From: Verrucomicrobiota bacterium
GTDB taxonomy: Bacteria; Verrucomicrobiota; Verrucomicrobiia; Limisphaerales; UBA9464
Assembly: GCA_947454705.1 (NCBI GenBank)
Contig: CANGKZ010000012.1
Location: 62,001 to 126,000, forward strand
DNA length: 64,000 nucleotides
Direction: 5' to 3'
The notes below the pieces were generated by a model. That model was not told where the DNA came from. It saw nothing but the letters and a program-made list of their open reading frames with translations, and did no database searches. Every line of letters begins with the position of its first letter. Positions within the stretch are counted from its first letter, which is position 1. The position numbers and the translations under genes were made by a program. Below, in pieces: positions 1 to 64,000 of this stretch.

Positions 1-201
1 ATGACCGTCGTGGTCGGGGGCGTCGGCAGCATCGTGGGAACGGTCTGCTCGGCGATCGGAATTGGTACCGCAGACCAGATCCTCCAGCAGGCGACCGGAT
101 CCCCGGTGACCGGCAAGATCGTCGTCCTAGTCGCCATCATCCTTTTCCTTCAGTGGAGGCCGGGTGGTCTGTTCTCCATCCGCAGCCGCAGCCTCGATTG
201 A
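1..201 (+). CDS. urtB: Urea ABC transporter permease UrtB, C-terminal fragment
   Basis: This is the 3' end of a gene cut by the window edge; about 66 codons remain and the Met at base 1 is probably internal. The residues end in a transmembrane segment followed by [10 protein letters not shown], the usual C-terminus of UrtB/LivH-type branched-chain permeases. UrtB and UrtC form the membrane channel of the ATP-driven urea importer. The next gene, urtC, starts only 9 bases after the stop, so the genes are cotranscribed. The binding protein gene urtA is expected upstream, outside the window. Identity rests mainly on the intact urtCDE and urease genes that follow. Confidence 0.85.
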
Positions 202-209
202 TCGATCCC

Positions 210-1355
210 ATGCGCACCGATTCCAAACGCCTTGAAACGTGGTTGACGCTGGCAGGCGGCTTCCTGCTCATCGTTCTGCTCCCGGCCCTCAATGTTCTTC
301 CGCTGCCGGAATTCCTGAAGGTCAGCGACTTCACCATCAACCTCTATGGAAAGTACCTCTGCTACGCCATCCTTGCGATCAGCGTGGATGTCCTCTGGGG
401 CTACACCGGTCTGCTGAGCCTGGGGCAGGCGCTGTTCTTCACCCTCGGCGGGTACATGATGGGCATGTACCTGATGCGAATGATCGGCACGCTCGGTCAG
501 TATCATCAGCCGATTCCCGACTTCTTGGTCTTCCTCGGCTGGAGCAAGCTGCCGCCGTTCTGGCAGCCGTTTGACAGTTTCGCCTTCGCGATGCTGATGG
601 CGCTTGTCCTGCCCGGAGCGCTCGCAACTCTGTTCGGGTTTCTCGCGTTCCGTTCCCGGATTCGCGGAGTGTATTTCTCCATCCTCACCCAGGCGCTGAC
701 CTACGGCGCCTGCCTCCTGTTCTTCCGCAACAGCCTTCTCATGGGCGGCAACAACGGGTTCACCGACTTCAAGTTCATCCTCGGACACGACCTTCGATCC
801 GCCGGCACGCAGCGCGGACTCTACATCGCCACCGCCATCACGCTCATGCTGGTGCTGGTCGGATGCCGGTGGTTGAGCCGTACCAAGTTTGGTCTGGTCC
901 AGCAGGCGATCCGGGACAGCGAAAACCGCGTGCTGTTCAGCGGCTATGCGGCGGCCCACTACAAGCTGTTCGTGTTCGTGCTCTGCGCGCTGGTCGCCTC
1001 GATCGGCGGCGTTCTCTACGTACCCCAGGTGGGCATCATCAACCCGAGTGAGATGGGCACCGAGAAGTCGTTGGAAGCCGTGGTGTGGGTGGCGGTGGGC
1101 GGACGCGGCACGCTGGTGGGACCGATCCTCGGAGCCTTCGGAGTGAATGCGCTGAAGAGCTGGGCGACCCGTGCTTATCCGGATCTTTGGCTGATTTTCC
1201 TCGGCGTCATGTTTGTGCTGGTGACCGTGTTCATGCCCCGGGGACTGGTGGGAATTCCCGATCAACTCCGCGAACTCGCGGCCCGGTTCCAGAAGCGCAA
1301 GACGGATGCGGAGCCTCCCGTGACCGGCATCGAGCCCGACAAGAGCCTTCCCTGA
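210..1355 (+). CDS. urtC: Urea ABC transporter permease UrtC
   Basis: This 381-residue inner-membrane permease is a typical length for UrtC/LivM-family proteins and has multiple hydrophobic segments. The GYTGLLSLGQALFF stretch near residues 70-85 is the conserved LivM-type loop, and the C-terminal FMPRGLVGI is also typical. The ATG at 210 is preferred over an upstream in-frame ATG at 153, because the latter would overlap urtB and add a non-hydrophobic extension. It pairs with UrtB to form the urea channel and is driven by UrtD and UrtE. The gene lies between urtB (9 bp gap) and urtD (23 bp gap) in one operon. Confidence 0.93.
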   Translation: MRTDSKRLETWLTLAGGFLLIVLLPALNVLPLPEFLKVSDFTINLYGKYLCYAILAISVDVLWGYTGLLSLGQALFFTLGGYMMGMYLMRMIGTLGQYHQPIPDFLVFLGWSKLPPFWQPFDSFAFAMLMALVLPGALATLFGFLAFRSRIRGVYFSILTQALTYGACLLFFRNSLLMGGNNGFTDFKFILGHDLRSAGTQRGLYIATAITLMLVLVGCRWLSRTKFGLVQQAIRDSENRVLFSGYAAAHYKLFVFVLCALVASIGGVLYVPQVGIINPSEMGTEKSLEAVVWVAVGGRGTLVGPILGAFGVNALKSWATRAYPDLWLIFLGVMFVLVTVFMPRGLVGIPDQLRELAARFQKRKTDAEPPVTGIEPDKSLP

Positions 1356-1378
1356 TTTCCCTCCCAACTCCCCTCTGC

Positions 1379-2149
1379 ATGAGCGTCCGTCCCAAGGAAT
1401 TCATTCTCACCCTCGAGGGGGTGAACAAGCGGTTCGATGGCTTCAAGGCCATCACCGATCTCAACTTCTACATGGATGTTGGGGAGTTGCGCATCATCAT
1501 CGGCCCCAATGGAGCGGGGAAGAGCACGATGATGGACATCATCACCGGGCGTACCCGTCCTGATACCGGCAAGGTGGAGTTCGAGAAGGACACCGACCTC
1601 ACCCGGCTCAACGAGTACCAGATCAACCGCCTGGGAATCGGACGCAAGTTCCAGACTCCCTCGGTGTACGTCGGTCACACGGTGTTCCAGAACATTCTGC
1701 TCTCGCTCAAGGGCACCCGGAGCGTGTTTTCCGCGATCTTTCACCGCGTGTCCTCGTCCGATCGGGATCGCATCCAGACGGTGCTGGAGACAGTTGGTCT
1801 TGGGGCCAAGGCCGATTGGAAGGCCGGCGCACTCAGCCACGGGCAGAAGCAGTGGCTCGAGATCGGCATGCTCCTCGCCCAGGATCCCAAGCTTCTGCTG
1901 GTGGATGAACCCGCGGCGGGCATGAGCGATGAAGAAACCGCAAAGACCGGTGAACTGCTCCTCAGCCTCGAAGGAAAACACAGCGTGGTCGTGATCGAGC
2001 ACGACATGGCCTTTGTCCGGCAGCTCGGACGCAAGGTCACCGTCCTCCATCAGGGCACCGTTCTTTGCGAAGGCAGCGTCGATCAGGTGCAGAATGACGA
2101 ACGGGTCATCGAGGTGTACCTGGGCCGCAAAAAGAAGGACAAGACGTGA
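1379..2149 (+). CDS. urtD: Urea ABC transporter ATP-binding protein UrtD
   Basis: This 256-residue ABC ATPase of the LivG/UrtD class powers urea import with UrtE. Walker A is GPNGAGKST at residues 42-50. The signature motif is LSHGQ at 152-156, Walker B is LLLVDEP at 172-178, and the switch His is in VVIEHDM near 208. An LSHGQ signature followed by KQWLEIGM is characteristic of UrtD rather than LivG. The ATG at 1379 is chosen because it gives the family length; an open frame extends upstream into urtC but has no homology-like sequence. It lies between urtC and urtE. Confidence 0.94.
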   Translation: MSVRPKEFILTLEGVNKRFDGFKAITDLNFYMDVGELRIIIGPNGAGKSTMMDIITGRTRPDTGKVEFEKDTDLTRLNEYQINRLGIGRKFQTPSVYVGHTVFQNILLSLKGTRSVFSAIFHRVSSSDRDRIQTVLETVGLGAKADWKAGALSHGQKQWLEIGMLLAQDPKLLLVDEPAAGMSDEETAKTGELLLSLEGKHSVVVIEHDMAFVRQLGRKVTVLHQGTVLCEGSVDQVQNDERVIEVYLGRKKKDKT

Positions 2150-2222
2150 CCTCGGACGTCCGCTCCCTCGTCGTTGTCGGATTCCTGTGCCGCTCCGTGT
2201 TTGATCGTTTCGTTTTGTCGCC

Positions 2223-2918
2223 ATGCTGACTCTTTCCAATTTGACCGTGTCCTATGACGGGTCCCGCGTGCTGCGCGGCGTGAATCTCAAGGTGCCGGAG
2301 AAGAGCCTCATCTGCCTGATGGGGCGCAATGGCGTGGGCAAGACCACCACGCTGAAGTCGATCGTGGGATTGGTGAAGCTCGACACCGGCACCGTGACCC
2401 TTGGTGACGACAACCTCACCGGCCTCCCGCCCGACGCCCGCGCGCGCAAGGGCATTGGCTACGTGCCGCAGGGACGCGACATCTTCCCGCACCTCACCGT
2501 GCAGGAGAACCTGAAGATCAGTGTCGTGGTGCACGGCGCCAAGGCCGCGGAGCAAATGGATCGTGTCCTGGAGCTGTTCCCCATCCTGAAGGAATTCCTC
2601 CAGCGCAAGGGCGGCGTGCTCTCCGGCGGACAACAGCAGCAGCTCGCCATCGCCCGCGCCCTGTTGACCAATCCGCGCGTGCTGATCCTCGACGAGCCCA
2701 CGGAAGGCATTCAGCCCAACATCATCGACCTCATCGGCGACGCGCTGATGAAGATCAAGAAGGAGGGCAAGATCAGCATCCTGCTGGTCGAACAATACCT
2801 CGATTTCTGCCTGTCGATCGGGGATTTCTTCTACATCATGGACCGCGGCGCGGTGGTTGCGAACGGTCCCATTTCGGATCTGAACAACGACCTGGTTCGT
2901 CGCCATCTGACCGTATGA
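2223..2918 (+). CDS. urtE: Urea ABC transporter ATP-binding protein UrtE
   Basis: This 231-residue ABC ATPase of the LivF/UrtE class is the second nucleotide-binding subunit of the urea importer. Walker A is GRNGVGKT at residues 34-41, the signature LSGGQ at 133-137 and Walker B RVLILDEP at 152-159. The length matches UrtE (about 230). Its stop overlaps the start of the next small gene as ATGA (2915-2918), a sign of translational coupling between the transporter genes and the urease block. Confidence 0.94.
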   Translation: MLTLSNLTVSYDGSRVLRGVNLKVPEKSLICLMGRNGVGKTTTLKSIVGLVKLDTGTVTLGDDNLTGLPPDARARKGIGYVPQGRDIFPHLTVQENLKISVVVHGAKAAEQMDRVLELFPILKEFLQRKGGVLSGGQQQQLAIARALLTNPRVLILDEPTEGIQPNIIDLIGDALMKIKKEGKISILLVEQYLDFCLSIGDFFYIMDRGAVVANGPISDLNNDLVRRHLTV

Positions 2919-3223
2919 ATTCCAAAACGTCTCCACTCGCACGCCTTCGGAGTTCGGTGTTTGCGGCCTTCGCCGCGTCGTCGTCGATGCTCCTCTCGAT
3001 GGGCCGCCTGTCTGCGCATCCCGGGCATTCCCTTGCGGATGAAGGCGTGCTCCATGCGGTGACCAGCCCGTACCATCTGGGAATCCTGCTCGCGACCGGA
3101 TTGGGCCTTTGTGGCATTGCCGGACTCGCGTTGCGCGAAGGCAGCCGTGCGCAGCGTTGGATGCGAGTGGCGGGCGTTACGGTCACGTGTTCCGCGGGTG
3201 TGTTATGGGGATTGGCCCGGTGA
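2915..3223 (+). CDS. Small membrane protein between urt and ure genes, with HPGH motif
   Basis: This 102-residue protein has a basic N-terminus and hydrophobic stretch (about residues 12-30), then HPGH at 35-38, further His residues at 47 and 54, and two predicted membrane segments (about 54-72 and 86-101). I cannot assign a named family. The HPGH motif after a signal-like segment resembles the start of HupE/UreJ nickel-permease-type proteins, but it is far too short to be a full permease. It overlaps urtE by 4 bases and ureD begins within or just after its end, so it is a real operon member. A role in nickel or urea handling at the membrane is inference from position and His content. Confidence 0.7.
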   Translation: MNSKTSPLARLRSSVFAAFAASSSMLLSMGRLSAHPGHSLADEGVLHAVTSPYHLGILLATGLGLCGIAGLALREGSRAQRWMRVAGVTVTCSAGVLWGLAR

Positions 3224-4062
3224 CGCCTCCGGGGGCGATGCCTCCGGAGCGACGCGGCCGCGCGTCGATGACGGTCCAGAAAGTGGCCGGCCAATCTGCG
3301 GTCGTGTCCGCCCTGGCGCGCGATCCTCTGAAACTGCTCACACCGGTTTCCCGCGGACCGGCCGTGTGGGCGTGCCTCAGCAGCTTCGGCGGAGGCATGG
3401 TGGCGGGCGATCAGACCGAGCTGGACCTCGACCTTCGCGAAGGCACCACCTGCTACGTCGGCACCCAGGCTTCCACCAAGGTTTATCGCAACCCGCACGG
3501 ACGCGCCTGCGGTCACACCACGCGCGCCACGGTCGGTGAAGGATCCTGCCTCGTTTTCGCGCCGGATGTGGTCCAGGCGTTTTCGGATTCGCGGTACGAG
3601 CAGACCCAATCCTTCGACCTCACACCGACGTCGGATCTCGTTCTGGTCGATTGGCTGAATGCGGGTCGATCGGAATGCGGGGAACATTGGGCCTTTCGCC
3701 GATTCGTGAGCCGCAATGAAATCCGCGTCGCCGGAAAACGGCGCGTGGTGGATGCCCTGATTCTGGATCCCGATTCTGGGACGTTGGCCGGTCCTTCGCG
3801 TCTCGGAAGCTGGCGGTGCCTTGCCATGGTGGCTCTGGTCGGACCCGGCCTCGCCGAGCTCACGGCATCGATCGCCGCCGAGGTGCAATCGCTCCCGGTT
3901 CAACGTTCCAGCGAGCTCATCCTCAGCGCGAGCCTGGTCCGCGAGGGACTCCTGCTGCGGATTGCGGGTCACTCGGTTGAACGCGTCCGTCTCGAATGGC
4001 AGCGCCTGCTCCAGCCGCTGGCGTCGCGATTGGGCGATGCGCCCTGGAACCGGAAAGGATAG
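3205..4062 (+). CDS. ureD: Urease accessory protein UreD
   Basis: UreD (UreH) is a scaffold that binds apo-urease and, with UreF and UreG, inserts nickel and CO2 into the active site. The protein shows the family core [16 protein letters not shown] followed by [10 protein letters not shown], and SRLGSWRCL later on. The start is uncertain: ATG at 3205 gives 285 residues and overlaps the preceding gene by 19 bases, ATG at 3238 gives 274, and ATG at 3268 gives 264. All leave the conserved core intact. It lies directly before the urease structural genes. Confidence 0.88.
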
Positions 4063-4124
4063 CGCGATCCGGCCTCGTCACCGTCTGGCGTTTTTTCCAC
4101 TCTTTCTCGAACACCGACTTACCT

Positions 4125-4877
4125 ATGCATCTGTCACCCCGGGAACTGGACAAGCTTGTTCTCCACAACGCCGGCTTCCTCGCCCAGAAGCGCCTCGCCC
4201 GCGGCCTGCGCCTCAACCATCCGGAATCCGTGGCTCTCATCGCCACCGTGCTGCTGGAGTTCATCCGCGATGGACGCAGCGTGGCCGAGTTGATGGACCT
4301 CGGACGCCAGCTTCTCGGACGCAACCAGGTGATGTCGGGCGTCCCGGAATTGATCTACGACGTCCAGGTCGAAGGCACATTTCCGGACGGATCAAAATTG
4401 GTCACCGTGCACCACCCGATCGCCTCCGAGAACGGCAATCTGGCCCTGGCTTTGTACGGAAGCTTTCTCCCGGTGCCGGAGCTCTCGAAGTTCACGCCGA
4501 TCGCCGAGGAACCGCAGCCCGGTGCGTACCTGCTCGCCGAGGGCGACATCGAGGCCAATGTCGGACGCACGCCGGTCGAAGTGGAGGTTACCAATCTGGG
4601 CGACCGACCGGTGCAGGTGGGCAGCCACTATCATTTTGCCGAGACCAATCCGGGTTTGCGATTCGACCGGACGCTGGCCTATGGACGTCGACTCGACATC
4701 CCGGCGGGCACTGCGGTGCGTTTCGAACCGGGTGAGACGCGGACCATCCGGCTGGTGGAAATCGCCGGCAAACGTGTCATCCGCGGCGGCAACAATCTCG
4801 CCAGCGGCAAGGTGTCGGTGACCGCACGTCGCGCCGTTGCGGCCCGCGCCAAGAAGCGTGGTTTCGGAATGAAATAG
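4125..4877 (+). CDS. ureAB: Urease fused gamma/beta subunit (UreA-UreB)
   Basis: This 250-residue protein joins the two small urease subunits. Residues 1-100 are the gamma (UreA) domain, starting [11 protein letters not shown] and including the [17 protein letters not shown] segment. About 101-128 is a linker, and 129-235 is the beta (UreB) domain with [13 protein letters not shown] around 159-171. Fused gamma/beta subunits are known in Helicobacter-type ureases and some other bacteria. The start at 4125 matches the canonical UreA N-terminus; an open frame extends upstream but is unrelated. It combines with UreC to form the (alpha-beta-gamma) urease core. No separate ureA or ureB is present nearby. 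Confidence 0.95.
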
Positions 4878-4942
4878 GACCAAGGACACGCGCTTCCAGA
4901 ATCCGAACCGACGACTTACAACCCCTTTCCGGAGAACTTTCC

Positions 4943-6658
4943 ATGGCTCATAAAATGAAGCGGTCGCAGTACGCCGACATGTTTGGCCCCACCACCGGGG
5001 ACCGAATCCGTCTGGGCGACACCACGCTCGAAGCGCAGATCGAGCGCGACTTCACCACCTACGGCGACGAGTGCAAATTCGGCGGCGGAAAAGTGATCCG
5101 CGAAGGCATGGGTCAGGCCGCGGGCGTCGGCGCGCGCGAGGCGCTGGACTGCGTGATCACCAATGCCGTCGTGATGGACCACACCGGCATTTACAAGTGT
5201 GACATCGGCATCAAGGACGGCCGCATCGCCGGTCTGGGCAAGGCGGGAAATCCCGACGTGATGGCCGGCGTCACACGCAAGATGGTCGTGGGCGTGACCA
5301 CCGAAGTGATCGCCGGCGAAGGATTGATCGTCACCGCGGGCGGTCTCGACACCCACATTCATTTCATCTGTCCCCAGCAGGCGCACGAGGCGATCGCGGC
5401 CGGCTTGACCACCATGGTCGGCGGCGGCACCGGTCCGGCCGTGGGCACCTGCGCCACCACCTGCACGCCGGCGCCGTTCTACTTCAAGGCCATGCTCCAG
5501 GCGGTGGACAGCCTGCCGCTGAACTTCGGATTCACCGGGAAGGGGAATACTGCGCTCCCCGCCGGCCTGAAGGATCAAATCCGGGCCGGAGCCATCGGAC
5601 TCAAACTCCACGAGGACTGGGGCACCACGCCCGCGGCAATCGATTGCTGTCTCACCATTGCCGATCGCCACGACGTGCAGGTGACCATCCACACGGACAC
5701 GCTCAATGAGTCCACCTTTGTTGAGGGAACGATTGCAGCGTTCAAGGGACGCACCATCCACACCTACCACTCCGAGGGCGCGGGTGGAGGACACGCGCCG
5801 GACATCATTCGAATCTGCGGCGAGCCCAACGTGCTGCCGAGCTCCACGAATCCCACGCGTCCGTTCACCGCGAACACCATCGATGAACACCTCGACATGC
5901 TGATGGTGTGTCATCATCTCGATCCCTCTTTGCCCGAGGACGTGGCGTTCGCCGAAAGCCGCATCCGCGGTGAGACCATCGCTGCGGAGGACATCCTCCA
6001 CGACCTCGGTGCAATCAGCATGATGAGCTCCGATTCGCAGGCGATGGGCCGCATTGGCGAAGTCATCACCCGCACCTGGCAGACGGCCGACAAAATGAAG
6101 CGCCAGCGCGGACGCCTGCCCGAAGAAACCGGCAACAACGACAACGTCCGCATCAAACGGTACCTTTCCAAGTACACCATCAACCCCGCGCTCGCACACG
6201 GGATGTCGCATCTCATCGGGTCCATTGAAGTGGGCAAACTCGCCGATCTCGTTCTGTGGCGTCCCGCCTTCTTCGGTGCGAAGCCTGAGATGGTGGTGAA
6301 GGGCGGTGTCATTGCCTGGGCACAAATGGGCGATCCCAACGCCAGCATTCCCACGCCGCAACCGGTAATCATGCGTCCCATGTTCGGTTCCTTCGGTCGC
6401 GCCACGGGCAGCTGCTCCGTCGCCTTCGTGAGCCAGCTCTGCCATCGCGATGGCGTGGCGGCGAAGTACGGTTTGGTGAAACCCATTGAGCCGGTGAAGG
6501 GCTGCCGTTCTGTCAGCAAAAAGGACCTGAAGTGGAACAACGCCATGCCTAAGATCACGGTCGATCCCGAGACCTACGAGGTGCACGCCGACGGTGTGTT
6601 GCTCACCTGCGAGCCAGCCAAGATCCTTCCCCTCGCGCAGCGCTACTACCTGTTCTGA
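4943..6658 (+). CDS. ureC: Urease alpha (catalytic) subunit UreC
   Basis: This 571-residue dinickel hydrolase (usual length about 570) converts urea to ammonia and carbamate. All active-site residues are visible: His138 and His140 (DTHIHF), the carbamylated Lys221 and His223 in GLKLHEDWG, His250, His276 in [15 protein letters not shown], the flap Cys323-His324 (MVCHHL) and Asp364 (SSDSQAMGR). The enzyme therefore appears intact. It follows the gamma/beta fusion after 65 bases and precedes ureF by 3 bases. Confidence 0.98.
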
Positions 6659-6661
6659 TCC

Positions 6662-7390
6662 GTGCTGCGGGATACCCCAATCGTGATACCGCCTGCCGAT
6701 CCGCGGGGCGGCCTCGAAGCGCCCCCCGACGACTGGTGGGTGTGGCAGTGGATTGATTCCGCCTTTCCCACCGGCGGCTTCGCGCACTCCGGCGGGGTGG
6801 AGGCGGCGTGGCAGCACGGGGCCATTCGGTCGCGCGACGATTGGCGCGGGTACCTAGTGGCCAGCCTTGATCAGGCGGGGCATGCGGTTCTTCCGTGGGT
6901 CTCAGCGGCGCAGCGGGATCCCTCGCGGCTCGCGGAACTGGATGACTGGTGCGACGCCTTCACCACCAATCACGTCGCCAACCGCGCCAGCCGCGCGCAG
7001 GGCAGGGCCCTCTGGCCGGCTGCCTGCCGCATGTTTGGTGAGGCTCGGCTAAAGCTTCTCATCGATGCCGGCGGAGTTGTGCCTGAATCCCCGGGACACT
7101 TTGCGCCGCGCTTCGGAGCCGTGCTCGGAGTGCTCGGGCTCGAACGCCTGAAATCCCAGCGGCTGTTCATCTTCGCGCATCTGCGCGGGCTTCTGGCGTC
7201 CGGAGTGCGACTCGGGATTGTCGGTCCCATGGAGGCGCAATCGCTCCAATTTCAGCTCTCGGTCCACGGCGAAGATGTGCTGACCCGCTGCGCCAGTTTG
7301 GAACCCGAGGATGCGGCGCAGACTCAGCCGCTGCACGACCTCTGGCAGGCCGCGCAGGACCGCCTTTACTCACGACTGTTTCAAAGTTGA
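6662..7390 (+). CDS. ureF: Urease accessory protein UreF
   Basis: This 242-residue protein contains the UreF core: WQWIDSAFPTGGFAHSGGVEAAW near residues 28-50, with the conserved Ser-Ala-Phe-Pro-x-Gly-Gly-Phe-x-His-Ser. UreF binds UreD and recruits UreG to apo-urease, acting as fidelity checkpoint for nickel insertion. The gene starts with GTG at 6662, only 3 bases after the ureC stop, so translation is probably coupled. A ureE gene, often found between ureC and ureF, is absent here. Confidence 0.93.
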   Translation: MLRDTPIVIPPADPRGGLEAPPDDWWVWQWIDSAFPTGGFAHSGGVEAAWQHGAIRSRDDWRGYLVASLDQAGHAVLPWVSAAQRDPSRLAELDDWCDAFTTNHVANRASRAQGRALWPAACRMFGEARLKLLIDAGGVVPESPGHFAPRFGAVLGVLGLERLKSQRLFIFAHLRGLLASGVRLGIVGPMEAQSLQFQLSVHGEDVLTRCASLEPEDAAQTQPLHDLWQAAQDRLYSRLFQS

Positions 7391-7470
7391 TTCAACCCAT
7401 GCGCCGTGTCACCCCAGAGTCCAGCCGCCGGGCTTGAGTTTTTATCGTTCGAATCCATTTGTTTTTCACC

Positions 7471-8274
7471 ATGGCCACCACGTCGAACTCCTCGTCGTCC
7501 CAATCTCACTCGCATTCGCATTCGCACTCCCATTCCCACGGGCACAGCCACTCGCACGGACACGATCATGGCCACACCCATGAAGTGATGGAGCATCCGG
7601 GACACTTTCACGAACGCGACCTGCCGTTGGATCGCGATTTCAAGAAGCGCGCCTTCACCGTCGGCGTGGGCGGTCCCGTGGGCAGTGGCAAGACGGCACT
7701 TATGCTGCAGCTCTGTCGTGCGCTGAAGGACCGCGTGCAGGTGGCGGCGGTTACCAATGACATCTTCACCCGCGAGGACGGCGAGTTCCTGATCCGCAAC
7801 CAGGCGCTCGCGCCCGAGCGGATTCGCGCGGTGGAAACCGGTGGATGCCCCCACGCGGCGATTCGCGAGGACATCTCCGCGAACCTCCTCGCGCTGGAGG
7901 ATCTGCACCGGTTGTTTCATCCCGACGTGCTGCTGCTCGAATCGGGCGGGGACAACCTCGCGGCCTGTTTCAGTCGGGAGCTGGCCGATTACACGATCCA
8001 GGTCATCGACGTCTCAGGCGGCGACAAGATCCCGCGCAAGGGCGGCCCTGGCATCACCCAGAGCGATCTGTTGGTGATCAACAAGACCGACCTCGCCGCC
8101 GCCGTGGGCGCGGATTTGGACGTCATGGCCCGCGACTCAAAAAAGATGCGTGGCGCCGGTCCCTTCCTGTTTGCCCAGGTGCGCAACGGCGTGGGCGTGG
8201 AGGCGATCGTGGACCACATCGTGCACGCCTGGCAGCACGCGACGGGCGTGGAGCACGGGCATGCGCATGCGTGA
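7471..8274 (+). CDS. ureG: Urease accessory GTPase UreG with long His-rich N-terminus
   Basis: UreG hydrolyses GTP to drive nickel delivery to urease. In this 267-residue protein the P-loop GGPVGSGKT lies at 67-75 and the nickel-binding Cys-Pro-His at 126-128. Residues 1-47 are unusual: 16 histidines, 13 of them alternating with Ser, Gly, Asp or Thr at positions 13-37, and the gene also ends in a GHAHA tail. Typical bacterial UreG is about 205 residues without this extension. Because no ureE is seen, the extension may do the nickel-binding job of the UreE His tail, as proposed for plant UreG. The ATG at 7471 is chosen; an in-frame TTG lies 12 bases upstream. Confidence 0.96.
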
Positions 8275-8280
8275 TGGGGC

Positions 8281-8345
8281 GGTTGAAGGGTTGAACCTGG
8301 AAACGGCAGTTGAAGGGTTAAAAAGTTGAAGTGTTGAAGGGGTTA
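8281..8345. repeat. TTGAAG-type short tandem repeat
   Basis: Several copies of GTTGAAGGG and close variants stand just after ureG. The same octamer-like unit recurs at 18495, 18710-18773, 38642, 44920, 45130-45165 and elsewhere, either directly or as its complement CTTCAAC. No coding potential is seen. Confidence 0.6.
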
Positions 8346-8388
8346 GTCACGGCGGCGCGGTGACACCGCCGATGGATCAAGAGAATAG

Positions 8389-8445
8389 CCCAGGCCTTCA
8401 GGCCTGGGTTTCGACGGGGCGGCTGCCTGCGAGTCCCGGAGGGAC
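8389..8445. repeat. Two small perfect hairpins
   Basis: CCCAGGCC at 8389-8396 pairs with GGCCTGGG at 8401-8408 around a TTCA loop. GTCCC at 8433-8437 pairs with GGGAC at 8441-8445 around GGA. Such short hairpins are typical REP-like intergenic sequences. No T-run follows either, so they are not convincing intrinsic terminators for ureG. Confidence 0.55.
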
Positions 8446-8500
8446 GACAGAGGAGAGCTGTTGCCGTGCTTCCTTGATCCGATGGTAGCCTCCGGAAGTC

Positions 8501-8571
8501 ACCGGTTGGTCTTGTACCACACCCGGACTCAAAAGCGGTGTCGACGCTTCGCTCTGCCACCGCACTCCAAA
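8501..8571 (-). repeat. Dispersed hairpin repeat, copy R1
   Basis: One copy of the 40-base hairpin core (8532-8571, AAAGCGGTG...CACCGCACTCCAAA), preceded on the + strand by the conserved ACCGGT block at 8501. Other copies are at 21999, 24206, 47658, 47967, 54500, 54739 and 59747. GCGGTG and CACCGC form the hairpin stem. Confidence 0.75.
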
Positions 8572-8590
8572 GGGACGCCGCCGTTTTCTC

Positions 8591-8626
8591 TGCTTATCTG
8601 CGTTCATCCGCGTCCATCTGCGGTTC
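8591..8626. repeat. ATCTGCG phased repeat
   Basis: Three to four units of ATCTGCGTTC/ATCCGCGTCC follow one another at about 10-base spacing and end in CTGCGGTTC. The same family occurs at 11811-11963 and 28551-28695. Confidence 0.55.
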
Positions 8627-9356
8627 AATTCCTAGCGGGCTTCGATCTGCGGCTGAGGGTTGCGGCGAGCGCGGCTCCGAGGCCGATGATCACGGCGATC
8701 GGGAGCCACGGGCGTTTCACCTTTGGCGTCGCGGGATGCAGCGGATGCGCGGTAAACTCGATCACAAGTTCACTCTGCGTGAAATCACGCGTCTGACGCA
8801 CGATTTCGATTTCGGCGGTTTCCGGCTGAAGCGCGTTCGCGAGGTGAATCGTGGAGTGATTCGTGTGCCGGTTCTGAATCCGAAACCGGTGAGCCCCCTC
8901 TGCAAACGGTGCGCATGGGACTGCGGCCTTGAGTTCCACGACGCCAACCCCATCCCGCACCGCGGAAACTTCCGGAAACCGCACCGATTCAAGACGGGGC
9001 AGGGCGGCGGCATCGTCGATGTCGATCCGCAGGTGCTTCAAAATGGATTCCGCGTAGGCGCGTTGTTCCAATTCTGAGACGCGTCCGTCGCGGTCGGAAT
9101 CCATCTCAACCAGCACTGCCTCGGCCACCGCCTGTCCGGGCGTGAGCGACAGTTGCAACTCCACGCCGGCGGGACGGATCGCGACGAACGCGGCGTGGAG
9201 GTACTCGTCGATCCGATGCGCCTGAACCTGCGTCGACGCTGCAAATCCGAGCGCCAAAGCCAGTCCGAGGTTTCGGAGGCGACGCCCGGTCGGTGCGCCG
9301 ATCTGCTGCGGGAATCCCGTTCGATCAACGGCCGCCGAACTGGACGCCGTAGTCAT
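8625..9356 (-). CDS. Secreted EF-hand protein with HupE/UreJ-like ectodomain
   Basis: The protein has 243 residues: a signal segment at about 27-47, then AHRIDEYLHAAFVAIRP, a segment like the periplasmic N-terminal part of long HupE/UreJ-type proteins. Residues 86-97 (DSDRDGRVSELE) form a complete 12-position EF-hand calcium loop. A C-terminal hydrophobic anchor lies at about 218-236. The multi-pass permease part of HupE/UreJ is missing, so this is an anchored ectodomain only. It starts inside the end of the upstream DUF3500 gene (32-base overlap), which suggests an operon. Function unknown; the HupE resemblance is by eye. Confidence 0.75.
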   Translation of the reverse strand: MTTASSSAAVDRTGFPQQIGAPTGRRLRNLGLALALGFAASTQVQAHRIDEYLHAAFVAIRPAGVELQLSLTPGQAVAEAVLVEMDSDRDGRVSELEQRAYAESILKHLRIDIDDAAALPRLESVRFPEVSAVRDGVGVVELKAAVPCAPFAEGAHRFRIQNRHTNHSTIHLANALQPETAEIEIVRQTRDFTQSELVIEFTAHPLHPATPKVKRPWLPIAVIIGLGAALAATLSRRSKPARN

Positions 9357-10425
9357 TGGTCGGATCGCGGTAGATCGTGTGGATGTGATTCACCGGGTTT
9401 CCGCCCAGGTTCTGCGGCGCGTATTCGATCACCACGGTCGGACCCTGAATGCGGAAGTAAGCCGCGCTGCCGGGCGTCGTGGGGCCGCTCCAGGCGAAGT
9501 ACGTGTCGGCCAGGTTCGACTCGATCTCGGCGAGTTTGGCCTTCGCGGCGGACTCGTGGACGATGCCCACCCATTCACTCGCCAGGTCCAGCAGCAGCGC
9601 CTTCTGAGCCGCCGTGAACGTGGATCCCTTCACGCCTTCGGGCGCGATCTTCTTGCCGTCGTGGCCAGGCCCGAGAACGAGGTCGCGGAACTTGGATCCG
9701 AGAATCGCGCTCGTGCGCTGTTCCGGAGTCAGGGCGTTGATCAGGGTGAACGCCTTGCTGTCCTCCGCACCGAGCGGACGGATCGTTTTTCCATCAAGCT
9801 GATAGGTGGCGGGCTGGGCTGCGGTGAGGCTCGGGGTGATCACGCCTTTGGCACCGGCCAACGTGACGTTGATGGCCAGGTGATGGCCGCCGAATTGCAG
9901 CATCCACGGCGTGCGGTCCGACGGAGTTCCAAGAATGGAAATGTAAAACTCATCGCTGCCAAACATCAGGTTGGGCGGATTGCCCGGACTATGTTTCAAG
10001 GCCTCGTCGCCATTCACGATTTCTATGAGCTTCTGATATCCCTTCGGGCTGAAGGTCGATGCCAGCAGGGCCAGGAGTTTCTCGCGCTGCGCGGCGTTGA
10101 GCTCGCCGAGTTTGAGTCCTGCACGGGGCACCATGGTCACCGGGAGGTTCGACCAGTTGGCGCGCTGCTTGTCGTCTCCGTAGGTGAACACCGCGCGGCC
10201 GCGTTTTGCTTCATCGAGCGAATCCAGAAACGCCTTCGCCGCCTTGGCTGCAGCGGCGGTGGAGGCGGTGGAGGCGGTCACGCCCGTTGGGACCTGCGTC
10301 TTGTAATAGGTGCCCGCGGCCGAATCGGCTCCGCGCAGGGTGAACGCGGGCGATGCCGCGAGGAGGCCGAGCCCCGCAAAAAGCCAGGGAGTGATTGAGC
10401 GGAACGAGGAACGCGTGGGAGTCAT
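9325..10425 (-). CDS. DUF3500 family secreted protein
   Basis: The 366-residue protein begins with a signal peptide (hydrophobic 13-30). It carries the DUF3500 pattern: AFLDSLDEAKRGRAVF near residue 66, the LGELNAAQREKLLALLA helix, a conserved FGGHHLAINVT, and a C-terminal IHTIYRDPTNDYG. The biochemical role of DUF3500 proteins is not established. It is transcribed with the EF-hand protein that follows. Confidence 0.82.
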   Translation of the reverse strand: MTPTRSSFRSITPWLFAGLGLLAASPAFTLRGADSAAGTYYKTQVPTGVTASTASTAAAAKAAKAFLDSLDEAKRGRAVFTYGDDKQRANWSNLPVTMVPRAGLKLGELNAAQREKLLALLASTFSPKGYQKLIEIVNGDEALKHSPGNPPNLMFGSDEFYISILGTPSDRTPWMLQFGGHHLAINVTLAGAKGVITPSLTAAQPATYQLDGKTIRPLGAEDSKAFTLINALTPEQRTSAILGSKFRDLVLGPGHDGKKIAPEGVKGSTFTAAQKALLLDLASEWVGIVHESAAKAKLAEIESNLADTYFAWSGPTTPGSAAYFRIQGPTVVIEYAPQNLGGNPVNHIHTIYRDPTNDYGVQFGGR

Positions 10426-10492
10426 GATGAAATGCGGTGTTGAACCCGGAAATGCGATGCGATGGGGGAGTCAACCGGGGGACGCGAAAAAC

Positions 10493-11740
10493 TCAAGAAC
10501 GCAGACGTTGGATCACGCAGAGCCGTTCGAGATCGCCCTTCTGCACGAGCAGGCGCAGCACTGGGGCCGGGTTGCGTCCATGGCCCCAGTTGTGGTCGGC
10601 GCGCTGGATGGCCTGTTCGAAATCTTCGACAACAGGACGCGATCGTCCTGCGGATACCGCATGCCAGCGTGCCAGCCAGGTGATGACCGCCTGCTGCAGG
10701 GCGAGCGCGAGGAATCCCTCGTGCAGGGGGAGGTTGTGATACCCGACCCCGCAAAACGCCACGCTCTGCAGCTTCACCCGGAAATAACGGGTGAGGAGGG
10801 CATCGGATTCTGGAGACGTCCCGGCGGTCATGGACTCCACCGCGTTGAAGGAAACTTTTGAAAATCCCGCTCCGAGATCCGGCGTGTTGCCGCTTCCGGA
10901 AAGAAACTGAATCGCCGCCTTGAGCAGGAGCCAGCGGTGTCGGCCCTTTTGCTCCAGATCGTGGACGGTGGTTCGACGCGCCTGATCGAGCACCTGCTGT
11001 CGAAGCAGCACGCGCGCCACCACGGTTAGATTTCCCGACCCGGTCACCGCGCTGGCTGCCGAGGTGAGGGCGCCGCGGAAGATGCCTTCGAGCAGCGTGT
11101 CGGCATCGCGACCACTCATGGGGCCGAGCCCTGCCTTGCGAAGCGCGGCGAGTCCGTGCATGCCGCGAATCCAGCGTTGAGACAGGGGGACATCGGACGC
11201 AGCGATCACCGCATCGAGTCGGCGCAGCACCCGATGGAACGTGGGCCAGTCGGTTGAAACCCCGGCAAAAAGCATCGGGGCGGGAACGGACTCCGGCATT
11301 CCCTGAAGCGCACTGGGAGCGATCGGCCGAAGCGCTTCGAGTTGACTCGACAGGGTGGCGCCGCGATTGGCGACGGCGGAGGGACAGTCGAATCGAACGC
11401 CGACCGCAATGCGCGGGCCCGATGGATGGTAGGTGAGGGGATAAAGGCGGCAGGGAAGCGGCTTGGCGGCTTCCCCGAAACGCGCGTGGATCCGGCATCG
11501 GCCTGCAGGATCGAGAAACACACAGGCTCCGTCGGGCTGGTGCCCGAGCCGGTGTCCGCGCCCGTGCGGGACCATCATCGATGCGGGATCCACTCCGTCG
11601 GTCGTGGACCAATTCTGATCCAGGATCCGTTGTCGGTCCGCCGCATCCAGCGTGATCAGCAGACCTCCGCGGCAGCACTTCGAGCAGCCGTGGCAGCTCC
11701 AGTTCTGCCCGGCCGGGGCTTCGAGCACGGGGAGTTTCAT
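10493..11740 (-). CDS. YkgJ-type cysteine-cluster (zinc/iron-chelating) protein
   Basis: The start at 11740 gives 415 residues beginning MKLPVLEAPAGQNWSC. The N-terminal third has the YkgJ cluster: Cys16, Cys19, Cys22, Cys23 (SCHGCSKCC), a later CVFLDPAGRCRIH, and PLPCRLYPLTY, together eight Cys in the usual spacing. Such domains are thought to bind zinc or an iron-sulfur cluster. The C-terminal 250 residues are mostly helical and have no family I recognise. An in-frame upstream extension to 11950 runs through a repeat array and is not coding. No operon partner is obvious. Confidence 0.8.
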   Translation of the reverse strand: MKLPVLEAPAGQNWSCHGCSKCCRGGLLITLDAADRQRILDQNWSTTDGVDPASMMVPHGRGHRLGHQPDGACVFLDPAGRCRIHARFGEAAKPLPCRLYPLTYHPSGPRIAVGVRFDCPSAVANRGATLSSQLEALRPIAPSALQGMPESVPAPMLFAGVSTDWPTFHRVLRRLDAVIAASDVPLSQRWIRGMHGLAALRKAGLGPMSGRDADTLLEGIFRGALTSAASAVTGSGNLTVVARVLLRQQVLDQARRTTVHDLEQKGRHRWLLLKAAIQFLSGSGNTPDLGAGFSKVSFNAVESMTAGTSPESDALLTRYFRVKLQSVAFCGVGYHNLPLHEGFLALALQQAVITWLARWHAVSAGRSRPVVEDFEQAIQRADHNWGHGRNPAPVLRLLVQKGDLERLCVIQRLRS

Positions 11741-11810
11741 TCGGGGGGAGAACTCTGGCGGCGAATTCGGGAACACCAAAGTCGAAAGTCGTTCAACCTG
11801 GAAAGCGCGG

Positions 11811-11963
11811 TTCAAACCACAGATAGACACAGATTCACACAGATAGGGAATCCGGATGGAAGTTTGGCGCGCTTCAACGTTCTTCACCGTGCATTGAACT
11901 CGTGCCTGTCTCCGTTCCGCACATCTGGATCTGTGTTTATCTGTGTCCATCTGTGGTTCAACA
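11811..11963. repeat. Inverted pair of ATCTGTG phased repeats
   Basis: The left block (11811-11850) reads ACCACAGATAGACACAGATT and the right block (11931-11963) reads as its complement, ATCTGTGTCCATCTGTGG. The blocks face each other over about 80 bases upstream of an alpha/beta hydrolase gene. They belong to the same family as 8591 and 28551. Confidence 0.6.
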
Positions 11964-12027
11964 AAGAGCCGGCTGCAGCTTGTTTTCGCGGTTTGATTCC
12001 TGGCCGGGGCGACGCAGTGTTCGGCCC

Positions 12028-12867
12028 ATGAGAATTGGACGTTCGACGATCTCGATCCTTGCCCTGGTTTTTGGAACGCTCGCCGCCATGTCGGCAGATC
12101 AACGCGTGGAAGTCGCCCCGGGCCTGACCGGGGCCTGGAATCAGCCTTCTTCTGGATGGGATGGCCGCACGGTGCTGCTGTTCCACGGGCTCGCGCAGGA
12201 CATGGACGAGGTCGGGGACCTGCACAAGAAACTCGCGGCGCGGCTTTCGGCGGTGGGGGTCGCGAGTTTGCGAATCAACTTTCGCGGCGAGGGCGACCGC
12301 CTGCGGACCAACATTGAATCGACTTTCCCCAAGCGACTGGAGGACGCCGCTTCGGCCCGTGCCTTTGCGCTTCGACAGCCCGGGGTGCGGGCGGATCGCA
12401 TGGCGGCAGTCGGATTCAGTCTTGGTTCGGCCACGGCGATTGAGACCGCCGGGCGGCATCCCGACTGGTTCCGGACCCTGGTGCTTTGGTCGAGCCCCAG
12501 CGGGAAGGTGCTCGACTACCTGATGACGCGTCCCGACGCGCAGGCAGCGATGCGTGACGGCGTGGGGGTGGATGACGTTCCGGGTTGGAAGCCCGTGTAC
12601 ACCAAGCGCGAGTTCTACGAGAGCTTCCGCGGGATCGATCTCGACGCCTCGCTGGCGAAGTTCAACGGCCCGGTGCTTTCAATCCGGGGATCGGAGGATT
12701 TTCTCCCGCGCCGCGATTTCGAGATGCTCAACCACGCCCCCGGAAAACCCCGCGAAGCCATTCTGCTCGGCGGGGCGGACCACATTTTCAAAGTGTTTCA
12801 GCCCGAGTTCGGATTCGAGGAGCGCGTGCTGGATTCCACGATGACCTGGTTGAACAAGCATTTGTAG
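12028..12867 (+). CDS. Secreted alpha/beta hydrolase
   Basis: This 279-residue protein starts with a signal peptide (about 1-23). The catalytic triad is visible: Ser131 in GFSLGS, Asp224 in GSEDFLP and His252 in GGADHIF, with the oxyanion-hole HG motif at LLFHGLAQ. The fold is that of serine esterases/lipases and the substrate cannot be deduced. The start at 12028 is the first ATG after the repeat region and gives a proper signal peptide. It is followed 19 bases later by the propeller gene, so the pair is probably cotranscribed. Confidence 0.85.
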   Translation: MRIGRSTISILALVFGTLAAMSADQRVEVAPGLTGAWNQPSSGWDGRTVLLFHGLAQDMDEVGDLHKKLAARLSAVGVASLRINFRGEGDRLRTNIESTFPKRLEDAASARAFALRQPGVRADRMAAVGFSLGSATAIETAGRHPDWFRTLVLWSSPSGKVLDYLMTRPDAQAAMRDGVGVDDVPGWKPVYTKREFYESFRGIDLDASLAKFNGPVLSIRGSEDFLPRRDFEMLNHAPGKPREAILLGGADHIFKVFQPEFGFEERVLDSTMTWLNKHL

Positions 12868-12886
12868 TCCTCCTGCGAAACCGCTC

Positions 12887-13909
12887 ATGAACCGCCGTCG
12901 TTTCCTTCTTCAATCCGCGCTGGCTGCTGGCGTGGCTCCGTGGGCGGTGCGTGCCGAGACGCGCGGACCGATTTTGGGGCAGGGAGGCTTCCGTTATCGC
13001 GTGGTGCCGGGCTGGGGACAGCTCGGGGCATCGACGCCGGTGGACAACTGCCACGGCATCGTGTGCGACCGCGCGGGCAATGTGGTGCTGCTCACCGACG
13101 AGCCGAAGAACAACTTCATTGTCTACGATCCGAAGGGCCGACTGCTTCACAAATGGGGCACTGAGTATCCCGGAGCGCACGGCCTCTCGCTGGTGGTGGA
13201 GCACGGACGCGAGGTGCTGTACTTCACCGATCTGAAGCGGCACCGGGTGTTCAAATCGACACCCTCCGGTGAGTTGCTCGGCGAATGGGGCTGGCCTGAA
13301 AAAACGGGCCGGTACGCGAAAGAGGACGATTACCGGCCGTCTTGGACCCTGCATCTCCCCGATGGCGGGTTCTTCATTCTGGATGGATACGGACGCGACT
13401 ACATCACGCGTCACCGTGCCGATGGATCGTTTCATTCCATCTTCGGCGGACAGGAAGGCGGCATCACCCACTGGGGTCCGCACGGCGGCATGGTGGATTT
13501 CGACGCCAAGAAGCGGCCGACGCTGTTGATCGCAATGAGTGATCAGCAATACCTCCTGCGATTGGATCTGGAGGGAAAGGCGTTGGGACGCGTGCCGTTG
13601 CCGGGAGGGAATCCGCGACAGATCCGTCGCGTGCGGAAGAACTACTTTGTCGCGCACCTTGCTGACAACTGGCCGGCCGATCGGAACAGCCGTGGATTTG
13701 TTTCGGTGCTGGATTCCGAACTGCGTGTGATTTCAAACGTGGGTGGGACTCCACCGGAATACGACCAAAACGGGACGCTTCGACCGATGAAGCATGTGGG
13801 GGAGACTTTTCTGCATCCGCATGATCTGGCGGTGGGGAAGGACGGCAGCCTGTACGTCGCGCAATTTGCCTCGGGCAAGACCTACCCGATCAAACTCGAC
13901 CGCGTGTAG
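12887..13909 (+). CDS. Tat-exported NHL/6-bladed beta-propeller protein
   Basis: 340 residues. The N-terminus MNRRRFLLQSALAAG is a twin-arginine signal, so it is probably exported folded. The rest shows repeated blades of the NHL/peptidylamidoglycolate-lyase-like type: HGIVCDRAGNVVLLTDE, GYGRDYITRHRADGSFHS and HPHDLAVGKDGSLYVAQ. Proteins of this group often occur in PVC bacteria as secreted propellers of unknown substrate. It may be a lyase or binding protein. Its upstream neighbour is an exported hydrolase. Confidence 0.82.
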   Translation: MNRRRFLLQSALAAGVAPWAVRAETRGPILGQGGFRYRVVPGWGQLGASTPVDNCHGIVCDRAGNVVLLTDEPKNNFIVYDPKGRLLHKWGTEYPGAHGLSLVVEHGREVLYFTDLKRHRVFKSTPSGELLGEWGWPEKTGRYAKEDDYRPSWTLHLPDGGFFILDGYGRDYITRHRADGSFHSIFGGQEGGITHWGPHGGMVDFDAKKRPTLLIAMSDQQYLLRLDLEGKALGRVPLPGGNPRQIRRVRKNYFVAHLADNWPADRNSRGFVSVLDSELRVISNVGGTPPEYDQNGTLRPMKHVGETFLHPHDLAVGKDGSLYVAQFASGKTYPIKLDRV

Positions 13910-13914
13910 CAAAC

Positions 13915-14042
13915 GTCGCGGCAGCGTCGTGGAGTTCGCCAGTCCTCTGGCGCTTTGGAATGGGTGTAGAGCCGACGCCCGGGAAACAAACTCCATGCGG
14001 GGTGAAAGCGGTAGAGGACTACCGCAGTCCAAGACCTGACGG
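13915..14042. repeat. Paired hairpin repeat A/B, copy 1
   Basis: Block A (13915-13958) contains CGCCAG-TCCT-CTGGCG and block B (14005-14042) contains GCGGTAG-AGGA-CTACCGC. A and B look like diverged inverted copies of each other. The same two blocks recur in the opposite order at 47777-47880. Confidence 0.7.
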
Positions 14043-14071
14043 TGATTCGACGTGGGGGGCGGAGTGCTACC

Positions 14072-14106
14072 AAAAAAAGGGCTGCACCACTCGCGCGGTG
14101 CAGCCC
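14072..14106 (-). terminator. Intrinsic terminator of htpG
   Basis: On the minus strand GGGCTGCACC and GGTGCAGCCC form a perfect 10-bp stem with an 8-base loop, followed by seven T (plus-strand A 14072-14078). It lies 58 bases after the htpG stop. Confidence 0.88.
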
Positions 14107-14163
14107 TCTTCCGGTTTAACTCTTCAACGATTCAACGTTTCAACTGCGGCCACGCCGCTTCAC

Positions 14164-16005
14164 TTACGCCAGCACGCGTTCGAGCAGTTGGTTCATGCGC
14201 TTCAGCATGGTTCGCGGATCCTCCAGCACGCCCGCGGCGACGCGTGCGTTGTCGAGGATCTGTTCTGCCACCTGCCCCGCGAGCGATGCGTCCTTCTGTC
14301 GCATCTGGTCGAGCCGCGCGATGATCGGGTGCGCCGGGTTGATCTCCAGGTCCTGCTTCTCGGCCGGGAATTCGGATTCGTCCTTCTTCATCGCCTTGAG
14401 CATGCGGCGCATGCTGGAGGTCATGTAACGGTCCGCATCCACAATCACGGCCGGGCTGTCCACCAGACGCTGCGAGGCGCGCACTTCGCCGACGCGTTCG
14501 CCCAGCGATTCCTTGATCCAGGCCGCCAGTGCCTTCGCCGCTTCCTCGCTGAGGGCGCCGTCCTTCTTCGGATCGTTGAGGTTGAGGTCCGCCTTCTCCG
14601 CGGGCTTGAGCGTCTTGCCTTCGAAGGTGTGGAGATGCTCGGTGACGAATTCGTCCCATTCATCGTAGAGGAACAGCACTTCAAACTTCCGTTCGCGGAA
14701 GACTTCGAAGTACGGGCTGCTTTCCGCGGCTTCGCGGTTGGGAGCCATCAGGCAGTAGATTTCCTTCTGCTCTTCCGGCATGCGCTTCACGTAGTCCGCC
14801 AGCGAGGTGCGCTTGCCCTTCTCGGTCGAGGAGGATTCATAACGCAGCAGCTTGCCGAGCGCCTCGCGATGGGTGAAGTCGGTGACCACGCCCTCCTTCA
14901 GGAAGCGGTGATACTCGTCGTAGAACTTGTCGTAGGTCTCGGGATTCTGTTCCGACTGCTCGTTCAGGAACTTCAAGAACCGGCTGGTGAGCGCCTTGTT
15001 CAGTTTCTGCATCAACGACGTGTCCTGCATCGTCTCGCGCGAGATGTTCAGCGGGAGATCCTCGCTGTCCACGACACCCTTGAGGAAGCGCAGCCATTCC
15101 GGAAAGAGGCCCTTGGCCTTGGACTGGATGAGCACCTTGCGGCAGTACAGGTTCACCTCGGATTCGATCCGCCCCATACCCATGGTCTCGACATTGCGGG
15201 CGGGGACGAACAGGAGCGACTGAATCGCGATCGGTGCGTCGGCGTTGAAGTGCAGGCGCAGCAGCGGGTTGTCCTGGTCGTGCGCGATGAACTGGTAGAA
15301 CTCGTTGTACTCCTCCTCCTTGATCTCGTTCTTGCTGCGGGTCCAGAGGGCCTGAACGGTGTTCACCTTCGTTCCGTTCAGCTCGATCGGGAAGGGGACG
15401 AAGCTGGAGTAGCGCTTGATGATTCGCTCCAGCGTGCCGGCGGTGGCGAATTCCTTGGCCTCGTCCTTGAGCTCCAGGGTGATCTTAGTGCCGCGGGGCA
15501 GGTCGGATGCGGGCGTGATTTCATAGCCGCCGGTGCCTTCGCTGACCCACTGCCATCCGGACTCGCCATCGAGGTAGGATCGGCTGTGAACGGTCACGCG
15601 CTTGGCCGCCATGAATGCGGAATAGAAGCCGACGCCGAACTGGCCGATCAGGCCCACGTCGGGCTTTTTGTCCTCGGCCAATTGCTTGAGGAAGGCCTTG
15701 GTGCCGGAGTGGGCGATGGTGCCCAGGTTCTTCACCAGTTCGTCGTGCGTCATGCCGACGCCGGTGTCGATGAAGGTCAGGGTTCCCGCGGCCTCGTCGG
15801 AGGTCAGGGAGATTCCCGCCGCGATCTCGGGCTGATGCACCGGGGTGCCGGAGGCCTGGGTGAAACGGAGCTTCTCGCAGGCGTCGGCGGCGTTGGAAAT
15901 CAACTCGCGGACGAAGATCTCCTTATCGGTGTAGAGGGAATGGATGACGATGTTCAGCAGTTGCTGAATCTCGGCCTGAAACGTGTGCTTTTCGCTCGAA
16001 CTCAT
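14164..16005 (-). CDS. htpG: Chaperone HtpG (bacterial Hsp90)
   Basis: This 613-residue ATP-dependent chaperone is typical HtpG length. The N-terminal GHKL ATPase shows FVRELISNAADAC at 31-43 with the catalytic Glu34 and Asn38, then DTGVGM and GQFGVGFYS for nucleotide binding. The middle domain has the conserved NISRETMQ, followed by the C-terminal dimerisation region. A possible promoter upstream on the minus strand reads TTGACG-N17-TACTCC (about 16020-16050), but the -10 is weak. The transglutaminase-like gene ends 85 bases upstream on the same strand, and a strong terminator follows. Confidence 0.97.
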   Translation of the reverse strand: MSSSEKHTFQAEIQQLLNIVIHSLYTDKEIFVRELISNAADACEKLRFTQASGTPVHQPEIAAGISLTSDEAAGTLTFIDTGVGMTHDELVKNLGTIAHSGTKAFLKQLAEDKKPDVGLIGQFGVGFYSAFMAAKRVTVHSRSYLDGESGWQWVSEGTGGYEITPASDLPRGTKITLELKDEAKEFATAGTLERIIKRYSSFVPFPIELNGTKVNTVQALWTRSKNEIKEEEYNEFYQFIAHDQDNPLLRLHFNADAPIAIQSLLFVPARNVETMGMGRIESEVNLYCRKVLIQSKAKGLFPEWLRFLKGVVDSEDLPLNISRETMQDTSLMQKLNKALTSRFLKFLNEQSEQNPETYDKFYDEYHRFLKEGVVTDFTHREALGKLLRYESSSTEKGKRTSLADYVKRMPEEQKEIYCLMAPNREAAESSPYFEVFRERKFEVLFLYDEWDEFVTEHLHTFEGKTLKPAEKADLNLNDPKKDGALSEEAAKALAAWIKESLGERVGEVRASQRLVDSPAVIVDADRYMTSSMRRMLKAMKKDESEFPAEKQDLEINPAHPIIARLDQMRQKDASLAGQVAEQILDNARVAAGVLEDPRTMLKRMNQLLERVLA

Positions 16006-16090
16006 AGGTCGGCTTAGGAGTAGAAACCAAACTGCGGTCCGTCAAGACGCCCGCTGAATTTCCTCCGGGATGTTCCCGGGGCTCGCTTCC

Positions 16091-16990
16091 TCAATTCATC
16101 CGCAGACGCGGGGTGCCATCGAGCCGTTTGGAGAGATCAATCGGATCGCCGACCGACACCTGGAGCGGATTCACCTGGTAGGCCCACACTTCGAAATACG
16201 TCAGCGTGGCCTCGCCGTAGATCGTGGAGAGCGCCCCGTCCACGGCGTCGAGTCCGTGCGCAACCTTGATCCGGCCGATGCGCGGGACATTGAAGCGTGC
16301 ATCAAAATTGAGCCAGTTGCCGCCCAGGTACACCTCGAAGTAGGCGTGGAAATCCATGGGGGTGCCCGGATCGGTGAAGCCGATGTCGGGCAAATGTCCC
16401 GTGACGTAGCGGGCGGGGAGGTTGAATGCGCGGCAGAGGGCGATGGCGCAGTGGGCGAAATCCCTGCACACACCGTAGCGACGTTCGATCACTTCGGTGG
16501 CCGACAGATCGGGACGCCCGGAGGCGAAGCGGTACTCGATGTTCTGATGGACCCAGTTGCAGATCGCCTGCACGCGCTGGGGGCCGTGCAGCACGTGTCC
16601 GAATTGCTTCCATGCGAAATCGCGGAGCTTGTCGGAATCGCAATACCGGCTGGGCAGCGTGTACCGGAGCACATCGGTGGGGAGAAAGTTGATCGGCTCC
16701 GGGATCAGTCCCTTGCCCTGCGGATCAGGGAGCGATGACACGGCCACTAGGGCATCGTGATAAATCTCGTTCCGGCCGGGCAGAAGCATGGCCCGATGCG
16801 AGATATTCCCCTGGCTGTCCTGGTATTCAAATGCCGGCAGTCCGAATCCAAACGAGAGCTTCTCGGAACACACCATGTGGCGTTCGTCGAATCGTGGACG
16901 GAGGACAAAAAGAATGGGGGTGGCAATCGGCGCCTCGTACACCATGCGGCACCCGACACGGACCGTCAGATTCAACGGAGTAAAATTCAT
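16091..16990 (-). CDS. Transglutaminase-like (cysteine protease fold) protein
   Basis: With the start at 16990 the protein has 299 residues. The transglutaminase core gives a clear triad: Cys175 in RYGVCRDFAH, His215 in MDFHAYFEV and Asp230 in LNFDARF. The N-terminal 100 residues correspond to the bacterial transglutaminase-like N-terminal domain. No signal peptide is seen, so it is probably cytoplasmic. Family members act as peptidases or amidases in many bacteria; the substrate here is unknown. Upstream in-frame codons to 17080 are Arg/Pro-rich and unlikely to be translated. Confidence 0.87.
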   Translation of the reverse strand: MNFTPLNLTVRVGCRMVYEAPIATPILFVLRPRFDERHMVCSEKLSFGFGLPAFEYQDSQGNISHRAMLLPGRNEIYHDALVAVSSLPDPQGKGLIPEPINFLPTDVLRYTLPSRYCDSDKLRDFAWKQFGHVLHGPQRVQAICNWVHQNIEYRFASGRPDLSATEVIERRYGVCRDFAHCAIALCRAFNLPARYVTGHLPDIGFTDPGTPMDFHAYFEVYLGGNWLNFDARFNVPRIGRIKVAHGLDAVDGALSTIYGEATLTYFEVWAYQVNPLQVSVGDPIDLSKRLDGTPRLRMN

Positions 16991-17152
16991 CAATGACTGC
17001 GGGAAACGGCTTCGACGTCTCCCACGCCCGGAATTGGTTCGCGGTGGAGGCGGCGTCGCGGGTTCTCCGGGACTCCCCACCGTCTGCGCTTGGACGGCAA
17101 TAAGCGATCTAATTGCACCGACCGCGCCCGAAACCTGCGCAAGACCGCGCCA

Positions 17153-18415
17153 CTACTTCGATCCAATGCACCAAAGATGGGACGTGTTGCGGATGAGGAT
17201 CCGTCCATTGGCGGCCGCCATGGAGGCCTGGAGTTTCTCGCCGATTGGATTCGTGGCCAGCACTTCGAACTTGGGTCCGGCACGCAACACCGTGGTCACG
17301 CCTTCATCGGAGAGGAAATACAGGCGTCCATCGGCGGCGATGGGTGAGGCCGAGAAATTTCCACCCACGCGCTCCTGCCACACGATTGCTCCGGTGTCGG
17401 CGGCGAAGCACGACGCAATCCCACCGTCGGTGATCGCGTACAGATACGGTTTCACGAAGAGCATCGAAGGCACCTTGGGGATGCCCTTTCGCTGTTCCCA
17501 CACGAGGTTGGATTCCTTGAGATCCCCGCGCGCGCCGATGCGGAATGCCTTGATGGTTTCCTTGCCGCCCCAGCCGCCCGAGGTGAAGGCGAGTCCGTCG
17601 CCAACGATGGTGGAGGGAACCTTGCCTTCGCCGAGGACCTCGCTGGACCACAGGCGCTCGCCGGTCTTGAGATCGAATCCCTGCACGACATCGCCCGCTT
17701 CGCTCACCACCTGGGTTTTTCCGTGATCGGTGAACAGGGTGGGGACGCCATGGGAAATCCGGGAAAGGCCGCGCCCGGTTTTCCAGAGGAGCTTGCCCGT
17801 CGCGGCATCGAGGGCGAGGACGTAGGATTTATCCCAGGGTTTTTGCCACCCGATCTTTTTGTCCTCCCCGTCGCTGCTGCCGTCGCGCGCCATCACCAGG
17901 ATTCCATCGTGAAGGATCGCGGAAGTGCCGAGGCCGTGCTGGCTGTAGAAGGGGAAATCCCGGTTGGTCCAAACGATCTTTCCCGAGAAATCCAGCGCAG
18001 CGAAACTGCCGTCGCCGAAGCACGCGTAGACCCGTTTGCCGTCGGTGGAAGGGGTGGGGGTGGCGTAGGAATTGCGGCCCTCCTTGCGCCGCGGCGTCTG
18101 CTTGAACACCTCCTTGTCCCACACGATCCGTCCATCCTTGGCATTCAACGCCAGCACCCGGCACGACTCGCCATTCTCGGTCGCTGTGGTGAGGAACACG
18201 CGGTCCTTCCATACGATGGGCGACGACCAGCTTTCACCGGGAATCGAGGCCTTCCACAGCACGTTGCTGGTGGAATTCCAGGCCAGCGGAAGTCCGCGTT
18301 CGCTGGAAACTCCCTGATGATCCGGCCCACGGAACTGCGGCCAATTCGCGGCGAGCACCGTGGAAGCGGCGAAAATCGCGGCGGAAAACAGCGGAAGGAA
18401 TCGTGAGGGAGACAT
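17153..18415 (-). CDS. Secreted PQQ-type beta-propeller protein
   Basis: This 420-residue protein has a signal peptide (about 1-23, ending in VLAANWPQFRG). Successive blades carry the PQQ-like repeats ALNAKDGRIVWDKEV, ALDAATGKLLWKT and CFAADTGAIVWQE. The NWPQFRGPDHQGVS start is typical of PVC outer-membrane-assembly-like or PQQ-binding-like propellers. No clear catalytic residue can be seen, so it may be structural or an oxidoreductase. A second protein of the same type lies at 26038-27279. An in-frame upstream extension runs into a repeat and is rejected. Confidence 0.87.
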   Translation of the reverse strand: MSPSRFLPLFSAAIFAASTVLAANWPQFRGPDHQGVSSERGLPLAWNSTSNVLWKASIPGESWSSPIVWKDRVFLTTATENGESCRVLALNAKDGRIVWDKEVFKQTPRRKEGRNSYATPTPSTDGKRVYACFGDGSFAALDFSGKIVWTNRDFPFYSQHGLGTSAILHDGILVMARDGSSDGEDKKIGWQKPWDKSYVLALDAATGKLLWKTGRGLSRISHGVPTLFTDHGKTQVVSEAGDVVQGFDLKTGERLWSSEVLGEGKVPSTIVGDGLAFTSGGWGGKETIKAFRIGARGDLKESNLVWEQRKGIPKVPSMLFVKPYLYAITDGGIASCFAADTGAIVWQERVGGNFSASPIAADGRLYFLSDEGVTTVLRAGPKFEVLATNPIGEKLQASMAAANGRILIRNTSHLWCIGSK

Positions 18416-18494
18416 GGCGTTGAATGGCGTGGGTGCGGGAATCGGGAGGACTGTATCGAAGCCCGAATCCAATTTCAGCCGGGAAATGGGAGTG

Positions 18495-18773
18495 GTTGAA
18501 AAGTTGAAGAGTTGAAGAGTTGAAGCGAGGAGCCGCGGGTTGTTCACGCGTTCGGAGTACAGCGTTTACGCGGCTCTGCTGCTGGACAAGGAATCCAGCC
18601 GAGGGGTGAAAATCGCCCCTCGAATCGATTCCCGTGCGCCTCCCCGAACCGTCTGAAGACGGGACTCCAAACGAATGAGAAAACGCTCGTGGTAGCGTCG
18701 ACCTCCCCTTCAACGCTTCAACTTTTTAACCCTTCAACTGCCGCTTCTAGGTTCAACTTTTCAACCCTTCAAC
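18495..18773. repeat. Composite repeat bounded by TTGAAG octamers, copy 1
   Basis: Four tandem GTTGAARA units at the left (18495-18526) face CTTCAAC units at the right (18710-18773). Inside are GGAGTACAGCGTTTACGCGG (18553), the hairpin CGAGGGG/CCCCTCG (18600-18622), and CCGTC-TGAA-GACGG followed by GACTCCAAA (18649-18671). The same order recurs at 44920-45165. It fills most of the gap between a propeller gene and the 1007-residue protein; nothing coding is seen. Confidence 0.7.
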
Positions 18774-18821
18774 CACCCCCGAGACTTGCCCCGCACCCGC
18801 GTTCTGGTGTTCGGTTAACCC

Positions 18822-21800
18822 ATGTTCCCGCTCCCGCGGCTGCGCCGCTCCTCCGGAACCCTGCTGACGCTGGCCTTGATGGGCCTGGGGCAGGGAAGTC
18901 TTCGTGCCGAACTTTCGTGGATCTGGGCCCAGGGCCCGGGCAGTGATTCCGCTGCGGTGATCCGACGCTCCTTCGAAGTGCCCGCAGGCCTCCGTGAGGC
19001 CACGCTGGTGCTCACCTGCGACAACGGCGCCACCACCTTCCTCGACGGCCAGGCCGTTCTCACCAACGCCGATTGGAACCAACCGTCGAAGGTGGACCTC
19101 ACCCGCAAACTCAAACCCGGCAAGCACGAGCTCCGCGCGGAATGCCGGAATGAAGGCGGTGCCTCAGGTTTGGTCGCCCGCCTCACGTTCAAGACCAGCG
19201 ATGGCAAGATCACCACCATCGAGACCGATGCGTCCTGGCAGGCCACCGTTCCCGGCAGCACGGAATGGAAGCCCGCCAAGGTGCTCGCCCGCTATGGCGA
19301 TCAGCCCTGGGGTAAGGCTCTCGAAAACCCCGGCGCCGGCAGCGCCTCCGCCGTGGCTTCGGTCGAATCCATCCAGGTCCGACCCGGATTCAAGGTGGAA
19401 CTCATTCACCAGGTTCCCAAGTCCAAGCAGGGGTCGTGGGTCAGCATGACCGTCGATCCCAAGGGACGCCTCATTGCCTGCGATCAGGGCGGCTCGTTGT
19501 ATCGGCTTACCCTGAACAAGCCGGGTTCCAAGGAAGCAGCCTCGGTGGAGAAGCTCACCAATTCGGTCGGTGGCGCCCACGGATTGCTCTGCGCCTTCGA
19601 CAGCCTGTACGTGATGGTGAACGAGCAGGGCGGACGCCAGGGGCTCTGGCGGCTGCGCGACACCAACGGTGACGACCAGTACGACGAGGAGAAGTTGCTG
19701 CGTCGCATCGAAGGCGGCGGCGAACACGGTCCGCACGGCATCGTGCTCGCTCCCGACGGTAAGTCGCTCTACATCGCCTGCGGCAATCACACCCAGCTTC
19801 CCAAGCCGCTCGAATTGTCCCGCGCCCCGCGCGCGTGGAATGAGGACCAAATCGTCACCCGACTCTGGGACGCCAACGGCCACGCCCGCGGCATTCTCGC
19901 CCCCGGCGGATACATTTGTAAGGTGGATCCGGAGGGAAAGACCTTTGAACTGTTCAGCCACGGGTACCGAAATGAGTACGACTTCGCCTTCAACGCCCTG
20001 GGCGACATCATCACCTACGACTCCGACATGGAATGGGACGCGGGCATGCCGTGGTACCGCCCCACGCGCATTTGCCTCGCCACCAGCGGCAGCGATCTCG
20101 GCTGGCGCTCCGGCGCGGGCAAGTGGCCGAGCTATTATCCCGACAGCCTCCCGGCTTTGGTGGATATCGGCCCCGGCAGTCCCACCGGCGTGATCTCCGG
20201 TCAGGGCGCGAAATTCCCCGCGAAGTATCAGAACGCGATTTTCGCCAACGACTGGACCTACGGCACCATGTACGCCATCCACCTCGTTCCGGACGGTGGC
20301 GGCTACAAGGCGGAGAAGGAGGAGTTCATCAGTGGACGTCCGCTTCCGTTGACCGACCTCGTGATTCATCCCAAGGACGGCGCGATGTATTTCGCCATCG
20401 GTGGACGCGGAACGGAATCGGCGGTTTATCGTGTGACCTATGTGGGACGTGAGAGCACCGCAGCCGTGGCAGCGGCCAAGCCGAACGCGGGGCATCAGCT
20501 CCGACGCGAGCTCGAGAAGCTCCACCTCGAAGGCACCGGCCCTGAAGCCATCGACAAGGCCTGGCCGCATCTGGCGAATCCCGACCGTTGGATCCGCTAC
20601 GCCGCGCGCGTGGCCATCGAGCGTCAACCCGTGGGTGCGTGGTCCAATCGCGTCTTCAGCGAGACCCGCCCCTGGGCCGCCATTGAAGGCGCCGTCGCCC
20701 TCGCGCGCATGGGCAAGCCCGAGCATCGCGACCGTCTCCTCGAGTTCCTCAATCGCCTCGATCTGAACCCGCTCGACGAAGCGGCACGCCTCGCCGCGAT
20801 TCGTGCGTATCAGTTGACGCTCATCCGCCAGGGCAATCCCGAGGGCGCGATCCGCACAGCGACCATTGCGCGTCTCGACGCGATGTATCCCGCGAAGAGC
20901 CGCTCGATGAACCGCGAACTCGCGGGAACGCTGATCCACATTGGTGCCCCGGGCGTGGTTGCCAAGACCGTGCCGTTGATGCTCACCGCCAACGACGCCG
21001 ATCTGAAGTACGCCAGCGACGCCTTGTTGGAGCGCAACCGCGGATACGCCGGTGCCTTTTCGGATGCCGCCGCGAGCCGTCCGAATCAGGAACAGATCGC
21101 CTTTGCCTATCTGCTCCGCGAAGCGAAGACGGGATGGACCCCGGCGTTGCGGAAATCGTTCTTCGCCTGGTTCCCGCGCACTGCACCCTGGCATGGCGGC
21201 AACAGCTTCCGCGGCTTCCTGGAGAATATTCGCAAGGACGCTCTCGCCACCGTGGAAGATCCCACCGAGCGCGCTGCGTTGGAAAAGCTCTCCACGCTGA
21301 AGGTTTCGGGAGCCAACACCCAGTTCGCCGCGCCGAAGGGCCCGGGCCGTTCGTATTCCGTGGATCAGGCACTCGCCGTGGCGGCCAAGGGCGTGAAGGG
21401 ACGCGATTTCGAAAACGGTCGCGCCATGTTTAACTCGGTCGGATGCGCCTCCTGCCATCGATTCAACGGCACCGGCGGCAGCGTTGGACCCGACCTCACC
21501 GGTGTGGCCTCGCGCTACACGATGCGCGACCTGTTGGAGAACATCATCGAGCCCTCGAAGGTGATTTCGGACCAGTACGGATCCGAGGAAGTGCAGCTCG
21601 CCGATGGTTCCACGCTGGTGGGACGCGCGTATGTGGACGGCGGCAAACTGGTGGTCACTGCGGATCCTCGGAACCCGGATGAATCCACGTCGGTCGCGCT
21701 CGACCAGGTGAAATCGCGCAAGCCCTATCCGGTCTCGCTGATGCCGGAAGGCCTGATCAACTCGATGAACTCCGAAGAATTGCTGAACCTGATCGGGTAT

Positions 21801-21845
21801 CTGCAATCGGGCGGGAATCCCCAGCACGCCGTCTTCGCGAAGTAA
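18822..21845 (+). CDS. PVC-type propeller / HEAT / cytochrome c (CxxCH) protein
   Basis: This 1007-residue secreted protein has a signal peptide at 1-29, a beta-sandwich about 30-165, then a sugar-dehydrogenase-like beta-propeller (about 185-545) with EHGPHGIVLAPDGKSLYIA and YRNEYDFAFNALGDI. HEAT-like helical repeats follow (about 560-830), and a C-terminal cytochrome c domain has Cys875, Cys878, His879 (CASCH) and MPEGL as possible Met ligand. The family (PVC-type heme-binding CxxCH proteins) is expanded in Planctomycetes and Verrucomicrobia and is thought to oxidise sugars or polyols in the periplasm, but substrates are unproven. Followed by a terminator at 21873. Confidence 0.9.
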   Translation: MFPLPRLRRSSGTLLTLALMGLGQGSLRAELSWIWAQGPGSDSAAVIRRSFEVPAGLREATLVLTCDNGATTFLDGQAVLTNADWNQPSKVDLTRKLKPGKHELRAECRNEGGASGLVARLTFKTSDGKITTIETDASWQATVPGSTEWKPAKVLARYGDQPWGKALENPGAGSASAVASVESIQVRPGFKVELIHQVPKSKQGSWVSMTVDPKGRLIACDQGGSLYRLTLNKPGSKEAASVEKLTNSVGGAHGLLCAFDSLYVMVNEQGGRQGLWRLRDTNGDDQYDEEKLLRRIEGGGEHGPHGIVLAPDGKSLYIACGNHTQLPKPLELSRAPRAWNEDQIVTRLWDANGHARGILAPGGYICKVDPEGKTFELFSHGYRNEYDFAFNALGDIITYDSDMEWDAGMPWYRPTRICLATSGSDLGWRSGAGKWPSYYPDSLPALVDIGPGSPTGVISGQGAKFPAKYQNAIFANDWTYGTMYAIHLVPDGGGYKAEKEEFISGRPLPLTDLVIHPKDGAMYFAIGGRGTESAVYRVTYVGRESTAAVAAAKPNAGHQLRRELEKLHLEGTGPEAIDKAWPHLANPDRWIRYAARVAIERQPVGAWSNRVFSETRPWAAIEGAVALARMGKPEHRDRLLEFLNRLDLNPLDEAARLAAIRAYQLTLIRQGNPEGAIRTATIARLDAMYPAKSRSMNRELAGTLIHIGAPGVVAKTVPLMLTANDADLKYASDALLERNRGYAGAFSDAAASRPNQEQIAFAYLLREAKTGWTPALRKSFFAWFPRTAPWHGGNSFRGFLENIRKDALATVEDPTERAALEKLSTLKVSGANTQFAAPKGPGRSYSVDQALAVAAKGVKGRDFENGRAMFNSVGCASCHRFNGTGGSVGPDLTGVASRYTMRDLLENIIEPSKVISDQYGSEEVQLADGSTLVGRAYVDGGKLVVTADPRNPDESTSVALDQVKSRKPYPVSLMPEGLINSMNSEELLNLIGYLQSGGNPQHAVFAK

Positions 21846-21872
21846 TCGAATCCGAGATCAAAAACGATTCAA

Positions 21873-21906
21873 CCGCCGGTGCTGTTCCGCAGCGCCGGCG
21901 GTTTTT
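21873..21906 (+). terminator. Intrinsic terminator after the 1007-residue protein
   Basis: CCGCCGGTGCT (21873-21883) pairs with AGCGCCGGCGG (21891-21901) with one G-T pair and a 7-base loop, followed by five T. It lies 27 bases after the stop. Confidence 0.88.
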
Positions 21907-21998
21907 GTTTGGATTCGGATCACGGGGAAGATGGGGATCGATGGGGCGATGCTAGATGCCGGATCCTGGATGCTGGATTTGGAGAGGCGCGGATCGAT

Positions 21999-22071
21999 TT
22001 TGGAGTGCGGTGGCAGAGCGCAGCGTCGACACCGCTTTTGAAACCGGATGGAAAAAGAAAACGACCGGTAA
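21999..22071 (+). repeat. Dispersed hairpin repeat, copy R2
   Basis: The 40-base hairpin core (21999-22038) starts TTTGGAGTGCGGTGG and ends GACACCGCTTT. About 25 bases later comes the conserved GACCGGTAA block. Opposite orientation to R1. Confidence 0.78.
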
Positions 22072-22091
22072 CCAACGGTCTCGTGCACGGA

Positions 22092-22241
22092 TTTCACACG
22101 TCCGGCCCAATCGGAGTGCGTGCCCGATTTGAAGCCCGGCTGATCCGCCTCGTTCCCTCGGCGGCTACGAAAACAAAGACGCGGAGTTCCGCGCCATTTG
22201 CCTTTTTCCTTTTAACTTTTGCCTTGGGCGCGGCCGCGCCT
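22092..22241 (+). repeat. 150-bp direct repeat, left copy
   Basis: Starts TTCACACGTCCGGCCCAATC and continues to GCCTTGGGCGC. It is nearly the same as 22381-22529, about 290 bases downstream. It contains no gene and holds short palindromes such as CCTCGGCGGC. Confidence 0.72.
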
Positions 22242-22380
22242 TGCGGCCCCGGGTTCCGCGTAGCCGCCGCCGGGAGAATGCGGATCACCCCAAGCCTGAA
22301 AGAGTTCGTCGCTAAATTGGGCGCGCGGGATGGGAGAATGAGGACTCCAGACGGCGAGAAAAACTGCCCGGGGTTTTGGT

Positions 22381-22529
22381 ATTCACACGTCCGGCCCAAT
22401 CGGAGTGCGTGGCTGATTTGAAGCCCGGCTGATCCGCCTCGTTCCCTCGGCGGCTACGAAGACAGGGTGGCGGAGTTCCGCGCCATTTGCCTTTCGTCTT
22501 TTAACTTTTGCCTTGGACGCTGCCGCGCC
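22381..22529 (+). repeat. 150-bp direct repeat, right copy
   Basis: This is a second copy of the 22092-22241 sequence with few changes. It ends within about 7 bases of the 3' end of smpB. The 140 bases between the copies show no homology by eye. The whole 21907-22535 stretch has no credible gene. Confidence 0.72.
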
Positions 22530-22535
22530 TCGCGC

Positions 22536-22991
22536 TCAGCGGCCCTTCGCCCGGTGCATCAGGGCCTGCTTCATCTCGCGCTCGGAGTCGCGGCGCTTCA
22601 TGTCTTCGCGGCGATCGTGCGCTCCCTTGCCCTCGCCGACGGCGAGCTGGATTTTGACCCGGCCGGTCTTCCAGTAGAGGGATAGGGGAACGATGGTGTT
22701 GCCCTTCACCTTGCCCAGCTCCGCCAGCTTGCGGATCTCGGCCTTGTGCAGGAGCAGCTTCCGCGGCGCCACCGGACGGTGGTTGTTGATGTTGCCGTGG
22801 CTGTACTCGTCGATCTGCATGTTATGCAGCCAGACTTCGCCCTTTTCCACCCGGGCAAAGGCATCGGAGATCTGTCCCTTGCCGGCGCGCAGCGACTTCA
22901 CCTCGGTGCCATGCAGCACGATGCCGGCCTCGTAGGTCTCCAGGATCGTGTAGTCCCGACGCGCCTTCGAATTGTTGATGGGATCAGCCAT
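22536..22991 (-). CDS. smpB: SsrA-binding protein SmpB
   Basis: SmpB binds tmRNA and brings it to stalled ribosomes for rescue. The protein has 151 residues, with the conserved GTEVKSLR, RPRKLLLHKAEI-like segment (here RPVAPRKLLLHKAEIRKL) and VVPLSLYWKTGRVKIQLA, and a basic C-terminal tail that contacts the decoding centre. No tmRNA gene (ssrA) was recognised nearby, so it probably lies elsewhere. Its length and domain order are standard. Confidence 0.95.
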   Translation of the reverse strand: MADPINNSKARRDYTILETYEAGIVLHGTEVKSLRAGKGQISDAFARVEKGEVWLHNMQIDEYSHGNINNHRPVAPRKLLLHKAEIRKLAELGKVKGNTIVPLSLYWKTGRVKIQLAVGEGKGAHDRREDMKRRDSEREMKQALMHRAKGR

Positions 22992-23139
22992 GCCTCAAGG
23001 GAGTGTTCAACCTAAACCAGGAAGGTCAAACCGCAGTTGGACGCGAAGGTTCGCACTGCGGCGGGGACTGCCGAGGACCGGGGGAAGAATGGATTCATCT
23101 GGGTTCATCGGGGATTCAGCGGAGCGAGGGCCGGAGACG

Positions 23140-23168
23140 AAAAAGCCGGAGAGCGTGAGCCCTCCGGC
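23140..23168 (-). terminator. Intrinsic terminator of rpoZ
   Basis: On the minus strand GCCGGAG and CTCCGGC form a 7-bp stem with a 10-base loop, followed by five T (A 23140-23144 on the plus strand). It lies about 35 bases after the rpoZ stop. Confidence 0.85.
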
Positions 23169-23201
23169 GTTTCAAATTCAAATTCGAATCCGACAGCCGG
23201 A

Positions 23202-23501
23202 TCAGGCGGCAGCGGCGGGAGCCGGAGCAGCGGCCGGAGCGCGCTTGGCCCGCTTGCGGGGGGGCGGGGCGACTTCCGCCACAGCGGCTTCTTCCACGAT
23301 CAGTTCATAACCGATCTTGTCCTCGATCACTTCGAGGAGAGCGATGTCGGCAGCGCCCATGCCAGGGGTGACTTCCACCAAAGGACGGCTGGATCCACCC
23401 GAACCACTGTTGAGCTGGCGGACACGCCGGGAAATCACGTTAACCAGGATGTGCTGGTTTCCGATCTTCTCGAGGGCTCGCTTGGTAAGTTCAATATTCA
23501 T
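23202..23501 (-). CDS. rpoZ: RNA polymerase omega subunit
   Basis: This 99-residue protein starts MNIELTKRALEKIGNQHILVNVISRRVRQLN, followed by a GMGAADIALLEVIEDKIGYE segment, matching the omega-type core of Verrucomicrobia. The C-terminal AAVAEVAPPPRKRAKR tail is Ala/Pro-rich. Omega helps assemble and stabilise the beta' subunit. A terminator follows. The DUF4149 gene begins on the other strand 176 bases upstream, so the region between is divergent. Confidence 0.88.
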   Translation of the reverse strand: MNIELTKRALEKIGNQHILVNVISRRVRQLNSGSGGSSRPLVEVTPGMGAADIALLEVIEDKIGYELIVEEAAVAEVAPPPRKRAKRAPAAAPAPAAAA

Positions 23502-23677
23502 CTGGACAACAACAATTCGCCAATTCGCAACGAAAGAAGCGGTAAGGTAGTCGCAAGAATCCTTGGAGCAATAGAATTTTCGGAAGGGTTGGGCCTCGGT
23601 TGGAATCGTCTCCCAGTCCGCAGTCCCCGGGGCCCGAGGCTCTTGCGATTGCCCCGCGCCGGCCTAGGGTGGGGCGA

Positions 23678-24187
23678 ATGTTGTCCTGGATTCGATGGCT
23701 GGCGGCGGTGGTGGCGGGCATCTGGCTGGGTGCGGCGGTGTTTCTCACCGTCGGAGCCGGCCCCGCGTTTTTCTCCCCGGCCATGCTCGAACTGATGCCC
23801 CGCGAGACCGCCGGCCGGGCGGCGCAGTTGATCCTCAGCCGGTATTTCGTCCTGGTTCAGATCCTCGGCATTGCCGCGGCCCTGCTCCTGTTTCTGGAAT
23901 CCCGGCTTCAGCCCGCGGGAGGTTTCCGCCGACGGTGGCTGCTGCTCGTCGGGATTATCGGACTCGGGGCGTTCGTTGGGTACGGGCTCCAGCCCCGGCT
24001 GAAGGAGTTGCACCGAATTCGGTACGCTCCCGAAACCTCGGCAGAAGTCCGGGAATCGTCCCGCAAAACGTTTGGGGCGCTCCACGGCGTTTCCCAGTCG
24101 GCGAACCTGCTGATGCTGGTCGGGGTGCTGGTTCACTTCACGTGGGCGGTTCGGGGGGCGGAGGCGGAGAGGAAGTTGGAGGGGTGA
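23678..24187 (+). CDS. DUF4149-like membrane protein
   Basis: The 169-residue protein has about four hydrophobic segments (5-27, 50-67, 85-102, 143-160). The MLSWIRWLAAVVAGIWLGA start and the conserved AGP and HGVSQSANL region match DUF4149/TMEM205-like membrane proteins of unknown role. The ATG at 23678 is preferred because GGGGCGA lies just before it as a ribosome-binding site; an earlier in-frame start at 23600 adds a Pro-rich, non-hydrophobic stretch. It diverges from rpoZ. Confidence 0.78.
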   Translation: MLSWIRWLAAVVAGIWLGAAVFLTVGAGPAFFSPAMLELMPRETAGRAAQLILSRYFVLVQILGIAAALLLFLESRLQPAGGFRRRWLLLVGIIGLGAFVGYGLQPRLKELHRIRYAPETSAEVRESSRKTFGALHGVSQSANLLMLVGVLVHFTWAVRGAEAERKLEG

Positions 24188-24205
24188 AGCGGGGCTGCGT
24201 GAATG

Positions 24206-24373
24206 TGGAGTGCGGTGGCAGAGCGCAGCGTCGACACCGCTTTCGAATTCGGGTGCAGCGCAAATCCGACCGATTACCCTTCCAGCAAAGCCCCGGATTC
24301 ACACCCGAAGAGTCCCCTTATCCGGCGTGCGGACCAAAGCGGCGTGGCGCTCCGCTTCCCGCCGCACTCCAAA
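24206..24373 (+). repeat. Dispersed hairpin repeat, two-ended copy R3
   Basis: Left half 24206-24243 is the TGGAGTGCGGTGGCAGAG-type core. Right half 24336-24373 is an inverted, partly diverged version, AAAGCGGCGTGGCG...CACTCCAAA. The outer ends are inverted repeats. A GACCGATTAC block lies between. Confidence 0.75.
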
Positions 24374-24402
24374 GGGCCGCGTCATCTGGGCCGCCCACGG
24401 CG

Positions 24403-24441
24403 AAAAAAAACACCAGCGGCCCACAGGGAGCACGCTGGCGT
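24403..24441 (-). terminator. Intrinsic terminator of rsfS
   Basis: On the minus strand ACGCCAGCG and CGCTGGTGT form a 9-bp stem (one G-T) around a 14-base loop, followed by eight T. It lies 26 bases after the rsfS stop. Confidence 0.88.
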
Positions 24442-24466
24442 CGGGAAAAACAGGGTTGAAGGAAGC

Positions 24467-24853
24467 TCAGGCAGACGGAGCGTCGGCGTCGGCAGCCTTC
24501 TTCTTGGTGCGGGGACGCGCCACGCGCGGGGCGTCGCCCCAGAGGCCTTCGAGGTCGTAGCGGGCACGGACATCGGGCTTCATCAGATGCACGATCACAT
24601 CGAAAAAGTCGGCCACCACCCAGTTGGTCTGGGCGCTGCCATCGGTGTGCTGCGGCTTGATGCCGTAGTCCTTCTGCAATTGGTCGAGCACCTCGTTTTC
24701 GATGGCACGGAGGTGCGGTTCGCTGCTGCCGCTGGCGACGACAAAGAAGTCGGTCACGGTGGACAATTTGCGGACATCAAGGACCACCACGTCCTCGGCC
24801 TTCTTGTTCTCTGCGAGTTCACGGCACAACAGCGCCAGCTTCTTGGAATCCAT
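24467..24853 (-). CDS. rsfS: Ribosome silencing factor RsfS
   Basis: This 128-residue RsfS/Iojap protein binds ribosomal protein L14 and blocks subunit joining in stationary phase or starvation. The conserved AEDVVVLDVRKLSTVTDFFVVASG and GSAQTNWVVADFFDVIVHLM segments are clear. The ATG at 24853 gives the normal size; the in-frame extension to 25009 has no homology-like sequence. It ends in a charged, Lys-rich tail, and a good terminator follows. Confidence 0.95.
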   Translation of the reverse strand: MDSKKLALLCRELAENKKAEDVVVLDVRKLSTVTDFFVVASGSSEPHLRAIENEVLDQLQKDYGIKPQHTDGSAQTNWVVADFFDVIVHLMKPDVRARYDLEGLWGDAPRVARPRTKKKAADADAPSA

Positions 24854-24983
24854 CGGGCGGGGACGATGCCAGAATTCTGGGCGAATTAAAAGCCGATTGT
24901 CCGGGAAAGCGGGATCCCCCGGTTCAAGACCGGGCTTTTCCCCTCCCGGATCGCATCGGAATGCGTCGAATGGCGGCCCCGCT

Positions 24984-25976
24984 TCAGCTCTTGCCGTAAA
25001 GGCCGGCAACTTGTTCGGCGTACCCGTTGTAGGGCAGCGTGGGGACGCGATCGCCGGTGTCGATCAAGCGCTCCGAGGCCTGGGACCAGCGGGGATGCGG
25101 CACGCGGGGATTCACATTGGATTCGAAGGGATATTCGTCCGGGGCAAGGGTTTCCCAGAGGGTGGCCGGTTGTTTGGCCACGAGTTCGATGCGGACGATG
25201 CTCTTGATGCTCTTGTAGCCGTACTTCCAGGGCACCACGAGGCGCAGGGGGGCGCCGTTCTGCTTGGGCAGCGGTTTGCCGTAGATCCCGGTGGCGACCA
25301 TCACGAGGTCGTTCATGGCCTCATCGATTCGCAGCCCCTCGGTGTAGGGCCAGGGGTATTCGCGGAGACGCGCGATCCCAGGCATCTGCTCGGGCCGGAG
25401 CGCGGTGGTGAACTTCACGAACTTCGCGTCACTGGTGGGCTTCACGGCGGCGAGCAACTTGGCGAGCGGGAACCCGGTCCAGGGAACAATCATCGCCCAC
25501 GCCTCGACGCATCGGAATCGGTACACCCGCTCCTCCAGCGGGAATTGCCCGATCAATTCGCGGGCATCCACGGTCATGGGTTTTTCACACAGACCGTCGA
25601 TCCGCACGGTCCAGGGATCCGTGGTGAAGGGGCCAACCAGCCGATGGACGCGCTCCTTCGAGGTGCTGAATTCGTAGAAGTTGTTGTACTCCGCAGTAAC
25701 GGTGGCGTCTGAGAGGGTGAGCCCCTTGCCGTCGAACTTCGGATTGCGTGGTGCCGGGTACTTGCCGCCGGTGGCTCCACTGGCCGCGGCTGCGGCTGCG
25801 GCGGGCTTGGCCGGGGATGCAGTGTCGGCGGCGAAACTCATCTGCGAAGCCGCGAGCAGACCTGCACCGGCGAAACCCATTTCCTGGAGGAAGGCGCGTC
25901 GATTCCGGTACACCGATTCCGGCGTGATCTGGCTTTCGGGGATGCGCCAGCGCGGGGGGACAATGATGTTGGGCAT
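24984..25976 (-). CDS. msrP: Protein-methionine-sulfoxide reductase catalytic subunit MsrP (YedY-like)
   Basis: MsrP is a periplasmic molybdopterin enzyme that repairs oxidised methionines. The 330-residue protein has a twin-arginine signal (NRRAFLQEMGFAGAG, 25-39) and the molybdenum ligand Cys156 in YRFRCVEAW, with EYNNFYEFS and PWKYGYKSIKSIV conserved blocks. A low-complexity Ala/Gly stretch lies at 59-71. The normal heme membrane partner MsrQ is not found beside it; instead it follows a PQQ-like propeller gene by 61 bases. The start at 25976 fits the Tat signal. Confidence 0.92.
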   Translation of the reverse strand: MPNIIVPPRWRIPESQITPESVYRNRRAFLQEMGFAGAGLLAASQMSFAADTASPAKPAAAAAAASGATGGKYPAPRNPKFDGKGLTLSDATVTAEYNNFYEFSTSKERVHRLVGPFTTDPWTVRIDGLCEKPMTVDARELIGQFPLEERVYRFRCVEAWAMIVPWTGFPLAKLLAAVKPTSDAKFVKFTTALRPEQMPGIARLREYPWPYTEGLRIDEAMNDLVMVATGIYGKPLPKQNGAPLRLVVPWKYGYKSIKSIVRIELVAKQPATLWETLAPDEYPFESNVNPRVPHPRWSQASERLIDTGDRVPTLPYNGYAEQVAGLYGKS

Positions 25977-26037
25977 GACGTACGGGGTGGGATTGGACTG
26001 GTTCGGGAGCTGGATGCGGGCCGCGGGAATCGAGGAC

Positions 26038-27279
26038 TCAGAGGGCGCTGTTGCGGCCGATGCGCCAGAGTCGCTTGTCGCTGCGGACGAAGAGGGAATC
26101 TCCGGCGATCGACGGCGTTCCCACGATGATGTCCTTGAGCGGCAGTTCGCTGACCACTGCGCCGGACGGGGCGTTGGGATCCACGACTTGGACGAGGCCG
26201 TCTTCGTTGACGCAGTAGAGAAATCCGCCCGCGGAAACCGGGGTCGCACTGAACGCGCCCTTCAATCGGAGCTGCCACAGGCGGCGTCCATCCTTGGTAT
26301 CGCCGCAGGTGAGGATTCCGCCGTCGTTGAGCGTGAACACGCGTTCGCCGAGCACGACGGGGCTGGCGGTTCCCGGACGCAACTGCGCGGACCGCCACAC
26401 CTGCTTGAGGGTGCCGTCGGCGGCGGGCTCGAGCACGGTGAGTCCCTGCGAGGGCACGTAGAGGCGCCCGCCCGCGGGGGTGGTGCTGGGGAGCGTGGAG
26501 GCTCCGTCGGCGTAATTCCAACGGGTCTTGCCCGTCTTGGGATCCACGGCCACCACGCCCTTGGACGATTGGAGAATCACCGAGGTCCGGCCATCGGCTT
26601 CGCGGAAGGCAAAGGGCGAGGTCCAGTTGGCTTTCTTCGGGCGATCGAGCTTCCAGACGTTGAGACCACTCTTGGCATCGAGACCGGCGGTGAAGGATTC
26701 ACTGTCGTTTTCCACCTGGGCCACGACCACGCCATCCACAACCGCGAGCGATGAGGCCATGCCGAGCGAATTGCTGGCGTTGGGATAATCGCGTCCGAGC
26801 CCGCGGTACCAAATCAGGTTCCCGTCGAGGTCGAGCGCCACGCAGTCGTTGGAGGAAAAGAGCGCGTAGATGGCGCGTCCATCGCTGGCCGGCGACGGGG
26901 CCGCGCTTGAAATTTTCTCGTGGGTCATGGTGCGACCCGTGGCCCAGAACTTCCGCTCCCAGCGCAACGAGCCGTCGGAGAGGTTGTAGCACAGCACGTG
27001 GAGCCGCTCCTGGCGTCCGCCGCTGGAACTGGTGAGGAACACGCGGTCGCCTACCACGATCGGCGACGAGATGCCGCGTCCGGGGAGGGGCAGGGACCAC
27101 ACCAGCGAATTGGTGCTGAGAACCGAGGGCACCCGGCCGGAAGGCTGGAGCGAATCACCACCGGCTCCGCGGAACTGGGTCCAATCGGCCTGCAGCGACA
27201 GGCTTGCCACCGCCGACAAAACCAACGGAGTCAGCGAACGACGGAGGGACTTCGGGAGTTGGAAAAAAGAGGGGTTCAT
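26038..27279 (-). CDS. Secreted PQQ-type beta-propeller protein (msrP operon)
   Basis: The 413-residue protein starts at the ATG at 27279, which overlaps the upstream gene's stop by 4 bases (ATGA). A signal peptide ends near QADWTQFRG. Blades show ALDLDGNLIWYRG, AVDPKTGKTRWNYAD and VDPNAPSGAVVSEL. The WTQFRGAGGDSLQ start is like the 17153 propeller. No catalytic residues are visible. It stands between a HEAT/carbohydrate-binding-like protein and MsrP, which suggests a periplasmic unit. Confidence 0.87.
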   Translation of the reverse strand: MNPSFFQLPKSLRRSLTPLVLSAVASLSLQADWTQFRGAGGDSLQPSGRVPSVLSTNSLVWSLPLPGRGISSPIVVGDRVFLTSSSGGRQERLHVLCYNLSDGSLRWERKFWATGRTMTHEKISSAAPSPASDGRAIYALFSSNDCVALDLDGNLIWYRGLGRDYPNASNSLGMASSLAVVDGVVVAQVENDSESFTAGLDAKSGLNVWKLDRPKKANWTSPFAFREADGRTSVILQSSKGVVAVDPKTGKTRWNYADGASTLPSTTPAGGRLYVPSQGLTVLEPAADGTLKQVWRSAQLRPGTASPVVLGERVFTLNDGGILTCGDTKDGRRLWQLRLKGAFSATPVSAGGFLYCVNEDGLVQVVDPNAPSGAVVSELPLKDIIVGTPSIAGDSLFVRSDKRLWRIGRNSAL

Positions 27280-28463
27280 CGGCTGGAGAAGATGGGGTTG
27301 CCGGAGAGGTCGGTGACGCGGAGCTGGAATTCCCACTCCTTGGTCCAATCCTCCTTTTGTTCGTTCTGACAGCATTTCACGAGGATCACGTTGCGGCCCT
27401 TCTGGAGATCCACGGGCATGCGGTATTGATCGATTTCCACGCCTCGGTGGTACTCATCGCGTCCGAACAGGAATTTGCCGTTGGCCCAGACCTTCCAGCC
27501 GTCCTTGCATCCAAGGCGGATTTCGACGCGCCGTGCGGTGTCGCTCCAGAATTCGGCCACGGCATAACCGGTGACTTCCTTGATCGCGCCGTACGGGGTG
27601 TTGAAGTCCACCAGGCCGTAGTCGCTCTTGGTGGTGTAGTCGCTCCACTTCACCTTGCCGGCCTTGCCGTCGTATTCGGCGTTGGGATCAATCGATGTTT
27701 CGGGCGGGTAGGCTTTTTCAAATCCGGCGCCGGCGGTGTTGTCGAAGGGGCCGATCAATCGCCACTGGGTGACCCATCCGAACACGCGGGGCAAGTCCAC
27801 CTTTTGTCCCAATTCCTTGAGCCGGGTGGCGAGGTCTTCCACCTGATCGGCATCGCGAACGCTGGCGAGGGCCTTTTGGAAAATGGGGATCGCGGCTTCC
27901 TTGTTCTTGGCGACGGTCTCCACGCCTTGCGCAATCAGTGCGGCGACGGCCTCGCGTCGGAGGTCGGGCGAGGGATCGTTGAGAAAGCCGGGGAGTTGTT
28001 TTTGCGCGAGCGCCTTGTCCTGCTGGGACACGAGTTCGAAGGCGAGATGGCGGGCGCGGGGATGATGCTTGGTGTCGCGGGCGAAGCGGAGGAGGGCATC
28101 GACTGGAAGGGCGCGGCCTTGCGAGGTCTCGCGTTGGACGACTGCTTCGATCGCGCTGCGGATCCAGTTCAGTGAGTAGTCATTCGCCCCGTCCATGGCG
28201 GCGAGGAGGATCGGGAGAGAACGTCCATCAGCGGCGGCGACGCGTTTCCATGCGGCCGATGCGGTGGGGTTTCCCTTGCCCTCGGCGGCGACCGCCTTGA
28301 GCTCCTTCAGGGCCGACCCGAGGTCTGCCGCATGGATCGAATTTGAAACCGTGAGGGTCGCGGAAAGCGCAAGCCCGAGGAGGAAAGCCCGAGGGCGATG
28401 GGTTCGCCGGGGTTGGGCGGAAGCCGGGTGCGCGGGCCCCCCGGGGTGGAATCCGATCATCAT
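27276..28463 (-). CDS. Secreted HEAT-repeat protein with a C-terminal beta-sandwich
   Basis: 395 residues. The first 46 include a basic N-terminus and a signal helix ending at HAADLG. Helical HEAT-like repeats follow (about 50-210). The C-terminal half has FGWVTQWRLIGPFDNT, a segment seen before PA14- or glycosyl-hydrolase-like beta-sandwiches in PVC proteins, and an ...WKVWANGKFLFG motif of sugar-binding type. No catalytic signature is found. It is translationally coupled to the propeller gene (4-base overlap), so they likely act together. The start could also be Met2. Confidence 0.78.
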   Translation of the reverse strand: MMIGFHPGGPAHPASAQPRRTHRPRAFLLGLALSATLTVSNSIHAADLGSALKELKAVAAEGKGNPTASAAWKRVAAADGRSLPILLAAMDGANDYSLNWIRSAIEAVVQRETSQGRALPVDALLRFARDTKHHPRARHLAFELVSQQDKALAQKQLPGFLNDPSPDLRREAVAALIAQGVETVAKNKEAAIPIFQKALASVRDADQVEDLATRLKELGQKVDLPRVFGWVTQWRLIGPFDNTAGAGFEKAYPPETSIDPNAEYDGKAGKVKWSDYTTKSDYGLVDFNTPYGAIKEVTGYAVAEFWSDTARRVEIRLGCKDGWKVWANGKFLFGRDEYHRGVEIDQYRMPVDLQKGRNVILVKCCQNEQKEDWTKEWEFQLRVTDLSGNPIFSSR

Positions 28464-28550
28464 GGTCCCGACCGTAGCGATCGGAAGGAGGAGGACAAGT
28501 TTGGAACCAGTCCTCCCGCGGAATGTCGGACGAGCTGCAGCCCGGATTTT

Positions 28551-28695
28551 AAACCGCTGATGAACGCTGATGAACGCAAATGGGCAGAGAAGCGGTGGGG
28601 TACCGGGATGCCACGAAAACCGACCTCGGATTTCGTGGTCCTCGATTTACCTCACGGCATTCATATCTGCGTCCATCTGCGTTGATCTGCGGTTC
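28551..28695. repeat. Inverted pair of ATCTGCG phased repeats
   Basis: The left block (28551-28580) AACCGCTGATGAACGCTGATG faces the right block (28661-28695) ATCTGCGTCC ATCTGCGTTG ATCTGCGGTT over 80 bases, just downstream of clpB. The arrangement is the same as at 11811-11963. Confidence 0.6.
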
Positions 28696-28721
28696 GTTCT
28701 CTCTGTCTTTTCGAAACGCGG

Positions 28722-31325
28722 TCAGCCCTTGGTGAATTCGAGACCGTCGCCCTTGTCGGCGCGGACCACGATGGTGTCGCCGGGCTTGAACGTTCCCTTG
28801 AGCAGCTCGGAGGCGAGGGGATTCAGGAGCGAATCCTGGATCGCACGCTTCAGCGGTCGGGCTCCGAACTGTGGATCGTAGCCCTCGTCGGCCAGGCGCT
28901 TCTGCGCGTCGGGCTCGACCTGGAGGGTGAGTTGTTGCGCGGCGAGACGTTCGATCACGTGCTTCAGCTGGATGGCCACGATCTTGGTGAGCTCCGATTC
29001 ATCGAGGCTTCCGAAGATGATGGTGTCGTCCACGCGGTTGAGGAACTCGGGACGGAAGTGGCCCTTCAGCTCGGACATCACCTTGTCCTCCATGGCCTGA
29101 CGCGCGCCCACGGTGGTGCGTCCATCGAGGAAGTATTCCTGGATGATCGGCGACCCAATGTTCGAGGTCATGATCACGATGGTGTTCTTGAAATCCACGG
29201 TGCGGCCCTGGCCGTCGGTGAGGCGTCCATCGTCGAGCACCTGGAGGAGCAGATTGAACACGTCGGGATGCGCCTTCTCGATTTCGTCGAAGAGCACCAC
29301 CGAGTACGGGCGGCGCCGGATGGCCTCGCTGAGCTGGCCGCCTTCGTCGTATCCCACGTAGCCCGGAGGGGCGCCGACGAGACGGGAGACAGCGTGCTTC
29401 TCCATGTATTCCGACATGTCGATGCGCACCAAGGCCTGATCGTCGTCGAACAGGAATTCGGCGAGGGCACGGGCGAGTTCGGTTTTTCCAACGCCGGTGG
29501 GGCCGAGGAAAATGAAGGATCCAATGGGACGGTTCGGATCCCCAAGACCCGACCGGGCGCGGCGAACGGCGTCGGACACGGCCCGGACGGCACTCGACTG
29601 ACCGATCACGCGTTGGGTCAGTCGTTCCTCCATTCGAACCAACTTGTCGCGCTCGCCTTCGAGCAGCCGGGTGACCGGAATGCCGGTCCACGAGGCCACC
29701 ACGCGGGCGATGTCCTCCTCGGTCACTTCCTGGCGAAGGAGCGTCGCGCGATTCGTAGCCAGCGCGGTCTGCTTTTCCACGGCGACGAGTTTCTTTTCGA
29801 GGTCGGGAATGCGCCCGTACTGGATCTCGGCCGCCGCGTGGAGGTCTCCCTTGCGGCTCGCCTTCTCCAGATCGGTCCGCGCCTGTTCGAGCTGCGCGGC
29901 GATCACGCTCACGGCGTTGATGGCGGCTTTTTCATTCTGCCACTGCGCGGTGAGTGCGGTGGAGCGTTCCTTCAGATTGGCGAGGTCGCCCTCGATCTTG
30001 CGCAGGCGTTCGCGGCTGATGTCGTCCTTTTCCTTGGCCAGCGATGCACGCTCGATTTCGAGCTGCAGAATCTGACGGTCGAGCCGGTCGATGTCGGTGG
30101 GCTTGGAATCGAGATCCATCTTCAACCGCGACGCGGATTCATCGACAAGGTCCACCGCCTTGTCGGGGAGGAAGCGGTCGGCGATGTAGCGATTCGACAG
30201 CGTGGCGGCGGCGACGAGGGCGGAGTCCTGGATGCGGACGCCGTGATGGGTTTCGTAGCGCTCCTTGAGTCCGCGAAGGATGGCGATGGTGTTTTCGACC
30301 GTCGGTTCCGCCACCTGCACGGGCTGGAAGCGACGTTCGAGCGCGGGGTCCTTCTCGATGTGTTTGCGGTATTCATCGAGCGTGGTGGCGCCCACGCAGC
30401 GCAGTTCACCGCGGGCGAGCTGTGGCTTGAGCATGTTGGCGGCATCAGCTGCGCCTTCTGCGTTGCCGGCTCCGACGATGGTGTGGAGTTCGTCGATGAA
30501 GAGAATGATCTGCCCCTGCGCCGAGGTGACCTCTTTCAGGAAGGCCTTGAGACGGTCCTCGAATTCGCCGCGGTACTTTGCGCCGGCGATCATGGCCCCG
30601 ATGTCCATCGAGATGACGCGCTTGTTCTTGAGCGATTCCGGAACGTCGCCATCGACGATGCGCCGGGCGAGTCCCTCCACGATGGCCGTCTTGCCCACGC
30701 CGGGTTCGCCGATGAGCACCGGGTTGTTCTTGGTGCGCCGGGTGAGCACCTGCATGACACGACGGATCTCGTCGTCACGCCCGATGACCGGATCAATCTT
30801 GCCCTGCCGCGCAAGGGCGGTGAGGTCTTTGCCGTATTTTTCGAGGGCTTGGAATTTGTCCTCCGGGGTGGCGTCGGTGACCCGCTGGTTTCCCCGCAAT
30901 TCGACCAACGCCTTGAGGACGGCGTCGGGCTTGATCTGATGCCGATCGAGAATCTTCCCGAGGCTGGTGCCGCCCTTGTGGATGAGGGCGAGCAGCAGGT
31001 GCTCGGTGGACACGTACTCGTCCTTGAGTTTCGCCGCCTCGGCCGGCACTGCGGTCAGCGTGTTCTGGAGATCCTGGCTGGGGTAAACGGAATTGGATCC
31101 CTGGACCTTAGGTCGACGCGAGAGCTCGGCCTCGAGATCGGCGGTCAGCTTGGCTGCGTTGACGCCGAGCTTCTGAAGCAACTGGGGGACGAATCCCTCA
31201 GGCTGCAATGCGAGGGCGAGCAGAAGGTGTTCGGAATCCAGTTGCTGGTGCGTGCGCTCCTGCGCGAGCGCCTGCGCGGATTGAAGGGCCTCCTGGGCTT
31301 TGAGTGTCCATTTGTCGAGCTGCAT
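28722..31325 (-). CDS. clpB: ATP-dependent chaperone ClpB
   Basis: ClpB is a hexameric AAA+ disaggregase working with DnaK. The 867-residue protein is normal size: N-terminal ClpN repeats (about 1-145), AAA-1 with Walker [10 protein letters not shown] and FIDELHT, a coiled-coil middle domain (about 400-530), and AAA-2 with [11 protein letters not shown] and the [12 protein letters not shown] segment. The ATG at 31325 ([14 protein letters not shown]) is the usual start. Upstream on the minus strand lie GTTGAAA and, 3 bases on, TGGCAC-N5-GTGC. This resembles a heat-shock -35 or a sigma-54 -24/-12 element, but the evidence is weak. Confidence 0.97.
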
Positions 31326-31529
31326 GCCCCGGTAGTTGCACAGGGAGTGCCAGTCTTTCAACGCCCGTATTTGCGGGGCTTTACGCGCGTATCAAAAAAG
31401 ATCCGCGCCGGGTGGGACGAGCGGGCTGGCGCGGGGCGTGTCGCATCGGCTCATCGTGGCACGCCTCGGTGCCGCGTGCCGGGCCCGGGGAAATCGGCGG
31501 CGATTCCACCGACCCATCCAGGGCGCTTT

Positions 31530-31853
31530 TCAGTAGCGCGGGACCGATGGATCGACCTCGAGGCTCCAGCGGTCGATGCCGCCGGTGAGGTTGGAAAGCT
31601 TGGTGAAGCCGACGGCCCGGAGGTATCCGATGGCGTGGGCGCTCCGGACGCCGTGGTGGCAATACACCACGACGTCGCGTTCGCGCCAGTCGTCGAGCTC
31701 CCCGTGTCGATCCGGAATGTCGGCCAGCGGGATGAGCCGCGAGCCGGGCAGGGAGCAGTAGCCGTGTTCCTCCGGCTCCCGCACGTCGAGCAGCATGGGC
31801 GGGTTCTCCGACTCCAGCAGTTGGCTGAGTTCCGTGGGGGAAATGGTGGCCAT
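31530..31853 (-). CDS. Rhodanese-domain protein
   Basis: This 107-residue single-domain rhodanese has the active-site loop CHHGVRS at Cys65-Ser71 and the LLDVREPEEH motif at 21-30. A DxRExxE-type first motif with this loop is characteristic of sulfurtransferases such as GlpE-like or MoeB/ThiF-associated proteins. No partner is obvious; trxB lies just upstream in the same direction (52-bp gap), so they may be cotranscribed and linked to thiol metabolism. Confidence 0.9.
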   Translation of the reverse strand: MATISPTELSQLLESENPPMLLDVREPEEHGYCSLPGSRLIPLADIPDRHGELDDWRERDVVVYCHHGVRSAHAIGYLRAVGFTKLSNLTGGIDRWSLEVDPSVPRY

Positions 31854-31905
31854 GGCTTGGAGCGTCGGGACTTGGGGGAACGGCGAAGCGAATCGTTTCG
31901 ACGCG

Positions 31906-32835
31906 TCAGGCGTGGAGTCCGGCCAGGAAGCGTTCGGCCTCGATGGCGGCGGAGCATCCCATGCCGGCGGCCGTGATGGCCTGGCGATAGACGGAGTCGG
32001 CGCAATCGCCGGCCACGAACACGCCCGGAACCGAGGTGGCGGTGCCCTTGCCGAGGACGAAATAGCCGGCGTCGTCGAGGGTCAGTTGACCGCGGAACAA
32101 CTCGGTGTTGGGGACGTGGCCCACGGCGACGAACAGGCCCTTGCACTCAAGGGTGCTCTCGACGCCGGTCTTGAGATTCTTGAGGCCGACCCCGGTGACC
32201 TTGCCGGTGGTGACGTCCTGCACGGAGGTGACCACGGAGTCCCAGACCATCTTGATCTTGGGATTGGCGAGGGTGCGCTCGGCCATGATGCGCGAGGCGC
32301 GGAGGGTGTCGCGACGGTGCACGAGGTACACGGTCGAGGCAAAGCGGGTGAGGTAGTTGGCCTCTTCGCATGCGGAGTCGCCGCCGCCAACCACGACCAG
32401 CGGCTGGTTGCGGAACATGGGCAGGGCGCCGTCGCAGGTGGCGCAGTAGGTGACGCCCTTCTTCTCCAGCTCGTGCTCGCCCGGGATGCCGAGGTGCTTG
32501 TGGCCGGCGCCGCTGGCGATGATGAGCGTCTTGGTCTCGATGGTCTCGCCGTCGATCAGCAGGCGGATCGGCTGATGGCGCAGGTCCACCGTTTCAACCG
32601 TACCAAATTTGACCTTCGCGCCGAACTTCTCGGCCTGGGCCTGCATGCGGGTCATCAGCTCGTAGCCGTCGATTCCATCGGGGAATCCGGGGAAATTCTC
32701 CACGATGCTGGTGGTCGTCAAAAGTCCGCCGGGCATGGTGCCGGTGAGGACCAGGGGGGCGAGATTTGCGCGGGCGGTGTAGATGGCGGCGGTGAGGCCG
32801 GCGCAGCCGGTGCCGATGATGACGACGTTTTCCAT
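31906..32835 (-). CDS. trxB: Thioredoxin reductase
   Basis: This 309-residue low-molecular-weight thioredoxin reductase uses FAD and NADPH to reduce thioredoxin. The redox pair is Cys131-x2-Cys134 in CATCDGALP. FAD binding is at IIGTGCAGLTAA (with Cys11 where Pro is usual) and the NADPH site is VVGGGDSACEEA. The second FAD region, GDCADSVYRQAITAAGMGCSAA, is standard. The usual GGQLTTT reads GGLLTTT here. No thioredoxin gene is adjacent. Confidence 0.96.
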   Translation of the reverse strand: MENVVIIGTGCAGLTAAIYTARANLAPLVLTGTMPGGLLTTTSIVENFPGFPDGIDGYELMTRMQAQAEKFGAKVKFGTVETVDLRHQPIRLLIDGETIETKTLIIASGAGHKHLGIPGEHELEKKGVTYCATCDGALPMFRNQPLVVVGGGDSACEEANYLTRFASTVYLVHRRDTLRASRIMAERTLANPKIKMVWDSVVTSVQDVTTGKVTGVGLKNLKTGVESTLECKGLFVAVGHVPNTELFRGQLTLDDAGYFVLGKGTATSVPGVFVAGDCADSVYRQAITAAGMGCSAAIEAERFLAGLHA

Positions 32836-32905
32836 AAAGCGGCCGGACGTTAGGGTCGGAGCGACCGGACGGCAAGTGAGGGGACGAAGAAAGACCGGGA
32901 GTAGT

Positions 32906-33886
32906 TCAGAGGCAGCTCAGCAGTCCGCCGGCGAGCGCGGCGGCCCAGAGGGTCATGACGGCCGAAGGTCTGGACATGCCGGCGCGGACCAGTCGGTGGG
33001 AAAAATGCTGATTGTCGCCGATCCAGAACGGTTTTCCGGCCCGGGTGCGAATCCAAACCACGCTGGCGAGGTCGAGCAACGGGACCGCCAGGACAATCAG
33101 CGGATGGAACACTGCGAGCCGGGAGGGATGGGTGAGCTTGGTGGAATAGAAGTGCGGGAGGATGGCGAGCACGGCGAGGAGGAAGCCGACCAGGTGGCTG
33201 CCGGAATCGCCGAGGAACACCGTGGCCCGCGGGAAATTGTAGGGCAGAAATCCCAGCAGCGCTCCGGCGACGAGCAGGGCCATGGATCCGACCAGATATT
33301 GTCCGTTTCGCGCCGCGATGATCCCGAAGCTGAGCGCGGCGATCATTCCGAGCCCGCCGCAGAGGCCGTTCATGTTGTCGTTGAAATTCAGCGCATTGGT
33401 CACCGTGAGGATCCACAACACGGTGATGAAGTAACTGAACGCCACACTGGGAACGAACAGCGTCACCCGCACTCCGGCGGCGGCGACGAGCAGGGCCACG
33501 GCGCACTGGCCGCAGAACTTCACCGACGGACGAAGCTCCCTCAGATCATCCCACGCCCCGAGGGCGACCATGCCCGCCGCCCCGACCAGGATGGCCAGCA
33601 ACTGGGGCGCACGGCGGCCGAGTCCGTAGGCGAGCTTCCCCACGGCATCGGGATCGAGCCACCGGAAGTGAACCGCGATCCAGGCACCGAGAAGAACGGT
33701 GATTACACCCGTAAACACCGCGGGGCCTCCGGCGAGGGCGACGGGGGTGTGGTGGATCTTGCGATGGCCCGGGTCATCGACCCAGCCGCGGCGCTGGCAA
33801 AGCGACCGCCAGAGTGGCACGGCCATGACGGTTGCCGCGAACGCGCCCAGGAAGGCGAGCAGGTAGGCGTTGAGCGGAAAGGTCAT
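32906..33886 (-). CDS. WecA/MraY-type glycosyl-1-phosphate transferase (glycosyltransferase 4 family)
   Basis: The 326-residue multi-spanning protein transfers a sugar-1-phosphate to undecaprenyl phosphate in the inner membrane, starting cell-envelope polysaccharide synthesis. Motifs include DDPGHRKIHHTPVA at about 37-50, GAWDDLRELRPS, NALNFNDNMNG (catalytic Asp) and VFLGDSGSHLVGF, and a loop with DNQHFSHRL. It lacks the features that would make it definitely WecA. The 540-bp upstream region has no gene. Confidence 0.9.
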   Translation of the reverse strand: MTFPLNAYLLAFLGAFAATVMAVPLWRSLCQRRGWVDDPGHRKIHHTPVALAGGPAVFTGVITVLLGAWIAVHFRWLDPDAVGKLAYGLGRRAPQLLAILVGAAGMVALGAWDDLRELRPSVKFCGQCAVALLVAAAGVRVTLFVPSVAFSYFITVLWILTVTNALNFNDNMNGLCGGLGMIAALSFGIIAARNGQYLVGSMALLVAGALLGFLPYNFPRATVFLGDSGSHLVGFLLAVLAILPHFYSTKLTHPSRLAVFHPLIVLAVPLLDLASVVWIRTRAGKPFWIGDNQHFSHRLVRAGMSRPSAVMTLWAAALAGGLLSCL

Positions 33887-34430
33887 GGGGAAAAAGCGTA
33901 TCCAGCCGCAACCTCCGGGGAAAGCGTTTCAAAAATCCTGATCAACATGTGCTTTAGAAATACGCGGGCCTTCCGATAGAATAAGTGTGAGAAACGCTGC
34001 GGTGGCTCCGAGGGGGGCAGGCCGCGCGGCCCGCTCGTGAGGCGGGTGAAGGCAGTGTTGGTGAGGAGATGGAGAACCGGGTCCTGCCCGTGGCCACAAG
34101 CTGGCCCACGAGGGTGGATCAGGTTGCCGGACGTCACCCACGCTTCCGGACTTTTCACACCGACGACATCGCCGTTCCAACCAGGTATGGATTGCAATCC
34201 ACCCTGAGGGCGATTGTCCGGAACCCGATTTTCGGATGCGGTCGCTTGGCCCGTAAGGGTTGAGTTCAACCGGCACTGGAAGGAGCCTGAGAAGGCAGTC
34301 GGGCCGGGAGACTGTGGAAGGACTCCCGGCCCGACCCGTATCTCCGGGAAAATGGGTCGCAACGGCCCGCCAGAAAACCCGGTGTTCCAATTTTGATCCT
34401 TATTCTTATTCCCCACCCACGAACCGCCGC
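33887..34430. other. Non-coding interval with several strong stem-loops, possible structured RNA
   Basis: This 544-base gap has no convincing gene. An open frame on the minus strand (33883-34416) has no motif and mixed codon use. Several hairpins are visible: the palindrome GGCCGCGCGGCC (34020-34031), CCCGC/GCGGG (34030-34046), CGTGGCC/GGCCCACG (34089-34110), the palindrome TGGATTGCAATCCA (34188-34201), GGTTGA/TCAACC (34257-34270) and a perfect 13-bp stem (34298-34310 with 34323-34335). I could not match it to RNase P, tmRNA, 6S or SRP RNA. Confidence 0.4.
34298..34335. repeat. Perfect 13-bp stem-loop
   Basis: GTCGGGCCGGGAG (34298-34310) pairs perfectly with CTCCCGGCCCGAC (34323-34335) around a 12-base loop. 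There is no T-run on either side, so it is not a standard intrinsic terminator. It is about 95 bases past the stop of the uronate-isomerase-like gene. Confidence 0.7.
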
Positions 34431-35714
34431 TTAGTCCGCGATGCCTCGTGACCGTGCCTGCGGACTCTCAAACAACACTTCGCGGGCCAGCGTGAGCGCC
34501 TGATCGATGTCGTATTGTCCCTGCTGGATCCGTTGCTCGAGGAATCGTCCCTGTTCATTCCGCACGAACACGGCCCGCGCGTGAGCCCATTCCACGCACG
34601 CGGCTTCCGAGCCGAAGGCCGAGAATCGCGCGGTCGGGAGCAGGTCGAACCGTTCGGCCAGCATGGATTGAAGGCAGCCGGGGTGAATCAACGGCGGGGT
34701 GATCCCGGCGAGATTCAAATTGGGCACTTCGGGTGCGAGGGCGCAGAGGGCGGAATTCGAGGCCGCATCGGTGACCTGCGCGTGAAAACGAAGGTGGGGA
34801 TGACGCCGCGTCCACGATGCCATGGAGGGAACGGCTTCCATCCCCAACCGAATCTGGATCGCGAGTTCGTTGCCCCGTGAGGCAAGCGCATCGAACAGCG
34901 AGTTCAGGACGTAGGCCGTGAACACATCGCGTTCGTGGACGCCGGCCGATTCGCGTCGCGCCAGCGCGGCGGTCATCTCGGCTGTGGTGGGAATGGTGGA
35001 AGCGAGCGGATTCGAGACTTCGAGTCGCAGCACGGTGGCCCGGGATTGGAGAACGGAGCCAACGAAATGATCGAGCGCGGCGTGAACATCGTCGAGGCTG
35101 CGGATCACCCGGTAGGTAGGTGGACGCACTTCGGATTCGCGCGGGCAGGGGCCCTCGGGTTCGCGTCCCCAAGTGCGTTCCAATTCGTAAACGGCGGTGT
35201 CGAACTCTCCCGCACGAGCACGCGCGAACTCCGCCCAGCGGAGCGTGTAGGTGAAGAGATCGTCGGCCTGGCCGAGTCCGCGCAAATGCAGCGGCGTCGC
35301 CAGCCGGTGAATCCGCGCCCGCTGCAACACCGTCCGCGGCCAGTCGGGATCCCGGCTCCGCTGTCCGATGAGGTCATCGAGCTCGAGCCAGTTCGACGTG
35401 GTGAGCGGTTCCTCCCAATCGTAGAGATCGCTCAGCAGGGTCCGAAGATTCCACGCCGCAATGGTTCCATGGATTCGCGACAGAATTGGGACCACCGACT
35501 CCACCCACGATTTCGATTGTTCCCGATCATCGCCGACCCGTCGGGGGCGGGGCGCGCCTGCGGATCGAAGGGCGGACACCATGACCGAATCTGAGAGCAG
35601 ATCGTGCAGCCCGCGTGCGGAAAGGGTGGATCCGTGCAGGCACGCCGAGTCGTCGAACAGAGGGACTTCCTCCAGACGCGTCTGCAGATCGATGTGGGCA
35701 CGGGGCGAAGACAT
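34431..35714 (-). CDS. Uronate-isomerase-like amidohydrolase-fold protein, metal site degenerate
   Basis: The 427-residue protein has segments like PVC glucuronate-isomerase relatives: HGTIAAWNLRTLLSDLYDW, then TTSNWLELDDLIGQRSRDPDW, and the RSLDDVHAALDHFVGSVL and IHPGCLQSMLAERFDL regions. Normal relatives begin with a Zn-binding His-x-His after an acidic residue; here the corresponding part is PLFDDSACLHGSTLSARGL, so the metal ligands look lost or moved. It is possibly inactive or changed in function. The assignment is by eye. The ATG at 35714 begins MSSPRAHIDLQTRL. It diverges from the sugar-dehydrogenase-like gene. Confidence 0.55.
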   Translation of the reverse strand: MSSPRAHIDLQTRLEEVPLFDDSACLHGSTLSARGLHDLLSDSVMVSALRSAGAPRPRRVGDDREQSKSWVESVVPILSRIHGTIAAWNLRTLLSDLYDWEEPLTTSNWLELDDLIGQRSRDPDWPRTVLQRARIHRLATPLHLRGLGQADDLFTYTLRWAEFARARAGEFDTAVYELERTWGREPEGPCPRESEVRPPTYRVIRSLDDVHAALDHFVGSVLQSRATVLRLEVSNPLASTIPTTAEMTAALARRESAGVHERDVFTAYVLNSLFDALASRGNELAIQIRLGMEAVPSMASWTRRHPHLRFHAQVTDAASNSALCALAPEVPNLNLAGITPPLIHPGCLQSMLAERFDLLPTARFSAFGSEAACVEWAHARAVFVRNEQGRFLEQRIQQGQYDIDQALTLAREVLFESPQARSRGIAD

Positions 35715-35966
35715 GGCGGGCGAAGAGTTCGGCGCGATTCCAGCTTTTGCAGAACAGGAATGCAGTCTAGCCAACGCGATTCGGGGTTTCGAGCACAAGT
35801 CTGGGGACTTTCCCCCAAACGATCGGGGGGGATTCCCTGTTTTTGCAAAAAGAGCCTCCGCTATGAAACCCGCCAACGCTCCCACGCGTCTCGGCGAGCA
35901 ATGGTGTCGTGTTGCCGCAACAATGTTCCACAATTCCTGCGCTGGGAGTTGGTTTTTCAACGCCTG

Positions 35967-38630
35967 ATGGGCCTTGGAGCGCTGCTGATCCTGGCGTGCT
36001 GGTGCGGGATTTCTCCGACGCTGGCGGGTACTCTGGGACCGCGTCCCGCCGTTTCCCCGGTGCGGATTCCGAGCGATACTCAAATTTGGAACTATCACCT
36101 GGAGGACCGTTTTCCCGGCGCGGCGCTGGTGCATCCGGTGTTTGCGGTGGTGCCGCCGGGGGAGACCAATCGGCTGCTCGTGGGACAGCACGATGGCAAG
36201 ATCTTCGAATTCTCCCTGACCGATCCTACCCAGGTGCGGGTGTTTGCCGACCTCTCGGATCGCGTTCACGAGGAGAGTGAAGGCGGCCTGCACGGAATGA
36301 CCTTTCATCCGAACTTCCGGCAGAACGGCCAGTTCTTCGTCACCTATCTGCATTCGGGAAAGGATGGCTTTCAAACCGTGCTGTACGACCGTTTGAGCCG
36401 CTTCACGGTTCCGGTTGCTGAGCGTGAGTTGGGAGCGACTCCGCAGCCGGAGGCGACCCGCGCCTCCGAGGTGGTGATGATCCAGCAGTACGATCGTCAC
36501 ACGGATCACAATGCGGGCGACCTTCACTTCGGCCCGGATGGATATCTCTACGTTTCCCTCGGCGATGAAGGCGGTCAGTACGATCAGTTCGAGAACGCCC
36601 AACGCATCGACCTGAATTTCTTTGCCGGCATTCTTCGCATCGATGTCGACCTGCGTCCCGGAAACCTGGATCCGAATCCGCACGCGGCGGTTACGCCGGG
36701 GACCTATCGCATTCCTGCCGACAATCCGTGGGTCGGGGCGAATTCATTCCGAGGACAGCCGGTGGATCCGTCGAAGGTGCGGACCGAGTTCTTCGCGGTG
36801 GGTCTGCGGAATCCGTGGCAGTTCGGGTTCGATCCGTTGACCGGCACGCTCTACGCCAACGACACCGGGGATCATACGCGAGAGGAGGTCAACCGGGTGG
36901 TCAAGGGTGGGAACTACGGGTATCCCATCCTGGAAGGCACGGTCACCGGCCCTCGACTGGCGGCGGGTGAAGCGGGGCCGGATTTGCTTCCGCCGCTGGT
37001 GGAGTACGGACGCGAGCAGGGCGGTGCCGTGACGGCGGGTTTGCTGTACCGCGGAACCAGGTATCCGGAATTCGATGGCGCGTGGCTGGTGTCGGATTTC
37101 TGGCAGGGATTTCTCGGCGCAGTTCGATTCAAGGCCGATGGCACCGCGTATCCGGTGGACTGGTTCGCGTGGTCTTCGGGGGTGGCGAGCTACGCGTTGG
37201 ATCCCTCCACTGGCGACCTCCTCGCGGTCGATTTCTTTGCCGGAAGGATTCTCAAGGTGGTGGCGGGACCGGATCCCTCGCGCGCTCCGATTCCCTCGAA
37301 GTTGTCCGAGCTGGGTATCTTTTCCGATACCACCCAGCAGGCTCCCAATCCCGGTGTCGTGCCCTACGAGGTAAACGTGCCGTTCTGGTCCGATGGCGCA
37401 GAGAAGCAGCGCTGGTTCGCGCTCCCGGAGGCGACCGCTGCGTTTTACAACGCGAACACCGGGCCGTCCCCGTGGTGGATGCCCTCGGGAACTGTGTTCA
37501 TCAAAACGCTCGGGCTGGAAATGAAGCAGGGCGATCCCACGAGCCGGAAAAAGCTGGAGACGCGAGTGCTGGTGATCAACAGCGGCCACGTGGCGGAAGG
37601 GTTCTCGTATCGATGGAACGACGCGCAAACCGATGCCGTGCTCATGCCGCCTTCGGGAACCAACGGTACCTATTCGGTTTCGACACCGACGGGAATCACG
37701 ACGGTGAACTGGCGGTTTCCGTCGCGGCGCGAGTGCTTCTCCTGTCACCACGCCAGCGCCGGAGGCGTGCAGGGGTTCTCACCGGCTCAGTTGAATCGCG
37801 ATGTGGTGATTGATGGTGTTTCGGTGCATCAGATCGATGCGCTGGTGGGCGCGGGATACATCGCCACGCTTCCGAGTGTACGGACACGCATCCCCACGTA
37901 TGCGCCGGCGACCAGCACGGCATGGAGTCTTGAATGGAGAACGCGATCGTTCCTCAGCGTGAACTGCTCGCCGTGTCATCGGGCCGATGGCATCGCGTTG
38001 GTGAATTGGAATGCCGACATCCGGGTGGTGCTTGAATCGGCGGGGATCGTAGGCGCCGAGCCCTACAATCATCTGGGCAACTACCAAACGAAGGTCATTG
38101 CCCCCGGAGACCCCGATCAATCGGTGTTGTTCCGGCGATTGTCCCAATTGGGGCAGGGGCACATGCCGCCGCTCGCCAACTCGGTGTTGAATCTGACGGG
38201 GATCGATCTCGTGCGTCAGTGGATCGAGCGCGATGCGCCGAAATTCCAGTCGTATGAGGATTGGGCGTGGACACAGTTTGAAGCCACGACGGCGGATGGA
38301 TTTCCGTTCGATCGGAACGACGATCCGGATGCGGATGGCTATCCGAACGAGTATGAGTGGCTGGCCGGTTCATCGCCGTTGGATGCGAGTCCGGAGCTCG
38401 CGTTGAATGTGGTGAACACGTCGAACGGAGTGATTCTCGGCTATTTTCGAAAAGCAAACCGGGATTATTCGGTTCAAGTGACCTCCTCGCCGTGGGATCC
38501 AGAATCGTGGACCGATCTCGATGATCCGCAGAACGCGTTCTTCCTCGCGGAGCACGATGAGGACGTGGCGATCGAGGTTCCGCCGACGCTGGGGAATCGG
38601 TTTTTCCGCCTCGCGATGAATCAGCACTGA
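35967..38630 (+). CDS. Secreted sugar-dehydrogenase-like propeller with diheme c-type domain
   Basis: 887 residues. A signal peptide is followed by a soluble quinoprotein-type beta-propeller (about 30-430) with GLHGMTFHPNFRQNGQFFV, HFGPDGYLYVSLGDEGG and GNYGYPILEG. The next part (about 440-790) resembles SO2930-type proteins, with heme motifs CFSCH (Cys590, His594) and CSPCH (Cys667, His671). A calcium-binding-like DRNDDPDADGYPNEYEWLAG lies near the C-terminus. Together these suggest periplasmic sugar oxidation passing electrons to cytochromes. The start may instead be ATG 35901. No terminator is seen. Confidence 0.85.
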   Translation: MGLGALLILACWCGISPTLAGTLGPRPAVSPVRIPSDTQIWNYHLEDRFPGAALVHPVFAVVPPGETNRLLVGQHDGKIFEFSLTDPTQVRVFADLSDRVHEESEGGLHGMTFHPNFRQNGQFFVTYLHSGKDGFQTVLYDRLSRFTVPVAERELGATPQPEATRASEVVMIQQYDRHTDHNAGDLHFGPDGYLYVSLGDEGGQYDQFENAQRIDLNFFAGILRIDVDLRPGNLDPNPHAAVTPGTYRIPADNPWVGANSFRGQPVDPSKVRTEFFAVGLRNPWQFGFDPLTGTLYANDTGDHTREEVNRVVKGGNYGYPILEGTVTGPRLAAGEAGPDLLPPLVEYGREQGGAVTAGLLYRGTRYPEFDGAWLVSDFWQGFLGAVRFKADGTAYPVDWFAWSSGVASYALDPSTGDLLAVDFFAGRILKVVAGPDPSRAPIPSKLSELGIFSDTTQQAPNPGVVPYEVNVPFWSDGAEKQRWFALPEATAAFYNANTGPSPWWMPSGTVFIKTLGLEMKQGDPTSRKKLETRVLVINSGHVAEGFSYRWNDAQTDAVLMPPSGTNGTYSVSTPTGITTVNWRFPSRRECFSCHHASAGGVQGFSPAQLNRDVVIDGVSVHQIDALVGAGYIATLPSVRTRIPTYAPATSTAWSLEWRTRSFLSVNCSPCHRADGIALVNWNADIRVVLESAGIVGAEPYNHLGNYQTKVIAPGDPDQSVLFRRLSQLGQGHMPPLANSVLNLTGIDLVRQWIERDAPKFQSYEDWAWTQFEATTADGFPFDRNDDPDADGYPNEYEWLAGSSPLDASPELALNVVNTSNGVILGYFRKANRDYSVQVTSSPWDPESWTDLDDPQNAFFLAEHDEDVAIEVPPTLGNRFFRLAMNQH

Positions 38631-38641
38631 GCTGGGATGAA

Positions 38642-38818
38642 GTTGAAGGGTTGAAGAGTTGAAGGGGAAACGAGGCGCAGGGATCCCGTATGGAGTACCG
38701 CGTTTACGCGGCTCTGCTGTTGGACGAAACCGCGCATTCTGTTTAAGCGCCCACTTCAGTCTCCATCCCAGAATTCCAAACCGCAGTGCCCCCGGAGCCG
38801 CGTAAACGCGGTACTCCA
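38642..38818. repeat. Octamer repeat with a perfect 24-bp inverted repeat
   Basis: TTGAAGGGTTGAAGAGTTGA units (38642-38665) are followed by a perfect inverted pair: 38691-38714 (TGGAGTACCGCG...GCGGCTC) and 38795-38818, 80 bases apart. Each arm also forms a small CCGCG/CGCGG hairpin. It belongs with 18495-18773 and 44920-45165. Confidence 0.8.
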
Positions 38819-38841
38819 AACTTGATGGCCGACAAAATCCA

Positions 38842-41421
38842 TCATCCGCGCGGACGGAACCGCGAGTCGGCGGGGATCAGGAGCGTCGGGGTCGCGGGCG
38901 TGACGGGATTGGCGCTCGTTTCCGGGGATCCGAGTTCCGAATGGGTGGATCGCACCGCATCCGGTCCGCGCAGTTGGAGCGCGCCGGAGTCGTGCGCATT
39001 CCACCACGCCCGGCTGTCTTCCTGCGTCCAGAGCATCGAAGGTTGAATCGCCCGCAGCCGGTGCGCGACTTCCGGCGCGGACGCCGGCCGGCCGGTTGGA
39101 TCTTTTTTGAGGCAGTCAAGAATCAGCGCTTCCAGCCGTGGATCCACCGCCTGTTTCGCGAGCTGCGAAAGAGACGCCGGTTCCTCCTGCTGATGCTGCT
39201 TTCGGAGGTCCTCGACCGAGGGACCGGAGAACACTTCGCGTCCGGTCAGAAGGAAATACGCCGTCGCTCCCAGGGCGTAGAGATCGATCCGTGGCTCCGG
39301 CGTCGTGTCCGCGGAGAAGGCTTCCGGGGCCATATACTGGGGCGTGCCCGCGTGTCGATCGGGCACTCCCTCCTCATCCGCTTCGCTGGCGGCGGCCCCG
39401 CCCACGAGCCCGAAGTCCAGCACCTTGACCAGGTCCGCCATGCCGCCCTGGCAGCAGAGGTAGATGTTCGCCGGTTTGATGTCGCGATGCACCAGCCCGA
39501 GGGCATGCGCTTCGGCGAGGGAATCGCAGACCTGAATTAAGATATGGATCACACGCGACTGCGGCAGCGCCCCGTGGGTTTCGACCAGCCGCTGCAGGGT
39601 GAGGCCCTCCAGGTATTCCATCGCGTAGTAGAAAATGCCGTCGAAGGTGCGGCCGTAGTCGAACACCTGGATGGTGCACGGGTGCTTGAGTCGACAGGTG
39701 AGCCGCACTTCTTTTTCGAACCGCGCGACGGTGGCGTCGTCGGCGTGCTCCGGCAGGAGGAGCTTCACCGCGGTTTCGCGTCGCATCAGGGCGTGTCGGG
39801 CCTTGTACACGACGCCCATGCCGCCTTCGCCGATTTTTTCCATCAGCGTGTATTGCCCCAGCGTTCGGGCGCGGAGTTCCGCCTCGCCCATGCGCTTGCG
39901 CCAGCGGATCCCGGCGTTGGAGATCATCAGCAGTCCGATCGACGTGAGCGACAGCAGGAGGATGAGCACGATGAACACCTGCTGGAGCTGTCCGGCGGCG
40001 AGGTAGGCCTCCGATTCGTCGAGCTGGGTGACCACGCCGAAACCAAGATGTGGCAACCATCGCCACGTGCCCACCACCGGAACCCCGCGGTAATCGCGCG
40101 TGGGTTCGAGGTGGGTGCCGGGGACGCCTTCGATCGCGGCATTGACCAGATGCGTGAGCGGCCAGTTCGTGGCGGAGGCTCCGGGGCGCGTGCCGGGTTT
40201 GAAATCCGCGCCGGGTTCGCGCAGCTCGAGCGTCAGGGCGGATCCGCCTTTTCCCTCGGGATCGATCAACGCGAGGCGTCGAAGTTCGCTTTCGAACCGA
40301 CTCCGTGAAATCAGCACCCCGTGTCGATCGAACGCGTAGGTTTCGCCGCTGTCGCCGGGGCGGGCGACGGAGAGGATCCGGGTAAACTCTTCCTCGGGAT
40401 CGAGAATGAGCCCGAGCGCGCCGAGCGTGCGTCCCTCGGCGTCGAGAATGGGCGCGGCGACTTGCATCAGGGCCGATATCTCGCGCGGGAATCCGGCTCC
40501 GTTGCGATTGGTGGGATTCATGGCTCCGGGGCCAAACCCGGGGCCGGAACCGAATCCACCTCCGGGCCCTCCGCGACGTTCGCCGGGGCCGCCTGGACCA
40601 AAATTGGGACCTCCGCCCCGGGCGCCGGGGCCGTCGTCCGGACCGGGGCCCATTCCTGCACCCGGGCCTGGTCCCGGTCCAGCGGCGAGCCCGGCTTCCA
40701 TTGGTGGAGGTTCGCGACGCGGAAAGCCGAATCCATTGGGGGCATTGGTGTCGCCGGCAAATGGACCTCCGCGTCCGTTGAAGCGGTTGGTGTCCATTGC
40801 GAATCCCGGACCGCCTCCTGGACCACGGCCGCGTTGGAATCGGGTGGGACGGGGCGGCTTGAAGGGCGTGATCATCACCGGCTCGCCGGTCTTGAACAGC
40901 TCCTGGAACTTGGGCTGGAGCGACTCGGGAACGCTGTTGGGACCGCGGCCGCGGCGACGTCCCATGCCGCTCTCGGCGAGCACGGACAGGTTGGTGTCCA
41001 CGATCTGTCCGACCTTGTACCCAGTGCCAACCAGTCGGCGGTTCAACACTTCGGCAACCTTGGCGGACAGCTGCGCGCGTTCCCGGAAACTCGCGGGATC
41101 GGGACGCTCGTTGGCGGGGCCCGACGCGGGGGCATTTGTGCTTTTGAGTTGGAGAAGCGTTCGGGCGAGGGGAACGAGTTCCGGATCCCTGGCCAGGGTC
41201 GATGCGAGGCGTTTTTGATCCGAGACCCAGATTTCAAGCGCGGTGACGTTGGCGTTGATTGTGGCCTGAAGATCGCTCTTCAGCTGTTTCTGCAGGGCAT
41301 CGCGAACCCGGGCGTGGCCCCACCAGCCCACGAAGGCAACGAGCCCCGCGGTCGCCAGCGGGAAAAGCCAGAGGTAGTGACGGCGCAGCCATTCGATCCC
41401 GTGGGTAAGGGCGCGTGTCAT
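38842..41421 (-). CDS. Cache-type sensor with intracellular Ser/Thr protein kinase
   Basis: 859 residues. TM1 is at about 16-34, followed by an extracytoplasmic sensor region (35-480) of the Cache type, TM2 at about 481-501, then the kinase (521-800). The kinase is complete: GEGGMGVVYK, Lys553 (AVKLL), HRDIKPANIYL (His645, Asp647), DFGL (669-672) and APE. The usual bacterial order (kinase first, then TM and sensor) is reversed. A Gly/Pro/Asn/Phe-rich segment interrupts the sensor at about 196-305. The gene is divergent from the propeller gene at 41576 (154-bp gap). Confidence 0.9.
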   Translation of the reverse strand: MTRALTHGIEWLRRHYLWLFPLATAGLVAFVGWWGHARVRDALQKQLKSDLQATINANVTALEIWVSDQKRLASTLARDPELVPLARTLLQLKSTNAPASGPANERPDPASFRERAQLSAKVAEVLNRRLVGTGYKVGQIVDTNLSVLAESGMGRRRGRGPNSVPESLQPKFQELFKTGEPVMITPFKPPRPTRFQRGRGPGGGPGFAMDTNRFNGRGGPFAGDTNAPNGFGFPRREPPPMEAGLAAGPGPGPGAGMGPGPDDGPGARGGGPNFGPGGPGERRGGPGGGFGSGPGFGPGAMNPTNRNGAGFPREISALMQVAAPILDAEGRTLGALGLILDPEEEFTRILSVARPGDSGETYAFDRHGVLISRSRFESELRRLALIDPEGKGGSALTLELREPGADFKPGTRPGASATNWPLTHLVNAAIEGVPGTHLEPTRDYRGVPVVGTWRWLPHLGFGVVTQLDESEAYLAAGQLQQVFIVLILLLSLTSIGLLMISNAGIRWRKRMGEAELRARTLGQYTLMEKIGEGGMGVVYKARHALMRRETAVKLLLPEHADDATVARFEKEVRLTCRLKHPCTIQVFDYGRTFDGIFYYAMEYLEGLTLQRLVETHGALPQSRVIHILIQVCDSLAEAHALGLVHRDIKPANIYLCCQGGMADLVKVLDFGLVGGAAASEADEEGVPDRHAGTPQYMAPEAFSADTTPEPRIDLYALGATAYFLLTGREVFSGPSVEDLRKQHQQEEPASLSQLAKQAVDPRLEALILDCLKKDPTGRPASAPEVAHRLRAIQPSMLWTQEDSRAWWNAHDSGALQLRGPDAVRSTHSELGSPETSANPVTPATPTLLIPADSRFRPRG

Positions 41422-41575
41422 GATCGGCTCAACTGGGGCTTGCAGGACAGGTCAGCGGATTCCCGACGGTTCACAGGTGTATTGACTGACACGTGCAGGA
41501 TTCCGTTACGCATCGAATTTGAAAAACTCCGTTGCACCCCGTGCAGCGGAGCGCGTTGGATTACCGCATCGCACC

Positions 41576-43858
41576 ATGAAGTTCCATCGCTTTGGTTTTT
41601 CCCGGTTCTGGCTTCGACTTTTCGCAGGGGGGCTCCTGGTGGCCTCCGCGCGGACCGGATTTGCCCAGACACCGTCTGCGGTCATCCGCGATTCCGTGTA
41701 CCTGCAGGAGGCGGGCAGCGCGGTGGCATCCGAGGTGCCGATCCTGTCGGTGGCCACTCTCGCAGACCGCGTGTGGGTTGCGGGTACCAACGGAGTGCGC
41801 GAACTGAAGGGGGATCATTTCGAGGCCGTGGCCGGGGAAACTGCCCCGGTGGAACGACTGGTGGTGACGGGCACGAATCTCTGGGCGCTGGGCCCCGCCG
41901 GGGTGCGTCGATGGGACGGATCCGCGTGGAGTGCGGGAGGCCCCGGTGGCATTCAGGACGTGACGCTGCATCGCGGAGTCCTCATGGCGGCGCAGGGCAA
42001 GCGTCTCCTTCGGTGGGAGGGCGACGGATTCAAGCCAGTATCCGGGCCGGAAGCCCCGTTTGAGATCCGCCACGTGGTGTCGCATCAGGAATCCCTCTGG
42101 GTGGCCGGCACGGATCGCATCGCTCCGTGGGTCCGTGGCGCGTATGGCGGGATGGATGTTTATGGATTTCCCGCGGATCAATCCTGGGACTGGGGCGACG
42201 TGCCGGCGAAGGCGTTTCGCGCGGTGCTCGGGCTGGAGGATCGTCTGCTGATCGCCACGCCGCGTGGTGTGGGACAATTGCGCGGAATGGTGATGCGTCC
42301 GTTGAATGGTGCGGCGGGATTGCCGTACGAGGATGTGATCAGCCTGGGACGCGGATGGAACGGCGACGCATGGATGGGCACCACGCGCGGGGTGATCCGG
42401 AAGACCGCGTCGGGCTTTCATTACTTTGCGGGACGTCGATGGCTTCCCGATGACCGGGTGAATGCAATCGCATCGGCAGATCATGTGGTCTATCTGGCCA
42501 CGCCGCGCGGACTGGGAATCATCCGCTACCTGCCGTTCACGCTCGCGCGCAAGGCGACGTACTACGAACGCTACATCGCCGCGTCGGGCCAGAAGCGGCT
42601 GGGGCTGCTGCACAAGCTGGAGTGGGACGATGCGCTGGGCGAGTTCGTCCGCGAGGCGGGTGACAACGATGGCGGGTATTCGGGCGATTACCTCGCGGCG
42701 CAGTCGTATCGATACGCCGTCACCCACGATCCCGCGGCGCGGCACGAGGCCACCAATTCCTTCGCTGCGCTGCGTTGGTTGGAGCGCATGACCGGGATTC
42801 CGGGATTCCCGGCCCGGGGCGTGTGGGTGAAGGGCGAACGCGGACACAAGGCCACGGGCGGATCGGGCGGCTATCCGGCGGAGTGGCACGACGCGGCGGA
42901 TGCGCGCTTCGAATGGAAGGGCGACACGTCGAGCGACGAGTTGTGCTCGCACTTTTATGCCGTCACGCGGTTCCTCGAACTCGCGGCCGAGGGTGCGGAG
43001 AAACAACTGGCGATCGACCACCTTGCGCGCATTGCGGAACACCTGATTGCGCACCAGTGGCAGTTGATCGATGTGGACGGGAAACCCACGCGATGGGGCC
43101 GATGGGATCCGGAGTATTTTCTGACCGATGAAGGACGCTTCGATCGCGGACTGCAGGCGGTGGAGCTGTTGTCGTTCATCAAGACGGCTGAATCGCTCAC
43201 CGGAAATCCGAAGTTCACCGAGGCGTATCGCAAACTCGTTTCACTGGGCTATCCCGACTACACGCTGCGTCAGCGCCAGACGTTTCCGCCCGAGGCGATC
43301 CTTCACTTCGAGGATCAACTCGCCTTCTGGAGCTATTGGACGTTGCTCAAGTACGAAACCGATCCGGAGCTGCACGCGGTGTACCGACGGAGTTTTGAGC
43401 GAACCTACGAGGTCCTGCGCGTGGAGCATCAACCCTGGTTCAACTTTGTTCACCGCGTGTTGTCCGGAACGCCGGGTGAGGAGACGGCATCGGCCCGGCA
43501 TCTGCGCGACTGGCCGTTGGATCTGCGGATCTGGAGCTTCCAGAATTCGCATCGGACCGACCTGCGCACCCCGCCGGGGTATCCGTCGCTCAAGGGCGGG
43601 ATCCAGGCGATTTCACCGCGTGAGAGTCAGCCCATTCGCTGGGATTCGTGGACCATGCAGCTCGACGGTGGCTCGGACGGACGCGATGTGGTGGAGCCGG
43701 GCGGATGGCTGCTCGCGTATTGGATGGGGCGCTATTACGGATTCATCGCGCCGCCGGACAAGGCGTCGGACGGCGAATGGGATGAGACAAAAAACGGGCC
43801 CGCGCTGCCGAAGCTCGCGCGGGCCTATGAGGGGCCGGATCGACCGCATCTTCCCTGA
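41576..43858 (+). CDS. Secreted propeller plus alpha-toroid-like protein, unknown function
   Basis: 760 residues. The signal peptide ends near ARTGFAQ. Residues about 50-350 have repeated two-component-regulator-propeller-like blades (for example ADRVWVAGTNGVREL and GDAWMGTTRGVIRK). From about 380 to the end the sequence is helical with many Trp and Tyr residues, including WDDALGEFVREAGDNDGGYSGDY and LAFWSYWTLLKY, resembling six-hairpin toroid glycosidase-like proteins. No catalytic residues can be assigned. It faces the ThuA gene, ending 45 bases before it. Confidence 0.72.
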   Translation: MKFHRFGFSRFWLRLFAGGLLVASARTGFAQTPSAVIRDSVYLQEAGSAVASEVPILSVATLADRVWVAGTNGVRELKGDHFEAVAGETAPVERLVVTGTNLWALGPAGVRRWDGSAWSAGGPGGIQDVTLHRGVLMAAQGKRLLRWEGDGFKPVSGPEAPFEIRHVVSHQESLWVAGTDRIAPWVRGAYGGMDVYGFPADQSWDWGDVPAKAFRAVLGLEDRLLIATPRGVGQLRGMVMRPLNGAAGLPYEDVISLGRGWNGDAWMGTTRGVIRKTASGFHYFAGRRWLPDDRVNAIASADHVVYLATPRGLGIIRYLPFTLARKATYYERYIAASGQKRLGLLHKLEWDDALGEFVREAGDNDGGYSGDYLAAQSYRYAVTHDPAARHEATNSFAALRWLERMTGIPGFPARGVWVKGERGHKATGGSGGYPAEWHDAADARFEWKGDTSSDELCSHFYAVTRFLELAAEGAEKQLAIDHLARIAEHLIAHQWQLIDVDGKPTRWGRWDPEYFLTDEGRFDRGLQAVELLSFIKTAESLTGNPKFTEAYRKLVSLGYPDYTLRQRQTFPPEAILHFEDQLAFWSYWTLLKYETDPELHAVYRRSFERTYEVLRVEHQPWFNFVHRVLSGTPGEETASARHLRDWPLDLRIWSFQNSHRTDLRTPPGYPSLKGGIQAISPRESQPIRWDSWTMQLDGGSDGRDVVEPGGWLLAYWMGRYYGFIAPPDKASDGEWDETKNGPALPKLARAYEGPDRPHLP

Positions 43859-43903
43859 GGTCCGGGATGGATGCGGCGATCGCTTGGGATCGGAGGGAAT
43901 TCC

Positions 43904-44746
43904 TTATTTCCCGCCGGCACCGAAACCGGCCGCGGGTTTGCCGTCGTCGGTCAGGTGGTGCGTGGACCACAGCACGGCGCGGGTCACGAGTTCCAGATAG
44001 CGGGGATCGGAGACCGTGGCGTTGTTGTGTCCGAGGGTGGTGGAGAACACGCGGGTCTTCTTGGGACCGTATTCGTGGGTCCAGGCGACCACGGAGTCAT
44101 TGCGACCGGGCAGGTTGCCGGCGTCCTGGGTTCCGCGGATCAGGGGCTTCGCGTCACCCCAGACCATGATGTTGTTGTAGAGCTCCTCGTTGCCGGTGGT
44201 CCACCCGTTCCAGCCGACCATGATCGGATGAGTCGGGGCGGTGACGGTGAGGGTGATGGGCTTCTGAGCGCCGTGTCCGCTGGACTGGAGGCCGAGCACG
44301 TCGAACCACAGCGCGCGATCAGTTCCGGGCTTGGCGGGCTCGCCCGGATTGCCGATGCGGTAGCAGTGCATGGCGCAGTGCAGGTTGACGGCCGCCACGC
44401 CATCGAGATGGGGCTTCACGACTCCCTTGATCACGGCGGGATCGCTCACGTCAGCGGAGCATTCGTCGTGGATCACCACATCATACCCGTCGGCATAGGC
44501 GGGGTTGCCGTAGATCGGGAGGTTGGGCTTGGTGCTGGAATCCTCGGTGTAGATCACATCGACCTTCACATTGGCGCGCGCCTCGAGGCCCTTTTTGACG
44601 ATGTCTTTCTGGGCGTTGTAGTCGTGGCAGCATCCGCCGGCGAGGATGAGGACGCGGATGGGCTTCGGTGCATCAGCCGCGTGCAGGAGGGCGGCGGCGG
44701 AGACGGATGCAGACAGGAGGGCGGTGGTGAGGCGGGGAAGATTCAT
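43904..44746 (-). CDS. Secreted ThuA-domain protein
   Basis: This 280-residue protein has a signal peptide (1-24). The ThuA (trehalose-utilization-type glutamine-amidotransferase-like fold) core includes VLILAGGCCHDYNAQKDI, DVVIHDECSAD, GVAAVNLHCAMHCYR and HPIMVGWNGW, and ends WTHEYGPKKTRVFSTTLGH. ThuA proteins are very common in PVC secretomes. Substrates are uncertain; roles in trehalose or related sugar metabolism are proposed for distant relatives. A related ThuA domain is fused into the 1530-residue protein at 54908. Confidence 0.9.
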   Translation of the reverse strand: MNLPRLTTALLSASVSAAALLHAADAPKPIRVLILAGGCCHDYNAQKDIVKKGLEARANVKVDVIYTEDSSTKPNLPIYGNPAYADGYDVVIHDECSADVSDPAVIKGVVKPHLDGVAAVNLHCAMHCYRIGNPGEPAKPGTDRALWFDVLGLQSSGHGAQKPITLTVTAPTHPIMVGWNGWTTGNEELYNNIMVWGDAKPLIRGTQDAGNLPGRNDSVVAWTHEYGPKKTRVFSTTLGHNNATVSDPRYLELVTRAVLWSTHHLTDDGKPAAGFGAGGK

Positions 44747-44835
44747 TGAGTGAGTGAGTGCGGCTAGCTAAGCGGGTTGAATCAAAACGGCAATTCCCGT
44801 TTTTTCGATTCGGTCAATATGCGGACGTCGAAAGC

Positions 44836-44867
44836 AGACACGGATTTCACGGAATCTCACGGATTCT
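44836..44867. repeat. ACACGGATT-type phased repeat
   Basis: AGACACGGATTTCACGGAATCTCACGGATT shows about three units of a 10-11-base period. The same family occurs at 47584, 54855, 59601 and 60757. No coding potential is seen. Confidence 0.55.
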
Positions 44868-44919
44868 GAAGCGACTTTGGACACTGGCTCATCTTCAACC
44901 CTTTGACCCCGGAACGGTA

Positions 44920-45165
44920 GTTGAAGGGTTGAAAAGTTGAAGGGTTGAAGAGACGGGAGGTGTTTTGTTCGCGCGTATGGAGTACCGCGTTTGCGCGGCT
45001 CTGCTGTTGGATTCGGGGCCATCGAACGGTTGGAAAGCAACCGGCAGCGTCCCTTGAGACACGCCTCCCCGAACCGTCTGAAGACGGGACTCCGAACGAA
45101 TGAGCAAACCTGCGCGGCAGCGTCGGATTCCCCTTCAACGCTTCAACTTTTCAACCGTTCAACCT
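44920..45165. repeat. Composite repeat bounded by TTGAAG octamers, copy 2
   Basis: TTGAAGGGTTGAAAAGTTGA units at the left and CTTCAACGCTTCAAC units at the right enclose GGAGTACCGCGTTTGCGCGG (from 44979) and CCGTC-TGAA-GACGG followed by GACTCC (45074-45094). Same order and nearly the same interior as 18495-18773. With 44836 it fills most of the gap between the ThuA protein and the zinc-ribbon gene. Confidence 0.72.
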
Positions 45166-45239
45166 CCCCGAGTCCCCGAGGGGATTGACCGCCTGCGCTC
45201 TCGCATCCTCTAATGGCGCGGGTTATCAAGAGTCTCGCC

Positions 45240-45449
45240 ATGCTGGATCCAAACATTTCGTGCGACCGATGCGGAACGCCGCTTTCGCTTTCCTCGATGA
45301 AGTGCCCGGGTTGCAGGGCATTCGGCATCGGGTTCCTCAAATCCCTCAACCAGGGCCTGCGCAATCGCAGCGCCGGTGGAGTGATCTTCCTCGTGATCGT
45401 CGCCGTCCTGGCCGCGCTCCTCTACGCTTGGCACGACGCGAGCACCTGA
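45240..45449 (+). CDS. Small zinc-ribbon membrane protein
   Basis: A 69-residue protein from ATG 45240 (or 78 from ATG 45213). Two CxxC pairs (CDRCGTPL and CPGCRAF) make a zinc ribbon, followed by a single membrane segment, GGVIFLVIVAVLAALLYAW. It is a typical zinc-ribbon plus one-TM small protein. Function unknown. It precedes the CII-like gene by about 90 bases. Confidence 0.72.
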   Translation: MLDPNISCDRCGTPLSLSSMKCPGCRAFGIGFLKSLNQGLRNRSAGGVIFLVIVAVLAALLYAWHDAST

Positions 45450-45540
45450 TGCCCAGTTGATCTGGCGGTTTCGGTGACTTTTTGGCCGATCCCGAAGTCC
45501 GGGCTTCACCTACACCGAAGGGTTTGGCAATTCTTCACTC

Positions 45541-46041
45541 ATGCAGTCCCACGAAGTGCTCCGGGAGGTCTTGGCAAACACCAGCGCCAAGCAGATTGCC
45601 GCCGACCTCGATCTGTCGCTGTCGCTCATCTACAAGTGGGCCGAGCCCCAGAATCCGGAGACCGGCACCTCGGGGACCAATCCGCTCGAACGGGTGGACC
45701 AGCTGTATCAAAGCACCAAGGATCCCCGCATTCTCCAGTGGCTGTGCCATCGTGCCGGCGGCTTCTTCATCAAGAATCCCAAGACGCCGCAGGATCGCCC
45801 CGATCAGCTGATTCCGGCCACCAACCGGATCGTGCAGGAATTTGCCGATTTGCTGGCCGTGATCGCCACCGCGGCGGCCGACAGCCACATCAATCCCGCC
45901 GAAGCGAAGACCATCCGCAAACGCTGGCAGGAGTTGAAGACCGAGACCGAGACCTTCGTGGTGTGCTGCGAAGAAGGGAACTTTGCCGCGATCAAGAATC
46001 CGGCGACGACTCCCGCCCCTGCGGATTCCAAGAAGGCCTGA
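45541..46041 (+). CDS. Phage CII-like helix-turn-helix regulatory protein
   Basis: This 166-residue protein has a helix-turn-helix at about 13-32 (TSAKQIAADLDLSLSLIYKW), followed by RVDQLYQSTKDPRILQWLCHRAGG, a segment like phage regulatory protein CII-family members found as chromosomal genes in Verrucomicrobia. The rest is helical. It is probably a DNA-binding transcription regulator of unknown target. No phage genes surround it. Confidence 0.7.
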   Translation: MQSHEVLREVLANTSAKQIAADLDLSLSLIYKWAEPQNPETGTSGTNPLERVDQLYQSTKDPRILQWLCHRAGGFFIKNPKTPQDRPDQLIPATNRIVQEFADLLAVIATAAADSHINPAEAKTIRKRWQELKTETETFVVCCEEGNFAAIKNPATTPAPADSKKA

Positions 46042-46093
46042 TTCGGAAAATCAGGACGCGCGGCTGGCGGAATTTAGTTCAAACGCGGGTGTG

Positions 46094-46125
46094 GCGGGAT
46101 GGATCCGGGATCCGATCCACCCCGC
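46094..46125. terminator. Possible bidirectional hairpin between convergent genes
   Basis: GCGGGATGGATC (46094-46105) pairs with GATCCACCCCGC (46114-46125) with one mismatch and an 8-base loop. It sits between the convergent CII-like and SGNH genes. No T-run follows on either strand, so this is only a possible terminator. Confidence 0.4.
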
Positions 46126-46162
46126 TCAAATGTGAGCCCTGCGCTTTGGCTCCGGCTCCGGT

Positions 46163-47500
46163 TCAGGGAGCGGCGACGATTTGAATCGTGTGGGTCACCG
46201 GGACCTGGGCGGCTTTGATCGCGTCAGCCAGGGGCTTCCGGGCCTTCTCGGTCAGCGCCACGGTGGCCTTCATGTCGATCTTGCCCTCTTCGCCGTGGAA
46301 GAGCGTCTTGATCTGACGCGTCTCGTAGGCCTGCTTCTTGGCCACGGCTTCATCAAGTTTCTTGAACGCGTCGTCGAACGGCGTGTGGACGAATTCGGCG
46401 GGAAGATTGATGCCGGTGGCGAGTTGTTCCGCGGTGAAGGTGTGGGATTCCTTGCCCCAGGTGACGGTGTACGACTTGGCGGACCCGTGGGTGGCCACGA
46501 GGCGGAAGCGGTTGAAGTGATCCTGGAATCCGGAGAGCGCCATGCCGGAGCGGATCGCGTTGTCGTCCTTCAACTCGCCCGGAGGCGCGCAGAACGGATA
46601 CCGCGTGCTGCGGACGGTCACCGATCCCGCGGCGGCGGCGGTCACCTGATGCCCGTCGGAAGCGGAGGATTTGCCGTTCGCGAGATCGACGGTGATCGTG
46701 CCGAGCTCGAGATCGGAGAGGCCGAGCGCCTTGAGATACGCGGTGGCCATCACCACATGACCCGACCAGCCGGGATGCACGGCGTCCTTGCCCGCAATGG
46801 CATAGCCGGGGCCAAACTGATTGGTGGCGGCCCAGCCGGCGGTGAACATGGGCCAGAAGACGTCAGCAAACACCACGCCTTCGCGTTGGGCGATGTCGAG
46901 GTCGATGTTCCGCAGCTCGCACAGGTTGAGGTTCATCACCTCCGACGGCGCCTTGCTCCACGGCACTACGGGGCCCACGCAGCCGGGCGATCCGAGCACG
47001 AATCGCACGCCGGCCTTCTTGAACGCGCGCACGATTGCCTCCTGATTCTCGCGGTACCACTGGCCGTTCTTGGGATCATACGCGGTGTAGCGATGATCGT
47101 TCATTCCGTAGCAGGTGGTGGCAACGGTGGGATTGAAGCGCAGGCAGTCGTTCACCATGCGGTTCTTGAATCCCTCGGCCGTTTCGCCGCCCCAACCGTA
47201 CTGGCGCACCGTGACGCCGAGCTGCGGATAGCAGGCGCTGATGTAGGTCTCCATGACTCGCGAGTACATCTTCTGCTCGGTGATGGAATCGCCAATGATG
47301 GCGAGTCGATCGCCCTTGCGCAGGAGGAGTCCGCCGGGAGCGGGCGCCTTCTTCGGATGGAGGGCGGCGAACTTGGGATCGGCCGGGGCCGATTCGAATT
47401 CCTGCGCGAGGCCCGTACCGCCGAGTCCGGCGGAAGCGGCGGCGGCGAGGGAAAGGGTGGCGACAAAACGGGACCAGCGTTGCGCAGAGAGCGAGGGCAT
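46163..47500 (-). CDS. Secreted SGNH/GDSL hydrolase
   Basis: 445 residues with a signal peptide (to about 32). The SGNH motifs are present: Ser72 in IIGDSITEQ, YGWGGETAEGF, Asn134 in CYGMNDHRY, and Asp239/His242 in DAVHPGWSGH, so it should be a lipase, esterase or acyl-hydrolase of carbohydrate substrates. Many PVC members are linked to polysaccharide deacetylation, but the substrate here is unknown. The start at 47500 follows a repeat array; the upstream extension to 47608 is rejected. Confidence 0.88.
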   Translation of the reverse strand: MPSLSAQRWSRFVATLSLAAAASAGLGGTGLAQEFESAPADPKFAALHPKKAPAPGGLLLRKGDRLAIIGDSITEQKMYSRVMETYISACYPQLGVTVRQYGWGGETAEGFKNRMVNDCLRFNPTVATTCYGMNDHRYTAYDPKNGQWYRENQEAIVRAFKKAGVRFVLGSPGCVGPVVPWSKAPSEVMNLNLCELRNIDLDIAQREGVVFADVFWPMFTAGWAATNQFGPGYAIAGKDAVHPGWSGHVVMATAYLKALGLSDLELGTITVDLANGKSSASDGHQVTAAAAGSVTVRSTRYPFCAPPGELKDDNAIRSGMALSGFQDHFNRFRLVATHGSAKSYTVTWGKESHTFTAEQLATGINLPAEFVHTPFDDAFKKLDEAVAKKQAYETRQIKTLFHGEEGKIDMKATVALTEKARKPLADAIKAAQVPVTHTIQIVAAP

Positions 47501-47583
47501 GGAGAAACCCTGCGGCAGCCCGCGCCGCGCGGTCAAGCGGGCGGGGGGATCGGAGATCGAGATTCGGAGATCGAAGATCGGGG

Positions 47584-47616
47584 AGACACGGACTTCACGG
47601 ATCGACACGGATTCGG
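47584..47616. repeat. ACACGGATT-type phased repeat
   Basis: AGACACGGACTTCACGGATC then GACACGGATTCG, three units of the family also seen at 44836 and 59601. Confidence 0.55.
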
Positions 47617-47657
47617 AGAGAGTTGGGAGTTTCAGCCTTCAAGCGGAGTTGAAGAGT

Positions 47658-47728
47658 TACCGGTCGGTTTTTCGTTCCACCCGAACTCGAAAGCGGTGTC
47701 GACGCTGCGCTCTGCCACCGCACTCCAA
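47658..47728 (-). repeat. Dispersed hairpin repeat, copy R4
   Basis: ACCGGTCGGTTTTT near 47659, then the core AAAGCGGTG...CACTCCAA (47690-47728). Inverted relative to R2. Confidence 0.78.
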
Positions 47729-47776
47729 GAGCCGGTGGATGCACGAGTTGAAGGGTTGAAGTGGTGCTCTCCGAAC

Positions 47777-47880
47777 AAAGCGGTAGAGGACTACCGCAGT
47801 CCAAGACCTGGCGGATTTCGCCGCGTGGAGGACGAGGTCGCGGCAGCGTCGTGGAGTGCGCCAGTCCTCTGGCGCTTTGG
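47777..47880. repeat. Paired hairpin repeat A/B, copy 2
   Basis: Block B (47777-47813) then block A (47837-47880), the reverse order of the copy at 13915-14042. Both hairpins are intact: GCGGTAG-AGGA-CTACCGC and CGCCAG-TCCT-CTGGCG. Confidence 0.72.
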
Positions 47881-47966
47881 CCAACGCCGAGCAGGGAACG
47901 AAGCGAAGGAACCGCAGAGGCGCGGAGAGGCAGAGCCGTCTCATTTTTGGTGCCGCGGCGAGGGTG

Positions 47967-48036
47967 CCGGTCGGTGCTTTTCTGGCCCCGGTTTTGAAAG
48001 CGGTGTCGACGCTGCGCTCTGCCACCGCGCTCCAAA
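47967..48036 (-). repeat. Dispersed hairpin repeat, copy R5
   Basis: GCCGGTCGGTGC then AAAGCGGTGTCGACGCTGCG...GCTCCAAAA (47997-48036), followed by an AT-rich CCAATTTAGAATTTTTAATT. The 604-base gap 47501-48104 consists of these repeats and holds no gene. Confidence 0.75.
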
Positions 48037-48104
48037 ATCGCGCCGTTCCAATTTAGAATTTTTAATTCCGCCTGCGCCTTCCCCTTCAACCGCCGCAGGC
48101 TCGC

Positions 48105-51100
48105 TCACCCCAGCAGCTCGCGGATTTCGTCCCAGGACAGGCCCGAGGTGAAGGCTTCCTCGCCGGTCAGAGCCGCGGCGATCACTTCGCGTTTGCGGCG
48201 CTGCAGGGTCAGGATCTTTTCCTCGATGGTTCCGCGAGTGATGAGTTTGTAGGAGGTCACCACACGGGTTTGCCCAATCCGGTGCGCACGGTCCGTGGCC
48301 TGATCCTCGACCGCCGGATTCCACCACGGATCGAAGTGAATCACCGTGTCCGCCCCGGTGAGGTTCAGACCCACGCCGCCGGCCTTGAGTGAAATGAGGA
48401 ACACCGGAATCGAGGCATCCGACTGAAACTTCGCCACCACCGCGCCGCGATCGCGCGTGGAGCCGTCGAGATGACAGCTCGCCACGCCGCGTTCCTTCAG
48501 CTCTTCCTGCAGCAACGCGAGCATCGAGGTGAACTGACTGAACACCAGCACGCGGTGTCCGCCGTCGAGCACTTCGTCGAGGAGTTCGCCGAACAACTGC
48601 ACCTTGCCGCCAGGTTCGACCGCCGCGGGCTTCGCCGCGAGGCCGGCATCGGAGTCCGACTTGGGCTCGAGCTGGAGCAGTCGAAGATCGCAGCAGATCT
48701 GACGCAACCGCAGTAGCGCCGTGAGAACCAGCATGCGGCTCTTGGCCAGGCCCTGTTCGCCGGTGGCTTCGAGGACTTCCTTGCGCGTGTGGGCGAGGAG
48801 CTGCTGGTACAGGGTCGATTGCGCCGGGGTGAGTTCGCAATACGCGACCTGCTCGATCTTATCCGGGAGTTCGCGCACGACCTCCTTCTTCAAACGGCGC
48901 AGCAGGAACGGTCGGATGCGGCGTCGCAGCCGCTGCAGCGCGCCAGCGTCGCGTTCCTTGGTGATGGCGACTTCGTATCGGTCGCGGAAATCATCCGCAC
49001 TGCCCAGGTACCCGGGCATGAGGAAATCGAACAAACTCCACAAATCCGCCACCGAGTTTTCCAGCGGCGTGCCGGTGAGAACCAGCCGGTGCGCCGAGCG
49101 GACGCTCTTCACCGTCTTTGCGTTCTGCGTGGTGCGGTTCTTGATGTGCTGGGCCTCGTCGAGAACGACTGTATCAAATTCGATCTCGCGGTATTGAGCC
49201 GCATCGCGTCGGACCAGTGCGTAGCTGGTGATCACCAGGTCGGCGGATGCGAGTTGGTCGAAGTGCTTCTCGCGATTGGATCCGTGAATCACGAGCACGC
49301 GCAGCTCCGGGGTGAAGCGCGCGGCCTCGGCGGCCCAGTTGAACACCAGCGAGGTGGGGCAAATGACCAAAAATGGGGCACGCGGATGATCCGGGGTTTC
49401 GCGGATCGAGCGGATCAGTGCGAGCACCTGGAGGGTTTTTCCGAGGCCCATTTCATCGGCCAGGATGCCGCCGAATCCATTCTGTCGGAGGAACGACATC
49501 CAGGCCACGCCGTGTTTCTGGTACGGACGCAGGACGGAATCGAGCGATCCCAACGGCGGGCATCGCAGTTCGGCCTGGCCGGTCTGGAGTCGCACCCGGT
49601 CCTGCCACACCGACGGGGCGGCGAAGGTCAGGCCCTGTTCGCGCAGGGAGCTTTCCAGAAATTCCGCCTGCGCCTGGGGCATGCGGTATCGCTGCACCGC
49701 GCCGGCGCCCTGTTCCGGGGCGCAGTCGAGCAGCACTTCCTGCAACTCTTCCACGGCGCCGGTGTCGAGGATCGCGATGCGACCATTTTTGAGACGCCGG
49801 TTCCCGCCGCGCAGCAGCTGCTGGATGTCGGCGGCGCTGAAGGTTTCGCCTTCGCCGGTGGAGTACTGCACCTCGAGGTCGAACCAGTTCTGCCCGCTGG
49901 GCACGATCTTCAGGCGGGGTTCGATGCGTTCCAACTGCGTGCGCGTGCTGCGGTCGAGTCGCTCCTCCAGCGACACGCTCCACTCGCGTTCCAATTTTGG
50001 ATAATCGCGGGCGAAGAAGGCGATGATGCGGTCCTGTCCGGTCATTTGCCATTTGCCTTCGCTCGACGGACCGCTGAATCCGGCCTGACGCAGACGCTGG
50101 ACGGCGGACTGCTCCGCGGAGAGGTCGCGCGTGGAGTATCGGCGGGGATGCTCGGGATCGGGCATCCATGCGGATTCCGAGGCTGAGGTGACGCCGATGG
50201 TCATGATCCGCGGTCCGTACGCGCACTGGAGCGTGCCGGCCAGTTGGGCGAGTCCGCCGGCGAGGTTGAGCACGAACTTCGGAGCGCGCGGCGCGAGTTC
50301 GAAATCTTCGAGTCGGAATGAGGCCTCCACTCCGCCCGCTGCGACAAGCTTCGGCCACACGCCGGAAAGAAAGGCCGGGATCTGGCTGCGAGGAATGGTG
50401 CGTCCAACGGTCAATGCCTCGCGCAATTCGGCGGGCACCGCAAAGGGACGCACGGTGAATCCATCGAGTGACCACGTCCCCGAATCGTCGCCAAGCAACA
50501 CCGGCGCTTTTCCGCGCGATTTCGGTTTGAGCACGATTTCGCCGGCGGGGTTGAGATCGGCCTTCAACTCGACCGGGGCCGGGGTGGATTCGATGCGGAG
50601 ATTTTGTCCGCGTCCCACGGTGATTCGCGGATGTCCGGCCATCGCGGGGAGCAGGGAAACAAAGTCGCGCGTGGAAAGCTGGACCATTCCCGGGGTGTCG
50701 CCACCGGTCACGAGTTCTGCAGCATCGAGCAATTTCGCGTCACCGGGACTCAACGCGAACCGACCCTGTCCAACGTAAGCGCTCAACGGCTGGCGTCCTG
50801 CGGCGGTGACGCCCTCAAACACCAGCATCACCTTGCCGCGCGCTGCGGCCTCGGTGAGTTGGGGCGGGGTGATGACGTGGATCGACAGTTCTCGTCCTCC
50901 GGGGTCGCGGGTCAGTCGAAGCGGATCCTTGGTGCGGATCTGCGGTCGAGCCGCGGAAGAAACTCCGGGCGTGGATTGCGTGGCGGTCGAGCCGGGAACC
51001 TTCGGCGGAGCGGGGGGCTTGAGATGATGCAGTCCGACCGCGACGGAATGGGCGCAGATCGTGCCGTCCTCGCGGGATTGGCGGCAGGTGCAGATGTTCT

Positions 51101-51296
51101 CGATGTCGAAGCTGCTCTTGATCACCAGACCGGATCGGTAGCTGGTGTCTCCCGCCTGGACGACGCCCTTGAGCATCGGCGGGGTCCAGTTCGACGACAG
51201 CACCTTGCCCGCCGAGAGCAGGGCGCGCGCGTGTTGCACGGCTTCCCATCCGGCGGTTTTTTGGAAGAAGGCGTCGTTGAGCGTGACCTCACTCAT
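48105..51296 (-). CDS. SNF2-family helicase with N-terminal SWIM zinc finger
   Basis: This 1063-residue ATP-dependent DNA translocase has a SWIM zinc motif near the N-terminus: Cys69-x-Cys71-x9-Cys81-x-His83. The SNF2 motor shows Walker A ADEMGLGKT at about 612-620, the DEAQ box (VLDEAQHIKN) near 705-715, the TGTPLENSVADLWSLFDFL motif, and the helicase C-domain with VFSQFTSM, HLDGSTRDR and AHRIGQ. Members act in transcription-linked or repair remodelling of DNA. Neither partner nor regulator is obvious. It follows the CotH gene by 79 bases. Confidence 0.93.
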   Translation of the reverse strand: MSEVTLNDAFFQKTAGWEAVQHARALLSAGKVLSSNWTPPMLKGVVQAGDTSYRSGLVIKSSFDIENICTCRQSREDGTICAHSVAVGLHHLKPPAPPKVPGSTATQSTPGVSSAARPQIRTKDPLRLTRDPGGRELSIHVITPPQLTEAAARGKVMLVFEGVTAAGRQPLSAYVGQGRFALSPGDAKLLDAAELVTGGDTPGMVQLSTRDFVSLLPAMAGHPRITVGRGQNLRIESTPAPVELKADLNPAGEIVLKPKSRGKAPVLLGDDSGTWSLDGFTVRPFAVPAELREALTVGRTIPRSQIPAFLSGVWPKLVAAGGVEASFRLEDFELAPRAPKFVLNLAGGLAQLAGTLQCAYGPRIMTIGVTSASESAWMPDPEHPRRYSTRDLSAEQSAVQRLRQAGFSGPSSEGKWQMTGQDRIIAFFARDYPKLEREWSVSLEERLDRSTRTQLERIEPRLKIVPSGQNWFDLEVQYSTGEGETFSAADIQQLLRGGNRRLKNGRIAILDTGAVEELQEVLLDCAPEQGAGAVQRYRMPQAQAEFLESSLREQGLTFAAPSVWQDRVRLQTGQAELRCPPLGSLDSVLRPYQKHGVAWMSFLRQNGFGGILADEMGLGKTLQVLALIRSIRETPDHPRAPFLVICPTSLVFNWAAEAARFTPELRVLVIHGSNREKHFDQLASADLVITSYALVRRDAAQYREIEFDTVVLDEAQHIKNRTTQNAKTVKSVRSAHRLVLTGTPLENSVADLWSLFDFLMPGYLGSADDFRDRYEVAITKERDAGALQRLRRRIRPFLLRRLKKEVVRELPDKIEQVAYCELTPAQSTLYQQLLAHTRKEVLEATGEQGLAKSRMLVLTALLRLRQICCDLRLLQLEPKSDSDAGLAAKPAAVEPGGKVQLFGELLDEVLDGGHRVLVFSQFTSMLALLQEELKERGVASCHLDGSTRDRGAVVAKFQSDASIPVFLISLKAGGVGLNLTGADTVIHFDPWWNPAVEDQATDRAHRIGQTRVVTSYKLITRGTIEEKILTLQRRKREVIAAALTGEEAFTSGLSWDEIRELLG

Positions 51297-51375
51297 CGTG
51301 AACCGCCGACCCTAGCGATCAGCAGCCGGGGGAGATAGAAAATCCCGTGTCCCGGTCCGATCCAGCGTGCCCTGG

Positions 51376-53448
51376 TCACTTCGCGTTTTTCAGTTCACGT
51401 TCGAGGAAGGCGTGACGCTCGCGCAATTGGCGGCGAATGCTTTCCAAATTCGATCGGAATTCGCGCAGCGCGGCCTCCGGATCCTGCTTGTTGGAAACGG
51501 CGCGGAATCGAACCTCGGGCTCCAATCGACGTTCCAGGTTGGCAATCACCGGCAGAAGGTTGGCCTCGGTGAACACGGTTGAATTCACCTCGCGGAGGCG
51601 CGCGAGGAACCGGGCGCGGAACTGCGGATTCGCCAGCAACGGACCTGAAAAGTAACCGCCCGGACGCCACCAGCGGGTCACGCCCCAGGGATGCGTCTTC
51701 ATGGCGAAGAGTCCATCGCCTGGATCCTTGTCCCCGTTCATTCCGAAGGTGAGGGGCATGGTGTACCAGTCGTAGCGCTTCGAGGAATCGTCGAAGTCAC
51801 CCCAGGTCTTGTCTTCATCCCAGGGAATGATCGTCCATTTCCCGTTCGGGCGGAGGTCGTGGTGGACGAAGTAGTTGTTGAAGAAGCCGTCCCAATTCTG
51901 GATGCACTGCGATGCGACGTAGTAGTTGCAGAACTCGGCTACATCCACGCGGTCCTGGATCCACTTCCATCCGGCCTCGCCCTTCGCGCGGCCCAGTCCG
52001 TCGATGAACTCCACCAGATCGCCGTGTCCTTCGCGCAGCCGGGTCTTCTTTTCATTCTGCTCCACCACCCCATCCCCGTACCAGAGCGCCTTGTACACGG
52101 TCCCGTTCTCATCGCGGCCGATGCGGCGCAGGAACGACTTGTTGGGCTGCTCCACGATCAGGTGGTATCCCACGGGACGTTGATCCACCCACATGCGAAC
52201 GAATTCAGTCCGGGGTGAGGCCACCCCGCAGCGTTCCAACACCTCGTAGGAAAGCGGTTCGGTGAGAAGCCAGCGCGGATTGCCCTCGTAGATCACATTG
52301 AGCGTGGTCATTTCCTGAATCGGCGCATCCTTGAACAGACGGATCTTCCAACCGCCGTTGCGCCGGGTGATGCGCAGATGATCGAAGACTTCGACCGGTG
52401 CGCCGTTGGTGGGCATCCAGACGAAGGCCGCCTTGCCGCGGTTGGCGACGGTGGCGTTCTGAAGGCTTCGGAATTGGGTTCGAGCCAGCGCTCCCGCGTC
52501 ACCCAGCCGTATCAGGTGCCCCAGGGGGACGGAGCTGCGGTTGGTGTTGGCGAGCGCGAAGGTGGAGAAGGTCGCCCGGGGATCCTCGGGATCGGGAGCC
52601 CAACGCTCGGTGGCGCGGGTGCTCACGGCATGCACGCGGACCCGGATCAGGCGTCCGCTCGCCACGCCCGGAATCACGGCCTGATACACGCCATCCTTGG
52701 GGCCGCCGGAAATGCGGCTCATGGGAAGTACCGATTCTGGGACACCGGGTTGGGTTTCCAGAATCTGGACTCGAAGTTCCGCGGATTGAATGCCCGCTGC
52801 GTCGGTGATTCGCGCGGTCACTGGAACCGGCTGACCGGGGAGTGCTGTGGGCACGGTGACATCGCGAATTCCCGGCAACGGAACGGGACGCGCTGCGGAG
52901 TTCGGACGCCCGGGGGTTCCGACCGCCTTGGGGCGTTCGGGCAACCGGGACGCGGCCCACGATGCTGGATCGCCCGACGGGCCGGCGGGGTGGATTCGTT
53001 CCAGTGAGGCCCCAAATCCATCTGGCGCCTGGGGCCATGGGGCTTTGTCGGTGAATCGAACCGCATCCACCGTCTTTCCGGCGGCGTCGTTCAATTCGAT
53101 CCGCTCGCCGCCGTGCTTGAGTCGGCCGGTGAACTGCCCAAGCACGGGCAATCCGGGGCCGTAGTGGCGAGCGAAGGAGACCGGATCGTGCGGCACCACC
53201 ACGAGCCCACCTGCGGGCAAGTTCGTGGCTGGAAGGGTTGCCTGCACCCCGCGGGTGAATTGCCATCCCTGCAATTCCACCGGATTCGGCCCCGCGTTCA
53301 GCAACTCGATGTACTGCAGGTCATCGCGATCCTCGGGCGGATGATACATCACCTCGTTGATCACCACAGCGGCCTTCAGTCCGTGTGCACAAACGGCCCA
53401 GAAAACGACGATTCCGATGCAGCGTCGCCACGCGGTTACGAAGAACAT
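51376..53448 (-). CDS. Secreted lamin-tail / CotH-kinase family protein
   Basis: 690 residues. Signal peptide 1-27. A lamin-tail domain spans about 28-140 (INEVMYHPPEDRDDLQYIELLN). The C-terminal half has the CotH-like region FEFVRMWVDQRPVGYHLIVEQ-type and WDEDKTWGDFDDSS, with a conserved RWW...GPLLANPQFRARFL pattern. CotH proteins are unusual kinases (spore coat H) that phosphorylate proteins; here the family is a secreted PVC type. A Pro-rich extension upstream to 53838 overlaps the pseudopilin gene and is rejected. The pseudopilin gene ends 89 bases upstream on the same strand. Confidence 0.88.
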   Translation of the reverse strand: MFFVTAWRRCIGIVVFWAVCAHGLKAAVVINEVMYHPPEDRDDLQYIELLNAGPNPVELQGWQFTRGVQATLPATNLPAGGLVVVPHDPVSFARHYGPGLPVLGQFTGRLKHGGERIELNDAAGKTVDAVRFTDKAPWPQAPDGFGASLERIHPAGPSGDPASWAASRLPERPKAVGTPGRPNSAARPVPLPGIRDVTVPTALPGQPVPVTARITDAAGIQSAELRVQILETQPGVPESVLPMSRISGGPKDGVYQAVIPGVASGRLIRVRVHAVSTRATERWAPDPEDPRATFSTFALANTNRSSVPLGHLIRLGDAGALARTQFRSLQNATVANRGKAAFVWMPTNGAPVEVFDHLRITRRNGGWKIRLFKDAPIQEMTTLNVIYEGNPRWLLTEPLSYEVLERCGVASPRTEFVRMWVDQRPVGYHLIVEQPNKSFLRRIGRDENGTVYKALWYGDGVVEQNEKKTRLREGHGDLVEFIDGLGRAKGEAGWKWIQDRVDVAEFCNYYVASQCIQNWDGFFNNYFVHHDLRPNGKWTIIPWDEDKTWGDFDDSSKRYDWYTMPLTFGMNGDKDPGDGLFAMKTHPWGVTRWWRPGGYFSGPLLANPQFRARFLARLREVNSTVFTEANLLPVIANLERRLEPEVRFRAVSNKQDPEAALREFRSNLESIRRQLRERHAFLERELKNAK

Positions 53449-53537
53449 GAGAGGGGTGTACCGAAATTGGAACCAGCGGGACAAAGGACCTGCAATCTGG
53501 GTAGAGAACAGTGGCCTGGACGTGTACTCGATCGGAA

Positions 53538-54284
53538 TCAGGGAAGCTTGGGCGGCGCGTTCCGCCACTCGTCGCGGGTGGCCCAGAGGTTGATGGGACT
53601 GACCGATCCGCCGTAGCGGAGGAAGCGGGCGCTGCCGTCGGCGAAGGCGAAGTTGGAGCCGCCGGATTTCTGCCCGCCGTTGTAGCGGTGCATGTTCTGG
53701 TTTACTTCTTCGACGTCGTTGCCGGAGTTGCCCTGGCTGAAGTCCATGTGGACGTGCGGGGAGCCCTTCTGTTTTTCGCCGAACACGATGGTGTCTGAGG
53801 GCAGGGGGATCGCGGTTTCCTTCATGCCGTTGGTCCACTGCCAGTTCATGAACAGGGCGAATTCATTGGAGCTGAGATTGCCCTGAAACCAGTCGTTGAA
53901 CCCGTTCATGATGTAGCTGCGGGCGAGTAGTGCACGGTCCTCGACAGAAAGTCCGGGCGGGAGGAAGGAGAAGCCGTCGGACGGGCACTTCAGGATGTTG
54001 ACCTCCTTGTAGTAGGGCAGGAGTTTGGTCATCCAGGCCTCTGGGTGTTTGCGGCGGGCCGGGTACTGGCTGTCGTGGTCGCTCGCGTACATGATCAGGG
54101 CGAGGCCGAGCTGGCGTTCGTCGCTGAGGCATTTGATCGAATTGGCCTTGGACTTCGCATTGGCCAGTGCCGGGAGAAGCATGGCGGCGAGGATTCCGAT
54201 GATGCCGATCACCACCAGCAGCTCGATCAGCGTGAAGGCGCGTCCCTTCGCGGCGTTCAGGGTGGAGCTCCAATTCTGTTTCAT
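53538..54284 (-). CDS. Type II pseudopilin-like H-X9-DG protein
   Basis: 248 residues, starting at ATG 54284 (an in-frame TTG lies 9 bases upstream). The N-terminus has the prepilin cleavage motif [18 protein letters not shown] with Ala, not Gly, before Phe, common in PVC proteins. The C-terminal half shows [28 protein letters not shown], the H-X9-DG-like motif of DUF1559-type pseudopilins. Such proteins are made in large numbers in PVC genomes and may be exported by a type II-like system. No secretion genes lie nearby. Confidence 0.9.
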
Positions 54285-54499
54285 ATCAATCAATGGGCGA
54301 AAGTCGGTCCGGTGTTACAAAAAATCGTCCGGACACTCCAAGGACTCCCGAACCCGGGGGATTTGTTTCAACTTTTTTCCTCCGACCCGTCGTTGGTCGC
54401 CCCGGGCCGGAAAACGTTCAACCTTAAAACGGAGGTTCAAAGGGCCGCAGAGGAATTAAAAATTCGTAATTCAAAATTTTAGAAATGGAACGGCGCGAT

Positions 54500-54674
54500 T
54501 TTGGAGTGCGGTGGCAGAGCGCAGCGTCGACGCCGCTTTTGATTTCGGATGGAACGAAAAACCGACCGGTAAGTGTTCAAATGCGCTTCAAGAACTCATC
54601 CTGTCGAACGTTTTCACTCTGGCTTGCAGGCAGACCAAAGCGGCGTGGCGCTCCGCTTCCCGCCGCACTCCAAG
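54500..54674 (+). repeat. Dispersed hairpin repeat, full two-ended copy R6
   Basis: Left core 54500-54540, then AACGAAAAACCGACCGGTAA (54552-54572), a 60-base middle, and the inverted right end AAAGCGGCGTGGCG...CACTCCAA (54637-54674). AT-rich flanks lie at 54453-54480 and 54691-54720. Nearly the same as R8 in the opposite orientation. Confidence 0.82.
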
Positions 54675-54738
54675 GGGTCAAGGTTCCAAGGAGAAATTCA
54701 GAATGAAGAATTAGAAATTGGGAGCGGAGCCGCGCGAT

Positions 54739-54811
54739 TTTGGAGTGCGGTGGCAGAGCGCAGCGTCGACACCGCTTTTGATTTCGGATGGAACGAAAAA
54801 CCGACCGGTAA
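54739..54811 (+). repeat. Dispersed hairpin repeat, left half copy R7
   Basis: A second left half, TTTGGAGTGCGG...GACACCGCTTTT, followed by GACCGGTAAG, 65 bases after R6 ends. The right half is missing and is replaced by other sequence. R6 and R7 fill most of the 623-base gap 54285-54907, which has no gene. Confidence 0.78.
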
Positions 54812-54854
54812 GCCTTCAACTCCGCCTCAACACCGAAACGCCAAAGTCTTTCCA

Positions 54855-54882
54855 AATCCGTGTCGATCCGTGGGATCCGTGT
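54855..54882. repeat. ACACGGATT-type phased repeat
   Basis: AATCCGTGTCGATCCGTGGG and ATCCGTGTC, three units directly after R7 and before the 3' end of the large fusion gene. Confidence 0.5.
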
Positions 54883-54907
54883 CTTCTTGCCTCGTCCCCC
54901 CTCCGCC

Positions 54908-57900
54908 CTAGTTACCATCATTCAGCGGTTGGGTGGACCTCAGGTAGGCAAACAAATCTCGCACTTCCTGGTCCTTAAGACCGCTGAGCAGGCCTTCCGG
55001 CATCAGGGAACTTCCGGTCGGATCCAGATGCACCAATTCCGCCCGCGGAATCGGGACGCTCTGGCCGTCCGGAGTGCGCAAGAGGATCAGCTGCGGATCC
55101 TTGTCCGCCAGGAATCCGGTGAGCGTCCGCCCGTCGCGCGTCTCGACCGAGTATTGTTCGTATCCTTCCCGGATTTCCGCGTTCGGATTCACGATGTTGA
55201 GCAGCAGGGAGCCAAGATCCGACCGTGGATACGGGGTCAGATCCGGCCCGATCTCCGCGCCTTTGCCGAACAGCTTGTGACAAACGCCGCAGGATGCCAT
55301 GAAGAGTTTCTTCCCGGCGTATGGACTTCCCGTGGTGGCTGCAATCACTCCATTAAGCCGCGTGATCTCCGCCTCCAATTCCGCCCCGCCGGCCGGATGG
55401 ATGTTCGGCCACAGACGGGTGGCCCGCTGCGCCACGGCCGAATCCGTCAGGGCCTGCAATTTGCGAACCGTGTCCGACGGAATGGCCGCAGGCGGAATCC
55501 GACCCGCTTCTGCCGCGCTCACCAGACGGGCGGCCAGGTTCGGTCGGCTGGTGAGAAAGCCGAGCAGCGAGGGACGGAGTTCGGTCGGCGCGGCGGGAAA
55601 AAGGGTAACCATTTCCTCCGCGATTTCAGGCGTCGCATACACCTGAAGCGCTCCCAACGCGGCGCGACGCAGTTCCGTTTGGCGGGCATCGCGCACGATG
55701 GAAAGCAGCACAGGGACGGCGCTGGGCTGATGCGTCTCGCCGAACACCTGAATGAATTGAAGGCGCTTCGAGAGGTTGGAATCAGGGGCAGCCACCAGCG
55801 CGAGCGCTTTTTCCACCGCCGCAGGACGGCCGCGTCGGGCGCCGATCAACAGGGATTCGCCGCCGGCTTTTTCCATCGCGTTGAGTAACTCCTCGGGCAG
55901 GCCGGCGAGGGGACGCCCTTGAAACGCTTCCTCGAATCCCTGCGTCAACCGCGCCGTGCTGGTCGCGCCGGGGGAGAGTTCGAACAGTTTTGCGCAGGTG
56001 AACAGATCCTCGCGTCGACCGGTGGCGGCGAAGCGTCGCATGACCCGGGAAAGCAAATGCTGCTCGACCAGCGGAGCCCGCCACAGTTCCCGGTCAGCCA
56101 ACAAGGCGAGCACCGCGTCCCGATGGGTCGCGCACTTGTCCTCGATGGCCCACCAGAGCATGAGCGGCTGACGCGGATCGCGCGCGTCCACGTCGCGTGT
56201 GAGCAGGGAGCGGACGAGGTCCAATCCGGGCCCCGCCGGGAGGCGTCGGGCGGTGGCCGCGAGCTGCGACCGCACCTCGATGCTGGGCTCGGTCAGCCCC
56301 AGCTCCACGAGGCGCTTCCGGATCGGATCAGAAACGGTACGCGCATCGCCCAGCAGGCGGATCGTCCACGCGCGAATCATGGGGTTCGGGTGGGAGAGGA
56401 AATCCAATGCCCGGGCGTCCGAACTCGGTTCAAGACGATGCAGCGCCCAAAAGGCGTCGAGCGCGGTCGTTCCTGAGAGGGCGGCCTTGAGCTGTGGAAC
56501 CAGCGAGGTTTCCTTGCGTTCGCTGATTTGGCGGAGCGCTTCCTGGCGAAGCGTGCGGTTCGGGCTTTGGAGCAGTTCCCCGAGTTTGGATGCGGGAAGG
56601 GACGTGAGATCCGTGGGGCGCGTGGGTTTCGATCCTGCTGCCCGAAGCCGATAGACGCGGCCGTTTGAGGCGTCCATCTGGCCTTCGTGGTTCCGATAAT
56701 GGTTCACCTGCCGGTCGTACCAGTCGGCGACGTAGATCGCTCCATCGGGTCCGAGCTTGATGTCCACGGGACGGAACCATCGATCGTCGGAGGTCACCGG
56801 GAACCCGACATCCCGGGTGCGGAAGCTCGATCCCTCGGGCGTGATCTCGCTCATCACCACGCGGCCCTGCAGAGGCTCCACGCCAAACAGCCGTCCCTCG
56901 TACGCGCCACCGAGTGACCCGCTGTCGTAGATGAGGAAGTTGTGCGTGAAGCGGTCCGCATCGGGGTGCGGCATCTGGGGGAAATAGCCGAAGGCGTACG
57001 GATTCGAGAGCGGGCCGTGTTTGTCGAAGCCCTTTTGAAGATAGGCCCCCTGTTGATAGTGGAAGCCGCGGGTGTTGCCGCCGTTGTGACCGCTGAAGAT
57101 GCGTCCGGCGGAATCCAGTTCGAGACCGAAGGCGTTGCCTCCGCCTTCGCTGAAGACCTCATAAACACGGGTCTCCGGGTGATAGCGCCAGATGTTCTGT
57201 CCCTGCGAATACACGGGCGGTGCGCCGAGCGGTTTCCCGTCTGCGCCGTGCACGCGGATGTTCCCGGTCACGGTCGAGCCCTGGCATCCGTAAAGCCACC
57301 CATCCGGTCCCCAACGCAGCGAGTTGGCAACCGAATGGGTGTCCTCCAGACCAAAGCCCGACAGCAGCACCTGCGGGTTCCCATCGGGAACGTCGTCATG
57401 GTTCGCATCGGGATAGAACAACAGATAGGGCGGATTCAGCACGTACACGCCTCCGGCGGAAAACGCGACGCTGGTGGCGATGTTCAGTCCATCCACAAAG
57501 GTCGTGTGCTTGTCGTACACGCCGGTGCCGCGGGTGTCCTCGTGGATGGTGATGCGGTCGCGTCCGCGAACGTGGTTCGGCGGAGGGGCGGGGACTTTGT
57601 CATAGACCGCGCGCCAGAAGTTGTCGCGGCTCACCATCTTCAATCCCGCCGGATGCGGGTACTGCCGGTACTCGACCACCCAGAGGCGTCCGCGTGCATC
57701 AAAGTTGATAAACACCGGTTGGGCTACCGTGGGTTCCGCGAGGACCTGCTCGAAGACCAGTCCCTCGGCAACATGGAACGCCTTGGCTGAACGCTCCGGG
57801 CTCCAGGGTTCGAGCTGTCCCTCATCCACTTTGGCGGCCGTTGCGACTGGTGTGGTGGTGGTGGAAGCCGGTTTGGCATCGGCCCGCAGCACCGCCTTGC

Positions 57901-59500
57901 CCGCGGCTGCAGGGGGGATGAAGTCATCGAGCGTCCACAGGATTCCGTTCAGCAGCAGGCGTCGAAATTCGGGGTTCCGGAAATCCTCGGGTCCGCCGAG
58001 GGAGGTGTAGAACACGCGGCGGTTGTCGGCCGTGTTCACCCAGGCGACCGGTTCGATTTGCGACGTTCCATCTTCGGTCTGCCCGCGGAGCAGCGGAGTG
58101 ACGGTGTTCTTCAGCTTGCGGCTGCGATACAGGTGCGAGGGAGAGGTGAAGCCGGTCTGCAGGCCGGTGAGAATGGGATGGGCCGCGGTCTCAGCAAACT
58201 GCTTCACCACGGTGGCCTTACCCGGCCCGGTGCCGTAGTGGTCCTGATAATCGGCACCGAACACCTCTTCATCAAAATTGGGCCAGGTTTGTTCGGCGGG
58301 TGCGGTCTGGTTCCGAAGCTCGAAGGAATGAATCGCGGTGCGGATGCCTGCGATCGGTTTGCCGGCGGCGATGTGAGCACGAATGGCCGACATCATTTCC
58401 GCAGGCGGGGCGCGCCGACGGACGCTGAACACCAGCAGGTCCGCCTGCGGGATCACACCCCAGTTGGTGAAGTTGCCATCGCCCTCGCGATTCGAGGCGG
58501 CCACAAAGCTCACCCGGTAGCCGCGCCAAGCCAGTTCCTTGGCGGCGAATTCAGGAAGGGTCTCCCAGGTTCGGTACTCGTTTTCCCCGATCACCATCAC
58601 CACGTGCTTGGGCTTGTCGGCCTTGAATCGAAACGGCGCGCCGCCGAGGAAATCCACGCTCGTGATGCTCGGGCACCAGTAGGATTCGATGTGTTCGGTG
58701 ACCAGTTCCGTGCCCCGAAAATGGGACACCCAGGGGGACTTCCGATGGTTGTACATGCTGTCGGTCATGTCCCGCATCAGCACCACGTTTTGCCCCTGCG
58801 TCACCATCTGCCGGATCGAGAACGGACGGCCAAGGACGCACATGTTGATGTGTACGCCCATCACGATGACGTTGGTGATCCCGCGCTGACGCATGAGGTA
58901 GAAGGCCTCGGTGGAATCGGTGACGGCGTCGCCGGGGAGGATGTCGATTCCTGGGTGCTGACGCGCCCAGGCCTTGAAGCTCGGGCAGTCCGGGCATCCG
59001 TCGCATCCGCCGTCGGAGTCATCGATGGGAAGCTTCGGCTCCGTCCCGCCGTTGAGGGAACACCAGCCTTGGAGCGGGATGGTGGTGGGCACCTTGGGCG
59101 CGGCCTGGGCGAGCTTGCGTCCGGGGTGGTCCTTGTAGAAGTCCATGGTGTCGCTCGGGCAGTGGAGGATGAGCATCCCCTTGGCCCGTGCGGCGCGGAT
59201 GACTTCATTCATGCGCGGCACCAGTTCTCCAACGCGTTCGGTGGCGTCGGGGCAGTGGTGTCGGTCCCACATGTCGCAGATCACCACGGCGGTGCGGGTG
59301 GATTCCCAGTCGAGATTCTTTTCGCCGACCACGAAGGCGTTGGTGTCGGACTGCGATCGGGTTCGGATGCGTCCGTGGAGCGTCACGGATTCGGCGACGG
59401 CGACATCGACCTGAGTGAGGAGCCATGGGACGAGTCCTGCGAGCAGGACCATCCAACCGGGGATCCGGTGAGCCAGGGATCGGTGGGAGGCGGGCGTCAT
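54908..59500 (-). CDS. Five-module secreted fusion: cysteine hydrolase, ThuA, propeller, HEAT, cytochrome c
   Basis: 1530 residues. A signal-like segment lies at 17-36. Residues 68-285 resemble an isochorismatase-type cysteine hydrolase (Asp76 in VVICDMWD, Cys221 in VHINMCVLG), with a CDGCPDC insert at 166-172. About 297-545 is a ThuA-like domain (VVMVIGENEYRTWETLPEF). About 585-960 is a sugar-dehydrogenase-like propeller (FDARGRLWVVEYRQYPHP). HEAT-like helices run to about 1390. The C-terminal cytochrome c has Cys1404, Cys1407, His1408 (CGVCH). Start chosen at 59500. Possibly a periplasmic oxidation enzyme linked to amide or ester chemistry; substrates unknown. Confidence 0.88.
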   Translation of the reverse strand: MTPASHRSLAHRIPGWMVLLAGLVPWLLTQVDVAVAESVTLHGRIRTRSQSDTNAFVVGEKNLDWESTRTAVVICDMWDRHHCPDATERVGELVPRMNEVIRAARAKGMLILHCPSDTMDFYKDHPGRKLAQAAPKVPTTIPLQGWCSLNGGTEPKLPIDDSDGGCDGCPDCPSFKAWARQHPGIDILPGDAVTDSTEAFYLMRQRGITNVIVMGVHINMCVLGRPFSIRQMVTQGQNVVLMRDMTDSMYNHRKSPWVSHFRGTELVTEHIESYWCPSITSVDFLGGAPFRFKADKPKHVVMVIGENEYRTWETLPEFAAKELAWRGYRVSFVAASNREGDGNFTNWGVIPQADLLVFSVRRRAPPAEMMSAIRAHIAAGKPIAGIRTAIHSFELRNQTAPAEQTWPNFDEEVFGADYQDHYGTGPGKATVVKQFAETAAHPILTGLQTGFTSPSHLYRSRKLKNTVTPLLRGQTEDGTSQIEPVAWVNTADNRRVFYTSLGGPEDFRNPEFRRLLLNGILWTLDDFIPPAAAGKAVLRADAKPASTTTTPVATAAKVDEGQLEPWSPERSAKAFHVAEGLVFEQVLAEPTVAQPVFINFDARGRLWVVEYRQYPHPAGLKMVSRDNFWRAVYDKVPAPPPNHVRGRDRITIHEDTRGTGVYDKHTTFVDGLNIATSVAFSAGGVYVLNPPYLLFYPDANHDDVPDGNPQVLLSGFGLEDTHSVANSLRWGPDGWLYGCQGSTVTGNIRVHGADGKPLGAPPVYSQGQNIWRYHPETRVYEVFSEGGGNAFGLELDSAGRIFSGHNGGNTRGFHYQQGAYLQKGFDKHGPLSNPYAFGYFPQMPHPDADRFTHNFLIYDSGSLGGAYEGRLFGVEPLQGRVVMSEITPEGSSFRTRDVGFPVTSDDRWFRPVDIKLGPDGAIYVADWYDRQVNHYRNHEGQMDASNGRVYRLRAAGSKPTRPTDLTSLPASKLGELLQSPNRTLRQEALRQISERKETSLVPQLKAALSGTTALDAFWALHRLEPSSDARALDFLSHPNPMIRAWTIRLLGDARTVSDPIRKRLVELGLTEPSIEVRSQLAATARRLPAGPGLDLVRSLLTRDVDARDPRQPLMLWWAIEDKCATHRDAVLALLADRELWRAPLVEQHLLSRVMRRFAATGRREDLFTCAKLFELSPGATSTARLTQGFEEAFQGRPLAGLPEELLNAMEKAGGESLLIGARRGRPAAVEKALALVAAPDSNLSKRLQFIQVFGETHQPSAVPVLLSIVRDARQTELRRAALGALQVYATPEIAEEMVTLFPAAPTELRPSLLGFLTSRPNLAARLVSAAEAGRIPPAAIPSDTVRKLQALTDSAVAQRATRLWPNIHPAGGAELEAEITRLNGVIAATTGSPYAGKKLFMASCGVCHKLFGKGAEIGPDLTPYPRSDLGSLLLNIVNPNAEIREGYEQYSVETRDGRTLTGFLADKDPQLILLRTPDGQSVPIPRAELVHLDPTGSSLMPEGLLSGLKDQEVRDLFAYLRSTQPLNDGN

Positions 59501-59600
59501 GCGGAAATCATGCGCCGGCCCGCCCGGGAAACCCAAGCGATCTCTTGAGGCAGACGGAAAACCAATTTGGAAAACAGGAAAGCAGGTCGAAGACGGAATT

Positions 59601-59634
59601 AGACACGGATTTCACGGAGCGACACGGATTCGGA
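59601..59634. repeat. ACACGGATT-type phased repeat
   Basis: AGACACGGATTTCACGGAGC then GACACGGATTCGG, upstream of the fusion gene start. Same family as 44836. Confidence 0.55.
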
Positions 59635-59746
59635 TGAGACTTTGGATTTTGAACTCCGAGGTTTCGCGTTCACGCAGCTCTGCCTTCTCTCCCAATTCCC
59701 AATTTCTAATTCTTCATTCTGAATTTCTCCTTGGAACCTCGGCCCC

Positions 59747-59920
59747 TTGGAGTGCGGCGGGAAGCGGAGCGCCACGCCGCTTTGGTCTGCCTGCAAGCCA
59801 AAGTGAAAACGTTCGACAGGGTGTGTTCTTCAAGCGCAGTGGAAGAATTACCGGTCGGTTTTTCTTTCCACCCGAACTCCAAAGCGGTGTCGACGCTGCG
59901 CTCTGCCACCGCACTCCAAA
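59747..59920 (-). repeat. Dispersed hairpin repeat, full two-ended copy R8
   Basis: TTGGAGTGCGGCGGGAAGCG at the left, then ACCGGTCGGTTTTTC near 59850, and the core AAAGCGGTG...CACTCCAAA (59881-59920). Close inverted counterpart of R6. AT-rich direct repeats flank it at 59697-59731 and 59937-59969. The latter runs into the 3' end of the NRDE gene. With 59601 it fills the 444-base gap. Confidence 0.82.
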
Positions 59921-59944
59921 ATCGTGCGGCTCCGCTCCCAATTT

Positions 59945-60706
59945 TTAATTCTTCATTTTGAATTTTCCATTGGCTCTGCCGTGTTCGCGCAGGGGCAGCG
60001 TGTGCGATGTCGTTCCAGACTTGGTACACGGACAGCCAAGGTGGTGCTTCATTGTTGCCAACTTCGTTCCGACGCTGATCTCGGTGTAGCTCACGGTGCC
60101 GGCATCGGAGCGGTGCACGCAGTGCGAGAAGGCTCCGCGCTCAGGCAGGTGTGATCGGTGCAACGATTGAAACCAACGAGCACTGCCGGCTGCCGCGTTG
60201 CGGGTGGCGAGGCGAAAGGTTTCGGAGCGGACTCGGTTGGCGGTGGGTTCATCCAGTCCGGAGGAGATCCATTGCCGCGGTTCCCAAGAATGGGGCAGGG
60301 ACTCCAGGCGCTCGCCGTTCCAACGCCACTCCATCACCTGACGCGTTCGGGCAAAGAACCCGATCAAGCGGAACGGTCGAATCCCGGGCCGTAGCCATTC
60401 GCGAAGTGTCGCGTCCGATTCCTTCGGGGAATTGGTGGCCAGGAGGTGTGAGACCGCGAGTCCGCGCGACGAAGCGACTGGACCTGGTGGGGCTGTGACC
60501 GAGTACCAGTTTACGAGGGCGAAGGTGGCACCGGATTCGTTGACTCCGATCCACGTGCCCCCGCCCGACTCGCTCGGGCACAACGCCGCGAACCGCCCCG
60601 CGCGGCGCAGGGTCGGGGGCAGGGAGATGGGACGTGACCATTGTTCATCGCGATTCATCCCGAGGCGAAACCCTCCCCGACGGGGCCAGAAAGTGACGGT
60701 GCACAT
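59945..60706 (-). CDS. NRDE-domain (TANGO2-like) protein
   Basis: The 253-residue protein starts MCTVTFWPRRGGFRLGMNRDEQWSRP, with the NRDE motif at 17-20 (Asn-Arg-Asp-Glu) and Cys2 as the possible N-terminal nucleophile. The family (TANGO2) is linked in bacteria and eukaryotes to heme or metabolite handling, but no reaction is proven. The last seven codons (GKFKMKN) and the stop come from an AT-rich repeat module that also occurs next to R6 and R8, so the natural C-terminus was probably changed by insertion. Confidence 0.88.
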   Translation of the reverse strand: MCTVTFWPRRGGFRLGMNRDEQWSRPISLPPTLRRAGRFAALCPSESGGGTWIGVNESGATFALVNWYSVTAPPGPVASSRGLAVSHLLATNSPKESDATLREWLRPGIRPFRLIGFFARTRQVMEWRWNGERLESLPHSWEPRQWISSGLDEPTANRVRSETFRLATRNAAAGSARWFQSLHRSHLPERGAFSHCVHRSDAGTVSYTEISVGTKLATMKHHLGCPCTKSGTTSHTLPLREHGRANGKFKMKN

Positions 60707-60756
60707 GCGGAAAGGCGGAAGTCTAATGTCCCAAGTCCAAAGTCCAAAGTCGTTCG

Positions 60757-60788
60757 CGAATCCGTGGGGGTCCGTGAAATCCGTGTCT
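60757..60788. repeat. ACACGGATT-type phased repeat and short AAGTCC tandem
   Basis: CGAATCCGTGGGGGTCCGTG and AAATCCGTGTC, preceded by AAGTCCAAAGTCCAAAGT (60733-60750). In the gap between DoxX and the NRDE gene. Confidence 0.5.
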
Positions 60789-60813
60789 CGGTTTGGTCTG
60801 GGTTCCGCGTTCG

Positions 60814-61251
60814 TTATGGGTGGTTTGCGTTCGGAAGTTGGCAGGATGGGGCGAGGAGCGTGCCAACGATCGGGAGTTCGCCGCGGCGGAGCCAGAGGAC
60901 GATCGATGAGGAAACGAGGACGGTCACGGCGAGGGCGAAGAGCAGTCCTCCGTCATTTTGCACCACGAGCCCCAGCTTGGTGAGGTGTGAAAAGATGGCT
61001 CCGGACATCAGGCCCACCGATAGCCCCGCGCCGAACACGGCGGTGCGGGGAACGAGCAACAACACCACCGCGATCAATTCCATCACACCGGTCCCGATGC
61101 GACCCCACGGTTCGATTCCCAGCGTGGAGAAGATGAAGCGCGATTCAGGAGCGCCGGTGAATTTGAAGAACAACGTCTGGGCGAGGATGACGGCCGAGAC
61201 GACTTGGAGGAATCCGCTGATCCAGCGGTGGGTGCGGCAGGAGCTTTGCAT
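60814..61251 (-). CDS. DoxX family membrane protein
   Basis: This 145-residue protein has four hydrophobic segments (about 13-30, 55-70, 74-90, 103-122) and the DoxX core (ILAQTLFFKFTG, IGTGVMELIAVVLLLVPRTA). DoxX proteins are linked to membrane thiol/oxidative stress. The ATG lies about 9 bases after a promoter motif (61260-61285) shared with the sigma operon, so its mRNA may be nearly leaderless. It follows the second zinc protein gene in the same direction. Confidence 0.88.
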   Translation of the reverse strand: MQSSCRTHRWISGFLQVVSAVILAQTLFFKFTGAPESRFIFSTLGIEPWGRIGTGVMELIAVVLLLVPRTAVFGAGLSVGLMSGAIFSHLTKLGLVVQNDGGLLFALAVTVLVSSSIVLWLRRGELPIVGTLLAPSCQLPNANHP

Positions 61252-61259
61252 GCAAGGGA

Positions 61260-61285
61260 GTCGGAGCTGCCGCCGATTCCTTACA
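61260..61285 (-). promoter_or_regulatory. ECF-type promoter motif before doxX
   Basis: On the minus strand TGTAAGGAATCG (61285-61274), 8 bases, then TCCGAC (61265-61260). The same arrangement occurs at 62681-62706 upstream of the sigma operon. Exact spacing is kept. The motif is best explained as the -35 and -10 of an ECF sigma factor. Confidence 0.65.
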
Positions 61286-61307
61286 CGCGAAGTCGCTTCA
61301 GACAGAA

Positions 61308-61631
61308 TTACTGCGAGGCCCGCTCGCAGCGGATGCGTTCCCGGATGCGTTGCTTCGCTTCCTCAGGCAGTCGCGCGCGACCAGATCCCGGCGCGAAATG
61401 CTGACTGCTCTGGGCCGCCGCCTCGTGAAGAAAATCGAGTTGCTGTAAATACCGCGCGCAGGCCTTGCACAGCACGCAGTGAAACCGGATTCGCAGGGAG
61501 ATGATTGGACCGAGGCCGCTGGCTGAATCGATCCGCTGGGATCCGAGCGCGACGATTCGACGGCACGGCGGTGTGAGCGATGCGAGGAACCCGATCAACG
61601 GTTTCTGGATGAATTTCGGAAGCAGGCTCAT
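61308..61631 (-). CDS. Zinc anti-sigma-like protein (ZAS motif), distal
   Basis: 107 residues from the ATG at 61631, which overlaps the sigma gene's stop by 4 bases (ATGA). The zinc motif is His51-x3-Cys55-x2-Cys58 with Cys23 before it, a pattern of zinc-binding anti-sigma (ZAS) proteins. No membrane segment is seen, so it is likely soluble. The rest is basic and helical. It is probably a regulator of the preceding ECF sigma factor. Whether it binds the sigma factor is inference. Confidence 0.75.
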   Translation of the reverse strand: MSLLPKFIQKPLIGFLASLTPPCRRIVALGSQRIDSASGLGPIISLRIRFHCVLCKACARYLQQLDFLHEAAAQSSQHFAPGSGRARLPEEAKQRIRERIRCERASQ

Positions 61632-62254
61632 TCCGCGTCCTCCTCTGCGGATTTGAACCAATGGATTTCCAAACAACGCCGCAGGGCGAGGCGCGCCCGG
61701 TGCAGCATCACCCACAGGTTGTTGGGAGAAATCTTGAGCGTGGAGCAGATTTCATCCGATGAAATGCGGTCCACCTCGCGGAGCAGGAACACCCGGCCGA
61801 TGCGGTCGGGTAGTTTTCCCGAGCACTGATGGAAGACTTTCCAGAATTCCTCCCGGTCGAGTGAGGATCCGGCATCGGTCCATTCTGAGGGAGCGTGGGC
61901 CGGGTTCCAGTGGTCGGGATATTCCTGGTTTTCGAACGTCCGCTCCTCCTCGTCGGTGAAGAATTCCAGATCGGTGAAATTCGTCTCCCGGCCGGCGACC
62001 CGAAAATGATCCAGCACCTTGTTGCGGAGGATGCCGGCGAGCCAGGTGCGTTCCGTCGATCGCCCCTGATACCGGTCCATTCCACGAAGTCCGGCGAGCA
62101 GCGTTTCCTGCACGAAATCCTCGGCCAGGGAGGCATCGCGCAGGCGCGACAACGCGAAGTGGAACAGGTAGTCGCCGTGTTCATCGACCCAGCGTTCGGG
62201 ATCAGGCCGCGACTCCGGCCGGAGACCTGCGGGGGATTGCGTGAGTTCAGGCAT
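61628..62254 (-). CDS. ECF RNA polymerase sigma factor
   Basis: This 208-residue sigma-70-family factor has region 2 (HFALSRLRDASLAEDFVQETLLAGLRG, near 30-60) and region 4 (VFLLREVDRISSDEICSTLKISPNNLWVMLHRARLALRRCL). Region 4 carries the expected helix-turn-helix. It overlaps the upstream zinc protein gene by 8 bases and the downstream one by 4 bases, forming one translationally coupled operon. The shared promoter motif at 62681-62706 and 61260-61285 suggests it recognises TGTAAGG...TCCGAC. Confidence 0.94.
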   Translation of the reverse strand: MPELTQSPAGLRPESRPDPERWVDEHGDYLFHFALSRLRDASLAEDFVQETLLAGLRGMDRYQGRSTERTWLAGILRNKVLDHFRVAGRETNFTDLEFFTDEEERTFENQEYPDHWNPAHAPSEWTDAGSSLDREEFWKVFHQCSGKLPDRIGRVFLLREVDRISSDEICSTLKISPNNLWVMLHRARLALRRCLEIHWFKSAEEDAE

Positions 62255-62630
62255 GGGGGGCGTTGGAGTCGGAGTCGGAAGAGGTATTGCCCGTCAGGGG
62301 CGCAGCCGCAGCGGCGGCTGCGAGCTTTTGTTTCATGCGTGTGCGCGTGTCGGCAGCAAGCGGCGGAGATGTGGGGGCTGAAGCACTGGATTCCGATGCA
62401 TGGGCGTGGATCCATTTCACCTGACGGCGATACCGTCGGCACAAACGACAGAACAGCAGGTGAAGCCAGATCCCCGGTTGGCGCCACCACGGAACGGGTT
62501 CATCCAGTCGATCCGAACTATGCCGGGTCATCTCCCGACACGTCGGCAGCAGAACTCCCCGCAGCCCGGTTTTGGGCGGCGCGGGGTCGAAGCCGGCTCT
62601 CGAGTCGTTTGCCATCAGGATCTTTGGCAT
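62247..62630 (-). CDS. Zinc anti-sigma-like protein (ZAS motif), proximal
   Basis: 127 residues, with a ZAS-type motif: Cys31, then His57-x3-Cys61-x2-Cys64 (LHLLFCRLCRRYRRQ). There is no membrane segment. The C-terminal part is Ser/Ala-rich. It is the first gene of the sigma operon and overlaps the sigma gene by 8 bases; the promoter motif is about 50 bases upstream. It is probably an anti-sigma factor. The start could be Met6 at 62615. Confidence 0.78.
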   Translation of the reverse strand: MPKILMANDSRAGFDPAPPKTGLRGVLLPTCREMTRHSSDRLDEPVPWWRQPGIWLHLLFCRLCRRYRRQVKWIHAHASESSASAPTSPPLAADTRTRMKQKLAAAAAAAPLTGNTSSDSDSNAPHA

Positions 62631-62680
62631 TCCCGCCTCAGGGATCCGGGAGGTTCCAATTTTGGATTCATCCGAGGTGC

Positions 62681-62706
62681 GTCGGATTCCGCCACGAATC
62701 CTTACA
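62681..62706 (-). promoter_or_regulatory. ECF-type promoter motif before the sigma operon
   Basis: On the minus strand TGTAAGGATTCG (62706-62695), 8 bases, then TCCGAC (62686-62681). The core matches the doxX motif at one position less than perfect, with identical spacing. This suggests that the sigma factor regulates its own operon. Confidence 0.65.
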
Positions 62707-62722
62707 ACCTATTTCAATCGAT

Positions 62723-63946
62723 TCATCGAGTCAGGAGCGAGACCGCAGTTCCCACCGTACCGCAAAGCAGAATCAACCAGGCGGAGGGGACCTTGCATCG
62801 GACGATCGCCCACCACGATCCCACCAGGCAGACGGCGGTGGTGAGGTTTCTCGGCACCTGCCAGGCGAGTTGTCCCGACACCACGGCCATCAAGCCGAGG
62901 GACGCCAGATTGACGCCATCGAGGAAACGTCGGGCCACGGGAGATTCCCGGAGCGTGGCGAGGATCCAGCTTCCCGCCGCTACAAAACAAAACGCCGGGA
63001 GAAAGATGCCAACGGTGGCGGCGCCGGCGCCGGTTCCCCCGTGGAGCAAATAGCCGATGAACGTGGCGGTGCTGAACACGGGCCCCGGGGTGAATTGACC
63101 GACGGCAATGGCATCGAGCAATTGCCGTTCGGTCAGCCAGTGGGCGCGTTCCACGAAATCGGCGCGGAGAAACGCCAGCAGCACGTATCCGCTTCCAAAC
63201 AGAACCGAGCCGGTTTTCAGAAAGATCAGGAACAATTTGCCCGCGGTCACCGGTCCCGAGGCCAGAGCGATGGAGCTCCCGCCGGACAGGACGGGAATCC
63301 AGGCCAATGGCCCCGATTTGGACGGTGTATCAGAAATGGGGCGGCGCGGGGCGGGGGACTGAATCAGTTGGAGGGCGACTCCAGCGAGCAGCAGCACGAC
63401 AAGCTCATGCGCCCCGAGCAGTGCGGCCACGGCGGAGGCGAGGGCGAGGGCTCCGTGGACGCGGGTGCGGATGGCGCTGCGGCCGAGTCCGAGCAGGGCC
63501 TGACCAAGGATGACCAGGATGACCGGTTGGATGGCGTTCATGGCGCCGCGGAGCTCGGGGAGTCGGCCCCACTGGACGTAGCTCCAGGCGATTGCCGTGG
63601 TGATCAGTGCGGCAGGCAGGATGAAGCAGAATCCGGCAACGATCAGTCCCGGCCAGCCTGCCCGTTTGTGTCCGAGGAACAACGCCAGTTCGGTGGAATT
63701 GGGCCCGGGAATGAGATTCGCGGCGCCGAGCAGATCGAGGAAGTCCTCCCGACTGAGCCAGCGACGGCGTTGAACGAGTTCATTCTCCATCAAGGCCACG
63801 TGAGCGGCCGGCCCGCCGAACGCGGTGGTGCCCAATCGAAGAAACACCGAAGCCACCTCCGCCAGTCGCTGCCGAGCCGAGCCGGTGGGCTCCGCCGAGG
63901 AGGAGGCGAGTGGAGCGAAGTCAGGTGTGGAACCGGGATCGGACAT
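62723..63946 (-). CDS. chrA: Chromate transporter ChrA (two-domain type)
   Basis: This 407-residue membrane protein has two repeated Chromate_transp domains (about 30-190 and 220-390). The first has FLRLGTTAFGGPAAHVALMENELVQRRRW and ANLIPGPNSTELALFLGH. The second has FLKTGSVLFGSGYVLLAFLR and QFTPGPVFSTATFIGYL. Such proteins export chromate by proton-coupled transport, and some carry sulfate or other anions. The ATG at 63946 is chosen; an in-frame upstream ATG at 63994 adds a basic 16-residue stretch. It stands upstream of the sigma operon in the same direction. Confidence 0.9.
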   Translation of the reverse strand: MSDPGSTPDFAPLASSSAEPTGSARQRLAEVASVFLRLGTTAFGGPAAHVALMENELVQRRRWLSREDFLDLLGAANLIPGPNSTELALFLGHKRAGWPGLIVAGFCFILPAALITTAIAWSYVQWGRLPELRGAMNAIQPVILVILGQALLGLGRSAIRTRVHGALALASAVAALLGAHELVVLLLAGVALQLIQSPAPRRPISDTPSKSGPLAWIPVLSGGSSIALASGPVTAGKLFLIFLKTGSVLFGSGYVLLAFLRADFVERAHWLTERQLLDAIAVGQFTPGPVFSTATFIGYLLHGGTGAGAATVGIFLPAFCFVAAGSWILATLRESPVARRFLDGVNLASLGLMAVVSGQLAWQVPRNLTTAVCLVGSWWAIVRCKVPSAWLILLCGTVGTAVSLLTR

Positions 63947-64000
63947 CGACGGTGCGAGTCTGATCACCGGGCGATTTCGGGCAAGAGGAGGCAATCAATT

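Follow-up and report, generated by a model that had tools for sequence, protein, structure and literature searches.

ECF sigma factors are usually described with one anti-sigma factor each. In Bacillus subtilis, a single ECF sigma factor, sigmaM, is held by YhdL and YhdK, two membrane-acting proteins that do not form a pair of ZAS paralogues. An ECF sigma factor combined with a soluble ZAS protein and an msr regulon is already a known kind of system. In Neisseria meningitidis, the ECF sigma factor sigmaE (NMB2144) is encoded with a small ZAS protein, MseR (NMB2145), directly downstream; MseR carries the pattern Cys-26-His-x3-Cys-x2-Cys and needs its Cys ligands, and the targets of sigmaE are MsrA/MsrB and the operon that encodes it, which includes a DoxX-like gene (excerpts of PMC2893595). 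The same excerpts report no response of this system to peroxide, diamide, or singlet oxygen (PMC2893595). In Haemophilus influenzae, the ECF sigma factor RpoE2 is paired with HrsE, a cytoplasmic ZAS protein of 67 amino acids, and controls MsrAB and a DoxX gene cluster; the link to hypochlorite belongs to this organism (excerpts of PMC7907618). RsrA, which is paired with sigmaR in Streptomyces coelicolor, has CHCC zinc ligands (excerpts of PMC2893595) and is a soluble redox-sensing anti-sigma factor in which the first Cys forms the trigger disulfide with one of the final two (excerpts of PMC4960319).

The locus analyzed here lies in a 64,000-nucleotide stretch of a Verrucomicrobiota genome, the whole of which we call the window. 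Its sigma factor gene is accompanied by a ZAS gene directly downstream, as in Neisseria, and the ligand pattern of its ZAS proteins is that of MseR and RsrA, with the same Cys-26-His spacing in U. The regulon predicted here resembles those of sigmaE and RpoE2 and differs from that of sigmaR. A promoter-like motif found at the locus is similar to the Neisseria sigmaE promoter elements GTMAGBWTT and CGTCTAAH, with CGAC in place of CGTC in the -10-like element and, in Neisseria, a spacer of 12 to 13 nt between the longer elements (excerpts of PMC2893595). Two traits of the Neisseria sigmaE/Haemophilus RpoE2 type, a ZAS gene next to the sigma factor gene and the motif before an msr gene, are present. 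The trait that is absent is one ZAS protein per sigma factor: sigmaE-MseR, RpoE2/HrsE, and sigmaR-RsrA each have one, whereas the present locus and 21 others among the 64 of its order encode two. The literature searched, which did not extend to the large ECF reclassification, contained no description of two anti-sigma factors per ECF sigma factor, and no two-anti-sigma ECF system is described in the excerpts of PMC10733313 and PMC2877774.

Organization and occurrence of the locus

The whole three-gene cluster is on the minus strand, in the order U, sigma factor, D. The sigma factor gene (positions 61628 to 62254; 208 amino acids) encodes an ECF-type protein of the TIGR02943 family (189.8 bits; NCBIfam cutoff, 162.2), with both Sigma70_r2 and Sigma70_r4_2 above the Pfam cutoffs. 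Across the whole genome, 17 TIGR02943 matches were obtained at an E value of 1e-3, one of them above the cutoff, and other ECF-like sigma factors are present. The flanking genes, U upstream (62247 to 62630, minus strand; 127 amino acids) and D downstream (61308 to 61631, minus strand; 107 amino acids), encode predicted soluble ZAS-type anti-sigma proteins. We took the ATG at 61631 as the start of D, which begins at a GTG at 61715 in the mechanical list of open reading frames (ORFs). A sequence-only reading of the window had proposed that all three genes overlap, and the overlaps of 8 bases between U and the sigma factor gene and 4 bases between the latter and D were both confirmed. Overlaps of ZAS genes with the sigma factor gene recur in relatives.

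A gene of the chromate transporter family (TIGR00937, 306 bits) lies directly upstream of the operon (62723 to 63994, minus strand). On the other side, the operon is followed by a gene for a DoxX_2 membrane protein, a predicted target of the sigma factor (60814 to 61251, minus strand; Pfam DoxX_2, 32.9 bits; cutoff, 26.3), and then by a frame of 1,542 amino acids (54908 to 59536, minus strand) that by eye resembles a large secreted protein, one end of which is cytochrome-c-like.

U matched the NCBIfam family NF052368 (antisigmaE) at 54.4 bits, above the cutoff of 50, and D matched it at 33.0 bits (E value, 3.9e-8), below that cutoff. Across the 5.4-Mb genome, good matches to NF052368 were found at U and D only (third match, E value of 0.22), and a Pfam search of U and D returned nothing above the cutoff for either protein. 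The His-x3-Cys-x2-Cys pattern with an upstream Cys, noticed in both proteins by the sequence-only reading, corresponds to ligands C31, H57, C61, and C64 in U and C23, H51, C55, and C58 in D. Its conservation in relatives also held: the four ligands are unchanged in every one of the 13 U and 16 D sequences, which were gathered with a profile that had proteins of this kind as its seed and do not include two decayed copies. The spacing Cys-26-His occurs in 79 of 80 ZAS domains; the sole exception is D of the window, with 28.

Structure models of U and D (pLDDT, 76.5 and 82.8) both contain four helices, as does a class I anti-sigma domain, in which a bundle of three is joined by a fourth that embraces the sigma factor. 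Foldseek returned no significant match for either model. A second fold comparison ranked RsiW (5wuq) first for both proteins with low scores (Z of 6.3, rmsd of 5.7, and 70 aligned residues for D, where the next row scored 3.9; Z of 2.0 for U). Profile searches of solved structures for the two proteins gave nothing meaningful, with best E values of 0.94 and 0.1, both to unrelated proteins.

Genome contigs were scanned with a profile from 13 aligned sigma factors, which yielded 343 relatives, and the best 80, most of them from Verrucomicrobiota, were kept. Among these best 80 of 343, an upstream ZAS gene was present in 12 and at least two downstream ZAS genes in 14; two of the latter had the second ZAS gene 2.5 to 2.8 kb away, and three, from Acidobacteriota, had two ZAS genes close together. 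Within the window's order, where scoring covered the 10 best candidates of each genome, the sigma factor was found at an E value of 1e-40 or better in 60 of 320 genomes, at 64 loci. Two ZAS genes were present at 22 of these loci, one at 39, and none at 3, one of which ends 142 bases past the sigma factor gene. A single anti-sigma factor is thus the commoner state among relatives, as the sequence-only reading had held for ECF operons. The single ZAS genes are downstream of the sigma factor gene at 38 loci and upstream at 1. Two-ZAS loci either have the genes flanking the sigma factor gene (12 loci, 10 of them in the window's family) or in tandem after it (10 loci). The flanked arrangement seen in the window therefore recurs at 12 of 64 sigma factor loci of the order, which is more than chance. 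Of the 12 flanked loci, 8 have a DoxX gene downstream in the same orientation, and three of the four loci without a DoxX match have at most 2,500 bases of downstream sequence.

Some loci depart from these arrangements. At L035 and L036 (genomes G008 and G021), no upstream ZAS gene is present, and its place is taken by a frame that looks flavodoxin-like by eye. The sigma factor matches at L131 (G112) and L178 (G083) contain an in-frame stop, TAG and TAA, respectively. The ZAS genes of the Acidobacteriota loci L095, L096, and L109 are also in tandem; most such genes group among themselves in the tree, which suggests that these tandems arose by separate duplications.

Two probable types of ZAS genes

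The second of two trees, built from 80 ZAS domains of the order's loci, placed the 13 upstream genes in one clade (support, 100/96). This clade, together with 9 second genes of tandem pairs and 16 single genes, forms a larger group (97/85) that we call type B and to which U belongs. Type A comprises the D genes of the 12 flanked loci, 8 first genes of tandem pairs, and 10 single genes (bootstrap, 96; SH-aLRT, 22). Every pair with both members placed in the tree (20 of 20) consists of one A and one B gene. Two tandem pairs could not be assigned. The pair at L178, which looks degenerate, and the first gene at L142 were removed before this tree was built. In the first tree, of 97 rows after the removal of four short or frame-broken ZAS rows, the upstream clade was again recovered (100/98), beside the same relatives with weaker support (85/72).

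Profiles built from the tandem genes alone gave a similar division, with 10 of 13 upstream genes preferring B and 11 of 12 downstream genes preferring A. The exception among the downstream genes is D of the window, which scores 6 bits nearer B by profile, though it falls on the A side of the tree. The A/B split has moderate support from these comparisons and is likely, not proven, because the AU test rejects neither a swapped pairing (P = 0.258) nor an origin of U by late duplication of D in place of an old split (P = 0.096). Bootstrap values and gene order point away from such a late duplication.

A promoter-like motif and the predicted regulon

Spaced words were counted over 62 regions upstream of operons. 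The word TGTAA-N17-CGAC occurred in 12 of the 62 regions, whereas no word exceeded 6 regions in any of eight shuffled sets. In the window, TGTAAG-N16-CGAC is present twice (0.03 expected), and none of 100 shuffles contained at least two copies. Both copies, in the longer form TGTAAGG-N15-CGAC, are on the minus strand: one at 62681 to 62706, 50 nt before U, and the other at 61260 to 61285, 8 nt before the DoxX gene. The site before U was part of the motif discovery set, and that before the DoxX gene is outside it.

The presence of the motif tracks the two ZAS types, for which the labels used in the motif and spacing counts were assigned by hand from the tree. A copy is present in the 230 nt upstream of 32 of the 38 B-type genes and of none of the 30 A-type and 12 other ZAS genes, and the reversed pattern is found upstream of no gene in any of the three groups. 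The exact motif is lacking at 4 of 13 U genes. The next ORF past the motif is a ZAS gene at 29 loci and the sigma factor gene at 5. A-type genes are directly behind the sigma factor gene, with little room for a promoter, whereas B-type genes that are single or second in a tandem follow an intergenic gap that holds the motif; the lack of the motif at A-type genes is thus partly forced by the sigma factor coding sequence in front of them. The motif before U is probably a sigma-dependent promoter of the operon, and it may simply be the autoregulatory one. This promoter-like motif, TGTAAGG-N15-CGAC, and its placement before B-type and not A-type genes are new in this analysis.

The window's genome contains seven motif sites, each 8 to 50 nt before an ORF of at least 127 amino acids. 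The genes that follow encode an MsrB-MsrA fusion (31 nt past the motif), VTT, DinB-like, YHS, DUF1223, and DoxX proteins, and the operon itself. In Pfam searches of these predicted targets, SelR plus PMSR, VTT, DinB, DUF1223, and DoxX_2 were above the cutoff and YHS was just below it. The raw number of sites in the genome, seven, is not above that of the backward-read control, nine, so the evidence for a regulon is the placement of the sites and the contrast between genomes. TGTAAGG-N15-CGAC occurs at 45 sites in 13 genomes that carry the sigma factor, on a list entered by hand from the sigma factor profile search, and at 24 sites in 44 genomes without it (P = 5e-8). Genome G050, with a weak sigma factor match, was left out of this contrast; when it is counted among those without the sigma factor (28 sites in 45 genomes), P is 1.2e-7. 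An ORF of at least 120 amino acids starts within 60 nt of the site in 20 of 30 cases in the other sigma-bearing genomes, one of the 30 (in G017) being the module's own promoter, and in 5 of 24 cases elsewhere (P = 9e-4).

DinB-like, YHS, DoxX, and Msr genes recur behind the motif in the other sigma-bearing genomes, as judged by eye or from BLAST clusters. There are exceptions. G001, which is 54% complete and without the sigma factor, carries a site (L225) ahead of a DinB-like gene, and a common gene family follows the motif, by eye, in G003 (L224), without the sigma factor, and G010 (L195), and likewise in G049 (L218) and G007 (L191).

The start codons of five YHS-domain genes (L184, L193, L199, L206, and L207) are exactly 10 nt past CGAC, and those of the DoxX, VTT, and DUF1223 genes are 8 to 9 nt past it. 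Transcripts from the motif promoter may be nearly leaderless.

A proposed lock and brake and the alternatives

With somewhat better than even confidence, we read the locus as controlling a redox-type repair regulon in which a type A lock is made with the sigma factor and a type B protein is a sigma-induced brake. The module would be a soluble zinc-type sigma/anti-sigma switch for the repair of oxidized, mainly exported or membrane, proteins, with two old ZAS paralogues standing where one is usual. U and D would both bind and inhibit the sigma factor. The sigma factor probably binds either one or the other at any time, because both models retain the four helices and the published class I domain contacts sigma4 with helix 1 and sigma2 with helix 4 (excerpts of PMC7406223). 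D, made with the sigma factor from overlapping genes, would be the standing lock and would release the sigma factor upon oxidation of its CHCC zinc site, as in RsrA. U, expressed from the sigma-dependent promoter, would be the induced brake, rising with the response and closing it. The published work on MseR, HrsE, and RsrA is the ground for assigning D and U these roles. The B gene of the window's lineage precedes the sigma factor gene, so its promoter would also drive the sigma factor and D and thereby give the loop a positive and a negative arm. A HOCl or methionine-oxidation signal for this module is suggested by analogy. Weighing against the reading, the MseR system gave no response to the oxidants used in Neisseria, the A/B split has incomplete support, and the motif before U may serve autoregulation of the operon and no more. 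The fuller scenario, in which the A protein senses oxidants, the B protein ends the response, and the brake gene moved to a position before the sigma factor gene, is one that we hold tentatively, at somewhat less than even odds.

U and D might instead be two parallel sensors, both standing anti-sigma factors released by different signals, such as oxidants or metals, as the sequence-only reading had suggested. The tree indicates that the two diverged long ago, and an extra C-terminal Cys is present in D of the window's lineage (14 of 16 sequences), whereas 10 of 13 U proteins have no Cys past the ZAS motif, a difference that would allow different sensing by U and D. However, with the same interface, both proteins would need to be inactivated before the sigma factor is free, unless their doses differ, and the promoter contrast between the types points to a difference in expression. 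We consider this arrangement unlikely.

Another possibility is that U is a redundant paralogue that is being lost. Among close relatives, from which pairs were taken because the window's own pairs are too diverged, dN/dS was 0.31 to 0.40 for U (3 pairs), 0.08 to 0.27 for D (6 pairs), and 0.02 to 0.08 for the sigma factor (6 pairs); in the same three pairs as U, D gave 0.19 to 0.27, so U evolves faster. The upstream ZAS gene is absent at L052 and L057, a deletion at L061 took its core including the zinc motif and left the downstream gene intact, and helix 4 of U looks degenerate at L059, L060, and L063. Nevertheless, dN/dS of U is well below 1, its ligands are invariant, and the C-terminal helix is confident in the model of the window's U. 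At L054, moreover, it is the downstream gene that has decayed, with a premature stop and no recognizable zinc motif, and the upstream gene that is intact. Gradual loss of U is thus a doubtful explanation, and we give it little weight.

The reciprocal decay at L061, where U is lost, and L054, where D is lost, is also the reason why either ZAS protein alone seems enough. This bears on the idea of a double lock, also raised by the sequence-only reading, in which U and D would sit on one sigma factor together, one on sigma4 and the other on sigma2. Some ZAS proteins do prefer one sigma factor domain, as RslA mainly binds sigma4 (excerpts of PMC2877774), but all four helices are kept in both models and either protein can be missing in relatives, which makes simultaneous binding less likely, indeed quite improbable. 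Least credible, at a very low probability, is that only U or D controls this sigma factor while the other serves another ECF sigma factor, of which the genome's further TIGR02943 matches offer candidates, or some other role, given the recurrent overlaps with the sigma factor gene and the lack of any other good ZAS match in the genome.

Two distinct and separately conserved predicted anti-sigma factors recur within one order, and their predicted promoters differ systematically. The predicted promoter and regulon would extend methionine sulfoxide repair control of the Neisseria/Haemophilus type to Verrucomicrobiota. The natural variants (A only, B only, tandem, and flanking) allow the effect of each piece to be compared, and the promoter difference between A and B offers a handle on how such a response starts and stops. 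If the proposed mechanism is true, the move of the brake gene to a position before the sigma factor gene would have turned a brake-only feedback into a combined positive and negative loop without any new part.
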